Below, one piece after another: positions 1-46,743 of a DNA stretch of 46,743 nucleotides. A program made the translations under genes and the position numbers. Numbering within the stretch: the first letter of the stretch is position 1; every line of letters begins with the position of its first letter. The DNA comes from a virus. The stretch covers positions 1 to 46,743 of IMG/VR virus record IMGVR_UViG_3300009155_000088. One strand, given 5' to 3'. The notes under the pieces were generated by a model, which saw only the letters and a program-made list of their open reading frames with translations, did not search any database and had not been told where the DNA came from.

Positions 1-33
1 ACTATAGGTTGTATTCCATGTCAAGCATATTTT

Positions 34-49
34 TTATCGGTTACGATAA
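34..49. repeat. Dispersed palindrome copy 1
   Basis: TTATCGGTTACGATAA, perfect 6-bp arms. It spans the stop codon of the leftward gene to its right, which therefore ends Leu-Ser-stop. Confidence 0.95.
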
Positions 50-418
50 CCAGTTCAATTCAACCTGCTCAACTTCACCTTTCGACCACTCATACATTTT
101 GTCATTGAGTAAGTCCCAGATTTCATTGGCATCTTCTTCATTCTCGCATTGAAAGATTGAGCGACGTTCTCCGATACCTTTTTTGGCAATGATAACATCT
201 GATTGGACTACAGTATTACTGTCTGCACCTGTCGCGGCCATGATTGCGGTGCTATTAGTTCTGATTGCCATGACAAGAATACCATCATCACTTTCGTAGG
301 TAGCCATGAAAGGAGTGCCTAAAGCTGTGGCTAAAGACATATTTGTGACCATGACTGTTTGCCTTACTCCGGCAAGTAATTTTTCTGCTTTGTCTTTGAT
401 GTTGTTAGTGTTATCCAT
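41..418 (-). CDS. Hypothetical small phage protein (125 aa)
   Basis: I do not recognise this protein. It is soluble, with no signal peptide or membrane segment, and has a charged C-terminal half. I start it at the ATG encoding MDNTNN rather than an in-frame TTG two codons upstream. A good leftward promoter ends a few bases before this ATG, so its mRNA would be almost leaderless. Its stop codon lies inside a copy of the dispersed palindrome. It is divergent from the XRE-type regulator, and the 60-bp gap between them carries a perfect inverted repeat, so the pair is probably co-regulated. An early-expressed accessory function is an inference from position only. Confidence 0.75.
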   Translation of the reverse strand: MDNTNNIKDKAEKLLAGVRQTVMVTNMSLATALGTPFMATYESDDGILVMAIRTNSTAIMAATGADSNTVVQSDVIIAKKGIGERRSIFQCENEEDANEIWDLLNDKMYEWSKGEVEQVELNWLS

Positions 419-426
419 AAGCAATT

Positions 427-455
427 ATAGTAACAAAAAAGTATTGACTTGTCAA
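427..455 (-). promoter_or_regulatory. Leftward sigma70-like promoter
   Basis: TTGACA (450-455, complement), a 17-bp spacer and TACTAT (427-432); TATAAT overlaps at 424-429. The -35 box has the context CTATTGACA shared with other promoters here. The predicted start is within a few bases of the ATG of the 125-aa gene. Confidence 0.6.
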
Positions 456-457
456 TA
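442..457. promoter_or_regulatory. Inverted repeat in the divergent regulator intergenic
   Basis: TATTGACTTGTCAATA: perfect 7-bp arms around TT. It covers the -35 box of the leftward promoter, a classic place for an operator. It differs from the dispersed palindrome, so it may be a separate, perhaps autoregulatory, site for the adjacent XRE protein (inference). Confidence 0.55.
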
Positions 458-481
458 GTCTTGGTTTATTTTTTTGTGCAA

Positions 482-811
482 ATGAAACATCCATTAGAAA
501 CTGCTTATGAATCTTGCATGAGTGCTTACGAGCAATCGCGCACGATTCGTTCTCTTGGACGAAAAACATTCGCCAGCCAGCTTCGTGAAACAAGGAGATT
601 GTTGAAATTGACTGTCAGGGAACTTGGAGATAAGATCGGCGTTACTGGATCTTTGGTCAACCAGATCGAAGTAAACTCGAAGAGTATCCTAAAGAAAGAA
701 CAAGTAGATAAAGTAATTGGATTATGCTACAAAGAAAAACGCCCTTACAGAAAACAGGATTCAAAAAGCGAGGGGGAAAACTTAGATCAGTCTCCAACTC
801 CCGAAGAGTAA
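482..811 (+). CDS. XRE-family helix-turn-helix regulator (109 aa)
   Basis: Small DNA-binding protein. The segment from FASQLRETRR to VIGLC carries the XRE/Cro-CI pattern: a first helix, then LTVRELGDKIGVTGSLVNQIE as turn and recognition helix, then a closing helix. I choose the ATG at MKHPLE; an in-frame TTG 11 codons upstream lies inside the inverted repeat and is unlikely. The C-terminal tail is charged and overlaps the next gene by 88 bp in another frame. No peptidase (LexA/CI) domain is present, so it is a short Cro-like or immunity-like regulator. It is one candidate to bind the dispersed palindrome or the inverted repeat just upstream; neither is proven. Confidence 0.75.
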   Translation: MKHPLETAYESCMSAYEQSRTIRSLGRKTFASQLRETRRLLKLTVRELGDKIGVTGSLVNQIEVNSKSILKKEQVDKVIGLCYKEKRPYRKQDSKSEGENLDQSPTPEE

Positions 812-1038
812 AGAATGGCGACTACGAAAAAGCCAAAGCAGAATACTTTGAAGAAAAAAACTACCAATGTGAGATATGTAATGGGCAGGGAACAGACCTT
901 CACCATAAGAAAGGAAGGGGCAAGTTCCTATGTGAGAAGTCCTCATTCATGGTTCTTTGCCGTCCCTGCCACAATAAATGCCACCACGAAGTAGGATGGG
1001 CAAGAGAGAATGGATATATAATTTATGACTACAAATAA
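724..1038 (+). CDS. HNH-type zinc-binding nuclease-like protein (104 aa)
   Basis: The core reads CEIC, then DLHHKKGRG, then LCRPCHNKCHHEV: two CxxC zinc knuckles flanking a His-His metal motif, as in small phage HNH proteins. The N-terminus (LQRKTPLQKTGFKKRGGKL) matches the basic lead typical of phage HNH proteins, which supports the ATG used even though it lies 88 bp inside the XRE gene. There is no other in-frame ATG before the zinc domain. HNH proteins of this size nick or cut DNA in packaging, recombination or homing. Close to TerL, a packaging role is conceivable but unproven. Confidence 0.75.
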   Translation: MLQRKTPLQKTGFKKRGGKLRSVSNSRRVKNGDYEKAKAEYFEEKNYQCEICNGQGTDLHHKKGRGKFLCEKSSFMVLCRPCHNKCHHEVGWARENGYIIYDYK

Positions 1039-1252
1039 TACATTTGAATCTCGCATAATCTGCGAGGGAACCGAAGTAAGTGAAAGCCCAACAAAGATTT
1101 TGTTTGGTCAAAGGTTCAACCAATGCTGGGTAAGGAAAAGTGATATTCGCGTGAAAGAAACTCTTGGATTCCTTGACGGAGAGAAAATGATACGTATTGT
1201 AGTTCCAGAAGAGGTAGCGAATACTTTGGAACTTGAAGGTATTTTAGATTGA
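1025..1252 (+). CDS. Hypothetical small protein (75 aa)
   Basis: Overlaps the HNH gene by 14 bp, so it is probably translationally coupled to it. The sequence (MTTNNTFESR to LELEGILD) looks like a compact beta-rich soluble domain with a central CWVRKSDIRV stretch. I recognise no family. It is the last gene of the short rightward cluster and is followed by a structured, terminator-like region. Confidence 0.6.
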   Translation: MTTNNTFESRIICEGTEVSESPTKILFGQRFNQCWVRKSDIRVKETLGFLDGEKMIRIVVPEEVANTLELEGILD

Positions 1253-1271
1253 TCTTTTACATTTTAGCTGA

Positions 1272-1425
1272 ACTGGGGGAAATGGGGCTTCATGCCCTGT
1301 CCTGTAATTGCGTAGCAAGACAAAGGCTTACCCCAGTGCGGCTTAATTTATATGGTCGGCGGCTGAGAAATAACTATGCTGGAAATATTCGGGGTAGTTT
1401 CAATAATGCCGAGTTAACCCGGCCA
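1272..1425 (+). terminator. Structured 3' region with terminator-like end
   Basis: Two folded blocks fill the convergent gap between the regulator cluster and TerL. Block 1: ACTGGGG (1272-1278) pairs with CCCCAGT (1331-1337) and encloses small GGGC/GCCC and TTGC/GCAA hairpins. Block 2: TGGTCGG (1353-1359) pairs with CCGGCCA (1419-1425), encloses CGGC/GCCG and AACTA/TAGTT, and is followed by five T. I read it as a rightward terminator with extra structure; a small processed RNA is possible. Confidence 0.45.
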
Positions 1426-1430
1426 CCTTT

Positions 1431-3281
1431 TTACCAATCTCCGTTATCGTCTGATCCGTAGTCATCGTCTGGAGTGGTATCAATTGATACTTCATCCCGC
1501 GCCCAGAATCTGTTAGTTGGAACTGGTTTATCGTTTCCGATAAAAATCAATCCATTACGCCGCGCCATTTCTAGTGCGTAGATTAAACTATCGCTCAAGT
1601 CAGGCGAGTATCCAGTTCTCCCTTTCAGTTCATCCTTAGTCTCAATGGCTATCTTCTTAGACTTAATGGTGTATCGACGAAGGCAGAGTTCCCGCGCCAA
1701 ATCTGATGCAGGATCAATACCAAATAAAACTCGACTCTTGAAGGCGTGATAACAAGAGTAATAATATTCAGATACCAGTCTATCATAAACATCTTTACAT
1801 GGGCGTTTATCAACCTCTGCTGCAATTCGGTCAGTAGGTTTACCCATAGATGAGATAAGAGCGATTGCCGCACCCATAGAGTCAAAGCGTAGCCACTCAC
1901 GAATGATAGCCTGTCCAACTCGACCGCCATCACCAGACACGTCCATACCAAACTTAGAAGGCTGAACGCCAGCCGATCTACACAACCCAACAACTTCAGT
2001 AGCTAGTTGGATTTCAAACTCAGCAGCGGCATTAGCGGATAGTTGGATTACCTTTTGACTTTCCAACCACATAACACGATTGCGAGTGCCACGGACAAAA
2101 CCTAGTTTAGCAATAGTAAGAACGCATCGGTCACCACCAATTGTAAATGCGGTATCAAAGCCTGCAACTTTAGTAAAGCCTTCAGAATCCCAAAGCGGTT
2201 CTTCGTTAGTATCGGCGTTACGAATCAAATCAGCGGTAATAATTGTCTGAGCAAATCCAGATTTTGGCCACCAACCAATAGCGTTACGAACATAGTCAAT
2301 AGCGTTCTCATCTCCGTAACATTGTTTTAGCATCATCTGCTGCATCCTTCGATCCATTAGAAACGGAAATGGAGAAGGTTCGTTAGCAGGCGCGGCGAAG
2401 TTAGGGCTACGCATACCATTGTAAAACAAACAAACTCCAGTCTCAGTCTCCCACTTATCCATGTCTGGAGAAACAGAATCAAAGTTAGAAGAACCTTTAG
2501 GCATTGCCCAACGAGTGTGGGGGTTGTCGCCTGCTGATGGGTTTCCAATGCCAATAAATGTAACGTCTTTGTTTGCAGATAAGTTTACCCTAGCGGTGAT
2601 TGCTCCCAATTCCATTTCGGGCAACTCATCAAGTGCAAGACGAACCCGGTCATTTTTACGACCACGGGTAGTATCAATAGCTTTCTGACCTTCGTTACCT
2701 GATTGAAACGCTAGAGCTTTTATCGCATTACGATAATCTTTATCCTCATCATTAGACGCGCCACCCCAAACAATCATGTGGCGATAGTCAATTAACTTGC
2801 CAAATTGAACGCGAGCGCACTTCCACAATTTAGAAATGATACCCCAAATACGATCTTCGGATGCTCCAAGAGTTGTAGTAGCCACCCATGAAGAAGTGCA
2901 ATGCGGTGCAGCACACCAATCAAGGTAGATCCAAAGTCCTACTGGAAATGACTTACCCATCGAAGCAGCACCTGCTAAACAAATGTCTTGATTATTGCAA
3001 AGTTCTTCAAGTGTTCTAAGCAATTGTGTGTTTGTGTATTTTCCGTTAACAATAGAAACTTCAGTAGGCCATTGAAGTTTAACTGCATTTATGAAGTGTT
3101 CGTGTGGTGAGAGTAACTTAAAATCTGAAAGATTTATATTTTGTTTGTTACATAGGTTTTTACCATACTCGCCTCGGCTTATAGAGTAGCAGTATAACTC
3201 GATACCAAGATCATCCATGTTTTCTCCGAACTGAATACCATAGCGACGAACACCTTTGTTTGAAGAAAAAACTCTTGACAT
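1431..3281 (-). CDS. terL: Terminase large subunit (616 aa)
   Basis: DNA-packaging motor and nuclease. The ATPase half has a Walker A GAASMGKS at about residues 104-111 and a Walker B VRLALDEL with the Asp-Glu pair near 218-219. The RNase H-like nuclease half has acidic residues in VAGFDTAFT (near 376), FGMDVSGDGG (near 447) and SPDLSDSLIYA (near 561 and 564). Length is normal for TerL. The gene is on the opposite strand from the portal that normally follows it, and is divergent from the rightward structural block. Near its 3' end a copy of the dispersed palindrome encodes Ile-Gly-Asn-Asp. The probable small subunit is far away, at about 44 kb. Confidence 0.93.
   Translation of the reverse strand: MSRVFSSNKGVRRYGIQFGENMDDLGIELYCYSISRGEYGKNLCNKQNINLSDFKLLSPHEHFINAVKLQWPTEVSIVNGKYTNTQLLRTLEELCNNQDICLAGAASMGKSFPVGLWIYLDWCAAPHCTSSWVATTTLGASEDRIWGIISKLWKCARVQFGKLIDYRHMIVWGGASNDEDKDYRNAIKALAFQSGNEGQKAIDTTRGRKNDRVRLALDELPEMELGAITARVNLSANKDVTFIGIGNPSAGDNPHTRWAMPKGSSNFDSVSPDMDKWETETGVCLFYNGMRSPNFAAPANEPSPFPFLMDRRMQQMMLKQCYGDENAIDYVRNAIGWWPKSGFAQTIITADLIRNADTNEEPLWDSEGFTKVAGFDTAFTIGGDRCVLTIAKLGFVRGTRNRVMWLESQKVIQLSANAAAEFEIQLATEVVGLCRSAGVQPSKFGMDVSGDGGRVGQAIIREWLRFDSMGAAIALISSMGKPTDRIAAEVDKRPCKDVYDRLVSEYYYSCYHAFKSRVLFGIDPASDLARELCLRRYTIKSKKIAIETKDELKGRTGYSPDLSDSLIYALEMARRNGLIFIGNDKPVPTNRFWARDEVSIDTTPDDDYGSDDNGDW
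1528..1543. repeat. Dispersed palindrome copy 2 (in TerL)
   Basis: TTATCGTTTCCGATAA inside the terL reading frame, read as Ile-Gly-Asn-Asp on the coding strand. Confidence 0.95.
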
Positions 3282-3317
3282 ATCAATAAGAAAGTATATT
3301 TTCGGGCGAAAGGCAAG

Positions 3318-3695
3318 ATGAAACTGAAAAACAAAAATCTCGCACCTGTCGGCGGGTGGTACTGGAAATATGAGATCAAGCGTGATAATCTTACGTTTCC
3401 AGCAATTGTTTACGGAAGCACTTGGAATAGTTTAATGCAGAACATCGAAAAAGATTATCGCTCAAATGGAATAGAGCTTCCGATTAACATTGAACAAATG
3501 GTCGAAGATCAAACTTGCCAACGCCAACCTAGTGATCGTTGTTGGTATAGTGATGGACTTGGAGATAAGATTGCTCAAGCCATTCATACTGTAGCTGCGG
3601 TTACTGATAAAGTTTTAGGAACTCAACTTGAAAATAAGGCTCGCGGATGTTCTTCTTGCAATCGGAGGAGGAATACGCTCAACTCATTATCGTAA
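3318..3695 (+). CDS. Hypothetical protein with C-terminal CxxC (125 aa)
   Basis: First gene of the rightward structural block, 36 bp from the divergent terL start. The C-terminus GCSSCNRRRNTLN resembles tails of small phage proteins encoded beside packaging genes, with a CxxC followed by a basic run. The middle is helical with an amphipathic stretch (DKIAQAIHTVAAVTDKVLG). The stop codon falls inside a copy of the dispersed palindrome, so the protein ends Leu-Ser. No function can be named; position suggests a head or packaging role. Confidence 0.65.
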   Translation: MKLKNKNLAPVGGWYWKYEIKRDNLTFPAIVYGSTWNSLMQNIEKDYRSNGIELPINIEQMVEDQTCQRQPSDRCWYSDGLGDKIAQAIHTVAAVTDKVLGTQLENKARGCSSCNRRRNTLNSLS

Positions 3696-3702
3696 ACGAT
3701 AA
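3687..3702. repeat. Dispersed palindrome copy 3
   Basis: TTATCGTAAACGATAA. Supplies the stop codon (TTA-TCG-TAA) of the preceding gene and ends 11 bp before the portal ATG. Confidence 0.95.
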
Positions 3703-3713
3703 AAATAAACATT

Positions 3714-6191
3714 ATGTCTTTAAGCATCGGCAATGATAATTTCAGTTTAGCCACTCTTGATCAAGACGGCAAGCCACCAGAAACAAGAATAAACAACGCT
3801 TCTCATGCGTGGAACATAGCAAATAATCTTAGGTTAGCGAACATTGGGCGCGAGAACAAGCGTATCCGTATTTATAAAGCGTATAAAATGTTCCCACCGA
3901 CAGGTTACAGCAAACTTGCTGAGAAGCGTTTACCTTGGCAATCTGACGTAAACTACGGACAACTTGGATTCATCGTTGATAACCAAAAATCTAGCTACTA
4001 CGATGTCATTACTGAGCGTCAGGCTTGCTGCACGATTAAGACTAAATCTGGAAACGAAAAAGAACGACTGGTTAATTCTGAGAACATTTCAATTGCATTC
4101 GACCAAGCACTTCGTGAATGGCCGGGTTATCTATATAACACCGAACAAGACTTGGAAGAAATGCTGTTGTACGGAAAGGGTGTCGGAATGTGGGATAGCC
4201 CACTTGGATGGATGCCAGAACACGTTTTTCTTTCTGACCTCCTATTTCCAGATGATATTCGAATTGATTTCTGCAACCTTGAAGAATTTGTCCGTCGCGT
4301 TCGTTTGACTCCATACGAATTGTACAAGAAGATTGAGAATCGTGCAGCGGCAGAAGCGATGGGTTGGAATGTTGATGCGGCTATTGATGCTATCCGATTC
4401 CATCGTGCATTCAGCAACAATCGTAAAACCCGTGAAGACTTCTTCCGAACAATCAGCGAGGCAGGGTTTAACTGGTCATTGTCGGTGAATCAAAAGATTG
4501 ACCTATACGAAGTTTACTGGAGAGAATTTGATGGCAAGATCAGCAAAGCAATCATCCTTCAAGACTACCAACCAATTTCGGACTATATCAACTCCAACAT
4601 CAAAGGTGCTGGCAAAATCAGCGACGATGACATCAGAACTCAGCATGGGTTCATGATGCTTAAGGTTGGACTATTCAACTCATGGGATGAGATCATGTAT
4701 ATGCTTACTGATTCGGTAGGCAGCGGACTATTCCAAGACATCAAGAGCCAAGCAGAATCGGCGTTCGTGGCTTGCCGTCAGTATGACTTCACGATGAACT
4801 CATTAGTTGATGCTGTTCGCCTCAACTCAATGCTTATGATTGAAGGTCAAGGGCCAGACGCAACTAAGATGTTGAAGCAAATGGAATGGTTGCCAATCAG
4901 CGTTATGCCAGATGGTGCTAAGTTCATTCAGAACCGATTCCAACTTCCAGTAGGAGAAAGCATGAGCTTCATGCAATTCTTCATGGGAGATATGTATAGG
5001 GGCATGGGTCAGTATCGCATCAATGCTCCGACTGCTGGAGGCAAGCAAAGGACAAAAGGTGAAGCAGAGTTGGATGCCGCTGAGTCAGCTAAACTATCTG
5101 GAACTCAGATTCGTCGCTTCAACGAATGCCAAACGTTGTACTTTAAACAGCTTTACAAACGATTTGTAAACGCCAAATCCAGCGATGATGGATATGAGTA
5201 TGTTAAGAAGTTCTATGAGATCCTTGAAGAACTTGGAACTCCTAAAGAGGCAGCCGCTTGGAAGAACATTACAAGCGTTCGCTCTAACCTTATCAATGGC
5301 GCGGGAAGCCCATCATTTAAACTAATCACAGCAGAGAAGTTGCTCAACATAACATCAATTACTCCAGCAAACGAAGGTCAGGAAAACGCAGTTAAGGATG
5401 CAATTGCAGCACTTGCTGGCAGAGATAACGTAGCTCGTTATCGGAATACCAAGGTTAGCAAGATTGATGATACTGCTCGAATCATTGGATTTGAAAATGC
5501 CGGGATGACAGATGCTTTCGTGAATCCAGCAAACTTCCCAGTATTGCCAACTGATCCGCATATCGAACACGTTCAAGGTCACTTCCAAGACTTGGGAATG
5601 CAGTTGCAGATGAATATGCAGGCAATCCAGCAAGGTCAACCTAAGCTGGAAGACCTGTCACTAGCAGTCCGCTCGATCCAGTTCAAGGGTGGTCACATCA
5701 TGGCACACGTTGAGTACATCAGCAAAGACGAATCCAAGCAGGACTTCTTGAAGCAATTTATGCAAGGAATGAACGAGGTTCAAGGTATGGCCGACGAACT
5801 TCAACAAGTTTACGTCCAAATGGCTGAAGCTGAAGCTCAAAAATCCGGTCAACCTAACTCTGAAGAAGATATCAAACTCCAATACCTCGCCGCCAAGTCT
5901 GGTATCGAAATCGACACCAAGAAGAAACTCGCCGACATCTCAATTGGCAAGGCTTCTATCAGTCACGCTCAACGCACCGAACAGCGTAAAGAACAGGGCA
6001 TCACTCAACTCGCACTTCAGAAGGCTAAAGCTCGCGCTGAGATTCAGAAGGAGAAATCCAAGCAAGCAGCAATGCAGGGTGAAGCTCCAGAGATGGAAGA
6101 GCCAGAGGAAATGAAAACCGAAGAGGTTGAGACTCCAGAAGTAACTGAAGAAGTTGAGATGGAAGTAGAGGAGCCACCACCAGCAATATGA
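3714..6191 (+). CDS. Portal protein (825 aa)
   Basis: Large portal, the dodecameric head vertex through which DNA passes. The assignment rests on size, position (next to terL, before scaffold and capsid) and texture: an N-terminal wing/clip with EKRLPWQSDVNYGQ, an aromatic-rich core (EVYWREFDG, FMQFFMGDMYRGMGQYR), an alpha-helical barrel rich in Gln and Met (LGMQLQMNMQAIQQGQ) and a very acidic Glu/Pro/Val tail over the last 40 residues. Long helical barrels are typical of podovirus portals. Its stop overlaps the next ATG (ATGA), so translation is coupled. A palindrome lies just before the start; no Shine-Dalgarno is visible. Confidence 0.8.
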   Translation: MSLSIGNDNFSLATLDQDGKPPETRINNASHAWNIANNLRLANIGRENKRIRIYKAYKMFPPTGYSKLAEKRLPWQSDVNYGQLGFIVDNQKSSYYDVITERQACCTIKTKSGNEKERLVNSENISIAFDQALREWPGYLYNTEQDLEEMLLYGKGVGMWDSPLGWMPEHVFLSDLLFPDDIRIDFCNLEEFVRRVRLTPYELYKKIENRAAAEAMGWNVDAAIDAIRFHRAFSNNRKTREDFFRTISEAGFNWSLSVNQKIDLYEVYWREFDGKISKAIILQDYQPISDYINSNIKGAGKISDDDIRTQHGFMMLKVGLFNSWDEIMYMLTDSVGSGLFQDIKSQAESAFVACRQYDFTMNSLVDAVRLNSMLMIEGQGPDATKMLKQMEWLPISVMPDGAKFIQNRFQLPVGESMSFMQFFMGDMYRGMGQYRINAPTAGGKQRTKGEAELDAAESAKLSGTQIRRFNECQTLYFKQLYKRFVNAKSSDDGYEYVKKFYEILEELGTPKEAAAWKNITSVRSNLINGAGSPSFKLITAEKLLNITSITPANEGQENAVKDAIAALAGRDNVARYRNTKVSKIDDTARIIGFENAGMTDAFVNPANFPVLPTDPHIEHVQGHFQDLGMQLQMNMQAIQQGQPKLEDLSLAVRSIQFKGGHIMAHVEYISKDESKQDFLKQFMQGMNEVQGMADELQQVYVQMAEAEAQKSGQPNSEEDIKLQYLAAKSGIEIDTKKKLADISIGKASISHAQRTEQRKEQGITQLALQKAKARAEIQKEKSKQAAMQGEAPEMEEPEEMKTEEVETPEVTEEVEMEVEEPPPAI

Positions 6192-6952
6192 ACGGGAACA
6201 ATCTTCGGCCAGATAATACAGTAAAGGGAATGGGATTTCTTGGAGCTATTCCAAGACTTGATAATCCTAAAGATAGTTCTACAGAATTGTCTATTGGAAT
6301 TGATTGGGGAACAGGAGAAAAACTTATTCCTACGATGGTTCCAACACTTGATGACAATGAATTGAAATATCTTCTTTCGACTTCAGCGGATAAATTAAAC
6401 ACTGTAAATCCAGATTTAAATAAATCTATTACACGAAAGGCGGTTGAGTTTGCAAAACAGAGAGAATCACAAGGACTTCCATTTTTTGCACAACCAGATG
6501 AATCCCCTACAGAAGCAAGAAAAACAACAAAATCAATTTTAGGGTATCCAATTGTAGAACCGGATGAAGGGCTTTTGAAATGGTTCAAAGAAAACCCACA
6601 AACAACAGGAATGCAATGGGGGGCAGGGAAAAATGATTCATCGAAAGATATTCCTCGTTCAATTGTTCTAAATCCGTTTAGCAAGTTAAGCAACGAAGAG
6701 CAAATGGCAGTAGCTAAAAACGAAGCTATTAGGAACTTTATTGATGAAAAAAACATCATACCAAAATTCAACCTCACTCCAGAACAAGAAAAAGCATTTG
6801 CTGGAACTCAATACGGAAAGATTCAAGACAAGACTCCACTAAAGCAAAGCGTATTAGCTCGTATCCTTACAGGAGATGAATCTGCCGGAACAATAACTCC
6901 AATGCAAAAGCGTTGGGCTGACTGGCTAAAAACACAACTACCAAAAGAATGA
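6188..6952 (+). CDS. Hypothetical structural-cluster protein (254 aa)
   Basis: Coupled to the portal (ATGA overlap) and to the next gene (ATGA overlap). It contains the segment LIPTMVPTLDDNELKYLLS, a pattern often seen in phage proteins near portals that have no assigned role. The rest is polar, with KNDSSKDIPRS and a Trp-rich C-terminus (MQKRWADWLKTQLPKE). No catalytic motif, signal peptide or membrane span. Probably a minor virion or assembly protein. Confidence 0.65.
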   Translation: MNGNNLRPDNTVKGMGFLGAIPRLDNPKDSSTELSIGIDWGTGEKLIPTMVPTLDDNELKYLLSTSADKLNTVNPDLNKSITRKAVEFAKQRESQGLPFFAQPDESPTEARKTTKSILGYPIVEPDEGLLKWFKENPQTTGMQWGAGKNDSSKDIPRSIVLNPFSKLSNEEQMAVAKNEAIRNFIDEKNIIPKFNLTPEQEKAFAGTQYGKIQDKTPLKQSVLARILTGDESAGTITPMQKRWADWLKTQLPKE

Positions 6953-7194
6953 CAACAGAAAAAGTAAAATCCCTATGCGCGGCGATAACATCACACGAAG
7001 ACTGGAACAAACTACAGGCGTATTTACTACTTAACGTAAACCCACCAGAAGGAGTAACCACGCTTATCCATGCAATCAAAACTATTGAAGCTATTGGAAC
7101 AGAAGAGCAGGGAGCATTCAAAAAAACAAAAGTTGCTGGAAAGCATAAAGAGCCAGCGGACATCACTGTTGACCCAGACCTTGACGAAGGATAA
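6949..7194 (+). CDS. Hypothetical small protein (81 aa)
   Basis: Overlaps the previous gene by four bases and precedes the scaffold by three. The N-terminal 55 residues look like a helical bundle (HEDWNKLQAYLLLNVNPPEG); the tail is basic then acidic. Not recognised. Tight packing in the head cluster suggests a head-assembly accessory. Confidence 0.6.
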   Translation: MTTEKVKSLCAAITSHEDWNKLQAYLLLNVNPPEGVTTLIHAIKTIEAIGTEEQGAFKKTKVAGKHKEPADITVDPDLDEG

Positions 7195-7197
7195 TTT

Positions 7198-8484
7198 ATG
7201 GAAAACACCAACGACACAGCAAGCGTAATTGCGGAACTAAAGTCTAAACCTCAAGTTCCAATTAAAGGCAATACATCTGACTTCCTTAAAAAGTTCAGTA
7301 AACAGCAAGCTGATGATGGCAAGCCAAGTGCTACCAATGTTGGCGACCCTAACCTTGGAATACCTAAATATAATGAAGAAGAACCACCAGAACCAGTGGC
7401 GGGAGTTACCGAAGCTGAAATCACATCTGACCGAACAGGAAAAAAGAAAGGCTTTGTTGAGCGACAAATCGAAGAGAACCGCAAGCTCAAAGAAGAACTT
7501 GAAAAGTACAAGAAAGACGAAATCCCCAAGTTTGAAACCAAAATCCAAGAACTTGAGCGATTGGTATCCGAGTCAAAATCAACGACTGAAACAAACCACT
7601 ACCAAGAACAGCTTAACAAAGCCAACCAAGAGAAGCTTGACGTTGAGCAACAACTATCAGAACAGATCAAAGAGCTTCGGGGTAAATTGGATTTTCACGA
7701 TATTACAAGCAATCCAGATTTCAAAAAAACTTACATTGATCCAATCAAAAGTGCCTACGATACTTCGAGACAATTGTTATCGAATGATCCAACTCTTCTT
7801 TCAACATTCTCCCGTGCTATCAATGCAAATGCCGCCATCTTCAGTGCAAGCTCCGAAGAGGATCGTAGAGCGGCAGAAACCGACCGCGACCAAGCGTTCG
7901 AGGAAATCACGAACTCACTCTCGCAATTCAAGCAGTACCAATTCGCGGAGCAAGTCAACAGCTTCATCAAAGCAACTCAGGGACATCACGCTGCTCTTGT
8001 CAACTTTGAAGAAACCAAGCAGAATATTATCCAAACCAGTAAGCAAAAAGAACAAGATGGACGGAATAAATATCTGAACCAATGGCGCGAAGGGTACAAA
8101 AATACACAACAAGAAATTGATAGGGCTACTGAAATACCAGATGTAGTTGCTGACTACATGAAGGAAAAAGGAATTAAGTATGACCTTTCCCGCGATGAGT
8201 CTATTGCTTTAGCTGCTACACAGCAGACTAACGAACAAGCATCGGTTGAGGATATGAATCGGCTGATTCACCAAGGCCGCGCATACCAGAAGATTCAAGC
8301 ACAATTGAAGGCATACCAAGAGATGGTCAAAGAGAAAGACGATTATATCGCGCAACTCAAGGGATCTTCCCGCATATCGTCAACGCCAAGTGCATCGGAT
8401 TCCCAGAAACCAAGAATGAGCATCAGTGAGGGACTTGCTAGTAAGTTAGCTCGTTTTTCTCCACAAGGTAGGGTGAGCGCATAA
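7198..8484 (+). CDS. Scaffolding protein (428 aa)
   Basis: Placed immediately before the major capsid gene, where tailed phages keep their scaffold. The composition fits: Gln, Glu and Lys rich, few aromatics, and a long heptad-like coiled coil from about residue 70 to 160 (RQIEENRKLKEELEKYKKDE, LEVLDVEQQL-like repeats). A flexible N-terminus is followed by a helical C-terminus (SISEGLASKLARFSPQGR) that would contact capsid. A strong terminator hairpin follows, separating it from the capsid transcription unit. Confidence 0.75.
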   Translation: MENTNDTASVIAELKSKPQVPIKGNTSDFLKKFSKQQADDGKPSATNVGDPNLGIPKYNEEEPPEPVAGVTEAEITSDRTGKKKGFVERQIEENRKLKEELEKYKKDEIPKFETKIQELERLVSESKSTTETNHYQEQLNKANQEKLDVEQQLSEQIKELRGKLDFHDITSNPDFKKTYIDPIKSAYDTSRQLLSNDPTLLSTFSRAINANAAIFSASSEEDRRAAETDRDQAFEEITNSLSQFKQYQFAEQVNSFIKATQGHHAALVNFEETKQNIIQTSKQKEQDGRNKYLNQWREGYKNTQQEIDRATEIPDVVADYMKEKGIKYDLSRDESIALAATQQTNEQASVEDMNRLIHQGRAYQKIQAQLKAYQEMVKEKDDYIAQLKGSSRISSTPSASDSQKPRMSISEGLASKLARFSPQGRVSA

Positions 8485-8506
8485 ACCCATCATTCTTGTT
8501 AGCTGG

Positions 8507-8538
8507 AAGGGGAGTAAGGTAAAACTTGCTCCCCTTTT
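8507..8538 (+). terminator. Intrinsic terminator after the scaffold gene
   Basis: AAGGGGAGTAAG (8507-8518) pairs with CTTGCTCCCCTT (8525-8536) over a six-base loop, followed by a short T run. It would reduce read-through from the portal-scaffold unit into the capsid leader. Confidence 0.8.
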
Positions 8539-8559
8539 CATCTTCTTAAAAAAAGTTGC

Positions 8560-8588
8560 TTGACATAATAAATGGTTAGTTGCATTGT
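8560..8588 (+). promoter_or_regulatory. Possible capsid promoter
   Basis: TTGACA at 8560-8565 follows the terminator directly. No convincing -10 lies 16-18 bp downstream (CATTGT is weak). A dispersed palindrome starts 22 bp after this region, so the promoter could be controlled there. Tentative. Confidence 0.35.
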
Positions 8589-8609
8589 TCAATCAAGAGA
8601 TATACGAAA

Positions 8610-8625
8610 TTATCGTTTACGATAA
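8610..8625. repeat. Dispersed palindrome copy 4
   Basis: TTATCGTTTACGATAA at the upstream edge of the major capsid leader, downstream of a TTGACA box. Confidence 0.95.
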
Positions 8626-8800
8626 AATTAGTGATTCAGCCGCACTCTGGCTGGCGAGTTTTCGACCTCGCATGAAAAACGATTTCTGGACAGAAGAAAC
8701 TCTGGGTTGAGTCCAGCAGAGGAAACCAAGCACTCGCTTGCTATTCCTATGTGGCATAGTTTAGCGGTGCAAAACTAAACTAAACCAAAACTTAAATAAA
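8626..8800 (+). promoter_or_regulatory. Structured 5' leader of the capsid gene
   Basis: A 175-base untranslated region with six local hairpins: CAGCC/GGCTG (8637/8649), GCGAG/CTCGC (8654/8667), CTGGAC/GTCCAG (8686/8711), CAAGC/GCTTG (8727/8736), CTATG/CATAG (8747/8755) and GTTTAG/CTAAAC (8759/8775). The last 20 bases before the ATG are A-rich and unstructured. It probably stabilises or boosts translation of the abundant capsid message (inference). Confidence 0.5.
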
Positions 8801-10210
8801 ATGTCAGATCAATTGTATTTCAATTCATGTGCTGAGATTGATAGTTTCTTCCGCGAGGGCCGCGAGTATTTCAACGACCTTTATGTAAAGAAGCTCGTCA
8901 CCAACTCTGCATATTTCACACGTTTCGAGGAGCAAGCATGGCCTCTTAACCACACAACCGAGCAGAAAGCATTCCGCTTTGGCCGTGGATTCCACGATCC
9001 TTGCGCTCCTTTCCGCACGATCACCGACACCTATTGCGAGACTGATTCTTGCGACAGCAAACCAGAAGTCATTCAGCGTCCCGGTACAGAGAGCTACGTT
9101 TTTGAGCTTCTCCGTAAAGAGATGACCACTGACTGGATTTGTGTTGAGAGCCTTCTCTATCGTCTCTTCCCCGCTGAAGAAATCCTTCAGTTCGAGGAGT
9201 CGAATGCTCGCATCACCAAGAACGTCCACGAAGAGTTCCTTCGTTCCAACTACATCGGTGGTTCTGGACACAAATGGATGGGCATCACCACAGATGACGG
9301 CACTTATTGTGGACTCGTTGATGACGGAGCATGGTATGTTCCTGAGCATACGCTCAACAACGAAGCCGGTTACGACCTTTGCGCCCTTCGCGTTAAGCTC
9401 GCTCCTGCTGACCTCAACAAGATTGCTTATCTTTCGCTTGATATGCTCGACGATGCACTCGTTGACCTGCAAGACGAAGATGACGCTTTCCGCCTTGATC
9501 TCCAAGACGCAACTGGTCAGCCTTTGCTCGACATCATCATCCCCGATCCTCAAGTTGGCCGTGCGCTTTACTTCCAAGCCAAGCGCAACAATGGTTACTG
9601 GGATGCAAACACTGACTTCGATGAACGTCTCACACGTCTGAAGCTCGGAATCAACCGCATCATTGGCGACTACGCCTTTGGATACGACATCAACTCCGCT
9701 CGCTTCAACGCTGACACTGCATTCAACGCTAGTCTCGGTGCTTTCAACGAAGCTGATCCTGCAACATGGGCGCGTCTCGTTCGCGTTCCTCGTTACATCA
9801 AGACTGTTCTTGAAAACGGATGCGCTTACATTCCTAACCGCGCTTACCGCACTGCCGACTTCGGCATCTCGGTTGCTATGGTAAACAAGGCAATGTGCAA
9901 ATGGACAATGCCATCCTCGACTGGATACGGCCAAGCCCAACAAATGACCCAGAACTACGCTGGCGATTGGGAGTGGAAGAATCCAGATTGGGAGTGCAAC
10001 CGCTGGCGCAAAACGGGCTTCTATCAAGCTCAGTTCCGTCTCGCTGCACAGGTCAAAGACCCAACCATCATGCACTCGTTCTTGCATCGCCTGCCACAAA
10101 GCAAAAACCTCTACGGTTCCTGCTGCCCCGTGCAGAGCTACATCGTTCCTGAGAACAATCAGGATTGCTATAGCTGCGCTGGTGTGGGTGACATCGTTGT
10201 GCCTTCCTAA
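8801..10210 (+). CDS. Major capsid protein (469 aa)
   Basis: Called from position after the scaffold, its own leader and promoter region, a GC-richer, more biased codon choice than its neighbours, and a length typical of HK97-fold capsid proteins. It opens MSDQLYFNSCAEIDSFFREG and is rich in Tyr, Asp, Asn and Trp. It holds 14 cysteines, including CETDSC, a CC pair and CYSC near the C-terminus, which is unusual for a capsid protein and could allow disulphide or metal cross-links. A perfect 10-bp hairpin follows the stop. Strong synonymous bias leaves a long antisense open frame, which I treat as a shadow. Confidence 0.75.
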   Translation: MSDQLYFNSCAEIDSFFREGREYFNDLYVKKLVTNSAYFTRFEEQAWPLNHTTEQKAFRFGRGFHDPCAPFRTITDTYCETDSCDSKPEVIQRPGTESYVFELLRKEMTTDWICVESLLYRLFPAEEILQFEESNARITKNVHEEFLRSNYIGGSGHKWMGITTDDGTYCGLVDDGAWYVPEHTLNNEAGYDLCALRVKLAPADLNKIAYLSLDMLDDALVDLQDEDDAFRLDLQDATGQPLLDIIIPDPQVGRALYFQAKRNNGYWDANTDFDERLTRLKLGINRIIGDYAFGYDINSARFNADTAFNASLGAFNEADPATWARLVRVPRYIKTVLENGCAYIPNRAYRTADFGISVAMVNKAMCKWTMPSSTGYGQAQQMTQNYAGDWEWKNPDWECNRWRKTGFYQAQFRLAAQVKDPTIMHSFLHRLPQSKNLYGSCCPVQSYIVPENNQDCYSCAGVGDIVVPS

Positions 10211-10218
10211 GTTAAACA

Positions 10219-10245
10219 GGGGAGAGGCTATTAAAGCCTCTCCCC
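10219..10245 (+). terminator. Perfect hairpin after the capsid gene
   Basis: GGGGAGAGGC pairs with GCCTCTCCCC over a seven-base loop. No T run follows, so it is more likely a 3' stabiliser or processing signal, or only a partial terminator. Confidence 0.6.
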
Positions 10246-10264
10246 ACAACCTTAAATAAAATAT

Positions 10265-10879
10265 ATGTCTAATTCTCGACCACTCGCTTATGATCGTGTC
10301 AACTTGTTTGGCCCGACTCCTATTAACCTACTCGCTACTGGAGACGCTGAACTCTTGGTTCTTAACGATCAAGACACTAAGTTCTTTCCAACCAGCATTG
10401 TTTTGGAAACTGCTTACGCTCGTGGAACCACTGCTACCGACCCAATTGTGGTCGTTGATAATGGAACCTCTGGCGAAAACATGACCTCTTCGCTGACCAT
10501 CACGGACGCTCTTGATAACCAAGGCCGCTACAATCCTCTTGCGCTTGTTGCTAATCCTTATGTTATCGAAGGAACCCGTAAACTTCGCTTGGTGAAATCC
10601 ACTGTTGGACTCGGACAAGCTACAGCTACCCGCGCTCGCACTTCGGGGATTGCTACAATCGTTACTGGTGCTGCTCATGGTTTTACCACAGGCGACACGA
10701 TCACGATTGCCAGCATGACCGACACCACGTTCAATGATGTGCAGGCTGAAGTTACTGTCGTTAACTCGACCACCTTCACCTATGCAAACGCTGGCGTGAA
10801 TGTTGTCTCTGGTGCTGATACTGCTGGACGTGTTGGCGCACTCTATGTGAATGCCTACGTTGTCGGTATCTACTACTAA
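10265..10879 (+). CDS. Probable head decoration or minor capsid protein (204 aa)
   Basis: Beta-rich, Thr/Ala/Val-rich protein directly after the capsid gene. The C-terminal half has a domain pattern widespread in phage virion proteins: GIATIVTGAAHGFTTGDTIT then DTTFNDVQAEVTVVNSTTFTY, an immunoglobulin- or FCCH-like beta module. The N-terminal half (LLATGDAELLVLNDQDTKFF) resembles small capsid-associated proteins. It ends just before a strong terminator, so it forms a two-gene unit with the capsid protein. Decoration is an inference. Confidence 0.6.
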   Translation: MSNSRPLAYDRVNLFGPTPINLLATGDAELLVLNDQDTKFFPTSIVLETAYARGTTATDPIVVVDNGTSGENMTSSLTITDALDNQGRYNPLALVANPYVIEGTRKLRLVKSTVGLGQATATRARTSGIATIVTGAAHGFTTGDTITIASMTDTTFNDVQAEVTVVNSTTFTYANAGVNVVSGADTAGRVGALYVNAYVVGIYY

Positions 10880-10890
10880 ACCTCAACTTT

Positions 10891-10930
10891 GGGTGGGGAA
10901 GTAAATACTTCCTCACCCTAACCTTTTTTT
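10891..10930 (+). terminator. Strong intrinsic terminator after the capsid unit
   Basis: GGGTGGGGAAGTA pairs with TACTTCCTCACCC (one G-T) over AA, followed by ACC and seven T. Confidence 0.85.
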
Positions 10931-10934
10931 AATT

Positions 10935-11201
10935 ATGGCTTGCTTTACTGATCTTGACTACCGCAATAAATCCTACCCTTTTGTTCAAACAATCGCCGCC
11001 GCTGCCGGCATTGATTCAATTTCTTATGGCTGCTATGACGCAGCAAGTGATGCTTCTAAGCTCTATCAATTTTACGTTGGACTTGCAACTATTGGTGAAC
11101 TGACACCAGTTACCGAGAATTGCTTTGTTCAAAAAACTGAAGACCAGCAATACTTTCTCACTAATGAAGCTCTTGCTGCCGCCCTTCCACCAGTTGGCTA
11201 A
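10935..11201 (+). CDS. Hypothetical small protein (88 aa)
   Basis: Starts five bases after the T run of the preceding terminator, without a Shine-Dalgarno. MACFTDLDYRNKSYPF leads into a compact alpha/beta sequence with two Cys in the first half. Not recognised. Position among head and fibre genes suggests a small virion or adaptor protein. Confidence 0.65.
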   Translation: MACFTDLDYRNKSYPFVQTIAAAAGIDSISYGCYDAASDASKLYQFYVGLATIGELTPVTENCFVQKTEDQQYFLTNEALAAALPPVG

Positions 11202-11217
11202 TTATCGTAACCGATAA
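11202..11217. repeat. Dispersed palindrome copy 5
   Basis: TTATCGTAACCGATAA. Begins right after a stop codon and ends six bases before the next ATG. Confidence 0.95.
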
Positions 11218-11223
11218 AATATT

Positions 11224-11490
11224 ATGGCACTCACTCAACCCTGCTTCATTAGTCTAACTCCAGATCAACAGAATTTCAATATCTATGAGCAATTGAAACA
11301 AGTTACTGGATTCGACATACCGCCGTATGACGAGATTGACATCACCTACTATGGGGCCACAAATAATATTGCAACTGTTCTGTATAAAAATGCAGGAGTC
11401 TTAGTGGCTACACTAACGCTTGAGTATGCCACTCAACCTCCAACAGTAAACGACACAAACTTGGTAAAAATAACAATTACTTACCCATAG
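11224..11490 (+). CDS. Hypothetical small beta-rich protein (88 aa)
   Basis: MALTQPCFISLTPDQQNFNI leads into alternating hydrophobic strands (VLYKNAGVLVATLTLEY). Ends one base before the fibre gene. No recognised family; a fibre-attachment or neck protein is possible from position. A dispersed palindrome lies just before its start. Confidence 0.65.
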   Translation: MALTQPCFISLTPDQQNFNIYEQLKQVTGFDIPPYDEIDITYYGATNNIATVLYKNAGVLVATLTLEYATQPPTVNDTNLVKITITYP

Positions 11491-11491
11491 T

Positions 11492-13426
11492 ATGGCATAC
11501 AAATTCAATCCATTTACAGGTAAACTTGATATTGCAGGTGGCGGTGGTGGGGCTGGAACAGTCACCAGCATTACGGCAGGAACAGGACTGACTGGTGGAA
11601 CCATTACTACTTCTGGAACCATTGCAATTGATAGCACAGTAGTTGTAAAAGACGCTAACAATAATATTTCAGCAAATGCGTTCTTTAACAATCTTGCAAC
11701 AATTACTGCATCTGGAACTCAAGTTGTTTTAACCGCTGCATCCGCACCTGTTTCGCTTGTTACTGGGTCTGGTGGACAAACAATTAAATTGCCAGATGCA
11801 ACTACACTTACAAAAGGAACAATTTTTAGTTTCAACAACAATCAAAGTTCTGGTGCAATATTGGTAAATAACAACTCCAATACTCTTGTTGTTTCCATTC
11901 CATCTGGTGGATATGTAACAGTTGTTTTGCTTGATAATGCAACGGCAGCAGGAACTTGGGATAGGCACGATCAGTCTCCAGCAAATGTTTCATGGTCAAC
12001 CAATACATTTGATTATCCCGGATCAATTACTTCAGCTACTTGGAATGGAAATACTGTTGCTGCAAATCGAGGTGGCACAGGTCAATCTTCACCATTTGTT
12101 GCTGGTGGAGTAGCCTATGGTTCTACAACTTCAGCATTGGGTGTAACTCCTATTGGAACTGCTGGTCAAGTATTAACTTCTGCTGGTGCAGGAACTCCCA
12201 CATGGACAACTCCTACAACTGGGACTGTAACGTCTGTTACAGGAACTTCGCCAATAGCATCGTCTGGCGGCGCAACTCCCGCGATTAGTATTGCAAACGC
12301 AGCGGCAGATGGAACAACAAAAGGTGCGGCTGCTTTTAATGCTTCTGATTTTGACGCAACGGCAGGAGTAATTAGCATCGACTATACCAATGGGCAGGCA
12401 GCAAGCGGAAGCACTAAAGGATTTCTTACTTCTACGGATTGGACTACCTTTAACAGCAAGCAAGCAACAATCACAACTGGTTCAGTTGATAATGCTATTC
12501 TCCGCGCAGATGGAACTGGTGGAGCAACATTGCAAAATAGTGATCTTAACATTGATGATGCTACTGTTTCTACTCAAGCAAATGTTGCTATCACCAATCA
12601 GCATTCTGGACAGGCTAATTCCGCACTTGTTCTAACACCGAAAGGCAATGGCGCATTGGTTGCTGGGCCGAAACCCGATGGAACTGTTACAGGTGGGAAT
12701 GCAAGAGGCATATATGCGGTTGATTTGCAAATAGCTCGTGGACTAAGTACAAAAATTGCTAGTGGCCCATATGCATTTACAGTAGGTATAGATAACCTAG
12801 CAGCAAATTTTCATTCAATAGCACTTGGTTATAATAATTTGGCAACAGGAGTTGCATCTACTGCATTAGGAGCCTTTAATTCTGCATCAGGTAATGGTTC
12901 GTTTGCCGCAGGAACATTCAGTTCAAGTTCAGGAGGGAACGTAGCGAGCGCAAGCGGGACATCATGTCCCGGCGGATTCCGCGCACAAGCTGACAGATAC
13001 GGACAATTTGCATACGCGAATGGCTCATTCTCCGCAGCAGGTGACGCACAACGAGAAAGGTTTGTCCTTCGTTGCAAAACAACAACGAACACTGGAGTTG
13101 AAATGGCTTTAGATGGAGCAACAACTTATCTTGGGATTCCATCTGGAAAAGTAATTTCAATGACGATTAACATTTCTGGAATTAAATCAGATGGCACTGC
13201 CGTTGCTCACTATGTTAGACAATATGCAGTAAAAAATGTTAGTGGCACTTCAACTCAAGTTTACGCTCCAGTAACTATCGGTTCAGATAACGCGGCGGGA
13301 ACTATTATTGCATTATCTGTAAGTGACGCTGATGATACCCTCCGAATTTTAGTAACAGGAATTGCTTCAGAAACATGGCGTTGGGTTGCTTCGGTTGACG
13401 CAGTAGAAATCGCATACGGAACATAA
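11492..13426 (+). CDS. Tail fibre protein with YadA-like repeats (644 aa)
   Basis: Long fibrous protein. It contains GTVTSITAGTGLTGG and GTVTSVTGTSPIASSGG repeats, the ANRGGTGQSS linker found in many phage fibres, then a YadA-type head stretch near residues 435-475 (ALGYNNLATGVASTALG, SASGNGSFAAG). The last 150 residues form a widespread fibre-tip module (RAQADRYGQFAYANGSF, FVLRCKTTTN, VSDADDTLRILVTG, WRWVASVDAVEIAYG). The DNA for the tip start, about 12930-13080, is GC-richer than its surroundings, suggesting modular exchange. It should trimerise and bind a surface receptor. Confidence 0.8.
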   Translation: MAYKFNPFTGKLDIAGGGGGAGTVTSITAGTGLTGGTITTSGTIAIDSTVVVKDANNNISANAFFNNLATITASGTQVVLTAASAPVSLVTGSGGQTIKLPDATTLTKGTIFSFNNNQSSGAILVNNNSNTLVVSIPSGGYVTVVLLDNATAAGTWDRHDQSPANVSWSTNTFDYPGSITSATWNGNTVAANRGGTGQSSPFVAGGVAYGSTTSALGVTPIGTAGQVLTSAGAGTPTWTTPTTGTVTSVTGTSPIASSGGATPAISIANAAADGTTKGAAAFNASDFDATAGVISIDYTNGQAASGSTKGFLTSTDWTTFNSKQATITTGSVDNAILRADGTGGATLQNSDLNIDDATVSTQANVAITNQHSGQANSALVLTPKGNGALVAGPKPDGTVTGGNARGIYAVDLQIARGLSTKIASGPYAFTVGIDNLAANFHSIALGYNNLATGVASTALGAFNSASGNGSFAAGTFSSSSGGNVASASGTSCPGGFRAQADRYGQFAYANGSFSAAGDAQRERFVLRCKTTTNTGVEMALDGATTYLGIPSGKVISMTINISGIKSDGTAVAHYVRQYAVKNVSGTSTQVYAPVTIGSDNAAGTIIALSVSDADDTLRILVTGIASETWRWVASVDAVEIAYGT

Positions 13427-13430
13427 TTTT

Positions 13431-13676
13431 ATGCTTAAAACATACGGACTAATATTTCCAAACGGAGACAAGTATCTTGCTAGTGTTTGCTTGGACGACG
13501 AAGGCAATCCTCGGATTGATACAATTCGCCCATATCCAATTCCCGAAAATTGGGTTGATCCAACCCTTGTTGAACTTGTAAAAATCGAATGCCCCGGAGA
13601 CGAAGCAGACTACGAACCATTCCTTGTTTGGTTTGATGATCGGGTTGAACGTCAGTGGAAACAAATAACTAATTAA
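13431..13676 (+). CDS. Small acidic protein after the fibre (81 aa)
   Basis: MLKTYGLIFPNGDKYLASV continues as an acidic, Pro- and Trp-containing sequence ending DDRVERQWKQITN. Small acidic proteins just after a fibre gene are often fibre-folding chaperones; that role is inferred from position. No catalytic motif. Confidence 0.6.
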   Translation: MLKTYGLIFPNGDKYLASVCLDDEGNPRIDTIRPYPIPENWVDPTLVELVKIECPGDEADYEPFLVWFDDRVERQWKQITN

Positions 13677-13681
13677 ACATT

Positions 13682-14668
13682 ATGGCATCACCAGACAGAA
13701 ACTTTGCGAACTCAGCTATCTTTACACAGACGGCAAGCGGAACAACCCCAAATGCTGGAGACAACTCGCTGTATTTTAAATCAGATGATAAAGTTTATTC
13801 CAAAAACTCCAGTGGCGTAGAAACTCAAATTACACCAGCAACAGATGTTCAGGTTTTTTCAACTGTTGGAACATTCACATGGACAAAACCAACAAACGCT
13901 AAATCCGTAAATGTTCAACTTTTTGGCGGTGGCGGTGGCGGTGGGGGTGGCAGAAAAGACCCTGCGGCAATTACAACTAAATCTGGCGGTGGCGGTGGCG
14001 GAGGTGGTGGATATTTAAATATCACAATACCTGCGTCAGTTCTTTCTGCGTCTGAATCTGTTACAATTGGAGCAGGAGGAACCTCAGGAAGCGGCATTAC
14101 TTCTCCAACAGGAGGTGGTGGTGATGGGGGAAGTGGAGGAACAACCACATTCAAATCTTTGTTGTGTTTAGGTGGAACTGGCGGAAGTGGCGGAACTAAA
14201 ACATTAGGCAATGCCGGAAACGGAATTTTGAATGCACACGATGCAGGCGCTAGTTCTATTAGTCAAAATGCTGGCAATGGTTTCCCGCCACAAACCAATT
14301 CGCAAACTCAATTTGGCGGGTGCGGTGGAGGTGCGGGAGGTGGAATATCTGTTGCTTCAGTTGCGTTTATGGGAGGGAATGGAGGTCGATCAAATGTGTT
14401 AAACTATAGTGGAGGAGCGGGAGGAGCAGCCACAGGAGTTGCAGGGACAGCAGGAACATCAAATACTTCTGCATCAAGTGGATTATTCGCAGTAGGTTCT
14501 GGCGGTGGAGGAGGAGGTGCTGGTCTTGCCGTATCAGGAGGAGCAGGTGGGGCCGGAGGATTTCCCGCAGGAGGTGGCGGGGGCGGTGGAGCCACTGAAA
14601 CTGGAACGACATCTGGAGCAGGAGGAGTAGGTGGAGATGGCATGGCAATCATAACAACTTATTTTTAA
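13682..14668 (+). CDS. Glycine-rich tail adhesin (328 aa)
   Basis: After a short N-terminal domain (SPDRNFANSAIFTQTASGTT) comes the beta motif FSTVGTFTWTKPTNAKSVNV, then many Gly runs of four to nine residues alternating with variable loops. This polyglycine architecture is typical of phage receptor-binding tips such as T-even gp38-type adhesins. Loops between the glycine runs would set host range. It ends two bases before the lysis cassette. The Gly-coding DNA is internally repetitive and prone to slippage. Confidence 0.7.
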   Translation: MASPDRNFANSAIFTQTASGTTPNAGDNSLYFKSDDKVYSKNSSGVETQITPATDVQVFSTVGTFTWTKPTNAKSVNVQLFGGGGGGGGGRKDPAAITTKSGGGGGGGGGYLNITIPASVLSASESVTIGAGGTSGSGITSPTGGGGDGGSGGTTTFKSLLCLGGTGGSGGTKTLGNAGNGILNAHDAGASSISQNAGNGFPPQTNSQTQFGGCGGGAGGGISVASVAFMGGNGGRSNVLNYSGGAGGAATGVAGTAGTSNTSASSGLFAVGSGGGGGGAGLAVSGGAGGAGGFPAGGGGGGGATETGTTSGAGGVGGDGMAIITTYF

Positions 14669-14670
14669 CA

Positions 14671-14853
14671 ATGGATACTCACTCATTTAACGCAAGCATG
14701 ACTGGAATTATAGCAACTGCTACATCAGTTGGTATTTCATTTTTGCCAGAGGTAGAGGCTTGGCTACGGATTGCATCTTTGATAGTTGGTATCGTAGTAG
14801 GTATTGGATCGATTATCGTTCTCTACAAAAACTACAATAAAAATGAACCCTAA
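14671..14853 (+). CDS. Small membrane protein, holin-like (60 aa)
   Basis: Two hydrophobic segments (about residues 11-25 and 32-53, the latter RIASLIVGIVVGIGSIIVLY) and a basic, Asn-rich tail. First gene of the lysis cassette, overlapped by the lipoprotein gene by 11 bp. Either it or the 56-aa protein downstream is the holin; having two small membrane proteins is common (holin and antiholin). Confidence 0.6.
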   Translation: MDTHSFNASMTGIIATATSVGISFLPEVEAWLRIASLIVGIVVGIGSIIVLYKNYNKNEP

Positions 14854-15001
14854 AAAAATTGCACTTTGGATGGTTTTAATATCATTCGCTTTTCTTGCAA
14901 TGGCATTTTTTACAGGATGCGAGACACTTGGAATTTCTTTACAGACAGATTACGGCAGACTCACTTATGAGTTACCAGAACCAAAAGGAACAAAAAAATG
15001 A
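14843..15001 (+). CDS. Small lipoprotein, spanin-like (52 aa)
   Basis: MNPKKIALWMVLISFAFLAM gives a Lys-Lys start and hydrophobic core ending FFTGC, an acceptable lipobox with the lipidated Cys near residue 26. The remainder is a short polar tail (TDYGRLTYELPEPKGTKK). Small outer-membrane lipoproteins in lysis cassettes act as o-spanins in hosts with an outer membrane; this would imply a Gram-negative-type envelope. I start at the ATG after the upstream stop rather than an earlier in-frame ATG that would spoil the signal peptide. Its stop overlaps the next start (ATGA). Confidence 0.6.
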   Translation: MNPKKIALWMVLISFAFLAMAFFTGCETLGISLQTDYGRLTYELPEPKGTKK

Positions 15002-15168
15002 AAATTGTAAATATACTATTGGAACGCTTGTCAGAGAATAGCACATGGCGCGGATTGATTCTAATTGCTACAGCAATCGGAGTTAAACTTGAACCAGAAC
15101 TTCAAGAGTCCATCATTGTCGCAGGACTTGGCCTTGTGGGACTCATCAATGTAGTTCGTAAAGGCTAA
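14998..15168 (+). CDS. Putative holin (56 aa)
   Basis: Too short for ordinary gene finding but convincing. ATGA overlap with the lipoprotein gene, TAATG overlap with the lysin gene, and a typical small-holin layout: amphipathic start (KIVNILLERLSENSTWRG), first hydrophobic helix (LILIATAIGV), a Pro-Glu turn, second helix (SIIVAGLGLVGLINVV) and a basic end (RKG). The STWRG motif before the first helix recurs in many small phage holins. Confidence 0.65.
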   Translation: MKIVNILLERLSENSTWRGLILIATAIGVKLEPELQESIIVAGLGLVGLINVVRKG

Positions 15169-15707
15169 TGGTTCCAAACTCCAGACCGCAGCAGGCAAAA
15201 GAAAAAACCCTTGCAATGGTTATCAAAGCAGGGATAGAGGATCGTGTTGCGCTGGTAGGGATTAGAGGATACTACTCTGAAACATTCGCTCCATCTGGAA
15301 ACAATCGGGGAATTTATGATGATGCGATTATTTTATTATCCCCTTCTGTTCACGCTACGTTTAACGCTAATACCGATCCTTCTGTTTTTAGAAAAGGCAT
15401 TTCGGTGCTTCAAACGGGCGTTCACCGCTTTCGTAAGGGGAATCATGGCATTAGTAAGCCCGGAGGCGGCTATCCAGCACTGCGACCTTCTAACGCCAAA
15501 GAGGAGCTTCCTGTTAGGCGAGACGGAATGGGAGACGATATGGGTGTCGCTATCAACATTCATAAGGGAGGATACAACTCAACCTCCTCCGAGGGGTGTC
15601 AAACAATCTACCCCGCGCAATGGGATGGATTCATAAATCTCGTTTATTCAGAAATGAGTAGATACAACCAAAAAACAATACCATACCTATTAACGGAATT
15701 ATCGTAA
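15168..15707 (+). CDS. Putative endolysin, YkuD/L,D-transpeptidase-like (179 aa)
   Basis: Last gene of the lysis cassette, so expected to attack peptidoglycan. The C-terminal part has INIHKGGYN then SSEGCQTI, with His near 132 and Cys near 144. The His...Ser-x-Gly-Cys arrangement matches the catalytic motif of YkuD-type cysteine L,D-transpeptidase folds. No lysozyme Glu or amidase zinc motif is apparent. An N-terminal region with GIRGYYSETF and NNRGIYDDAI surrounds the substrate cleft in similar phage proteins. Its stop codon is inside a copy of the dispersed palindrome (Leu-Ser-stop). The enzyme class is tentative. Confidence 0.5.
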   Translation: MVPNSRPQQAKEKTLAMVIKAGIEDRVALVGIRGYYSETFAPSGNNRGIYDDAIILLSPSVHATFNANTDPSVFRKGISVLQTGVHRFRKGNHGISKPGGGYPALRPSNAKEELPVRRDGMGDDMGVAINIHKGGYNSTSSEGCQTIYPAQWDGFINLVYSEMSRYNQKTIPYLLTELS

Positions 15708-15714
15708 ACGATAA
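15699..15714. repeat. Dispersed palindrome copy 6
   Basis: TTATCGTAAACGATAA. Gives the lysin gene its stop codon and ends two bases before the metallophosphoesterase ATG. Confidence 0.95.
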
Positions 15715-15716
15715 AT

Positions 15717-16610
15717 ATGAAAACATCGAAATGGAACTTCAAAGAAGTTAGCAGAAATGTACACGTTATTGAAATACACCTCCCTAAAGTTGGGGATGAG
15801 CAATGGGTCTTATTGCAAAGTGACGTGCATTGGGACAATCCAATGTGTGACAGAGCAAAATTTAAAAAGCATTTAGACTTAGCCTTGGAACGAAACGCAC
15901 CTGTAATTGATGTAGGAGATTTTTTCTGTGCAATGCAGGGAAAGTACGACAAGAGAAGCCATAAGAAAGATTTGCTTCCAGAACACGCAACTGGAAACTA
16001 TTTAGATTCGTTGGTAGAAACTGCTGCTAAATTCCTAGCTCCGTATAATAAGATTTTAACTATTAGAGCGGCAGGAAATCATGAGGGTTCAATCCAAAAA
16101 AACCACGAGACTGATCTTTGTGAGAGACTTGCAGAAAGATTAAGAAGCAATAAAGGTATAGCTCGCAGAGGTGGGTATAGTGGTTTTGTAAGGTTTTCTT
16201 TATACACCAATAAAACCGAAAGAGGATTATCTGGAACTCAAGGATATAAACTTTGGTACTTTCATGGCAGCGGTGGCGGTGGGCCAGTAACTCGTGGCGT
16301 TATCCAAACAAACAGACAAGCTGTGTATGTTGCTGATGCTGATTTTGTTGTAACGGGTCACACGCACGACTCATTTTCATTGCCAATCCAACGGATCAAA
16401 TTAAATCACCACGATGCTATTGAGCAATTTCGACAAACTCATATTAAGGTTGGTGGATACAAAGAAGAATTTACAGACGGGTATGGTGGATGGCACGTTG
16501 AGCGGGGTGCCCCACCTAAACCAACAGGTGCATATTGGATTAGGTTTTATAGAGCAAAATCTGAAAGTGGTAAAAATAATTACGACTACGAAATTATTGA
16601 AGCTAAATAA
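15717..16610 (+). CDS. Calcineurin-like metallophosphoesterase (297 aa)
   Basis: All metal-site motifs of the family are present in order: SDVHWD (Asp 36, His 38), GDFF (Asp 68), GNHE (120-123), YFHG (His 183) and GHTH (214-217). Such two-metal enzymes hydrolyse phosphomono- or diesters, including nucleic acids and cyclic nucleotides; the substrate here is unknown. It interrupts the lysis-to-tail gene order and is bracketed by two palindrome copies, with its own terminal promoter-like region, so it looks like an inserted accessory (moron-type) gene. Countering a nucleotide-signalling defence is possible but only a guess. Confidence 0.85.
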   Translation: MKTSKWNFKEVSRNVHVIEIHLPKVGDEQWVLLQSDVHWDNPMCDRAKFKKHLDLALERNAPVIDVGDFFCAMQGKYDKRSHKKDLLPEHATGNYLDSLVETAAKFLAPYNKILTIRAAGNHEGSIQKNHETDLCERLAERLRSNKGIARRGGYSGFVRFSLYTNKTERGLSGTQGYKLWYFHGSGGGGPVTRGVIQTNRQAVYVADADFVVTGHTHDSFSLPIQRIKLNHHDAIEQFRQTHIKVGGYKEEFTDGYGGWHVERGAPPKPTGAYWIRFYRAKSESGKNNYDYEIIEAK

Positions 16611-16613
16611 CCA

Positions 16614-16642
16614 TTGACAAAAACCTAAATATCGTTAACGAT
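16614..16642 (+). promoter_or_regulatory. Possible promoter before the fibre group
   Basis: TTGACA at 16614-16619, 17-bp spacer, AACGAT at 16637-16642 (weak -10), lying inside a palindrome copy. A protein on the palindrome would block it. Confidence 0.4.
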
Positions 16643-16644
16643 AA
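16629..16644. repeat. Dispersed palindrome copy 7
   Basis: ATATCGTTAACGATAA, overlaps a possible -10 region and ends five bases before the next ATG. Confidence 0.93.
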
Positions 16645-16649
16645 AAATT

Positions 16650-17168
16650 ATGAGTTGCGGAAATTCCAGTTCTAAATGTAATCCATGTGGCCCAAGTGAA
16701 GACGCAATGAATGCGATTGCAAATCGCGCAAACTACTATGCAAGGGTAGCACAAAACGCAGCAGATCAAATCGCGGGATTTGGGGAAGCAATACAATCAA
16801 CAATTGCTGTTGGTAGTGCCGTCTCATTAACAACTGCAACCTCAGCAACCGTTACAAGTATTTCTTTACCTGCTGGAGAATGGTATGTAAATGGACAAGT
16901 TGATTATCGTGCAGGGGCAACAACCAGCATTACAATTTTAACACAAGGAATAAGCACAACGGCAGCAACACTTGGAGCGCAAGATACATTTTCACGAAGC
17001 GTATCTGCTGCATTTGTTCCAACCGCCTCAAATGATGTTGGGCTGCCTATCCGTGGACAATTATTTACGCTTACCGCAACTACCACTATTTATCTTGTTG
17101 CAAATGCTACTTTTACTTTAAGCACACTTTCTGCTTACGGAACTATACAAGCACGAAGGATTAGATAA
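16650..17168 (+). CDS. Cysteine-led tail protein (172 aa)
   Basis: Starts MSCGNSSSKCNPCGPSEDAM, a Cys-rich head followed by a helical stretch (NRANYYARVAQNAADQIAG) and a beta-rich Thr/Ala domain ending YGTIQARRIR that resembles a small fibre or decoration head. First of three neighbouring tail proteins with a CxxC/CNPC-type N-terminus, which may be a shared docking tag. Function is inferred from composition and neighbours. Confidence 0.6.
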   Translation: MSCGNSSSKCNPCGPSEDAMNAIANRANYYARVAQNAADQIAGFGEAIQSTIAVGSAVSLTTATSATVTSISLPAGEWYVNGQVDYRAGATTSITILTQGISTTAATLGAQDTFSRSVSAAFVPTASNDVGLPIRGQLFTLTATTTIYLVANATFTLSTLSAYGTIQARRIR

Positions 17169-17171
17169 TTT

Positions 17172-18482
17172 ATGACTCCATGCACACCTTGTCCTCCTTG
17201 TGAAACAGATTACCCGTTATTCTGTGAACCGCTTGAAACAACAAGCACAGCAAAAGCATTTGTTGTTGAGGATTCCCTGTTTTGCCAAAAGCGTCTTGTG
17301 GGAACAGAAGGTAGTATTCCGATAGTTACAGATGGCTTTATCAAGTTTACTCAAGCGGTAAGCACAAATACTCCGAATACTATAGTTAAAAGAGATTCAA
17401 CTGGAGGAGTAGCATTCTCATCAATTAGTGGAACTGAATTGCTTCTTAACAACCCAAGCGGTGATACACGTATCGAGGTTGGTGGAACGGGAAATGTTTA
17501 CATGGATTTAAAAAATCCAAACTCGGATGACTACGATCTTCGTATCCAAGCGGCTGGCACTACACCAAGAATCTTTACTAACTCAGCAGTCCTTCAGATT
17601 GATGGAACGAGTGTAAACCTACAATCAAATACGAATGGGAGTGTAGGTATCGGAACGAATACTCCAGCAGTAAAGTTAGACGTATCTCAATCTCAGGCAG
17701 CGCAGACAGCAGTCAGAGTAGTAAATACTGATACCTCCAGCGCAGCTTCATCTTCTTATATTGCAACTCAAGGTGGCGTTTCAGTTGATCTCACGGCAGA
17801 ACAAAACGCGCAAGCTGAAGTAGGAACATCTTCGGCGCATCCACTCATCATAAAATCTAATGATGTTGAGAGAATGCGTATAACAAGCGCAGGAGATGTT
17901 GGTGTTGGCATTACTGCACCACTTGGTAAATTTCACGTTGCTGGATCAACGGCAAGCGACATTGTAAGAATCACTCAATCTGGAGCAGGTGTTCCATTGC
18001 GAGTAGAAGACGAGACTACCGATACAACTCCGTTCATCATAGATGCAGCAGGAAACGTAGGAATTGGAACTCCAACTCCAGCAGTTAAACTTGATGTTGT
18101 CGGATCAATTGCATCTACTGCAAAAATAGCATCATCTTCACCAACGGCAGGAATTGGATATTCAACTGGTGCAGGAGGAACTATTACTCAATTAACTTCT
18201 AGAACAACTCCAGTAACAATAAATAAAATTTGTGGATCAATAACCTTACTTAATGCGGCTGGTGTTACTGCGGGATGGTCATCGCTTGTTGTAAACAATA
18301 CAACCATTGAGGCAACGGACACTGTTCTTTTATCATATACTGGAGGAACAAATTTATATTTATTTGTTGTTGGTAAAATAGTTTCAGGAGTATCATTTAC
18401 AATTAATTTTATATCAGTACTTGGAACCTCTATAGATCAGCCAACAATCAATTTCTCAATCATTAAATCAGTAACATCATGA
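17172..18482 (+). CDS. Tail fibre with Cys-rich docking domain (436 aa)
   Basis: N-terminus MTPCTPCPPCETDYPLFCEP then LETTSTAKAFVVEDSLFCQK, closely paralleled in the next gene. The shaft has the classic phage fibre repeats VGIGTNTPAVKLDV and NVGIGTPTPAVKLDV, plus FHVAGSTASDIVRITQSG. The C-terminal domain (VNNTTIEATDTVLLSYTGGT) is a beta-rich tip. Overlaps the next gene by four bases (ATGA). It should be a trimeric side fibre attached through its Cys-rich head. Confidence 0.75.
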   Translation: MTPCTPCPPCETDYPLFCEPLETTSTAKAFVVEDSLFCQKRLVGTEGSIPIVTDGFIKFTQAVSTNTPNTIVKRDSTGGVAFSSISGTELLLNNPSGDTRIEVGGTGNVYMDLKNPNSDDYDLRIQAAGTTPRIFTNSAVLQIDGTSVNLQSNTNGSVGIGTNTPAVKLDVSQSQAAQTAVRVVNTDTSSAASSSYIATQGGVSVDLTAEQNAQAEVGTSSAHPLIIKSNDVERMRITSAGDVGVGITAPLGKFHVAGSTASDIVRITQSGAGVPLRVEDETTDTTPFIIDAAGNVGIGTPTPAVKLDVVGSIASTAKIASSSPTAGIGYSTGAGGTITQLTSRTTPVTINKICGSITLLNAAGVTAGWSSLVVNNTTIEATDTVLLSYTGGTNLYLFVVGKIVSGVSFTINFISVLGTSIDQPTINFSIIKSVTS

Positions 18483-19573
18483 GCGATTGCACAAACTGCC
18501 CACCTTGCGACACAGAGTTTCCTTTGTTTTGCGAAGGACTCGAAACAACTACAGACGGACGTAAACTTGTAGTAGAAGATACTGCATCTTGCCAAAAAGT
18601 ATTACTAGAACCAACTGAAGTTTCAGTTCTTCAGTACGATCAGAATAACGATGTCGCTTGGAAAAGCGGATCACTGACAGCACCAATCAAATTACCAAGT
18701 CTTCAACTTAACGCAGTCAATGTCGCGCCTAAAATCATGGTTCTTTTGGCCGATGGAACTGTAAGGCAATGGCAACCTACCGACACTGGAGATAACTTCT
18801 TGGCTTACTGGGATGGTACTCAATGGAAGATAGGCAATCTTGCCTCACTCCTTCCAGCAGGCAATGGAGTTATTGTTAAAAATGGTAGTTCATTTTCACT
18901 TGCGAGCGGAGTAGATGGAGAGTTTTTGCAAGTATTGAGTGGAAGTATCCAATTCAACTCAACGATTCCGGGTGGTATCCCAACTGGAGCTATTGTTCCA
19001 TACGCTGCAAACTCCGCGCCTTCTGGATGGGTTATTTGCAATGGTTCATTGTATGGCAGAACGGCACTTGATCCATCTCCACAACCAAATTTGTTTGGAG
19101 TTATTGGAATTACCTATGGTGCTGGAGATGGACTAACAAATTTTGCTGTTCCAGATCTTCGTGGGATGTTTGTTCGTGGATTTGATAATGGAAGAGGGAT
19201 TGACCCACTTCGCGTATTTGGAACTGACCAATCATTTGCGGTAGAATCTCATAATCATAGTGGCACTACTGGAAATCAAAGTGTAGGACATACTCATTCA
19301 TTTAGTGGAACCACTGGGAATGATTCACCAGATCATACGCATGGATACACAAATTATCCTCCTAATCGCCGCGCAACTCCAACAAGCGGAACAGATACAA
19401 TGGGAGATACGGCAAACGCTCAAACCTCTGCTGGTGCAAACACTCGCCATACACATACATTCTCAGGAACAACTGGTGCGGTAAGTGCAGACCACACGCA
19501 CTCAATACCAAGTTACGGACAAACAGAAACTCGCCCAAGAAATGTGGCGATGAATTATATTATTAAAACGTAA
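18479..19573 (+). CDS. Tail collar-domain fibre (364 aa)
   Basis: N-terminus MSDCTNCPPCDTEFPLFCEG then LETTTDGRKLVVEDTASCQK, a paralogue of the preceding head domain. The middle carries a phage tail-collar domain: IPTGAIVPYAANSAPSGWVI, CNGSLYGR, FAVPDLRGMFVRGFDNGRG. The C-terminal His-rich repeats SHNHSGTTGNQS, GHTHSFSGTTGNDS and DHTHGY resemble the metal-binding needle of gp12-like short fibres. It stops one base into the next start. Likely a short receptor-binding fibre. Confidence 0.8.
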   Translation: MSDCTNCPPCDTEFPLFCEGLETTTDGRKLVVEDTASCQKVLLEPTEVSVLQYDQNNDVAWKSGSLTAPIKLPSLQLNAVNVAPKIMVLLADGTVRQWQPTDTGDNFLAYWDGTQWKIGNLASLLPAGNGVIVKNGSSFSLASGVDGEFLQVLSGSIQFNSTIPGGIPTGAIVPYAANSAPSGWVICNGSLYGRTALDPSPQPNLFGVIGITYGAGDGLTNFAVPDLRGMFVRGFDNGRGIDPLRVFGTDQSFAVESHNHSGTTGNQSVGHTHSFSGTTGNDSPDHTHGYTNYPPNRRATPTSGTDTMGDTANAQTSAGANTRHTHTFSGTTGAVSADHTHSIPSYGQTETRPRNVAMNYIIKT

Positions 19574-21429
19574 TGCCAGCAGAAGGATCAGTATTTGATG
19601 GATTCACAAGTGTTATAGCACAAGACGCTGCAACGCATCCATCATACTTGCCTGAGATGTATGTGGCCGAATCGGTGAACAGAACCTTCAGAGGTGGAAT
19701 TAACCGCACTCGTCCGAGTATAAGGAATATAAACATCGTAGCTGGCACTGGACAACCAGAGACTATCGTTAACGATATTCAGACTGGTAACTTTCAAGGT
19801 GCGTATCCATATCGCAGGACAACATACGAATCTGCTGATGGAATAGTCATATCAGTAGCAGGGGTGATTTACTTTCTAAAGATAGTAAACAATGTTGCAT
19901 ACGCATACAAACTTCCAGTTGCAGATGGGTGGACATGGAATGATGGAAGTTTAATGCACACATTTTTTGTGCAGGCTGAAGATCAACTATACATCCAGAA
20001 CGGATACCAAAATGCAATCGCATGGAATGGTGATCTTAATACAAACGCAGTAAGATTGAATCCATTCAATCGAGAGATGCCGATTGGCACTATCATGGAG
20101 TATGCGTTCGGGCGAGTATTTGTTTCAGACAAGTTCAACCAAATCTACGCATCCGACATTATCTTTGGTGCTGGACTGACTGATACTGAAAACACTCGTA
20201 GATTCACTGAGATAACTTACTGGCAGTTGGGTGGCGCGTTTGCAACTCCAAGCATGATGGGTAATATAACCGGAATGAAAGTAATGCCAGAGATTGGTAT
20301 TAACCTTCGCGGTCAAGGTCAACTTGTAGTTCTTACTGGGAATGGTGCATTCTCTATGGATGTTTCAATCCCAAGAGATCAGTGGAATACAACAAACCTA
20401 CAACGCATCTCACTACTTGGGCGCGGATGCACAAGTCCATACTTAGCTTTAGTAAACTCTGAGCTTTGGTTTAGATCACACGATGGTTGGGCATTCTACT
20501 CAAATACTCAATCCGAGTTTAATAGATACTTCTCGCTTCGTAAACTATCAAGGGAAGTAAACAAATGGGTAGAACGTGATACACCTTGGCTAAGACAATT
20601 TGCATCTTCGATGTTTTTTGATAACTACATTCTAAGCACAGTTGCGCCCGAGATTACTAGGACAACAGCACCCGGACTTCATAGGTATCATCGTGGGATT
20701 ATTGCGCTCGACTTAGATCAATCAGCAAGTCCATCACCAGACGCTCAACTTTCTTTTAGATGGAATGGGTTATGGACTGGAGTTCGACCTACTCAAATGG
20801 TGTCGGCGTTGATAGTTGGACAAAAACGTGGATTTGCATTCTCTTTTGATAAAGACAATAAGAATCGCTTGTATGAAGTAACTTCAGAACAAACTGATGA
20901 CTACGGCCCGAATGGGGTCAGGCAGATTGAATCCTTTTTTACTACTGGAAGATATGACTTCAACCGAAGCGGAGCAACAAATAAGTTCCTTCGCAAGAAA
21001 ATTACTGGCGGGGAAATGTGGATGAGTGAGATTAAGGGAGAAGTAGAAAGCTATGCTCAATTCCGCGCAGATAGCAATCCTTGTTGGTCAGAGTTAAAAG
21101 TCCCAACAAAATTCGGTTGTAATCCATGTTCTCCAATAGCTATTGAGTGCGTCCCTCAACGGGGCGGTAATCGCTACAAACGCTACAAGTTTAACACGCC
21201 TGACCCAAGTGAGTGTAATGACTTGGCAGGCATCCCATCGGTAGAAGGAAGTGAATTTCAAATCAAAATTAAACTAACTGGATCAGCGACCATTGACCGA
21301 GTGAGATTGATGGCGAATATCAAGAACAATGACGATTCCCCAATAGGCGACTGCCCAGAAGAAAATCAAGAATGTGAACCATTTTTGTGTTGCCAAGAGA
21401 AATATTGGGATTACAATATCGTCAATTAA
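19573..21429 (+). CDS. Tail nozzle-type protein (618 aa)
   Basis: Long beta-rich protein with blade-like repeats: YESADGIVISVAGVIYFLKI, FFVQAEDQLYIQNGYQNAIA, EYAFGRVFVSDKFNQIYASD and GQGQLVVLTGNGAFSMDV. This fits the beta-propeller nozzles of short-tailed phages (T7 gp12 or P22 gp10 type). The C-terminal 140 residues are exceptionally Cys-rich (CNPCSPIAIEC, CPEENQECEPFLCC). One in-frame palindrome encodes Ile-Val-Asn-Asp. Position between fibres and adaptor supports a distal tail role. Confidence 0.65.
   Translation: MPAEGSVFDGFTSVIAQDAATHPSYLPEMYVAESVNRTFRGGINRTRPSIRNINIVAGTGQPETIVNDIQTGNFQGAYPYRRTTYESADGIVISVAGVIYFLKIVNNVAYAYKLPVADGWTWNDGSLMHTFFVQAEDQLYIQNGYQNAIAWNGDLNTNAVRLNPFNREMPIGTIMEYAFGRVFVSDKFNQIYASDIIFGAGLTDTENTRRFTEITYWQLGGAFATPSMMGNITGMKVMPEIGINLRGQGQLVVLTGNGAFSMDVSIPRDQWNTTNLQRISLLGRGCTSPYLALVNSELWFRSHDGWAFYSNTQSEFNRYFSLRKLSREVNKWVERDTPWLRQFASSMFFDNYILSTVAPEITRTTAPGLHRYHRGIIALDLDQSASPSPDAQLSFRWNGLWTGVRPTQMVSALIVGQKRGFAFSFDKDNKNRLYEVTSEQTDDYGPNGVRQIESFFTTGRYDFNRSGATNKFLRKKITGGEMWMSEIKGEVESYAQFRADSNPCWSELKVPTKFGCNPCSPIAIECVPQRGGNRYKRYKFNTPDPSECNDLAGIPSVEGSEFQIKIKLTGSATIDRVRLMANIKNNDDSPIGDCPEENQECEPFLCCQEKYWDYNIVN
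19763..19778. repeat. Dispersed palindrome copy 8 (in nozzle gene)
   Basis: CTATCGTTAACGATAT; core perfect, outer bases diverged. Read as Ile-Val-Asn-Asp. Confidence 0.9.
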
Positions 21430-21432
21430 ATT

Positions 21433-21906
21433 ATGGACAATCAGGATTCCAGTCCCGCACTTATCTTTCCATCTGTTCCAGATGACTTCTGCCCAGTTGG
21501 AAATTGGACTCAAGTATTCCAGCAATTTTCTGACATTGTTTTAGCAAGTGGAACTGTAAACATTCCCGGCCTCGCTGATGTTACTCCACAACAGATACAA
21601 ACAATTAACGATTACCTGCAAAACTTGCAGAATCAAATTGATGTTCTTGCTCTCACACAAGTAAGGCAAGGTTCGATTGCAATTTCAGGGACAGATTCGA
21701 CTGCTACAATCACTTTCACAACAGCTATGCCAAGTGATAATTATACCGTGGCATTCACACCAGTTACTACTACTTTTGGCACACCTTCAGCACCAATTTT
21801 CGCAGTCCAAACTGGATCGCAAACTATTTCTGGATTCACAGTTATCATTGATAACAATGTGGCCACAATAACAACACTGGATTGGGTAGCAATCCATTCA
21901 GCATAA
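21433..21906 (+). CDS. Probable tail-associated protein (157 aa)
   Basis: An N-terminal segment with FPSVPDDFCPVGNWTQVFQ, a helical linker (QIQTINDYLQNLQNQIDVLA) that could trimerise, then a beta-sandwich-like domain (QGSIAISGTDSTATITFTT, SDNYTVAFTP) similar to small fibre heads. Only three bases separate it from the nozzle gene. Fibre or tail-tip role inferred. Confidence 0.6.
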   Translation: MDNQDSSPALIFPSVPDDFCPVGNWTQVFQQFSDIVLASGTVNIPGLADVTPQQIQTINDYLQNLQNQIDVLALTQVRQGSIAISGTDSTATITFTTAMPSDNYTVAFTPVTTTFGTPSAPIFAVQTGSQTISGFTVIIDNNVATITTLDWVAIHSA

Positions 21907-21925
21907 CAACCAACCAAACAAAAAT

Positions 21926-22090
21926 ATGACACCACTAAAAGGAACAGACCCACGCCTAGTATCAGGCGGCGCACCAACTCGCGGTAAAATCACCACTATG
22001 ATGGGTAATTCAAACCCGCCTAACACTGGCAAGAACCCATACTCCAGTGCACCTATGCCAAAATCTGGCAAGCCCGTTGGCGGGAAATAA
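21926..22090 (+). CDS. Small Gly/Pro/Lys-rich protein (54 aa)
   Basis: MTPLKGTDPRLVSGGAPTRG then a Gly/Asn/Pro/Lys-rich, disordered tail ending PKSGKPVGGK. A-rich leader without Shine-Dalgarno. It lies in the only gap in this part of the structural block, and its stop touches a palindrome. Similar short disordered proteins occur next to tail genes; function unknown. Confidence 0.55.
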   Translation: MTPLKGTDPRLVSGGAPTRGKITTMMGNSNPPNTGKNPYSSAPMPKSGKPVGGK

Positions 22091-22106
22091 TTATCGGTAA
22101 CGATAA
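22091..22106. repeat. Dispersed palindrome copy 9
   Basis: TTATCGGTAACGATAA. Directly follows a stop codon and ends three bases before the HNH endonuclease ATG. Confidence 0.95.
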
Positions 22107-22109
22107 TCT

Positions 22110-22823
22110 ATGGTATTCGTAAACGATGGCTATTGCACTTCCACTCTGGATCGCAAGCGGAAACGCGGCGATACCAGAGAGGATGGCTATCGTTTTAGTA
22201 AATTTTTTAAAAAGAAAATCAAATCTGGTGAAGTTAAGACTTATGAGAAATGGTTATCTCCTGCTGCTTGGGAAAAAGATATAAACAATCAAAATATTCA
22301 AAATTATGAATATAGGTTGAGAAACAAAAACAACCCAGAATATAGGGCGAGAAAAAGAGCCAGCAATGCCAAGTCAAGAAACAAGGAGTCAGCAAAGATT
22401 AAACAAGCTGAATACTTTAAAAGTTACTATCAAAATCCAGAAAAAATAGAGAATAGACGACAGTATAAACGCAAATATCTTGATAGAAATAAAAACTATC
22501 TAAATAGATTAAAGCATAATATTGGAACTCTAATAAGAATATCTATTAAAACAAAGGGTTTTAGTAAGGATACCAAAACAGAAGAAATACTTGGATGTTC
22601 TTGGAGCTTTTTCAAATCATACATTGAAACCAGATTTCAAGAAGGACAAGGTTGGCACAACAGAGAATCTTGGGATATTGACCACATCAAACCTATCAAA
22701 TCAGCAAAGACAAAAAAAGAAGTAATTGCATTAAATCATTATTCAAATCTTCGCCCTCTTTGGAGGAAAGAGAATAGAGCAAAATGGTATAATCCACTTG
22801 AGGAACAATTAAACTTAATCTAA
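22110..22823 (+). CDS. Free-standing HNH homing-type endonuclease (237 aa)
   Basis: The C-terminal part matches a phage HNH group: ILGCSWSFFKSYIETRFQEG, then WDIDHIKPIKSAKTKKEV, then LNHYSNLRPLWRKENR, with catalytic His in DIDHI and Asn in LNHYSNL. The N-terminal KRKRGDTREDGYRFSKFF and a Lys/Arg/Asn-rich linker resemble DNA-binding spacers of homing enzymes. The gene is more A+T rich and Lys/Asn rich than its structural neighbours, a sign of insertion. It sits between a small tail gene and the adaptor gene, so it is probably a selfish insert, introduced directly behind a palindrome. Confidence 0.85.
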   Translation: MVFVNDGYCTSTLDRKRKRGDTREDGYRFSKFFKKKIKSGEVKTYEKWLSPAAWEKDINNQNIQNYEYRLRNKNNPEYRARKRASNAKSRNKESAKIKQAEYFKSYYQNPEKIENRRQYKRKYLDRNKNYLNRLKHNIGTLIRISIKTKGFSKDTKTEEILGCSWSFFKSYIETRFQEGQGWHNRESWDIDHIKPIKSAKTKKEVIALNHYSNLRPLWRKENRAKWYNPLEEQLNLI

Positions 22824-22825
22824 AT

Positions 22826-23788
22826 ATGGGCGATACATTAGAAGAAATGGTTGAGTTGATTAAGGGATTCGTGGGTGATTCTGGAACCTGTTCGTATGAG
22901 CGTGGAGTTAAGGCTGTTAATCAGGCGCGTAGATTGTTGTGGAATAAAAGATCGTGGAGTACGGCAGAAGAGTACGTCCAAATTTGTTGCGTAAATAATT
23001 GTTTCACGCTTCCGTCTCGCTATGAGCAAATCAGACTTGCATGGATTGGAGACGACTCAGTTAGTTTAAGTGATGAATGGTTCAACGCGACCAATGCTTT
23101 TGCTCTCCAAGCAGGCAACTCCTGCCATAGAGGAATTACTGAAATTGGCGGACTCCATGTTCTCTTTCGTGACTACACTACAAACCCATACCAACTAGGA
23201 ATCATTGCAGAGGACATCGCGGATGTGGGAGTAGAGTTGATGTTTGAAGTGCAGGATCAATACGATACCTATCATCACGTCAACCTATTTGCCGCGCAGA
23301 GTCCTAATCTTGCAAAGACCGAGCTACTTGTAAAGGGAGTTCGCTCAGTATCCAAGCCAGTGACTAAAGGTAGGATCAGGGTGTACGCTTATGACATGGA
23401 GTTGCAGGCAAGGACACTGATTTCCATCTATCAACCTAACGATGCTAACCCAAGTTTCCGTAGGTTCAAAGCTCCCAAGACTTGCGAGTGCATTACGCTT
23501 TACGTTTCTAAGAGATACTTTGATCTAACTGAACCGAAAGAATTGTTAGAGTTCAGCGCAGACGCAATGATCTACGCAGTTCTTGCATTAAACTCCAGAG
23601 AGAATCGCAAGGCTCAAGAGTTCATGCAAAACTTGGCATTGGCCGTGCAAGAACAAGAGAAGGAAATGGAGAGTGTAGAAATCCCAACAGCCGCTCCAAT
23701 CCGTTTTGCAAACTATAGTCGGGCAGATAATCTAATCGGTTCTGATTTACTTTCACCAACACCTAACGATTACTTTCTATACCGATGA
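22826..23788 (+). CDS. Probable head-tail adaptor (320 aa)
   Basis: Helical N-terminus (LEEMVELIKGFVGDSGTCSY, ERGVKAVNQARRLLWNKRSW) followed by a beta-rich centre and helical end. Adaptors of short-tailed phages (T7 gp11-like) begin this way, with a helical region contacting the portal. LPSRYEQIRLAWIG resembles the segment often following the first strand. Its stop overlaps the next start (ATGA). The family call is by resemblance and position only. Confidence 0.5.
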   Translation: MGDTLEEMVELIKGFVGDSGTCSYERGVKAVNQARRLLWNKRSWSTAEEYVQICCVNNCFTLPSRYEQIRLAWIGDDSVSLSDEWFNATNAFALQAGNSCHRGITEIGGLHVLFRDYTTNPYQLGIIAEDIADVGVELMFEVQDQYDTYHHVNLFAAQSPNLAKTELLVKGVRSVSKPVTKGRIRVYAYDMELQARTLISIYQPNDANPSFRRFKAPKTCECITLYVSKRYFDLTEPKELLEFSADAMIYAVLALNSRENRKAQEFMQNLALAVQEQEKEMESVEIPTAAPIRFANYSRADNLIGSDLLSPTPNDYFLYR

Positions 23789-25011
23789 GCTTTTTAACAC
23801 TTCCAGAAAATACAATTAGAGATAAACACTCTATGATGTTTCACGCTTTGCCTGTTATTGGCACAGCAATGGCTGCTGGAGGTGCAGGCATTTTAAGTTC
23901 GATAGGGTCTAGTTTGTTTAATTCTTCTTCGGCAAATAAAGCAGCATCGGCACAAGGTAAGGCTGGCAAGGAATATAAAAAACAACTTCAAGCTGCTACA
24001 GATCAATATGTTCAACAGCAGAATCAGGTTAAAAAGAAGATTTCAAAAATAAATCCTAATCTTAAAATTCCAGAATTTAATCTTCAGAATGCAACGCTTG
24101 AATCTATAAATGCTGCAAATCAAATAACTGCTAATACATTACAGCAACTTGATACTATTGTTCCGGGTTCTTCACAGGCTAGATCACAAGCAATGCAGTC
24201 AATTGGTCAGTGGGAGAATAATCTTAACCAGCAGTACCAAGGAATCCAAGCAAACCAAGGATTGATTGACCAACAAAGAGATGTAGTTGGAAGTATGTTG
24301 AGGGGCGAGCTTACTCCAGTGCAACAAGAACAGATCAATCGAGTAATCGCTGAGAGAGCGGGAGCAGGGTTTAATCCAGCAACAGCAGGCAGAACTGGTG
24401 GATTTCAAACAGCACAAGCTCAGTTAGCAGACCAACTAAGACAATCTTCTGAGCAAAGGATTCTTGCTGGAATGCAGTTAGCTCCAAGTGTCAATGAGCA
24501 ACAGAATAGGTTAGCAACAACTGGACTAGCTTTATCAGAAGGCTTCCGAGGATTGCAATCTACTTCGCAAAATTGGATGCAATTAGCTAAATCATTTACT
24601 CAAAATGTTCCTGAGATTATGGGTATTGGTTTGCAAGGAAGAGGGCAGAATATCCAAGTGCAGCAATATGGCATACAAAATGCTTTGAACCAGCAGAACT
24701 ATCTATCTCAGATCAACCAAGGGAACTATGGTGCATTGACTGGACAAGCTCAAAGTATGTACGGAGTAAACAAAGACAATGCTGCCGCAAACTACGCCGC
24801 ACAACAAGCAATCGGCCAAGGATTCGCTGACGTTGGTAAGGCTGCCTATGGTGGGTTGAGCGGCATGAGCAATGCCTATAGTCAACTTGCGGCAGTGCAA
24901 GGTGGTTCTGGAGGTTACTCTACAATGGGCCAAGCTCAACAGGCCGCGCCATACGCAGAAAATTTTAGTCAAGTATATGGATCGTATATCCCAAGAGCAA
25001 CAAGGGCTTAA
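23785..25011 (+). CDS. Internal virion (ejection) protein A (408 aa)
   Basis: Gln/Ala/Asn-rich helical protein. A hydrophobic Gly/Ala segment (GTAMAAGGAGILSSIGSSLF) near residue 20 is typical of ejection proteins that enter membranes. It is followed by coiled-coil-like repeats rich in QQ and NQ. It is first in a trio of adjacent, similarly biased genes, as in P22 gp7/gp20/gp16 or T7 gp14/15/16. A second ATG near MMFHALPVIG is an alternative start. Confidence 0.65.
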   Translation: MSFLTLPENTIRDKHSMMFHALPVIGTAMAAGGAGILSSIGSSLFNSSSANKAASAQGKAGKEYKKQLQAATDQYVQQQNQVKKKISKINPNLKIPEFNLQNATLESINAANQITANTLQQLDTIVPGSSQARSQAMQSIGQWENNLNQQYQGIQANQGLIDQQRDVVGSMLRGELTPVQQEQINRVIAERAGAGFNPATAGRTGGFQTAQAQLADQLRQSSEQRILAGMQLAPSVNEQQNRLATTGLALSEGFRGLQSTSQNWMQLAKSFTQNVPEIMGIGLQGRGQNIQVQQYGIQNALNQQNYLSQINQGNYGALTGQAQSMYGVNKDNAAANYAAQQAIGQGFADVGKAAYGGLSGMSNAYSQLAAVQGGSGGYSTMGQAQQAAPYAENFSQVYGSYIPRATRA

Positions 25012-25014
25012 TTT

Positions 25015-26259
25015 ATGTCTATCGCAGAACTCATAATGGTTGGAACCAATCGCGCCTCTGAATCTACTTCATGGGTTGGAGATTCTTTGGCTAAACTTGG
25101 TCAGCAAGTAGGTGCTTCATTGGCACAGAAGGAGCAGCAGAAGCAAGCTCAGGCAATGCTACCTATGCTTCAACAGAATTTACAAGAATCAATGAGCCTT
25201 GCTCAACAAGGACAATCTGGAGCGGCGTATAGTAAGATGCTTGGAACATTGGATCCGCAAACTTTGAACAACCCGCAATTAATGCCATTTGTTAAATTAG
25301 GATTTGATGCTATTGGAAAATCAACTGATGACTATTTGCTCAGTCAGAAAACAACACAATCAACATCTGGAATGGATTCTATTCTTCCAATCTTGGCTTT
25401 AACCAATCCACAACTTGCAAGTCAACTTACTGCCGCAAGAACTCAAACTGGAACAGGAACGCAACCTGCCGTTGTAACGCCACCCACAAAAACAATGGGA
25501 GCAGGAGGAACAGCATTAGCTGATTTTGAAACACCAGTTGATGGACTCCCAACAGATCAAGGTTCAGCACCACAAGACTCAGGATTAACAGCACCAATAG
25601 GAACGCCACAGAATCAGCAAGCACCATCACCTACACAGGCAAAAGTAGCACAAGGATTTGAAGCTATTAAACAACAACTAAATTCTGGAACTCCATTTAG
25701 TTCTGTAATGTCTGAGTCAACCAAGATGATCTTCCCTAAAGATACAGTTCAACCTTTCTCAAAAGGATTTATAGCTATCCCAAAACTTGGTAAATATATT
25801 GCGGGTGCTGAAGGTATTACAAAACTTGATAGTCCAGATGTTTTGAAACAAAAAGGAATGAACATTTCTTCAAAAAGCGGAATGTCATTAAGTTTTGAAA
25901 ATGTAGATCAGCTTTATGATTATCAGAAATCCAATAAACCATTTAGTGAAAAAGTAAACGAAGCTATTTCTACTTTGGATGCGGATGGTAACTTGCAAAA
26001 AGCGATTAAAGCACTTGGAGGATTTGAAAACATATCTTTTGTAACAGATAAAAAGGGTGGTTCATTCATTGAAATACCAAAGGGAGATAAAACAGAAAAA
26101 GTTCCGATCTCAAAAGAAACTCGTAACTCAGTAGAGTTTATTGCTGGGGTTCCACAAGCAGCTAAAAATGCTTTCATGCCACTCTATGGAACAGAAATTG
26201 ATATGCCTGCCTTTGGTGGTGGACGTTCAAAAGAAAACCTTGCCAATATTTTAAAATAA
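25015..26259 (+). CDS. Internal virion (ejection) protein B (414 aa)
   Basis: Second of the trio. The N-terminus (LGQQVGASLAQKEQQKQAQA) is Gln-rich and helical; the middle is low-complexity Thr/Pro/Gln/Gly (TGTGTQPAVVTPPTKTMG); the C-terminal half is folded-looking with FENVDQLYDYQKSNKPFSEK. No catalytic motif recognised. Injected with the genome, inferred from context. Confidence 0.6.
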   Translation: MSIAELIMVGTNRASESTSWVGDSLAKLGQQVGASLAQKEQQKQAQAMLPMLQQNLQESMSLAQQGQSGAAYSKMLGTLDPQTLNNPQLMPFVKLGFDAIGKSTDDYLLSQKTTQSTSGMDSILPILALTNPQLASQLTAARTQTGTGTQPAVVTPPTKTMGAGGTALADFETPVDGLPTDQGSAPQDSGLTAPIGTPQNQQAPSPTQAKVAQGFEAIKQQLNSGTPFSSVMSESTKMIFPKDTVQPFSKGFIAIPKLGKYIAGAEGITKLDSPDVLKQKGMNISSKSGMSLSFENVDQLYDYQKSNKPFSEKVNEAISTLDADGNLQKAIKALGGFENISFVTDKKGGSFIEIPKGDKTEKVPISKETRNSVEFIAGVPQAAKNAFMPLYGTEIDMPAFGGGRSKENLANILK

Positions 26260-26274
26260 ATATATCCATTGTAA

Positions 26275-29200
26275 ATGGCTTTTACTCTTGAAAAACTAAA
26301 AAAGGCAAGGGAAGCGGGATATTCTGACCAAGAAATAATGTCAGTAGTTTCTGAGCAGAATTCTAAAATTGCAGAAGCATTCAAATCGGGATACTCAATA
26401 AATGAAGTAGCTGATTACTATTCAACTGGGCCACAGGCTCAGAGTATTGCCGAACAAGAGCAAGTTCAAAACCTTCGCCAAATTCCAGAAGCTATCAATC
26501 AAGGTAAGGGTCTTCCTATTGGTGGAGAACCAATGGTTGGTGGCCCAGATGTATTGGCTCAAGAGAAAGGTCAAACAAAAACATTCATGGAAGACGCGCA
26601 AGGCAAGCCTGTAGAGGTTCGTCGCGCCCAAGCAATCAATATTGGTGGAAGGGTAATTGAAGAACCAATTAGTCCAGATGGCATGGCACTCGACTTCCGA
26701 GGTAATCTTATCAAAGAGAAGACTAACGAACTCAAGGCGGCTAATAGTCTTCCATACTCTGAATACCTTCAGAAATCAAACACGTTACGTTCCGAGTTGT
26801 CTAAACTACAGGAGGCACAACAAAAACATGAAGCAAATCAACTTGGCTTTTTGAGTAAGTTGATTGTTGAAAAATCAGTTTCGGTTAATGTAGAAACTGG
26901 ACTCGGAGATGAAAGAGTCACTGGCGCAGAGGGTAAAATAACAAGTGTCCCAATTCAGACAAGAGCGAGTGCCGCCATAAAACAAATCGGAGATCAACGT
27001 GAGTTTATAGATAACATTATCGTAAACGATAAATTTTTGGACTACGCAAAGACCAAGGGAATCGACGCTCCGGGCTTGATGTCAAGAATGGCGGGGCAGT
27101 ATTTAAATGTTGGTCAAGCACCAGACCAATTAGAAGAACTCAAGAAGAATCCAGAAGTAAGAAAGTTAGCTGAAGAATGGGCAATGACATCCCCAGAGTT
27201 TATGGATGTCACTAAAGATATCTTCAAACGCGCATGGGATGGATACTCTGGTGCTATTGGTTCTGGCACTGTCGGCCCGATTGGGCTTTTGTTAAAAGGT
27301 GCAGGACTTGAAGAAACAGGTCAGTCATTTATTGATGCAGCAGATTACGCTGATCAACAAAGACTACAAGGACAAGACCCAAGGAAGGTTGGCGCACTGG
27401 CTCAATTTGGTAGGGATATATCAAGCGGACTTGGATTCACCGGTGCTGCGATTGTTACTGGTGCATTAGGAAATACTGCACGGGCATCACTTGGACTCAA
27501 CTCTGCAAGGGCAATTGATCTTTTCCAAAAAGCAAACACACTTACATTCAGTGGTCTTAACTCTGCTTGGCAAGGATACTCAGAGGCTAAGTCTGATGGG
27601 GCAACAGATGATCAAGCAAAGCAAGCGGCACTCTTTACTGCTCTTACTCAAGCACCACTTGAACTTGTTTCACCACTTCAAAAATGGGTAAGTCGATTTG
27701 ATTCATCTCAACAAACCCGTTTATACAAAGGTCTGCACAAAGCAGCAGAAGCAGTTATTGAAGGCACAGAAGAAGCATTGTTCAATGAAATGCCACAGCA
27801 GATTGCTGGCAATCTTGTTAAGAAGTATGTATACGATCCTAACCAAGACATCTTTGAAGGGGTTTCATATTCTGGCGGGGTAGGTGGAGCGTCAGGTATT
27901 CTCTCATCTATCTTCACGCAGATGATTGCTGGTAAGAAAGCTAAGAAGCAAGCGCAGCAAGGAGATCAGCAGGGTAGTGAGCAAACTGATATCGAGTCTA
28001 AAGCGGATGACATGGCAGCAGGCTTAGATACCGATCCAGCACAAGAACTCGCTCAACGGATGATGTCTGCAAGCACAGATATTAACAACCTCAAAGATGA
28101 GATTGCAAATGACGAAATGGGACTTCAAGCGATTGAGAAGACCGCACCAGAATACCAAGCCGCTGAACTGGCATTGAACGAGAAGAAGACTAACCTCGCG
28201 CAATTACAGACCCAATTTGATAAGCTCTCCGCAGGCCCAATAGCAGTTAAAACAGAAACACCTGCCGCAGCAACTGCAACACCCACCGCTACGAAAGAAA
28301 CAACGATAGCAAAGATTGATGAACTAAATAAAGAGTTTGACGCTTTGGATGAGAACGACCAAGCAGGTATCAATAGGGTGAATGAAGCTATCGCAGTTGA
28401 GCAAAACAAACTGGCCGAACTTACAGCTATTGAACAGGGAGTAGAACCACAGGGAACAACGCCAACCCGTGAGATGGGACTCCCACCATCGGGCAGGAGA
28501 TCAGAATTCGGAACATTCTTTCCTGACCGACCAGTCCTTCAAGCATTCGTTAAAGCTACAGACAAAGCTCTAGGAGCTATACAGGCTACAGGAAAACGGG
28601 CGCAGAAGCTCAAGAATGCCATTAGAACAGGAATTGCTGCCAACGCAGGGTTCTTAGCAGGAACGAACACGGAGGTCATTTCAAGCGAAGAATACGCCAA
28701 GCTGGCGGGAGGCAAGCAAGTAGCCGCCGATACTGGCACATACCGAGCAACATTCCTCAATGGTAAAAAGTATTTGGTAGTTCCAGATATCAATCAATTA
28801 GCAGGAATATCAACCCAAGGTGAGCAACGGGCAGCAAGTAGAGACGCTGCATTGGATCAAGAGTCACGGGCTACAGCAAAGAAACTGGAAGAGGAGATGA
28901 TCCATCTCTCCATGTTCCAAGGCATCCAAGACGAGTATAAGGCTCTCAAAAACCCTAAGTTTACTGAGCAAGAATACATCGTAAAAAGAATCTCTGACAT
29001 AGCCCAAGAAGTAAAGCGCACGAATCCAAACGCACTACCGGGCGTTTCTGAGGTTTACTTAAACGAGAAAAACAAGAACCTTGATGATCTTACCTTCTCC
29101 CAAGAGTTCATGCGAATGGTCATCCAACGTGTTAGAACAGGTCAGATCACTGAGGACTTGAATGCCATTAGGAAAGCAGAGCAGGAAGCATTCTCCGACC

Positions 29201-32200
29201 AAGACAAAGGTCTTATCGCAGCATGGAAGAATTCAATCCTAAACGCTCTTCAATTCTTCCGTAACTCCATCGCTCGCTACCTTGGCAAAGGAACCTCAAC
29301 CAAGGAAGTGAAGAAGATGGAAGACACCATCAACAACATCCTTGACGAGTATGGTATCGTGAAGGGTGAGGCTAACTACGAGTTTAAAGATTATTCTGCT
29401 GCACAATCTAAAGGTGAAGTGAAGGTAGCAGAGGAAGCCGCACCAATCACCGAGCAAGCTGCGGAAGTTGATAAAAACAAAGTCAGAACTATCGAAGAAG
29501 CAAGCCAAGAGACTGGAGTTCCTCAAGAAAAGATTCTTGCTGCCGCGAGGAATGGAGAGATAGCAGCGGTAAAAGTTGGAAAGAACTGGAGGTTTGGTCA
29601 GCAAGCAATAGACGAGATCAATTCTAAATTATCGGAAACGATAACTCCAGCAATCGAAGCGAAGGCAGGCGTAACTCCACCCAATGCTGATCCTCTTGGA
29701 AATGTTCGTGATCAATTTGGCCCAAGAGCCAGCGGTCATATAAATGACAACACACCAGAAGAAAGAATACTTGGTGAATCACAAGCGTTGCAGAGGGGAT
29801 ACCCAGAAGAATTTGCTACAATTTCTGCAAAAAAAACAATTCTTGGAGAGTTATCTCAAACTGCTACTGGAATAAGACAAACATTATGGGAGCATTTGGG
29901 TGATCTTTATCACCGCGCTGGGTCTACTACCGACTATGGTAGCATGGCAGAAAAGGTTAATAAATTTATTCGTTGGTCTAAAAATCCACGGGAGTTTGAA
30001 AACCAACTTAAAAGCAATGCTATTTATCGGGCGACTGTAGAGAAGTATGGAAATAATTACACAACAGAGGCATTCAAAGAAGTAAGTGAATCTGCTGAAG
30101 GGCGAAAAGCAGTTGAAGATGCATCCAGAAAAATTCGTTATATGGATGCTGCCTTTGCGTCCATGTATGAAAAGCTACAAGCATTTACTCCACTGCAAGC
30201 TATGGGTCGGAACATGGCGATTGCTTTTGGATTACGGCGTTACGATGTTGCAGAGCAACTTGGAAAATCAATTCTGTCTGCAATCGAAAGCAGAGAAGAT
30301 AGTGTTGTAAAATATGGATTCAACTACGAGGGAGTAAATAACCTTTCCCGTTCAAACAACGAAACCAAGCAACAGTTTGATGGTATTACCAAAGCAGGTG
30401 AAGTAGTAAAAAATGATCCACTAAGGTCTATTGAATTTTTCAGACAAGTTTCAGATCGAATTACAGATGAAGAATTACTCGCTCCAATAGCAATGATGGA
30501 GGGGAAATCTATAGAAGCCCGCGCAGGCGTAACGCCAGAAGGTGAACCAATGTCCAAGAGAGGTCAGGGCATCATGCAGAAGATCACAACAAAGATGATC
30601 TCTGACTTGGAGGCTCAAGCTGAAATGCTAAAGCCAAAGAATAACAAGGCATACACTGAGTATCAATCCCGCGCTGCACAGAAGGATAGGAAGTGGAACA
30701 AGGCACTGCTATCTCCATTCTCGTTGGCAGCAAATCTATTTACATCGAACTCATTTACGGCAGCAAACAATGCCTTGGATAAGATTTTTAGAAACAATCC
30801 AGACGCTGACTTCTTTAGTGTTGCTCAGAACTTAGCAGGAATGGATGAGGCTACCGCACAACGCGCATATAACATTTCTCCATATGAGAGATTGGTATTG
30901 ATGGAAATGATGTATGAACTCTCTTCTGTTTACAGAAAAGAAGTATTGGATTCTAATATGGCGGCTTCTGCCCGTGAATCTTTTGCTTTGGAATCTATCG
31001 ATGTAGAAGCGGGATTAGCTCGCAACATAGCTCTTACTTTGCGTGACAGTGGAAGAATGGTTCAAGCCGCCGCTGCTCTCCGCAAACTTGTCGGTGCAGG
31101 CATGGCTATCGATACCTACAAGAGGAACATTATTGCCTCGATGGGTAATCTATCGGCAGTTACAAAGGCATCATTCAATGAGGTAGCTAATGCCGTCCGA
31201 GGTGATCGGCGCAAGTCGATGGATAAGGTCTTCAATACTAAAGAAGTATTTAGGAAGGCAGCATCTTTGATTAAGATGGCGCAGAGGAATCCAGAGAAGG
31301 TTCGTCAATCAATCCGCGCTCAAGTTTCTAAGAAGCAAACTAAAGAAACTAAAAATATTCTTTTAGACTTTGCAGCAGGACTCTTCGATACCAAAGAAGA
31401 CAAGTATGCCAACATGGTGGTAGACCAGACTGTTCAGAACATCCTTTCGATTGGAATGAACAAGAAGGAATTCTCCATCGATAATGTCACTAAGTTCATG
31501 TATCAGTCATTCGCTGCTGCCGCGAAGCAGATGGGTATCCAGCAAGCAGGGGTTGAAAAGCAGAAGGCAGGCAAGCGTAGCGGGAAATACTTGGAGATGG
31601 TGAAGGCAGTTATCGGAAACGATAATGCTTACAAGTCGTTCTTAAATGATCTGGCAAATCGAATGGCAGAGAAGTATCAGAGCAGAGATGCATTCAATGC
31701 TGACTTCGCAGAACTCTTCAAGGCACTCCGTTCAAACGAATGGGCAGATGGGTTGAGGACGCAGGCTATCAAAGACTCAGCAGACTTCTTAAACTATAAG
31801 TTCAAGGATCTATTCACCTACCTTGGATCACAGAGGAATGTAAACCAAGAAGCGGTTAAGCAGCACATCCGCACAGAGCTTCAAGGAACAGGCGCATCGA
31901 ACGAACTGATCGAGAAGTTCATCCAAGATACAGACAAGTATCTGAACGATGAAACGAGCAGAATCCTGCAAGATAAACTTGGATTCCGTATCGATGAGAA
32001 GACTGGCAAGGTAATTCCTAAACCACTTCTGTCAGCTAAGATTCAAGAGGAAGCTCAAGCGCAATTTTTAGCAATCAAAAACCTCAAAGATATCAGCAAG
32101 CTATCAACAAGCGATGAAGGTAACTTTAAACAAAACCTGATCAGCAGGATCATTACTGAAGTTGGAATGGATGAGCAAAACGCTACCGAGTTAGCTATCC

Positions 32201-34458
32201 TAATCTCCGCTCAAATGGAGAAGGCAATGCTGGCGCAGAGGAGCGAGAACGTAGACAAAGCCATTCAGAAAGCTCAAGAGGTATTGGCAGGAAACAAGAT
32301 CAAACCAACCGCCAACCAGCGCACCATCCTACAAAAGCTAATTGAGATGGCAAACATGGGTGTGTTGGATTCTGAAATGGTATACGAGGCATTCCGTCAA
32401 ACACATTCGTTCCCTAAAGGTTTCTTGCCATACGATGCTGAGTTCACAAACACACTTCGTGAGTGGGGTGATAGGATTTCCAAACTGCCAGCGGGAGTTA
32501 TCCGCAGCATCGAAGAAGAGAAGATGGGTCGAGCATTGTTAGGTAGGTCTAAGTTCTCTACTGGTGATGTGCTTGCGAGCTACTGGTATTTTGCGCTTAT
32601 CTCGCAGGCATCAACTTCTGCAATTAACGCTTTATCTGGTTCAAGCAACTTGATTGCCAACGTAGCTACATGGTCACTTTACAATCCTAAATCATTCTTT
32701 CCAATGATGAAGGCAATGTATTCTGCTATTTCTGGAAAGCAATCAGCGGCAGTGAATTCATTCTTATATGTCATGCGTAATGGATTAAACCCATCTGGTA
32801 TGCAGGATGAGAGAAGAGCAAAATATCCTAAGACAAATCTTCTTGAGGGTGCTACTCCAGAGAACGCTCCTAAGATTGTTTACTACCTTACTAACTTCGG
32901 TGATGGAAAGATTAACTTCTTGCCCGATAGTATGAATACAGCTTTAAAGAATTTTAATCCAAGGCAATTGATGCGACTTCTAAAAGCAACTGATATGTTC
33001 TTGAGAGAGGTAGCATATGAAGCAAAGGCGGCACAACTTGGCGCAACAGCATTTACAAGGGAAGGGTTTGACATGGCAAAACGTCAGGCCGAATTGGAGT
33101 TGGCATCATCGCAAGCTACAGGTAAACAAAAAGATCAAGAGATTATAATCCGAGCAAATGAAATCTATCGTGAGCAAAGATTGAAGGATGAGGGGCAGAG
33201 GGCTATAGCTGAACAGGCATCACTTGAGACGGCATTCAATCAAGAACCACAAGGTTTATTTGGAATGCTTGCCAATTTTGCTAATGGGCTTCTCGCCAAG
33301 TATGATTCAACTAAATTCGTAATTCCATTCACGAATGTTGTGGCTAACGTAACAAACGAGTTTCTGAACTACACATTCCCAGTTGCAATGTGGCGCGTGT
33401 ATCAATCCAAAAAGAATGGATTGAAAGACCCGTTTACCCAAGGTCGAGCAGATAAGGAACATGAGATTGCAATTAAGGGCATGATTGGTTTTGCTGCTTT
33501 GGTTGTTCCTTTCATTATCCAAGCACTCACAAGTGGAGATGAGGAGGATCAAGAGAAGCGTCCATACATTCAGTTCTATGCTGATGGCCCAAAAGACCCG
33601 CGCCAAAGAAAAATCTGGCAGCAGCGGGGAGGTCAGAAATATTCAGTGCGAGTTGGTGACACATACTACTCATATCTCTATACTCCACTTGTTATTCCAT
33701 TGGCGATGTCTGCCATGTTGCAAGAGGAAGTTAAAACAATGCAGAAAAAGGGTGAGAAGGTTCAAGCCGAAGATATGGGTAAACTTGCAGCAAGTGTTCT
33801 TACCGCACCATTCTCTGTTGGATTCGTTGCTGTCCTCAACCAATCATTCCTTACTGGTCTTGCTGACTTGTTAGAGTTCAAAGAATCCCAAGACCCAGTT
33901 CAAAAGGGAACTCAGTTTGCTGGTGGAATTATATCTCGTATGGCGGTTCCGGGTATATTCCGTGATATCAATAAATTATACACAGAAGACAAAGCAATTG
34001 GTGGAGATTACCTATCAAACTTCTTGAAAGAAATGCCCGGCTCAGTAAACTTTTTGAACAAGGATGTCGGTTACTTTGGTGATGATGCCAAGTTCCCGTC
34101 TGCTGTGCAAGAGTCTGGATTCGGAAGACGCTTGGCAAGTGTTGTTGGACGTATCGTTTCTACTGAGCAACCAGACCCAGCGTGGGAAATCATGTATAGG
34201 AACAACCTTACACCTCCAGCATGGGATTCAAGCCTGTCATGGGACAATGGGAAGAAGATGACTAAGGAGCAGGAATTGCAGTTCGTAAGGGAAGCAGGGC
34301 CAATGATGCGGGAGAGGATTGTGGATATATCAGACGAGTTGGATGAACTGCCACTCGATGAGGCTCAAGACCTACTCAGAACAGAAGTCTCAATTATCCG
34401 TAGAGAGGTGAAGGATGACTTGCAAGACAGGTTGAATATCCCTCTTGACATTGAGTGA
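26275..34458 (+). CDS. Giant internal virion / polyvalent protein (2727 aa)
   Basis: The largest gene. It starts with a repeat seen in phage virion proteins (KKAREAGYSDQEIMSVVSEQ, AFKSGYSINEVADYYSTG). Further on: a helical Gln/Glu linker (around nt 28080-28440), a MerR/excisionase-like helix-turn-helix near residues 1070-1120 (RTIEEASQETGVPQEKILAA, ARNGEIAAVKVGKNWRFG), long helical regions, a hydrophobic segment near 2100-2140, and a membrane helix near 2400 (GMIGFAALVVPFIIQALTSG). The C-terminal part resembles large phage polyvalent proteins with KFVIPFTNVVANVTNEFLNY. No clear protease or transglycosylase site seen. Three palindrome copies lie in frame. It should be ejected into the host ahead of DNA. 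Confidence 0.75.
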   Translation: MAFTLEKLKKAREAGYSDQEIMSVVSEQNSKIAEAFKSGYSINEVADYYSTGPQAQSIAEQEQVQNLRQIPEAINQGKGLPIGGEPMVGGPDVLAQEKGQTKTFMEDAQGKPVEVRRAQAINIGGRVIEEPISPDGMALDFRGNLIKEKTNELKAANSLPYSEYLQKSNTLRSELSKLQEAQQKHEANQLGFLSKLIVEKSVSVNVETGLGDERVTGAEGKITSVPIQTRASAAIKQIGDQREFIDNIIVNDKFLDYAKTKGIDAPGLMSRMAGQYLNVGQAPDQLEELKKNPEVRKLAEEWAMTSPEFMDVTKDIFKRAWDGYSGAIGSGTVGPIGLLLKGAGLEETGQSFIDAADYADQQRLQGQDPRKVGALAQFGRDISSGLGFTGAAIVTGALGNTARASLGLNSARAIDLFQKANTLTFSGLNSAWQGYSEAKSDGATDDQAKQAALFTALTQAPLELVSPLQKWVSRFDSSQQTRLYKGLHKAAEAVIEGTEEALFNEMPQQIAGNLVKKYVYDPNQDIFEGVSYSGGVGGASGILSSIFTQMIAGKKAKKQAQQGDQQGSEQTDIESKADDMAAGLDTDPAQELAQRMMSASTDINNLKDEIANDEMGLQAIEKTAPEYQAAELALNEKKTNLAQLQTQFDKLSAGPIAVKTETPAAATATPTATKETTIAKIDELNKEFDALDENDQAGINRVNEAIAVEQNKLAELTAIEQGVEPQGTTPTREMGLPPSGRRSEFGTFFPDRPVLQAFVKATDKALGAIQATGKRAQKLKNAIRTGIAANAGFLAGTNTEVISSEEYAKLAGGKQVAADTGTYRATFLNGKKYLVVPDINQLAGISTQGEQRAASRDAALDQESRATAKKLEEEMIHLSMFQGIQDEYKALKNPKFTEQEYIVKRISDIAQEVKRTNPNALPGVSEVYLNEKNKNLDDLTFSQEFMRMVIQRVRTGQITEDLNAIRKAEQEAFSDQDKGLIAAWKNSILNALQFFRNSIARYLGKGTSTKEVKKMEDTINNILDEYGIVKGEANYEFKDYSAAQSKGEVKVAEEAAPITEQAAEVDKNKVRTIEEASQETGVPQEKILAAARNGEIAAVKVGKNWRFGQQAIDEINSKLSETITPAIEAKAGVTPPNADPLGNVRDQFGPRASGHINDNTPEERILGESQALQRGYPEEFATISAKKTILGELSQTATGIRQTLWEHLGDLYHRAGSTTDYGSMAEKVNKFIRWSKNPREFENQLKSNAIYRATVEKYGNNYTTEAFKEVSESAEGRKAVEDASRKIRYMDAAFASMYEKLQAFTPLQAMGRNMAIAFGLRRYDVAEQLGKSILSAIESREDSVVKYGFNYEGVNNLSRSNNETKQQFDGITKAGEVVKNDPLRSIEFFRQVSDRITDEELLAPIAMMEGKSIEARAGVTPEGEPMSKRGQGIMQKITTKMISDLEAQAEMLKPKNNKAYTEYQSRAAQKDRKWNKALLSPFSLAANLFTSNSFTAANNALDKIFRNNPDADFFSVAQNLAGMDEATAQRAYNISPYERLVLMEMMYELSSVYRKEVLDSNMAASARESFALESIDVEAGLARNIALTLRDSGRMVQAAAALRKLVGAGMAIDTYKRNIIASMGNLSAVTKASFNEVANAVRGDRRKSMDKVFNTKEVFRKAASLIKMAQRNPEKVRQSIRAQVSKKQTKETKNILLDFAAGLFDTKEDKYANMVVDQTVQNILSIGMNKKEFSIDNVTKFMYQSFAAAAKQMGIQQAGVEKQKAGKRSGKYLEMVKAVIGNDNAYKSFLNDLANRMAEKYQSRDAFNADFAELFKALRSNEWADGLRTQAIKDSADFLNYKFKDLFTYLGSQRNVNQEAVKQHIRTELQGTGASNELIEKFIQDTDKYLNDETSRILQDKLGFRIDEKTGKVIPKPLLSAKIQEEAQAQFLAIKNLKDISKLSTSDEGNFKQNLISRIITEVGMDEQNATELAILISAQMEKAMLAQRSENVDKAIQKAQEVLAGNKIKPTANQRTILQKLIEMANMGVLDSEMVYEAFRQTHSFPKGFLPYDAEFTNTLREWGDRISKLPAGVIRSIEEEKMGRALLGRSKFSTGDVLASYWYFALISQASTSAINALSGSSNLIANVATWSLYNPKSFFPMMKAMYSAISGKQSAAVNSFLYVMRNGLNPSGMQDERRAKYPKTNLLEGATPENAPKIVYYLTNFGDGKINFLPDSMNTALKNFNPRQLMRLLKATDMFLREVAYEAKAAQLGATAFTREGFDMAKRQAELELASSQATGKQKDQEIIIRANEIYREQRLKDEGQRAIAEQASLETAFNQEPQGLFGMLANFANGLLAKYDSTKFVIPFTNVVANVTNEFLNYTFPVAMWRVYQSKKNGLKDPFTQGRADKEHEIAIKGMIGFAALVVPFIIQALTSGDEEDQEKRPYIQFYADGPKDPRQRKIWQQRGGQKYSVRVGDTYYSYLYTPLVIPLAMSAMLQEEVKTMQKKGEKVQAEDMGKLAASVLTAPFSVGFVAVLNQSFLTGLADLLEFKESQDPVQKGTQFAGGIISRMAVPGIFRDINKLYTEDKAIGGDYLSNFLKEMPGSVNFLNKDVGYFGDDAKFPSAVQESGFGRRLASVVGRIVSTEQPDPAWEIMYRNNLTPPAWDSSLSWDNGKKMTKEQELQFVREAGPMMRERIVDISDELDELPLDEAQDLLRTEVSIIRREVKDDLQDRLNIPLDIE
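27017..27032. repeat. Dispersed palindrome copy 10 (in giant gene)
   Basis: TTATCGTAAACGATAA, read in frame as Ile-Val-Asn-Asp. Confidence 0.95.
29629..29644. repeat. Dispersed palindrome copy 11 (in giant gene)
   Basis: TTATCGGAAACGATAA, read as Leu-Ser-Glu-Thr-Ile, directly after the codons of the excisionase-like helix-turn-helix. Confidence 0.95.
31610..31625. repeat. Dispersed palindrome copy 12 (in giant gene)
   Basis: TTATCGGAAACGATAA, read as Ile-Gly-Asn-Asp. Confidence 0.95.
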
Positions 34459-34512
34459 GGTTGATGTAGTCTGAATCCGCAGCTTGTTGCTGTTTCGTGT
34501 TATTCATTAGGG

Positions 34513-34550
34513 AACGCACTCCTGAGTATTCGGGGGTGCGTTTTCTTTTT
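34513..34550 (+). terminator. Late-operon terminator
   Basis: AACGCACTCC pairs with GGGGTGCGTT (one G-T) over a ten-base loop, then a T-rich run. Marks the end of the structural block and abuts a palindrome copy. Confidence 0.85.
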
Positions 34551-34564
34551 ATCGTTTCCGATAA
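34549..34564. repeat. Dispersed palindrome copy 13
   Basis: TTATCGTTTCCGATAA between the late terminator and the promoter of the DNA-metabolism operon, 30 bp upstream of its -35 box. Confidence 0.95.
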
Positions 34565-34594
34565 AAATATTTTTAGAAATATTATAAAAAACTA

Positions 34595-34622
34595 TTGACG
34601 ATTATCGGAAGTTTGATAGTAT
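34595..34622 (+). promoter_or_regulatory. Promoter of the DNA-metabolism operon
   Basis: TTGACG at 34595-34600 in the context CTATTGACG, 16-bp spacer, TAGTAT at 34617-34622. An incomplete palindrome half-site (TTATCGG) lies in the spacer. Confidence 0.65.
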
Positions 34623-34662
34623 CTATCTTGTGAACGGCAAAACCCCCGTCCACAAAAAACTA

Positions 34663-34875
34663 ATGAAAGATACACCTACAGTAAAAAAAGAAACCACAGA
34701 AAAACCAGCAGTGCAGTCAGAACTCCAACGCGAGATTTATCTCCGCTTGGTATCGGCAGCAGCATCAGACGGCAAGTTTGAATTGGGTAAACTACCCAAC
34801 GCACAATCCGTTGTTAAGCAAGGCGACCACCTTAAAGGAGTCAGCGAACTTCTTGCAAGCTGCTACGAGAAATGA
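34663..34875 (+). CDS. Hypothetical protein, first gene of the operon (70 aa)
   Basis: Basic, Thr/Pro-rich N-terminus (MKDTPTVKKETTEKPAVQSE), then a helical domain (LQREIYLRLVSAAASDGKFE). The in-frame GTG at 34630 is essentially at the predicted transcription start, so I prefer the ATG. The stop overlaps the nuclease start (ATGA), so the two are coupled and may cooperate in DNA processing. No family recognised. Confidence 0.6.
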   Translation: MKDTPTVKKETTEKPAVQSELQREIYLRLVSAAASDGKFELGKLPNAQSVVKQGDHLKGVSELLASCYEK

Positions 34876-35741
34876 CAATCACAAATAACTTTGGGCTACC
34901 TGCCCCAATGTTTCGCGCCCTATCCCATGATGGGTATATGGCAGGAACAAAGAAGGCTGACATTTCGGTTACTACATTGATCGGGCCACCCAAGATCAAC
35001 CAACTCAAGAAACGCTACGCTGACCAAATCGTAGAAGACGCATCCGATAGGGTGTGGGCATTACTTGGTCAGTCGGTGCATAAAGTTCTTGAACTTGCAG
35101 GCGGCGAGGAAGAGATGACTGAGAAGCGTCTATACAAAGAGATCAACGGATGGACGCTGACTGGTCAGACTGACCTCTACGAGACTGGTAACAAAGTAAT
35201 CTCCGACTTCAAAGTCACATCGGTATTCTCATTCCTCCTTGGCGGCAAGTCTGAGTGGGAATCGCAGATCAATTTGAATGCCATGCTATGGAGAGAGTAT
35301 GGATACGAAGTCAAGAAAGGTCAGATCGTCGCAATCCTTCGGGACTGGCAGGCGAGCAAGGCTGAGTTTGACAAAGAGTATCCTCAGTGTGCAGTGCACA
35401 TAGTAGACATACCTCTTTGGGATAACGAAGAAGTAATAGCCTACGCTACGGAGCGGATTAAACTGCACCAAGCGGCTGCTGTAATGCCAGACGATACAAT
35501 CCCTACTTGCGATCCAAAAGAAAGATGGGCTAAACCAGATACCTTTGCCATCAAGAAGGATGGTAATAAGAGAGCAGCAAAAGTGTGCGATACATTGGAG
35601 GAAGCGGAGAAACTGCTACCTACCTATGGCGCGAAGCACTCAATCGAAAAACGAAGCGGAGGGGATATTCGTTGCGAGCGTTACTGCTCAGTAGCACCCT
35701 TCTGCAACTACTACAAATCAACCTATAAATCAAATGAGTAA
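34872..35741 (+). CDS. PD-(D/E)XK nuclease, Cas4/RecB-like (289 aa)
   Basis: Family motifs: GQSVHKVLE (near residue 66), GQTDLYE with Asp 101, VISDFKVTS with Asp 112 and Lys 114, and a QxxxY-type motif QINLNAMLWREYG (132-144). The C-terminus carries CERYCSVAPFC, which with an upstream Cys (IPTCDP) could hold an iron-sulphur cluster as in Cas4/AddB nucleases. It should degrade or process linear DNA, and sits directly before an SSB-like gene, a standard replication/recombination pairing. Overlaps the next gene by 8 bp. Confidence 0.8.
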   Translation: MTITNNFGLPAPMFRALSHDGYMAGTKKADISVTTLIGPPKINQLKKRYADQIVEDASDRVWALLGQSVHKVLELAGGEEEMTEKRLYKEINGWTLTGQTDLYETGNKVISDFKVTSVFSFLLGGKSEWESQINLNAMLWREYGYEVKKGQIVAILRDWQASKAEFDKEYPQCAVHIVDIPLWDNEEVIAYATERIKLHQAAAVMPDDTIPTCDPKERWAKPDTFAIKKDGNKRAAKVCDTLEEAEKLLPTYGAKHSIEKRSGGDIRCERYCSVAPFCNYYKSTYKSNE

Positions 35742-36549
35742 CCAACTAGCAGGAATAGAACAGAAAGATATAATTAAACGAGTGACTGGTAAGGTCACTA
35801 AATTGTGGGAACCCAAGACATTCACTGGCCCGAAAGGTGAGTTTGTGATTCAAGGTGGAGACATTGAGATTGACGGGGAAACCTACGGACTCAAGTTCTT
35901 CAACAATACCCAAGAGCAAAGTATCAAGGGTAATGTAGTTACACTCTCATCAGTGCGCGGAAAGCATGGCATGACAGGAGTGTCCTTGGAGCATGAGTCT
36001 TACGAAGGTAAGAATGGTAAGGTAGATCGTGACATCATCAAGGTCACAGCTACTGGCAAGGTTGAGTTTGACTTACCAAGCGAAGAGCCTGCGCGTGTCT
36101 CATCAACGCCCAAGACTATCGTAACCGATAATCCAGAGCAGGCATTGGATGAGATCGTTGAGATGCACCAGTATATTGATAGCCTCGTTCGCATGGCATA
36201 CCTTGGCAAGATTACAGACGAAGAAACCCTTCGCTCGTATGTCTCATCAGTCTTCATCGAAGCTAACCGCAAGGGTATCCACTACTCATCAGGGATCGTA
36301 GCACCTAAGAAGGAAGAACCCAAAGCCGATGAATTCGATCCAAAAGATTGGGCATCTGCTATCGTTCCAAGTGGCTCACACAAGGGCGAGAAACTTGCCG
36401 AGATTGGCAAGAAAGACCTCACCAAGCTATACCAATTCTACTTGGAGAAAGGGTTCACAACTCCATTCTCTAAGTGCGTAGAGCAGGCCGCGATAGACTT
36501 TAACCTCGATGCTCCTGTTGAAGAGGACGCGGACGACATCCCATATTGA
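35734..36549 (+). CDS. SSB-like ssDNA-binding protein (271 aa)
   Basis: The N-terminal ~120 residues look like an OB fold (VTGKVTKLWEPKTFTGPKGE, YGLKFFNNTQEQSIKGNVVT). The C-terminus EEDADDIPY mimics the acidic DDDIPF tip by which SSBs recruit partners. Between them, SGSHKGEKLAEIGKKDLTKL resembles the short GxxKGxxL module found in some exonuclease-associated proteins. Overlap with the nuclease gene suggests a nuclease-SSB unit. An in-frame palindrome encodes Ile-Val-Thr-Asp. Confidence 0.6.
   Translation: MSNQLAGIEQKDIIKRVTGKVTKLWEPKTFTGPKGEFVIQGGDIEIDGETYGLKFFNNTQEQSIKGNVVTLSSVRGKHGMTGVSLEHESYEGKNGKVDRDIIKVTATGKVEFDLPSEEPARVSSTPKTIVTDNPEQALDEIVEMHQYIDSLVRMAYLGKITDEETLRSYVSSVFIEANRKGIHYSSGIVAPKKEEPKADEFDPKDWASAIVPSGSHKGEKLAEIGKKDLTKLYQFYLEKGFTTPFSKCVEQAAIDFNLDAPVEEDADDIPY
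36116..36131. repeat. Dispersed palindrome copy 14 (in SSB-like gene)
   Basis: CTATCGTAACCGATAA, read as Ile-Val-Thr-Asp. Confidence 0.93.
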
Positions 36550-36591
36550 TCACGTTCTCCCCAGAACACCTAACCTAAACATAAATACAAC

Positions 36592-37557
36592 ATGAAAAAG
36601 AAACCAGAATTAGAATTGTTCAGTCCTACACAAGAGGGAATTATCGTTCCTCTTTCCAAATACCTAACCCAAATGGCCGAGTATGTTAAGACAGAATGGC
36701 CGGGTATCAACATTACCGAAACTCATATCAAGAAGGCATGGGCAAAGGTCATCAAGAACGAATACCTTGAGGACGATGCTCCAGATGAGATGCTGGAAAT
36801 GTTTGAGAAGATGAGTGCCGACCTCGACATGGCAGAAGAGATGGCAGAAGAACGCTTGGCTAACCCAGTAGTGGAAGCAGAAGTCACCGAGGATGAGCCA
36901 GTCAACGAATCTCTCGCCCTTGTGGAGAGTGTGAAGGATGGTCTTGAGCTATCCTCATTCACTCAGAAGTTCGACATTGGATCAGGAATGACGCAATGCG
37001 TACCCCGTGGACAGGTGGAGATGAAAGACTGGGTAGCAGCATTTGCCTTTGGCCTTACCTTAGAGTCGGGCGCACAATGGATCATCGGAGATTCTGTGGT
37101 AGCTCTGGAGAACGCAGGACATGACGATGTAGTCAATCAACTTTGTGCTAACTTCAAGAAGAGTTACCCCACTGTCTCAGGTTACGCTAGAGCTTGCCGC
37201 GCCTTCCCATCAGACAAGCGTGATCCAATGCTCCCGTTCACGGTTTATAGGGAAATCGGCAACGCTAACTTTGGTGAAGATTCCGCTAAGAAGCAGGGTG
37301 AACTTCTTGAAGCAGCAAAGACCGAGAAGCTATCCTCTACTGAGGTTAGGAACCGAGTGCGTAGCGAACAAGGTAAGGATGACAAGCCAATGGGTCATCG
37401 CTACTTGCTCCTCAATGTCGGTAACTTCTCCAACTCAGAAGTTCTACGCTCAATGCCGCAAGAAGTAGAAGAACACCAACTCTTAATCGACCTGTCCGAC
37501 AAGTCATGGTTCGATCCAGCCGAAGGAGAATGGCTGAAATTCTTGAAGGAGCAATAA
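36592..37557 (+). CDS. ParB/KorB-like DNA-binding protein (321 aa)
   Basis: The C-terminal half fits a pattern common in phage and plasmid DNA-binding proteins: WIIGDSVVALENAGHDD, a helical YPTVSGYARACRAFPSDKR, FTVYREIGNANFG, then LLEAAKTEKLSSTEVRNRVR. These helices resemble the helix-turn-helix core of ParB/KorB-type proteins. The N-terminal half is very acidic (EDDAPDEMLEMFEKMSADLD) with an HTH-like start (NITETHIKKAWAKVIKNEYL). It could bind the dispersed palindromes. I am confident of the gene and only moderately of the fold. Confidence 0.55.
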   Translation: MKKKPELELFSPTQEGIIVPLSKYLTQMAEYVKTEWPGINITETHIKKAWAKVIKNEYLEDDAPDEMLEMFEKMSADLDMAEEMAEERLANPVVEAEVTEDEPVNESLALVESVKDGLELSSFTQKFDIGSGMTQCVPRGQVEMKDWVAAFAFGLTLESGAQWIIGDSVVALENAGHDDVVNQLCANFKKSYPTVSGYARACRAFPSDKRDPMLPFTVYREIGNANFGEDSAKKQGELLEAAKTEKLSSTEVRNRVRSEQGKDDKPMGHRYLLLNVGNFSNSEVLRSMPQEVEEHQLLIDLSDKSWFDPAEGEWLKFLKEQ

Positions 37558-37558
37558 G

Positions 37559-37702
37559 ATGAGCAAGAAAGATTACGAAAACGATCCAGAGCAATACTGG
37601 AGAGATAAAGAAGACCGCAAAGAACAAGACGGCAAAGAGAAACTAAACCGCTGGGAGAAGGAGAATCCAGAGTGGCCCTACGGATTCAAACCGAAAGATT
37701 AA
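37559..37702 (+). CDS. Small charged protein (47 aa)
   Basis: MSKKDYENDPEQYWRDKEDR continues as a highly charged helix and ends NPEWPYGFKPKD. Starts one base after the previous stop. Composition is like small phage inhibitors or DNA mimics, but nothing specific is recognisable. Confidence 0.6.
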   Translation: MSKKDYENDPEQYWRDKEDRKEQDGKEKLNRWEKENPEWPYGFKPKD

Positions 37703-37705
37703 TTT

Positions 37706-37993
37706 ATGTCAGAACAAACACCACAAAACGAAACCTCGAAAGCAGTCCTTGAAGCATTTACCTTCATCAAGTCAGCCGACGAGACATTAAACGAACGAGT
37801 CCATGCAATGGCTAGCCTGTTGCATACAGCAAGCATGATGGTTATCAAATCAGAATCCCGCAAGGGTGAAGGATTTGAGTGCATCAAGTATCTGGAATTA
37901 GCATTCATGTATTATCAGAATGCTCAGTTCCGCAAACGATTCGATGAACCAGAGAAAGAGAAAGACGATCAACCGCTTCTTTTCACTCCGTAA
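37706..37993 (+). CDS. Helical-hairpin protein, possibly Acb2/Tad1-like (95 aa)
   Basis: Two long helices joined by a short polar turn: NERVHAMASLLHTASMMVIK, then ESRKGEG, then FECIKYLELAFMYYQNAQF. This length and the pattern LExAxxxxxxA followed by Arg resemble the Acb2/Tad1 nucleotide-sponge hairpin of anti-CBASS proteins. The resemblance is weak and unverified. It is the last gene of the operon; a palindrome follows the stop directly. Confidence 0.4.
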   Translation: MSEQTPQNETSKAVLEAFTFIKSADETLNERVHAMASLLHTASMMVIKSESRKGEGFECIKYLELAFMYYQNAQFRKRFDEPEKEKDDQPLLFTP

Positions 37994-38009
37994 GTATCGT
38001 AACCGATAA
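37994..38009. repeat. Dispersed palindrome copy 15
   Basis: GTATCGTAACCGATAA starting right after a stop codon and ending nine bases before the -35 box of the non-coding RNA promoter. Confidence 0.93.
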
Positions 38010-38018
38010 AAAAAGTAT

Positions 38019-38046
38019 TTGACATTGGTTTTCTCCGTGATAGATT
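38019..38046 (+). promoter_or_regulatory. Promoter of the structured non-coding RNA
   Basis: TTGACA at 38019-38024, 16-bp spacer, TAGATT at 38041-38046. Predicted start near 38053. A palindrome lies just upstream. Confidence 0.6.
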
Positions 38047-38103
38047 CATCGTATCCAATACGAGTTCTAGCGGACTTTGGAGATCAATTTTGAGTAAATA
38101 AAA

Positions 38104-38146
38104 TGGGTCTGTTGTAGTCCGCTAGCTACGACAGGCCCAATTTTTT
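38104..38146 (+). terminator. Attenuator-like terminator near the ncRNA start
   Basis: A 14-bp stem (38104-38117 with 38126-38139, two G-T pairs) with an eight-base loop, then six T. CTAGCGGACT at 38067-38076 is perfectly complementary to AGTCCGCTAG at 38116-38125, the whole loop plus two stem bases, so the two helices exclude each other. Confidence 0.65.
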
Positions 38147-38518
38147 GCCACCATTGGATCGTGTAGCCAGCGGGGATGCGTGTAGGACGCACCGAGAGTA
38201 GTCTGCTAAATACTGGTGAAGGAGTGGAGTTGGACTGGCTGCCGAGACTGTTATCCTGCCAACTTAATGCTGTCCTTCGGGACGACTTGCAATTAGTCAA
38301 CGAGATTAGACTAGCCTAGGTAAAGGAAGACCGCTGGGCGTGGATTGTTAAGCGAAAGGTGACAACACCCATACTGAAACGTATGATTCATTCGATAAGT
38401 TTTCCCAAATTTCTTGGGAGACTTGTCGCTCTGGTTCTGCCCCGCCAGAAACGCAGGAGATTCATTGATCTCCGAGTAGAATATATTCTGAATAGTTTCA
38501 GATTATTTTAGAAAACAA

Positions 38519-38554
38519 AAAAACCAGAAAGGAATTTCTTCCAATCTGGTTTTT
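38519..38554. terminator. Bidirectional terminator between ncRNA and helicase
   Basis: AAAAACCAGA (38519-38528) pairs with TCTGGTTTTT (38545-38554), with an inner GGAA/TTCC helix. U runs are present in both directions: it ends the rightward RNA and the leftward helicase operon. Confidence 0.85.
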
Positions 38555-38568
38555 AAGTTTGGGTAAAA

Positions 38569-40209
38569 CTACTTCAGTTTTTCTACTTCTTTCGGTGCTA
38601 CTGATATCGTTCCATCTACCTCACCATCCATGAGGGTATCCATACGCTTGAGTTTAGCATCTAGCGAACTGCATACTGACTCTTCAATGTCTACACCAGC
38701 GGCGTAGATGAGATACTGAATGGACTTGGACTTACCTCCTGCTCGATGGACTCTACCAAGAACCTGCTTCAGATCAAACACTGAGTAGGTTGGCATGATG
38801 AGAGCAACCCTTGAGTATTTGCCGTTTAGATCGTGCAGGTTTAGTCCTTCTCGACAGGCTTGAATGATGCCAATTATAACTCTCGACTTGTCATTCTGGA
38901 ACGAGTCGATGTTACCTCTCCTAACCATATCGCTCTGACCTCCACGAATGGAGCAGGTAGTCTTGAGTTCTTCTTCCATGAACTTAAGAGTCTCTGTGAA
39001 GTTGACTGCTATAAACACCGAGTTACCTTCCTCGATCAAATCCTTGACCATTGCACAGACTGCTGGTGCTTTGAAGAGTTCGATCTTCTGACGGGCGCGG
39101 GTCATCTCAGCGAGGACAGCACCCATTGACGAGGCGGCATTCTCCTGCATACGGATCTGTTCTACCCTCATAAGTAGGTCATCGTATTCCTTGGCAATAT
39201 CACGGGCAGTATCCATGTCAAACGCTCTGGCTTGAATCAGTGTCTCTGGGAAGGCACTGCCAACGTCAGATGGTTTGAGACGATTACCACGATCTGGAAA
39301 GATGCGGCCATGAATGTTCTTGAGAACTTTGTTGTTACCTTTGAACTGCATACCGAACTGAGTGTTGTAGCATCCGTTGGCGTTGAGGAATCGGAAGAAG
39401 TCTTTTCCTCCTTGATGCAGACCAAGGAACTGGCCTAACGCCCACATCTTTGTAGGATCATCAGCTATCGTAGCCGATAATGCTATGGTGGGGATGTTTT
39501 GGACTACAGCATCGCGGAGCAGAAAGGCATTCTGTGTGTTACCTTGAGCTTTGGCGCGGTGAACCTCATCGAAGACAAGATCAGTATCTGGCGGCAGCAT
39601 GAATTGGAATTCCTTCTTCTTATCATCTGTCCACCTACCGATCTTGCTCTTGCCGGTCTTGACCCACTCCCACCCACAAACTTCGTAGGTTTCAACGCCA
39701 AGGTATTTGGCAAGCCTATGCCAGTCGGTGGTGATGGGTTTGGGGCAGATCACAGCAACCTTCCTGCCGCGCTCACGGGCCACAGCAAGTGCGATGGCAG
39801 TCTTACCCATGCCAGTGCCATGCCCAAGCAATGCACGATTGTATTTAGACATGGAACGAAGTGCCAACTGGACTGAAGTTAATTGATACTCAAATAACTT
39901 TTCGGGATAGATGAGTGGGGGAAGGTCATACTTAACCTCTGGTTCAACCTTCTCCGGTGAGGAGGAAGGTATTGTCGGAAACGATAAGTCGGCGCGTGAC
40001 CACCAAGCAATCTCCCAAGCATCTCTGAACTTGGAAAGCTGAAGACCTAAGTCTCCCATGACTTGTTTGTAGTCATCCTTATCTTCCCGGTATAAAGTCC
40101 AAAACTCAGGCGTGACGCTCGCCTTCCGAAGAAGACGAGGGCCACGCTTAGTTGTAGTGGACATGGGTTGAGAAAACTCAAGAGTATCAAGCAATGCTTG
40201 TATGTTCAT
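38569..40209 (-). CDS. SF2 DNA helicase/translocase, SNF2-like (546 aa)
   Basis: Motifs in order: Q-like LFEYQLTSVQLALRSM, Walker A GHGTGMGKT (129-137), DEVH box (214-217), SAT motif III (245-247), and motif VI QVLGRVHRAGG near 480. The two RecA-like domains are separated by a helical insert, as in compact phage SNF2 helicases. It uses ATP to move on DNA, probably in replication or recombination; it is the only replication-type motor in the window. Two palindrome copies lie in frame; one encodes LSATI across motif III. Its start overlaps the stop of a 41-codon gene. Confidence 0.88.
   Translation of the reverse strand: MNIQALLDTLEFSQPMSTTTKRGPRLLRKASVTPEFWTLYREDKDDYKQVMGDLGLQLSKFRDAWEIAWWSRADLSFPTIPSSSPEKVEPEVKYDLPPLIYPEKLFEYQLTSVQLALRSMSKYNRALLGHGTGMGKTAIALAVARERGRKVAVICPKPITTDWHRLAKYLGVETYEVCGWEWVKTGKSKIGRWTDDKKKEFQFMLPPDTDLVFDEVHRAKAQGNTQNAFLLRDAVVQNIPTIALSATIADDPTKMWALGQFLGLHQGGKDFFRFLNANGCYNTQFGMQFKGNNKVLKNIHGRIFPDRGNRLKPSDVGSAFPETLIQARAFDMDTARDIAKEYDDLLMRVEQIRMQENAASSMGAVLAEMTRARQKIELFKAPAVCAMVKDLIEEGNSVFIAVNFTETLKFMEEELKTTCSIRGGQSDMVRRGNIDSFQNDKSRVIIGIIQACREGLNLHDLNGKYSRVALIMPTYSVFDLKQVLGRVHRAGGKSKSIQYLIYAAGVDIEESVCSSLDAKLKRMDTLMDGEVDGTISVAPKEVEKLK
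39465..39480. repeat. Dispersed palindrome copy 16 (helicase motif III)
   Basis: CTATCGTAGCCGATAA; on the coding strand it spells Leu-Ser-Ala-Thr-Ile, helicase residues 244-248. Confidence 0.93.
39972..39987. repeat. Dispersed palindrome copy 17, degenerate (in helicase)
   Basis: TTGTCGGAAACGATAA: one core mismatch. Coding strand reads Leu-Ser-Phe-Pro-Thr. Confidence 0.7.
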
Positions 40210-40331
40210 TTCTTTATAGGAGTGTATGTTGATTTAAACTTTGGTGGTTCTGACTTTTCAGATTTCTTCCAAAGGTGGATGTAGGCTTCTGGTGGAAGGC
40301 AGGTATGTTGTGTTTTTTCGATGGCACTCAT
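40206..40331 (-). CDS. Small basic protein coupled to the helicase (41 aa)
   Basis: MSAIEKTQHTCLPPEAYIHL then WKKSEKSEPPKFKSTYTPIK. Its ATG overlaps the upstream gene's stop and its stop overlaps the helicase ATG (both ATGA), strong signs of a real coupled gene despite its size. Lys/Pro-rich; perhaps a helicase partner. Confidence 0.65.
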   Translation of the reverse strand: MSAIEKTQHTCLPPEAYIHLWKKSEKSEPPKFKSTYTPIKK

Positions 40332-40564
40332 TGGTTGTATTTGCTGTCTATGTGATGGATGAGTTGTTCAAGGACAGACTGCTTGTTGCCTTTGAATCCA
40401 AAGTCTTTCTTGACTTTAGCGTAGACTGATCCTCTGCTGTGCTTCATGCCAGCACACTCTAATTTGAGTGCTGACTTGAGTTGTAGAAGAGCATAAAGCT
40501 CAAACTGCTGTGGTTCTATTATTGTATACATAGGTTTTTGTTTGTATAGGTTATGTGTTCTCAT
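40328..40564 (-). CDS. Hypothetical small basic protein (78 aa)
   Basis: MRTHNLYKQKPMYTIIEPQQ, then a basic helical domain with LKLECAGMKHSRGSVYAKVK and KQSVLEQLIHHIDSKYNQ. The helix-rich, Lys-rich C-terminus could bind nucleic acid. Preceded by a two-hairpin leader (module A) and coupled to the gene below. Not recognised. Confidence 0.7.
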   Translation of the reverse strand: MRTHNLYKQKPMYTIIEPQQFELYALLQLKSALKLECAGMKHSRGSVYAKVKKDFGFKGNKQSVLEQLIHHIDSKYNQ

Positions 40565-40636
40565 TTGGTTTTTCTGATAGCATCTGCTACCAGACTGCCA
40601 GCCACTATCGTTTCCGATAATGACTGGAGTGTCTGA
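40565..40636 (-). promoter_or_regulatory. Two-hairpin leader module A
   Basis: Occupies the whole gap between two genes. Reading leftward: CAGAC, loop ACT, then CCAGTCATTATCG-GAAA-CGATAGTGGCTGG (13 bp with two G-U), CA, GTCTG. Hairpin 2 is CTGGTAGC...GCTATCAG. The opposite strand would have C-A mismatches where G-U pairs form, so the structure belongs to the leftward RNA. Confidence 0.8.
40605..40620. repeat. Dispersed palindrome copy 18 (leader A)
   Basis: CTATCGTTTCCGATAA, apex of hairpin 1; loop GAAA on the transcribed strand. Confidence 0.95.
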
Positions 40637-41185
40637 TTACATTTCTGCTTGTGCTAACAACTTGCCCATGACATTTGCATGAGATTGAACGATATCGTTA
40701 GGGTTTGTAACAAGGGACAGCTTTCCTCCTTCTTTTGATTCGCAGAATTGGTGGAGAATACTATTGAGGTAATTATTCTTTCCATCGGGATCATATATAT
40801 CTGCACCATAGAACACCCGGAGGTTAGGTTCGCACGATGCATAGATTCTAATTGTTCCAACTGACCCAAGACCATAAGTATGTCTGATATCAATGTAATG
40901 ATGGTGAGTTCCATAGATATTACCATTCCAATGGTAAATACCATCAGGATCATCAGTATTGCGGCGATGGGTTATTGTAAGATGTAACCTCGACAATTTA
41001 TTAGAATCCTCAAAAACAACTTCTAATTGCTTTTTAAGATGAACTAATCCAACTCGCGCAAGTTCATAACGAATGTGAAGTTTATCTGTCTCCTCGTTTT
41101 CTTGCTGTTCTTTTTCTTGAAGAATTGCAAGATGTTTATTTTTTATGTCTGCTACTGTTGCTCTTATGTTATTATAGTCTATCAT
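40637..41185 (-). CDS. Hypothetical protein (182 aa)
   Basis: A helical, charged N-terminal third (IKNKHLAILQEKEQQENEET) followed by a beta-rich part (LHLTITHRRNTDDPDGIYHW, YGTHHHYIDIRHTYGLGSVG, LRVFYGADIYDPDGKNNYL). No known catalytic signature. Preceded by leader module B; its TAA touches the next module. Confidence 0.7.
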   Translation of the reverse strand: MIDYNNIRATVADIKNKHLAILQEKEQQENEETDKLHIRYELARVGLVHLKKQLEVVFEDSNKLSRLHLTITHRRNTDDPDGIYHWNGNIYGTHHHYIDIRHTYGLGSVGTIRIYASCEPNLRVFYGADIYDPDGKNNYLNSILHQFCESKEGGKLSLVTNPNDIVQSHANVMGKLLAQAEM

Positions 41186-41260
41186 TGTTTCGTGTTTCTC
41201 TGACTGGTTGTAGTCAGACTACTCCCCACTATCGTGAACGATAATGAGGAGAGTGTCTGG
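41186..41260 (-). promoter_or_regulatory. Two-hairpin leader module B
   Basis: Leftward: CAGAC, ACT, then a 13-bp helix CTCCTCATTATCG/CGATAGTGGGGAG capped by TTCA, TA, GTCTG. Hairpin 2 is TCTGACT-ACAACC-AGTCAGA. Then GAGAAACACGAAACA and the ATG. Confidence 0.85.
41229..41244. repeat. Dispersed palindrome copy 19 (leader B)
   Basis: CTATCGTGAACGATAA, apex of hairpin 1. Confidence 0.95.
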
Positions 41261-41680
41261 TTACGGACAAGCGTGATTGTAGCAATCTTCGGGCGAGTTG
41301 AATGGGCCTTGAGATACAACCATGTCATCATAGTAATGCCACCCGCGATATTGATCATCTTCGACGTGGAAAGGATCAACATTTTTGATGGCATCTGTGA
41401 CATAGTCGATCAGCTTCTGAGCTTCTGGGAGCCAGCAGGCTTGATCATACTCAATCCAATTACCATCGCGGATCATTTGATCCTGATAGTTATTCACTGT
41501 CTCACGGAAGGCGGCATAGTCATATTCTTTCAGAACATCACCAGCGGACATATATGTGAATGGGCCACCGATCTGCTTGAAACTATATGTTTCATTGAGC
41601 ATCTCAATAGTAGCTTCTTCGACATCTATGTATTCATGTTCATCATAGATTCTTTCTTCTAAGTATTGTTCTCTTGTCAT
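41261..41680 (-). CDS. Hypothetical acidic protein (139 aa)
   Basis: Very acidic and aromatic (YLEERIYDEHEYIDVEEATI, YDQACWLPEAQKLIDYVTDA, HVEDDQYRGWHYYDDMVVSQ), composition reminiscent of DNA-mimic or antirestriction proteins such as ArdA-like types, though no specific motif is certain. Preceded by leader C. Confidence 0.65.
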   Translation of the reverse strand: MTREQYLEERIYDEHEYIDVEEATIEMLNETYSFKQIGGPFTYMSAGDVLKEYDYAAFRETVNNYQDQMIRDGNWIEYDQACWLPEAQKLIDYVTDAIKNVDPFHVEDDQYRGWHYYDDMVVSQGPFNSPEDCYNHACP

Positions 41681-41767
41681 ATTATTGGTTTGTTGTTTCG
41701 TGTTTACTGATTATCGGGAACGATAACCAGACTACTGCCCACCCGCGAGGATGAGCAGCGTGTCTGA
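41681..41767 (-). promoter_or_regulatory. Two-hairpin leader module C (palindrome relocated)
   Basis: Leftward: CAGAC, ACG, then a 10-bp helix CTGCTCATCC/GGGTGGGCAG with loop TCGC and no palindrome, TA, GTCTG. Here hairpin 2 is built from the palindrome: CTGGTTATCG-TTCC-CGATAATCAG. AAACACGAAACA follows. Confidence 0.85.
41711..41726. repeat. Dispersed palindrome copy 20 (leader C)
   Basis: TTATCGGGAACGATAA, forming hairpin 2 rather than hairpin 1. Confidence 0.95.
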
Positions 41768-42142
41768 TTAGTTGATTCTGACTTGAATGGAAGAAGAGTC
41801 TAAGTGATCTGTGACCTTCTCTGAAACCATCTCGTCGATGTCTATAGCATCTAATGCATTGTCGATTACACCATCGTAATCGTAATCTTTAATTGCATTT
41901 CCCACATTCTCATAAACCATATCGTGAATATCCATTGAGCTAAGATGTTCTATGACTTTACCTTGGATATTAGCATTACTGACTGCATCGTTAACACGGA
42001 TAATAACAGCATCAATAATGAGGTTATTGACCTTGTTGACAGCATTGGTGACTGCCGACTGGATGAGGATTGCAATTGCATCTTCTGAACTGATTTCAGC
42101 TTGGATGAAGTTGCCGTTGTCGTTTTTATAGTATGTTTGCAT
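41768..42142 (-). CDS. Hypothetical protein with repeated helices (124 aa)
   Basis: Rich in Asp, Ile, Val and Asn, with quasi-repeats of the type VNKVNNLIIDAVIIRVNDAV, MDIHDMVYENVGNAIKDYDY and IDIDEMVSEKVTDHLDSSS. Probably an elongated helical protein. Not recognised. Preceded by leader D. Confidence 0.7.
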   Translation of the reverse strand: MQTYYKNDNGNFIQAEISSEDAIAILIQSAVTNAVNKVNNLIIDAVIIRVNDAVSNANIQGKVIEHLSSMDIHDMVYENVGNAIKDYDYDGVIDNALDAIDIDEMVSEKVTDHLDSSSIQVRIN

Positions 42143-42225
42143 TTGGTTTTGTGTTTGGTTTCTCTACTTACACCATGTAAGCAGACTGCTGGCGTTATCG
42201 TTTCCGATAACACCAGAGTGTCTGA
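42143..42225 (-). promoter_or_regulatory. Two-hairpin leader module D
   Basis: Leftward: CAGAC, ACT, 12-bp helix CTGGTGTTATCG/CGATAACGCCAG with GAAA loop, CA, GTCTG. Hairpin 2 is CTGCTTACA-TGG-TGTAAGTAG: different bases from modules A-C, same pairing. Confidence 0.85.
42195..42210. repeat. Dispersed palindrome copy 21 (leader D)
   Basis: TTATCGTTTCCGATAA, apex of hairpin 1. Confidence 0.95.
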
Positions 42226-42492
42226 CTACGCCCAATACTTGCCGTCACATACGCGAAGGACTTGTTTGTCTTTCTTTGTTATGATTGTGACAGGTTGTTT
42301 CTTGGGAGTGGTGGCGCGGACAACGCCGATTTGTTTGATAGGAATCGCATAGAATAACTTCTTTGCTTTTACCTTACTTATTTCGAGCATAGGATGAGAG
42401 TAGCTACTACTATTTGGAAGAGCATGATGAGTATAAGAAGGTTTCTTACGCTCATGCCATTGCTTCCATAGCCTTGCGCTTTTGATATCCAT
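42226..42492 (-). CDS. Hypothetical basic protein (88 aa)
   Basis: Begins inside the end of the preceding gene (41-bp overlap) and stops with TAG one base before leader D, supporting reality. Strongly basic (LWKQWHERKKPSYTHHALPN, TTPKKQPVTIITKKDKQVLR); could bind nucleic acid. Not recognised. Confidence 0.6.
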   Translation of the reverse strand: MDIKSARLWKQWHERKKPSYTHHALPNSSSYSHPMLEISKVKAKKLFYAIPIKQIGVVRATTPKKQPVTIITKKDKQVLRVCDGKYWA

Positions 42493-43129
42493 GAGGATTT
42501 ATCCAGATGGAAGGAAGGGAAGAGCGGCGATAGTTGCCGTCACACAATCCACACTCTGAACAAGATAGACCCTTAGCATCTGCAAGACATTCGATATCGT
42601 TAACGATAGGCTCGTTGCTGACAGTGAACGTCCGCAAACCGAGGTTCTTAGCATACTCCACATTGCTTGCATTGGTAGATGCCATGAAGTATCTACCATA
42701 TGATTTGGCAAGTGGCGCAGGCATAGAATGCCAGTCATGGAAGTATCCTGTGATACGCTTGGCGAGCTTGGCAATGTCATAGACCATTTCCAGAGGAATG
42801 TGGGATGGATTACCATAAGCACCGAAGCGGACGTAAGGCACAGAGAAGAAGTCATACCATTCGCGTGTTCCCATATGGAGATATCCATAGGAGCCGCGTT
42901 GATATGCTCGCCAGATTGCACCGAGAGGATTGTCATTCACATAACATCCTTGCTTGGATGCAAACTCGCAGCCATTGCATTGATTGTCTGCGTCCGGGCC
43001 TTTGCGTGACTCGGTAGGATGCATACGCGCATCCATAATCCAAATCTGAACGCTCTTGCCTGTTTTGCGGTTCTTGCTGTTGATTGTAGCGATTACTACA
43101 ATGTCATTGGTTTCGTGTATAATATACAT
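42452..43129 (-). CDS. Cysteine-motif phage protein, Gp88-like (225 aa)
   Basis: Pattern seen in a widespread uncharacterised phage family: NRKTGKSVQIWIMDARMHP, then GPDADNQCNGCEFASKQGCY, then NPLGAIWRAYQRGSYGY. A second Cys cluster near the C-terminus reads SCSECGLCDGNYR. The Cys arrangement suggests a metal or iron-sulphur cluster, and the sequence recalls the Gp88 group, sometimes compared with radical SAM folds; no reaction is known. Preceded by leader E. A palindrome in frame encodes Ile-Val-Asn-Asp. Confidence 0.7.
   Translation of the reverse strand: MYIIHETNDIVVIATINSKNRKTGKSVQIWIMDARMHPTESRKGPDADNQCNGCEFASKQGCYVNDNPLGAIWRAYQRGSYGYLHMGTREWYDFFSVPYVRFGAYGNPSHIPLEMVYDIAKLAKRITGYFHDWHSMPAPLAKSYGRYFMASTNASNVEYAKNLGLRTFTVSNEPIVNDIECLADAKGLSCSECGLCDGNYRRSSLPSIWINPHGYQKRKAMEAMA
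42594..42609. repeat. Dispersed palindrome copy 22 (in Cys-motif gene)
   Basis: ATATCGTTAACGATAG; core perfect, outer bases diverged. Reads Ile-Val-Asn-Asp. Confidence 0.9.
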
Positions 43130-43207
43130 TTCGTGTTTTCCGACATGGTTATATGTCAGACTGCTACCGACTATCGTTTACGATAATCGGCAGAGTGTCT
43201 AACTATT
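43130..43207 (-). promoter_or_regulatory. Two-hairpin leader module E
   Basis: Leftward: TAGAC, ACT, 13-bp helix CTGCCGATTATCG/CGATAGTCGGTAG capped by TAAA (two G-U), CA, GTCTG. Hairpin 2 is CTGACAT-ATAACC-ATGTCGG. AAAACACGAA runs into the ATG of the Cys-motif gene. Confidence 0.85.
43171..43186. repeat. Dispersed palindrome copy 23 (leader E)
   Basis: CTATCGTTTACGATAA, apex of hairpin 1. Confidence 0.95.
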
Positions 43208-43219
43208 CTATATGTTCAT
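43208..43219 (-). pseudogene. Three-codon ORF between tandem leaders
   Basis: ATG-AAC-ATA-TAG directly after leader F, then leader E begins. Best read as the remnant of a deleted gene whose leader survived; a genuine micro-ORF used for translational control is the alternative. Confidence 0.45.
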
Positions 43220-43298
43220 TTGTTTCGTGTTTTCGCCGACTGGTTGTAGTCAGCCTGCTGTCCTGCTATCGTAAACGATAACAGAACAGAGTGGCTAA
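43220..43298 (-). promoter_or_regulatory. Two-hairpin leader module F
   Basis: Leftward: TAGCC, ACT, 14-bp helix CTGTTCTGTTATCG/CGATAGCAGGACAG capped by TTTA, CA, GGCTG. The base stem changed from AGAC/GTCT to AGCC/GGCT, a compensatory pair. Hairpin 2 is GCTGACT-ACAACC-AGTCGGC. AAAACACGAAACAA precedes the ATG of a three-codon ORF. Confidence 0.85.
43266..43281. repeat. Dispersed palindrome copy 24 (leader F)
   Basis: CTATCGTAAACGATAA, apex of hairpin 1. Confidence 0.95.
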
Positions 43299-43451
43299 TT
43301 ACCTGCTTTGCATATATCGCAATGCTGCGACATACTCGCGGAGTGTTTTGCGCCAATACTTATCTGACCTCATTGGCCAGTGCCTTTTAATTGCAACTAC
43401 CAAGCAAACTTGAATTGGATAGCTTATCTCAAATGGTATATGTTTTCTCAT
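43299..43451 (-). CDS. Small basic protein (50 aa)
   Basis: MRKHIPFEISYPIQVCLVVA then IKRHWPMRSDKYWRKTLREY. Starts one base after the zinc-protein stop, and its TAA is immediately followed by leader F, so both ends agree with a real gene. Basic, with a short hydrophobic stretch; not recognised. Confidence 0.65.
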   Translation of the reverse strand: MRKHIPFEISYPIQVCLVVAIKRHWPMRSDKYWRKTLREYVAALRYMQSR

Positions 43452-43452
43452 A

Positions 43453-43707
43453 TTATTCGATAATAAGAAGCCCCATCATAAGAAGTTCTTCCATTCCATA
43501 TACTGTGCGCTTGTCACAGCATTCGCAATGGTAACGACGAGCGTCAGGCTCAACGCCATCGACCTCTTCACCACAGGTTAAGCACCAGCCGCGACCGCCC
43601 ATACCGAACATGATGTCATGCATCTCGTCGGCAGTAACAATCGGGATAGTATACTTGTTACCTTTATCGGATACGATATCTTTAGTTGTATCGATTGATT
43701 TATTCAT
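43453..43707 (-). CDS. Small zinc-ribbon-like protein (84 aa)
   Basis: Two CxxC pairs, WCLTCGEEVDG and YHCECCDKRTVYG, spaced as a zinc ribbon, then a hydrophobic end (GMEELLMMGLLIIE). First gene after the operon promoter. A palindrome in frame encodes Ile-Val-Ser-Asp. Zinc ribbons in early phage genes often bind nucleic acid or host proteins; role unknown. Confidence 0.7.
   Translation of the reverse strand: MNKSIDTTKDIVSDKGNKYTIPIVTADEMHDIMFGMGGRGWCLTCGEEVDGVEPDARRYHCECCDKRTVYGMEELLMMGLLIIE
43664..43679. repeat. Dispersed palindrome copy 25 (in zinc-ribbon gene)
   Basis: TTATCGGATACGATAT, read as Ile-Val-Ser-Asp. Confidence 0.92.
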
Positions 43708-43770
43708 TTTGTTTCGTGTGTTATGACTCTGCGTTTGCGTTATGCTTTACGGGATTGTCACCGCTTTGAA

Positions 43771-43786
43771 TTATCGGATACGATAA
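43771..43786. repeat. Dispersed palindrome copy 26
   Basis: TTATCGGATACGATAA in the long operon leader. Confidence 0.95.
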
Positions 43787-43811
43787 CCAAATCCGCATTA
43801 CACCGCTGACA

Positions 43812-43827
43812 TTATCTTTTACGATAA
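43812..43827. repeat. Dispersed palindrome copy 27, degenerate
   Basis: TTATCTTTTACGATAA, one core mismatch, in the long operon leader 25 bp from copy 26. Confidence 0.75.
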
Positions 43828-43918
43828 TGCCAACGGCACACGAAAAACCGAAACTGAAAACCTAAACTGGTAAATGATCGATTGTCATTGGAAGACGCTA
43901 CCTCCCCCGACTATTAAT

Positions 43919-43947
43919 ACTATACCACAAGACACCCACTTTGTCAA
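43919..43947 (-). promoter_or_regulatory. Strong promoter of the leftward operon
   Basis: TTGACA (43942-43947) with context CTATTGACA, 17-bp spacer, TATAGT (43919-43924). The best sigma70-like match in the window. The transcribed start shares a 30-bp similarity with the promoter at 45668. Confidence 0.85.
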
Positions 43948-43994
43948 TAGTTATATGTATTTATTTCACATTTAGTCAAAATAATTTTATTGAT

Positions 43995-44010
43995 TTATCG
44001 TAACCGATAA
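43995..44010. repeat. Dispersed palindrome copy 28
   Basis: TTATCGTAACCGATAA, 14 bp before the TerS-like ATG. Confidence 0.95.
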
Positions 44011-44024
44011 TCTACTTTTCGGCC

Positions 44025-44624
44025 ATGAAAGCAAAGAAGCACGTTGATGCGAGAAAGAAATGGGACATGGATAAAGTGAGGGCTTTATACATACAGGGAA
44101 ACGAAATCGCGGACATAGTAAAGATGCCAGAGTTTAATGGACTCTCACGCTTCTATGTGAAGAACGTAATGATTAAGGGTCAGTGGTCGAAGCAGCGTCA
44201 GCTAATCCGTGTGCAATCGACGGGCATGATTGAGAAGACAATCATTGACGCAATGAAGGATCAAACCGAAGAGCATCTGAGGTTTATGCTCAAACAAGTG
44301 AGCGAGGAAAGGGCGGAGATAGTTGCCAGAAAGAAGATGGGCAACATAAAAGAGCAAAGGGAACGCTTGGAAGTGCTGTCAGAATTAGACAAGACGGCGC
44401 GCAGAACGCTTGGCTTGGATGACCAAAACATTGGTGATAAACGGGCAATGAGCGTGAACGCGATGATCAGCTTGCACATGACTGGGCCACAGAAAGCGGA
44501 AGAGGTGGAAGTAATATCCGGGCAATACGTGGAAGGAGAAAGTGGGGAACGTAACGAAGTGGAAGAGGCTATCGTTTACGATAACGAAGGGGAAGTGGAA
44601 GAAGGGGAAGAGCAAGCAGTTTGA
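44025..44624 (+). CDS. Probable terminase small subunit (199 aa)
   Basis: N-terminal helix-turn-helix (WDMDKVRALYIQGNEIADIV, LSRFYVKNVMIKGQW), then a long coiled-coil (DQTEEHLRFMLKQVSEERAE, IKEQRERLEVLSELDKTARR), then an acidic tail. This order of DNA-binding, oligomerisation and C-terminal segments is the plan of phage TerS proteins, which recognise the packaging site. It is a single-gene rightward unit with its own terminator. If the molecule is circular or permuted, it lies about 4 kb from TerL. A palindrome in frame encodes Ile-Val-Tyr-Asp. A regulator is the alternative. Confidence 0.55.
   Translation: MKAKKHVDARKKWDMDKVRALYIQGNEIADIVKMPEFNGLSRFYVKNVMIKGQWSKQRQLIRVQSTGMIEKTIIDAMKDQTEEHLRFMLKQVSEERAEIVARKKMGNIKEQRERLEVLSELDKTARRTLGLDDQNIGDKRAMSVNAMISLHMTGPQKAEEVEVISGQYVEGESGERNEVEEAIVYDNEGEVEEGEEQAV
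44569..44584. repeat. Dispersed palindrome copy 29 (in TerS-like gene)
   Basis: CTATCGTTTACGATAA, read as Ile-Val-Tyr-Asp. Confidence 0.93.
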
Positions 44625-44661
44625 AGCTGGCGAATCTCAGATTATTTTTGGGCACAAAAAA

Positions 44662-44693
44662 GGGTGACCACCGAAGTGATCACCCAATTTTTT
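44662..44693. terminator. Bidirectional terminator
   Basis: GGGTGACCAC pairs with GTGATCACCC around CGAA (TTCG loop on the leftward strand, all ten pairs possible there with G-U). T runs follow in both directions. Ends the TerS-like gene and the leftward micro-gene. Confidence 0.85.
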
Positions 44694-44772
44694 AGAGGAG
44701 TCTAAAGATAATGAACGCGACCATAAGCGCGATCACAAGTACCTTCAGAAATACCTTTTCTTGTATACTCAT
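44692..44772 (-). CDS. Single-span membrane micropeptide (26 aa)
   Basis: MSIQEKVFLKVLVIALMVAF then IIFRLL: short charged start and one membrane helix. Its ATG follows the upstream TAA with no gap, and its stop lies at the terminator, so it is the last gene of that transcript. Possible membrane-acting accessory; function unknown. Confidence 0.55.
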   Translation of the reverse strand: MSIQEKVFLKVLVIALMVAFIIFRLL

Positions 44773-45495
44773 TTACTTTTTAGCCTTCAATGTTTCAACG
44801 GCTTTTGATGCATCCGATGGGAGGAACGTATAGTTTCCGATGACCATCTTTGCGATGATTTGACGTGTTAGCTTTAAACGTGCTTCGTGCTCTCCTAGTT
44901 TCGCGTATCGGTCAACATATGTTAAGATGAGAGTTTCCATCTTATCGGCTTCGTCGGCTACGTTAACGGCAACTGGCGCGCTAGTCTCTTCATGCTTTTC
45001 TGGTTTATTACTCGGCTGGATCGACTCCTTAACCGCCCTAGGCGATTTACCCTCATTAAGGAGCGCGACCGCTTGCGAGCTAGTGTTATCACCCTTTAAG
45101 AGTTTCGACACTTCGCGTAGCGCATACAGATCCTTTACCTTGTCAATGCTGAGACCCTTGTCCTCAAATGAGGGGAGGGCTTTCGAGATGCTGATAAGGT
45201 TCGGTATTGTCGATCCGCTCCAACGTGCCTTGAGCTGTTCAGCGTAAGCTTTGCTCTGCTCTTCTGGCTTGTTCTTAAATACCCATGCACTAAATAAGAT
45301 TGCGTCTCTGATAGCAGATTGCCCGGCGTCGAGCTTAGTGATGACATAACCCACAGCGTCTTCTGTTGAGATATCGGCTGCTTTGCTGCTTTCCATATAC
45401 CCAAGAGAGTTTCTCTTGAACATCTGGTCAATTGCCAATGGCTCACGGACTACGCTAAGGTTTGCTGTCGCTGTTTTTTTGTTTGCTGTTTTCAT
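44773..45495 (-). CDS. KorB/ParB-like helical regulator (240 aa)
   Basis: The central region has AILFSAWVFKNKPEEQSKAY, GSTIPNLISISKALPSFEDK, YALREVSKLLKGDNTSSQAV and EGKSPRAVKESIQ, spacing like the helix-turn-helix core of ParB/KorB-type proteins. A Pro/Ser/Ala linker follows, then a C-terminal helical domain (LTYVDRYAKLGEHEARLKLT) that could dimerise. It has its own promoter and a structured leader, with a palindrome upstream, so it is a good candidate for an autoregulated DNA-binding protein. Family call is tentative. Confidence 0.5.
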   Translation of the reverse strand: MKTANKKTATANLSVVREPLAIDQMFKRNSLGYMESSKAADISTEDAVGYVITKLDAGQSAIRDAILFSAWVFKNKPEEQSKAYAEQLKARWSGSTIPNLISISKALPSFEDKGLSIDKVKDLYALREVSKLLKGDNTSSQAVALLNEGKSPRAVKESIQPSNKPEKHEETSAPVAVNVADEADKMETLILTYVDRYAKLGEHEARLKLTRQIIAKMVIGNYTFLPSDASKAVETLKAKK

Positions 45496-45661
45496 GTTTA
45501 GTCTTTCGGTTTATCTGACGGCCACAAGCAAAGCACAGATTTAGTGCCTTCAAGGTTTATCCCTTGCCATAGTGGACTAATTGCCATCAGATTGCCGAAA
45601 GCTAAAAAGTAAATTCAAATGTCACAGATCAAATCGCAGCGCGAGACGTGCCTCGGCCACT
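45496..45661 (-). promoter_or_regulatory. Structured 5' leader of the KorB-like gene
   Basis: Leftward RNA: CTTTCGG pairs with CCGAAAG (45595-45601 with 45503-45509), and ATCTGATGGC with GCCGTCAGAT (45583-45592 with 45513-45522). These enclose CAAGG/CCTTG and GCAC/GTGC hairpins, a multibranch fold seven bases before the ATG. Riboswitch-like in form; no known class recognised. Confidence 0.55.
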
Positions 45662-45667
45662 ATTAAG

Positions 45668-45696
45668 ATACTAGCACAGGTCAGCGTGAACGTCAA
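45668..45696 (-). promoter_or_regulatory. Promoter of the KorB-like gene
   Basis: TTGACG (45691-45696) in context CTATTGACG, 17-bp spacer, TAGTAT (45668-45673). A palindrome ends about 20 bp upstream. Confidence 0.75.
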
Positions 45697-45716
45697 TAGC
45701 ATTAGATGTTTTTTTC

Positions 45717-45732
45717 GTATCGTGCACGATAA
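45717..45732. repeat. Dispersed palindrome copy 30
   Basis: GTATCGTGCACGATAA, 20 bp upstream of the -35 box of the KorB-like gene. Confidence 0.92.
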
Positions 45733-45910
45733 TTTTTCGGCTAGTTAATAGTGCAGATTATTCTTGCCAAGTCTTCTATCGTTATGCAGCGATGGAAGGA
45801 ATCTCTTATTCTGTGGCAGGCCGATGCCGGTACCCGGCTACCCCACCATGCCCAACTCGCGGATGCTGCAAGCGGTATACCCCTCTCCCCATAAAAACTG
45901 CCATTTTGTA

Positions 45911-45931
45911 TGTCAATATAGTCTATTGACA
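45911..45931. promoter_or_regulatory. Inverted repeat TGTCAATA/TATTGACA
   Basis: Perfect 8-bp arms around TAGTC, placing TTGACA boxes facing outward on both strands. It uses the same words as the inverted repeat at 442-457 in reversed order. Confidence 0.5.
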
Positions 45932-45932
45932 A

Positions 45933-45995
45933 GTCTTATGCTACCCATGCAGCTACGCTGACCTATGTCTTATGCTTCGCCCTATGTCTTATGCT
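45933..45995 (+). repeat. Three direct repeats GTCTTATGCT
   Basis: Copies at 45933-45942, 45967-45976 and 45986-45995 (the last two extended to CCTATGTCTTATGCT), plus a degenerate fourth (TGTCGTATGGT) near 45998. Iteron-like. Confidence 0.7.
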
Positions 45996-46072
45996 AATGT
46001 CGTATGGTTAGCTATTCTGAAATGGCGAATATACTCCAAGTTGGATATATTTAGAATATACGCTGATTAGTA

Positions 46073-46088
46073 TTATCGTTACCGATAA
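46073..46088. repeat. Dispersed palindrome copy 31
   Basis: TTATCGTTACCGATAA, immediately after the stop of the leftward small-gene operon. Confidence 0.95.
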
Positions 46089-46271
46089 TTAGAGTTCTCT
46101 ATTCTTGAGTTTCATATTAGTCGATGTGAAGGTTAGCCATACCCTTTGGCGGTTTCCTATGTTATCGGTTATTTCTCCGAGGTTGAACATCCTGTCTTTG
46201 TGTTCATCTTCAGACTTGAATTTATCTACTGTGTCTTTGATTAGTTGGAGTATTTCTTGTTCTTGTTTCAT
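46089..46271 (-). CDS. Small hypothetical protein (60 aa)
   Basis: MKQEQEILQLIKDTVDKFKS then a polar domain with RQRVWLTFTSTNMKLKNREL. Helical N-terminus. ATGA overlap with the gene above; a palindrome follows its stop. Not recognised. Confidence 0.6.
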   Translation of the reverse strand: MKQEQEILQLIKDTVDKFKSEDEHKDRMFNLGEITDNIGNRQRVWLTFTSTNMKLKNREL

Positions 46272-46423
46272 ATTGAATGTGCTTTTGAATTATTATTAGA
46301 TGCTGCCCAGCCTTGTCTGAATGTTGTGCAGATTAGTTCTTGGGAGAATAACCATACGTTGAAGTCTTCGTATTTGGTTAGCCACGGGTAGTAGTTTAGG
46401 AAGGCTTGGTGGCAGGCTTTCAT
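46268..46423 (-). CDS. Small phage protein (51 aa)
   Basis: MKACHQAFLNYYPWLTKYED then FNVWLFSQELICTTFRQGWA: the aromatic body and GWAAS end resemble small phage proteins with an A-W-x-A motif. I use the ATG that overlaps the upstream micropeptide stop (ATGA) rather than an earlier in-frame ATG. Confidence 0.6.
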   Translation of the reverse strand: MKACHQAFLNYYPWLTKYEDFNVWLFSQELICTTFRQGWAASNNNSKAHSI

Positions 46424-46488
46424 TTCCTTGTTATTGTTTCTATGATGAAGCAGGTTACTACTATGCTCCATGCTAGGGTTAGGGCCAT
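46420..46488 (-). CDS. Membrane micropeptide (22 aa)
   Basis: MALTLAWSIVVTCFIIETIT then RK: one hydrophobic span with a basic end. Seven bases after the previous stop and ATGA-overlapped with the next gene. Very short, so moderate confidence. Confidence 0.45.
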   Translation of the reverse strand: MALTLAWSIVVTCFIIETITRK

Positions 46489-46495
46489 GATTTCA

Positions 46496-46711
46496 TCATT
46501 CATATTCTGTCCCATCTGGAGTTGAGTCTAAGCCGAAGTGGAGTTCTAGTCTTAGCCACGTTTTATGCTCTGTGTAGTTTGCAGTCAGTCCGCCTGACGA
46601 TGAGGTTCCATTGATTTCAGCTGCGCTTTTAAGGTGTTTCCTAGCTGCCGTTCTTAGTAAGTATATGTCTGGTACTCCTTGTTCGTGCCACTCCCAGTTT
46701 AATACTTTCAT
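46496..46711 (-). CDS. Hypothetical protein (71 aa)
   Basis: MKVLNWEWHEQGVPDIYLLR, TAARKHLKSAAEINGTSSSG, then LRLELHFGLDSTPDGTEYE. Mixed alpha/beta, acidic end. Upstream DNA encodes what looks like the end of another gene with an ATGA overlap. Not recognised. Confidence 0.6.
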   Translation of the reverse strand: MKVLNWEWHEQGVPDIYLLRTAARKHLKSAAEINGTSSSGGLTANYTEHKTWLRLELHFGLDSTPDGTEYE

Positions 46712-46743
46712 GATTTTATGGACTCTTTCAAAATCAAAGGAAT
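46708..46743 (-). CDS. 3' end of a further leftward gene (partial)
   Basis: Eleven codons (IPLILKESIKS) open to the window edge and stop in an ATGA overlap with the 71-aa gene. Coupling supports a real gene, but only its tail is visible. Confidence 0.3.
   Translation of the reverse strand: MPLILKESIKS

Follow-up and report, generated by a model that had tools for sequence, protein, structure and literature searches.

What are the six repeated structures that separate the genes of the leftward operon at 40565-43298, and what might they do there? The window, i.e., the whole stretch of DNA analysed, is the 46,743-nt viral record IMGVR_UViG_3300009155_000088 from IMG/VR. A sequence-only reading had placed six minus-strand modules (A to F) in this region, and all six were present at those positions.

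Six modules and their phage relatives

The modules and their parts are listed below; each module runs from an upstream stop to the next start, and bits are covariance-model (CM) scores.

40565..40636, minus strand: module A, between the 182-aa and 78-aa genes; upstream stop TAA 40639-40637, downstream ATG 40564; 59.3 bits, E 2.9e-13
40631..40635, minus strand: strand a of module A, left base-stem arm CAGAC
40591..40595, minus strand: strand b of module A, right base-stem arm GTCTG, common to hairpin 2
40573..40594, minus strand: hairpin 2 of module A (TCTGGTAGC-AGAT-GCTATCAGA); its right arm is strand a'
40606..40619, no strand: palindrome TATCGNNNNCGATA at the tip of the module A upper helix; also at 41230, 42196, 43172 and 43267 in other modules, and at 41712 in hairpin 2 of module C
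41186..41260, minus strand: module B, between the 139-aa and 182-aa genes; upstream stop TAA 41263-41261; 55.6 bits
41199..41218, minus strand: hairpin 2 of module B (TCTGACT-ACAACC-AGTCAGA)
41681..41767, minus strand: module C, loop ACG/TA; 51.3 bits
41707..41730, minus strand: hairpin 2 of module C (CTGGTTATCG-TTCC-CGATAATCAG)
42143..42225, minus strand: module D; stop TAG 42228-42226; 52.4 bits
42163..42185, minus strand: hairpin 2 of module D
43130..43202, minus strand: module E, ahead of the 225-aa gene; TAG at 43205-43203 directly before; 59.5 bits
43139..43160, minus strand: hairpin 2 of module E
43208..43219, minus strand: remnant ORF after module F, ATG AAC ATA TAG (43219-43208)
43220..43298, minus strand: module F, base stem TAGCC/GGCTG; stop TAA 43301-43299; 53.6 bits
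43235..43254, minus strand: hairpin 2 of module F

The shared plan that had been described was found in all six modules: a base stem of (C/T)AGAC with GTCTG (TAGCC with GGCTG in F), an internal loop of ACT (ACG in C) opposite CA or TA, an upper helix of 10-14 bp, a second hairpin, an A-rich leader and an ATG. The modules had also been said to fill gene gaps completely, from a stop to the next gene start. This was correct for A to E, but F is followed by a three-codon remnant instead of a gene; relatives have at that site a gene of 85-88 aa whose product starts with MNISELKK.

A CM search of the window returned exactly the six modules (E 2.5e-13 to 3.5e-11, all below 1e-10), and the next-best match, the antisense of module B, had an E of 0.097, so that a chance origin was rejected. 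Model R1 matched all 29 phage records, i.e., the source and 28 other IMG/VR records with one to six copies each, and several copies per genome are found together in one operon. The six window copies scored 51-60 bits and the phage relatives 25-63 bits, whereas background loci picked for a similar pattern reached at most 22 bits. Candidate new loci found in viral contigs with the pattern AGCCACTC...GCAGGCTG also stayed at or below 22 bits and were attributed to chance. When 257 Gb of cellular genomes were scanned for the pattern, 12 matches came up, none of which folded like the element.

As had been proposed, the modules fit no described family. Rfam 15 gave no match in the window at the gathering threshold, known ribozymes included, and up to E=5 the sole match in the module region was a chance snoRNA (E 4.6); for the distant loci, Rfam found tRNAs only. 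Note that novelty was measured against Rfam 15; published candidate lists also exist outside Rfam, e.g., from a human-microbiome RNA survey (PMC8040213). Among isolated phages, megablast found no match for a 20-kb stretch of the window or for one distant locus, and no terminase relative was found. Protein-guided searches starting at the distant loci returned near-identical phages only. A weak blastn match of module E to Roseburia phage Shimadzu (E 0.3) lay inside a tape-measure gene and was rejected. Taken together, the modules appear to form a new family of RNAs that lie between genes and are built on strand exchange; its structure and its standing as a family are well supported by sequence comparison.

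Folding, covariation and a genome-wide palindrome

The helices were 98% paired over 60 distinct copies; 98.1% of cells were paired, compared with 71.8% in shuffled and 33-52% in slid alignments. In a phylogeny-aware simulation, 8 of the 12 upper-helix pairs covaried significantly and no off-structure pair did, so that covariation exceeded the phylogenetic background, the outcome on which the sequence-only reading had staked its case. Two pairs of hairpin 2 reached the E floor of 0.008 in the covariation test. The compensatory stem changes described earlier were borne out for the outer upper helix; in the base stem they occur within the window only in F, and the base-stem case comes from the relatives and appears statistically borderline (best E 0.1). 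Because the modules are non-coding, coding constraint was rejected as the cause of conservation.

Five modules (A, B, D, E and F) carry TTATCG-NNNN-CGATAA at the tip of the upper helix, and C carries it in hairpin 2. The palindrome TATCGNNNNCGATA occurs in 29 exact copies in the window, some inside coding sequence, and in 17-32 copies in most related records, indicating that the tips hold a separate genome-wide DNA palindrome and that their conservation is no evidence for RNA selection. These counts and the five module tips would suit the view that the helices are by-products of a repressor-site-like motif in gene gaps. We find this view scarcely credible, and rejected it for the element as a whole, since distant phages keep the RNA element with zero or one palindrome copy, and the base stem, internal loop, outer upper helix and hairpin 2 all lie outside the palindrome. 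Unlike the palindromic inner part, the outer upper helix points to RNA selection.

Over 58 distinct copies, the base and upper stems contained 124 G-U pairs and a single A-C, indicating that the folding strand is the leftward RNA, as had been claimed from G-U pairs that work only on that strand. This asymmetry also bears on the possibility that the modules are gene-cassette boundaries, i.e., sequences shared by gene ends that promote recombination and gene exchange, with a secondary RNA role. Genes do come and go between modules among relatives, a hybrid module in L227 joins the B upper helix to the A hairpin 2 with the intervening gene missing, and the remnant after F fits such exchange. However, recombination needs DNA similarity, yet the stems diverge while RNA pairing and the strand-specific G-U pairs are kept; this explanation, quite improbable in our judgement, already seems weakened.

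Repeated intergenic elements of T4-type phages called PeSLs were reportedly described by Arbiol et al. 2010 and Comeau et al. 2014. According to the paper that cites them, PeSLs are stem-loop cassettes tied to gene shuffling, each made of an early promoter and a stem-loop/terminator (cited in PMC4503421). As far as that description goes, the modules resemble them as repeated intergenic stem-loops accompanied by gene shuffling, and differ in conserving RNA pairings, in having no T-run after them and in lying stop-to-start inside an operon.

Overlapping pairings and the stop-codon register

The right arm of the base stem (strand b) had been said to overlap the left arm of hairpin 2. Of 59 copies, 56 had the last three nucleotides of b inside hairpin 2, where 19.7 would be expected, and an overlap scan free of sequence gave 0.33 matches per shuffled set. 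Two lineages keep the geometry despite changed stem sequence, L218/L223 with b=GCUUGCG, and L215:6399 with b=UGGAGU, a=AUUCCA and a'=ACUCUA. The two pairings are mutually exclusive, and the overlap is general across copies. The folds are nearly equal in energy, with E(state 1)-E(state 2) of -1.4 ± 2.1 kcal/mol over 69 copies, and the A-rich leader and start codon are unpaired in both.

In sharing one strand between two competing helices of similar energy, the modules are like attenuators and riboswitches of the trp leader type. Unlike these, they lie between genes rather than at the operon head, and lack both a terminator and a conserved core large enough for a ligand; neither a start-sequestering helix nor a T-run after either hairpin was found, and intrinsic terminators were rejected for the latter reason.

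The internal loop follows A(C/A)N opposite NA across copies, and the first A of its 5' strand and the last A of its 3' strand are constant while the stems change, both As having been a requirement of the sequence-free scan. These constant As and the several copies per operon are what would be expected if a phage or host protein read the loop and adjoining pairs as an operator regulating all genes of the operon. We regard such an operator as improbable: little single-stranded sequence is conserved, no candidate protein emerged, and ACU is explained in most copies by alternative pairing with AGU.

The label "two-hairpin leader" proved too weak, because the element always lies between two genes and keeps a set register relative to the stop codon of the first. 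Of 67 copies, 66 had an upstream ORF of at least 45 codons ending within 20 nt. The stop is usually exactly one base before the stem, and in 16 of the 28 families of upstream genes it lay most often at exactly -4; in several others, the UAG of UAGAC is the stop itself. Bases -1 to -5, stop included, paired in register with the continuation of b in 77% of cases, compared with 20-48% when the register was slid by 1 to 6 nt, although the slid register -3 (few cells) also gave 77%. Although in register, this pairing across the stop codon did not reach significance as covariation, and the fixed register could reflect compact packing.

SD-like sequence preceded the next start in only 2 of 67 copies, and A made up 55% of positions -20 to -1 in these copies. 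In Bacteroidia, initiation is set by upstream adenines and low structure (PMC9976891). Because SD is absent and the starts are A-rich, the host may be Bacteroidota-like, an assignment drawn only from these two features. The module operon may be an early one.

Possible roles between genes

We tentatively favour a cis-acting intercistronic strand-exchange RNA that would couple or insulate neighbouring genes via upstream termination. Strand a starts 1 nt past the upstream stop and a' lies slightly upstream of the next start codon; each is complementary to the single strand b (GUCUG and following bases), which can pair with only one of them at a time. State 1 (a:b) is the base stem under the 3x2 internal loop and upper helix, often reaching over the stop codon. 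In state 2 (b:a') hairpin 2 is complete, and in most copies ACU:AGU lengthens the upper helix. When a ribosome terminates on the upstream gene, it would cover strand a and force state 2; otherwise, state 1 would have a slight advantage. How much single-stranded leader precedes the SD-less start would then depend on upstream termination, and the element would in this way couple, or insulate, translation of its neighbours. A simple on/off sequestration is not expected, since the start codon and leader are unpaired in both states. We infer the terminating ribosome as trigger, a response in expression of the next gene, and the direction of that response.

Translational coupling by RNA unfolding is known from MS2 coat-lysis and rpmI-rplT, for example (review PMC12548453). 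The proposed model is like these in that an upstream ribosome would alter RNA pairing affecting the next gene. However, known couplings sequester the downstream ribosome-binding site, whereas neither fold of the module occludes the start, and here one reusable module serves many gene pairs. Against coupling, the intercistronic gap (about 72-88 nt, two hairpins included) is long for reinitiation, and a negative correlation with coupling has been reported for structure right after a stop codon (review PMC12548453).

A close rival to this best guess, rather unlikely in itself, is that the module is an RNA-processing site, whose long interrupted helix would be a target of RNase III, or of a nuclease like it, the cut freeing single-gene messages. 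The upstream message would retain a hairpin directly behind its stop codon and the downstream message would begin at or near b, which would leave a and pair with a' to form a 5'-terminal hairpin; the exchange of strands would then part the products and cap the new end. Such processing would account for b pairing first with a and then with a', and would suit an element that is always intergenic, on one strand only, with a helix-internal loop-helix architecture and an asymmetric loop. On the other hand, the upper helix varies from 10 to 15 bp, and processing alone does not require the exact 1-nt stop spacing. Early genes of T7 are separated by RNase III hairpins with an internal loop, on one strand only (R0.3 to R1.3, R1.1). 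We know of no three-strand exchange and no fixed 1-nt stop register in those signals. Like them, the module is an intercistronic hairpin with an internal loop on one strand. In T7 R1.1 RNA, a phage processing signal, RNase III cuts at a single bond (PMC4858673).

Whether by ribosome or by cut, the module may tie the next gene to the completion of translation on the gene before it, or to message cutting. A broader description, possible but doubtful, is that of an undescribed reusable three-strand exchange device, locked to the upstream stop and set between successive genes of one phage operon, through which a ribosome or a cut would hand over to the next gene in hosts without SD, with genes as plug-in cassettes.

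The modules represent a new structured phage RNA family, absent from Rfam and with strong comparative support. The partitioning of polycistronic messages in non-Shine-Dalgarno hosts is poorly understood, and a repeated element with natural compensatory variants offers a directly testable system. If the stop-codon register is functional, the module would give operon engineers a small, naturally occurring part for coupling or insulating genes in Bacteroidota-like hosts, and would suggest how phages keep accessory genes interchangeable.

Six modules with a common RNA fold

The minus strand carries six intercistronic modules, A to F, in the following setting.

40565-43298, minus strand: six modules, each about 72-88 nt
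42452-43129, minus strand: 225-aa Cys-containing protein, phrog_2554 (unknown function)
43208-43219, after module F: ORF remnant ATG AAC ATA TAG, three codons and a stop

In all six, a base stem (P1; (C/T)AGAC...GTCTG, or TAGCC...GGCTG in F) is followed by an asymmetric internal loop, where ACT (in C, ACG) faces CA or TA, and by an upper helix 10-14 bp long. A second hairpin comes next, and then a leader rich in A. The gaps were said to be filled from stop to start; indeed, every module runs from a stop codon to the next ATG, except that the ATG after F opens the three-codon remnant only. A covariance model trained on 22 copies matched only modules A-F in the window (E = 2.5e-13 to 3.5e-11); the antisense of module B came next, at E = 0.097. 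No match for the module RNA was found in Rfam 15, in line with the sequence-only reading, which knew of no described family.

Standard pairs made up 98.1% of pair cells in 60 distinct copies, versus 71.8% after shuffling and 33-52% with slid partners, and both sides had changed in 15 of the 17 pairs. Covariation was assessed by a test modelled on R-scape, in which a FastTree tree served to reconstruct the substitutions; these were then redistributed among columns, and the comparison used G statistics with APC correction. By this test, 8 of the 12 pairs in the upper helix reached significance (E ≤ 0.05) and none of those lying off the structure did, which bears out for the upper helix the earlier claim of covarying stems. 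Two inner pairs of hairpin 2 were at the E floor and one was at E = 0.08, in a register picked by best pairing and hence biased in favour of this hairpin; the best P1 pair gave E = 0.1. P1 and the upper helix together contained 124 G-U pairs versus 1 A-C mismatch, a count somewhat favoured by the G-U-tolerant patterns and model used for collecting copies, indicating that it is the leftward mRNA that folds, as the sequence-only reading had proposed.

A shared strand and two competing folds

The overlap between the right P1 arm and the left arm of hairpin 2, noted previously for the window, proved general: of 59 distinct copies, 56 have the last three nucleotides of the right P1 arm in an unbroken stem with downstream bases, whereas 19.7 were expected from shuffled leaders. 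A geometry-only scan with free stem sequence recovered the known copies and divergent ones (0.33 matches per shuffled set); the few extra matches, in coding sequence and with large loops, look like chance. In two phage records carrying the element, L218 and L223, P1 is CGCAAGC/GCTTGCG, with GCTTGCG used again in hairpin 2, and in a third, L215 (at 6399), P1 is ATTCCA/TGGAGT, with TGGAGT pairing again, this time to ACTCTA, in hairpin 2. Thus, two lineages altered all three strands and retained both pairings.

The folds with P1 and the upper helix (state 1) and with full hairpin 2 (state 2) are predicted to be close in energy, differing by -1.4 ± 2.1 kcal/mol over 69 copies, with state 1 the more stable in 50. 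In state 2, AGU is a possible partner for the internal-loop ACU, which explains why the loop sequence is conserved in most copies.

Further elements were seen nearby. The leader after the first module of L218 and L223 (CCAAAGA...CCCCTA...TCTTTGG...TAGGGG) has the potential for an H-type pseudoknot ahead of the start codon and matches nothing in Rfam. A third small hairpin, CTGTCA-loop-TGACAG, lies downstream of hairpin 2 at L215:4710 and L216:4862, and at L044:10189 this position has a repeated ATGACAG only.

Upstream stop codons and possible mechanisms

Of 67 copies, 66 have an open frame of 45 or more codons that terminates no further than 20 nt from P1. In 47 of 70 copies the first base of the stop lies exactly 4 nt upstream of P1, which leaves a single base in between; among 28 upstream gene families, this register is the commonest in 16. 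Nine copies use UAG of UAGAC as the stop itself. The pairing of P1 often continues into the stop codon: positions -1 to -5 are paired with the bases following GTCTG in 77% of cases. With partners shifted by 1-6 nt the figure is 20-48%, except for register -3, which has few cells and likewise gave 77%. The extended pairing was not significant as covariation.

A ribosome positioned with its A site on the upstream stop would cover the left P1 arm. On this basis we tentatively favour a strand-exchange element that would be flipped by the ribosome terminating on the upstream gene, setting the length of free leader ahead of a start lacking a Shine-Dalgarno (SD) sequence. SD-like sequences precede 5 of 48 window starts and 2 of 67 module starts. 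Bacteroidia initiation relies on upstream adenines and low structure instead of SD (PMC9976891), and the window fits this pattern. The same exchange could instead serve an RNase III-type processing site, separating the products and capping the new 5' end; this is nearly as good an account, if itself rather unlikely. A protein-bound operator is weaker than both and seems improbable.

Distribution and gene turnover

Relatives were sought in IMG/VR by a degenerate pattern, which returned 48 stretches, the full fold being present in over half of them, and in cellular genomes (257 Gb) by a stricter one, whose 12 matches all lack the upper helix and serve as a chance control. Copies were present, at 1-6 per record, in all 29 phage records searched, each selected on one copy already seen. 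One group of these is related to the window phage; several others (L020/L135/L150; L031/L128/L044; L008/L139; L125; L023) have the RNA in common with it and, as far as seen, not the neighbouring genes. No close relative was found among isolated phages. The 225-aa protein has relatives of 31-34% identity in mycobacteriophages and in Gordonia, Yersinia and other phages, and proteins that look similar are encoded close to modules in L216 and L219.

A DNA palindrome, TTATCG-NNNN-CGATAA (TATCGNNNNCGATA), must be kept separate from the RNA argument. The window has 29 exact copies of it, against an expectation of 0.7 that already tolerates one mismatch; they run from 35 to 46074, lie densely in 40600-46100 and are also present inside genes, with central letters mostly G..A, T..C or T..A. 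The palindrome makes up the helix tips in five modules and, in C, lies in hairpin 2. Most related records have 17-32 copies and distant phages 0-1, and it looks like a putative family of DNA-binding sites, either a phage repressor/stoperator or a centromere-like set.

The genes between modules differ among related phages. After F, the window has the remnant only, L227 and L234 have two genes, and L225, L230 and L162 have others. The remnant is the start of the MNISELKK gene fused to sequence before E, and marks a deletion of that gene, which is present in L227 and L234. One gene is found after different modules, and hybrid modules exist. That the modules are recombination boundaries is an improbable reading, weaker than ribosome flipping or processing. 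The element is real, new as a family and well supported as RNA, and the differing genes, the recurrence of one gene after different modules and the hybrids indicate that the module is a gene-independent linker.
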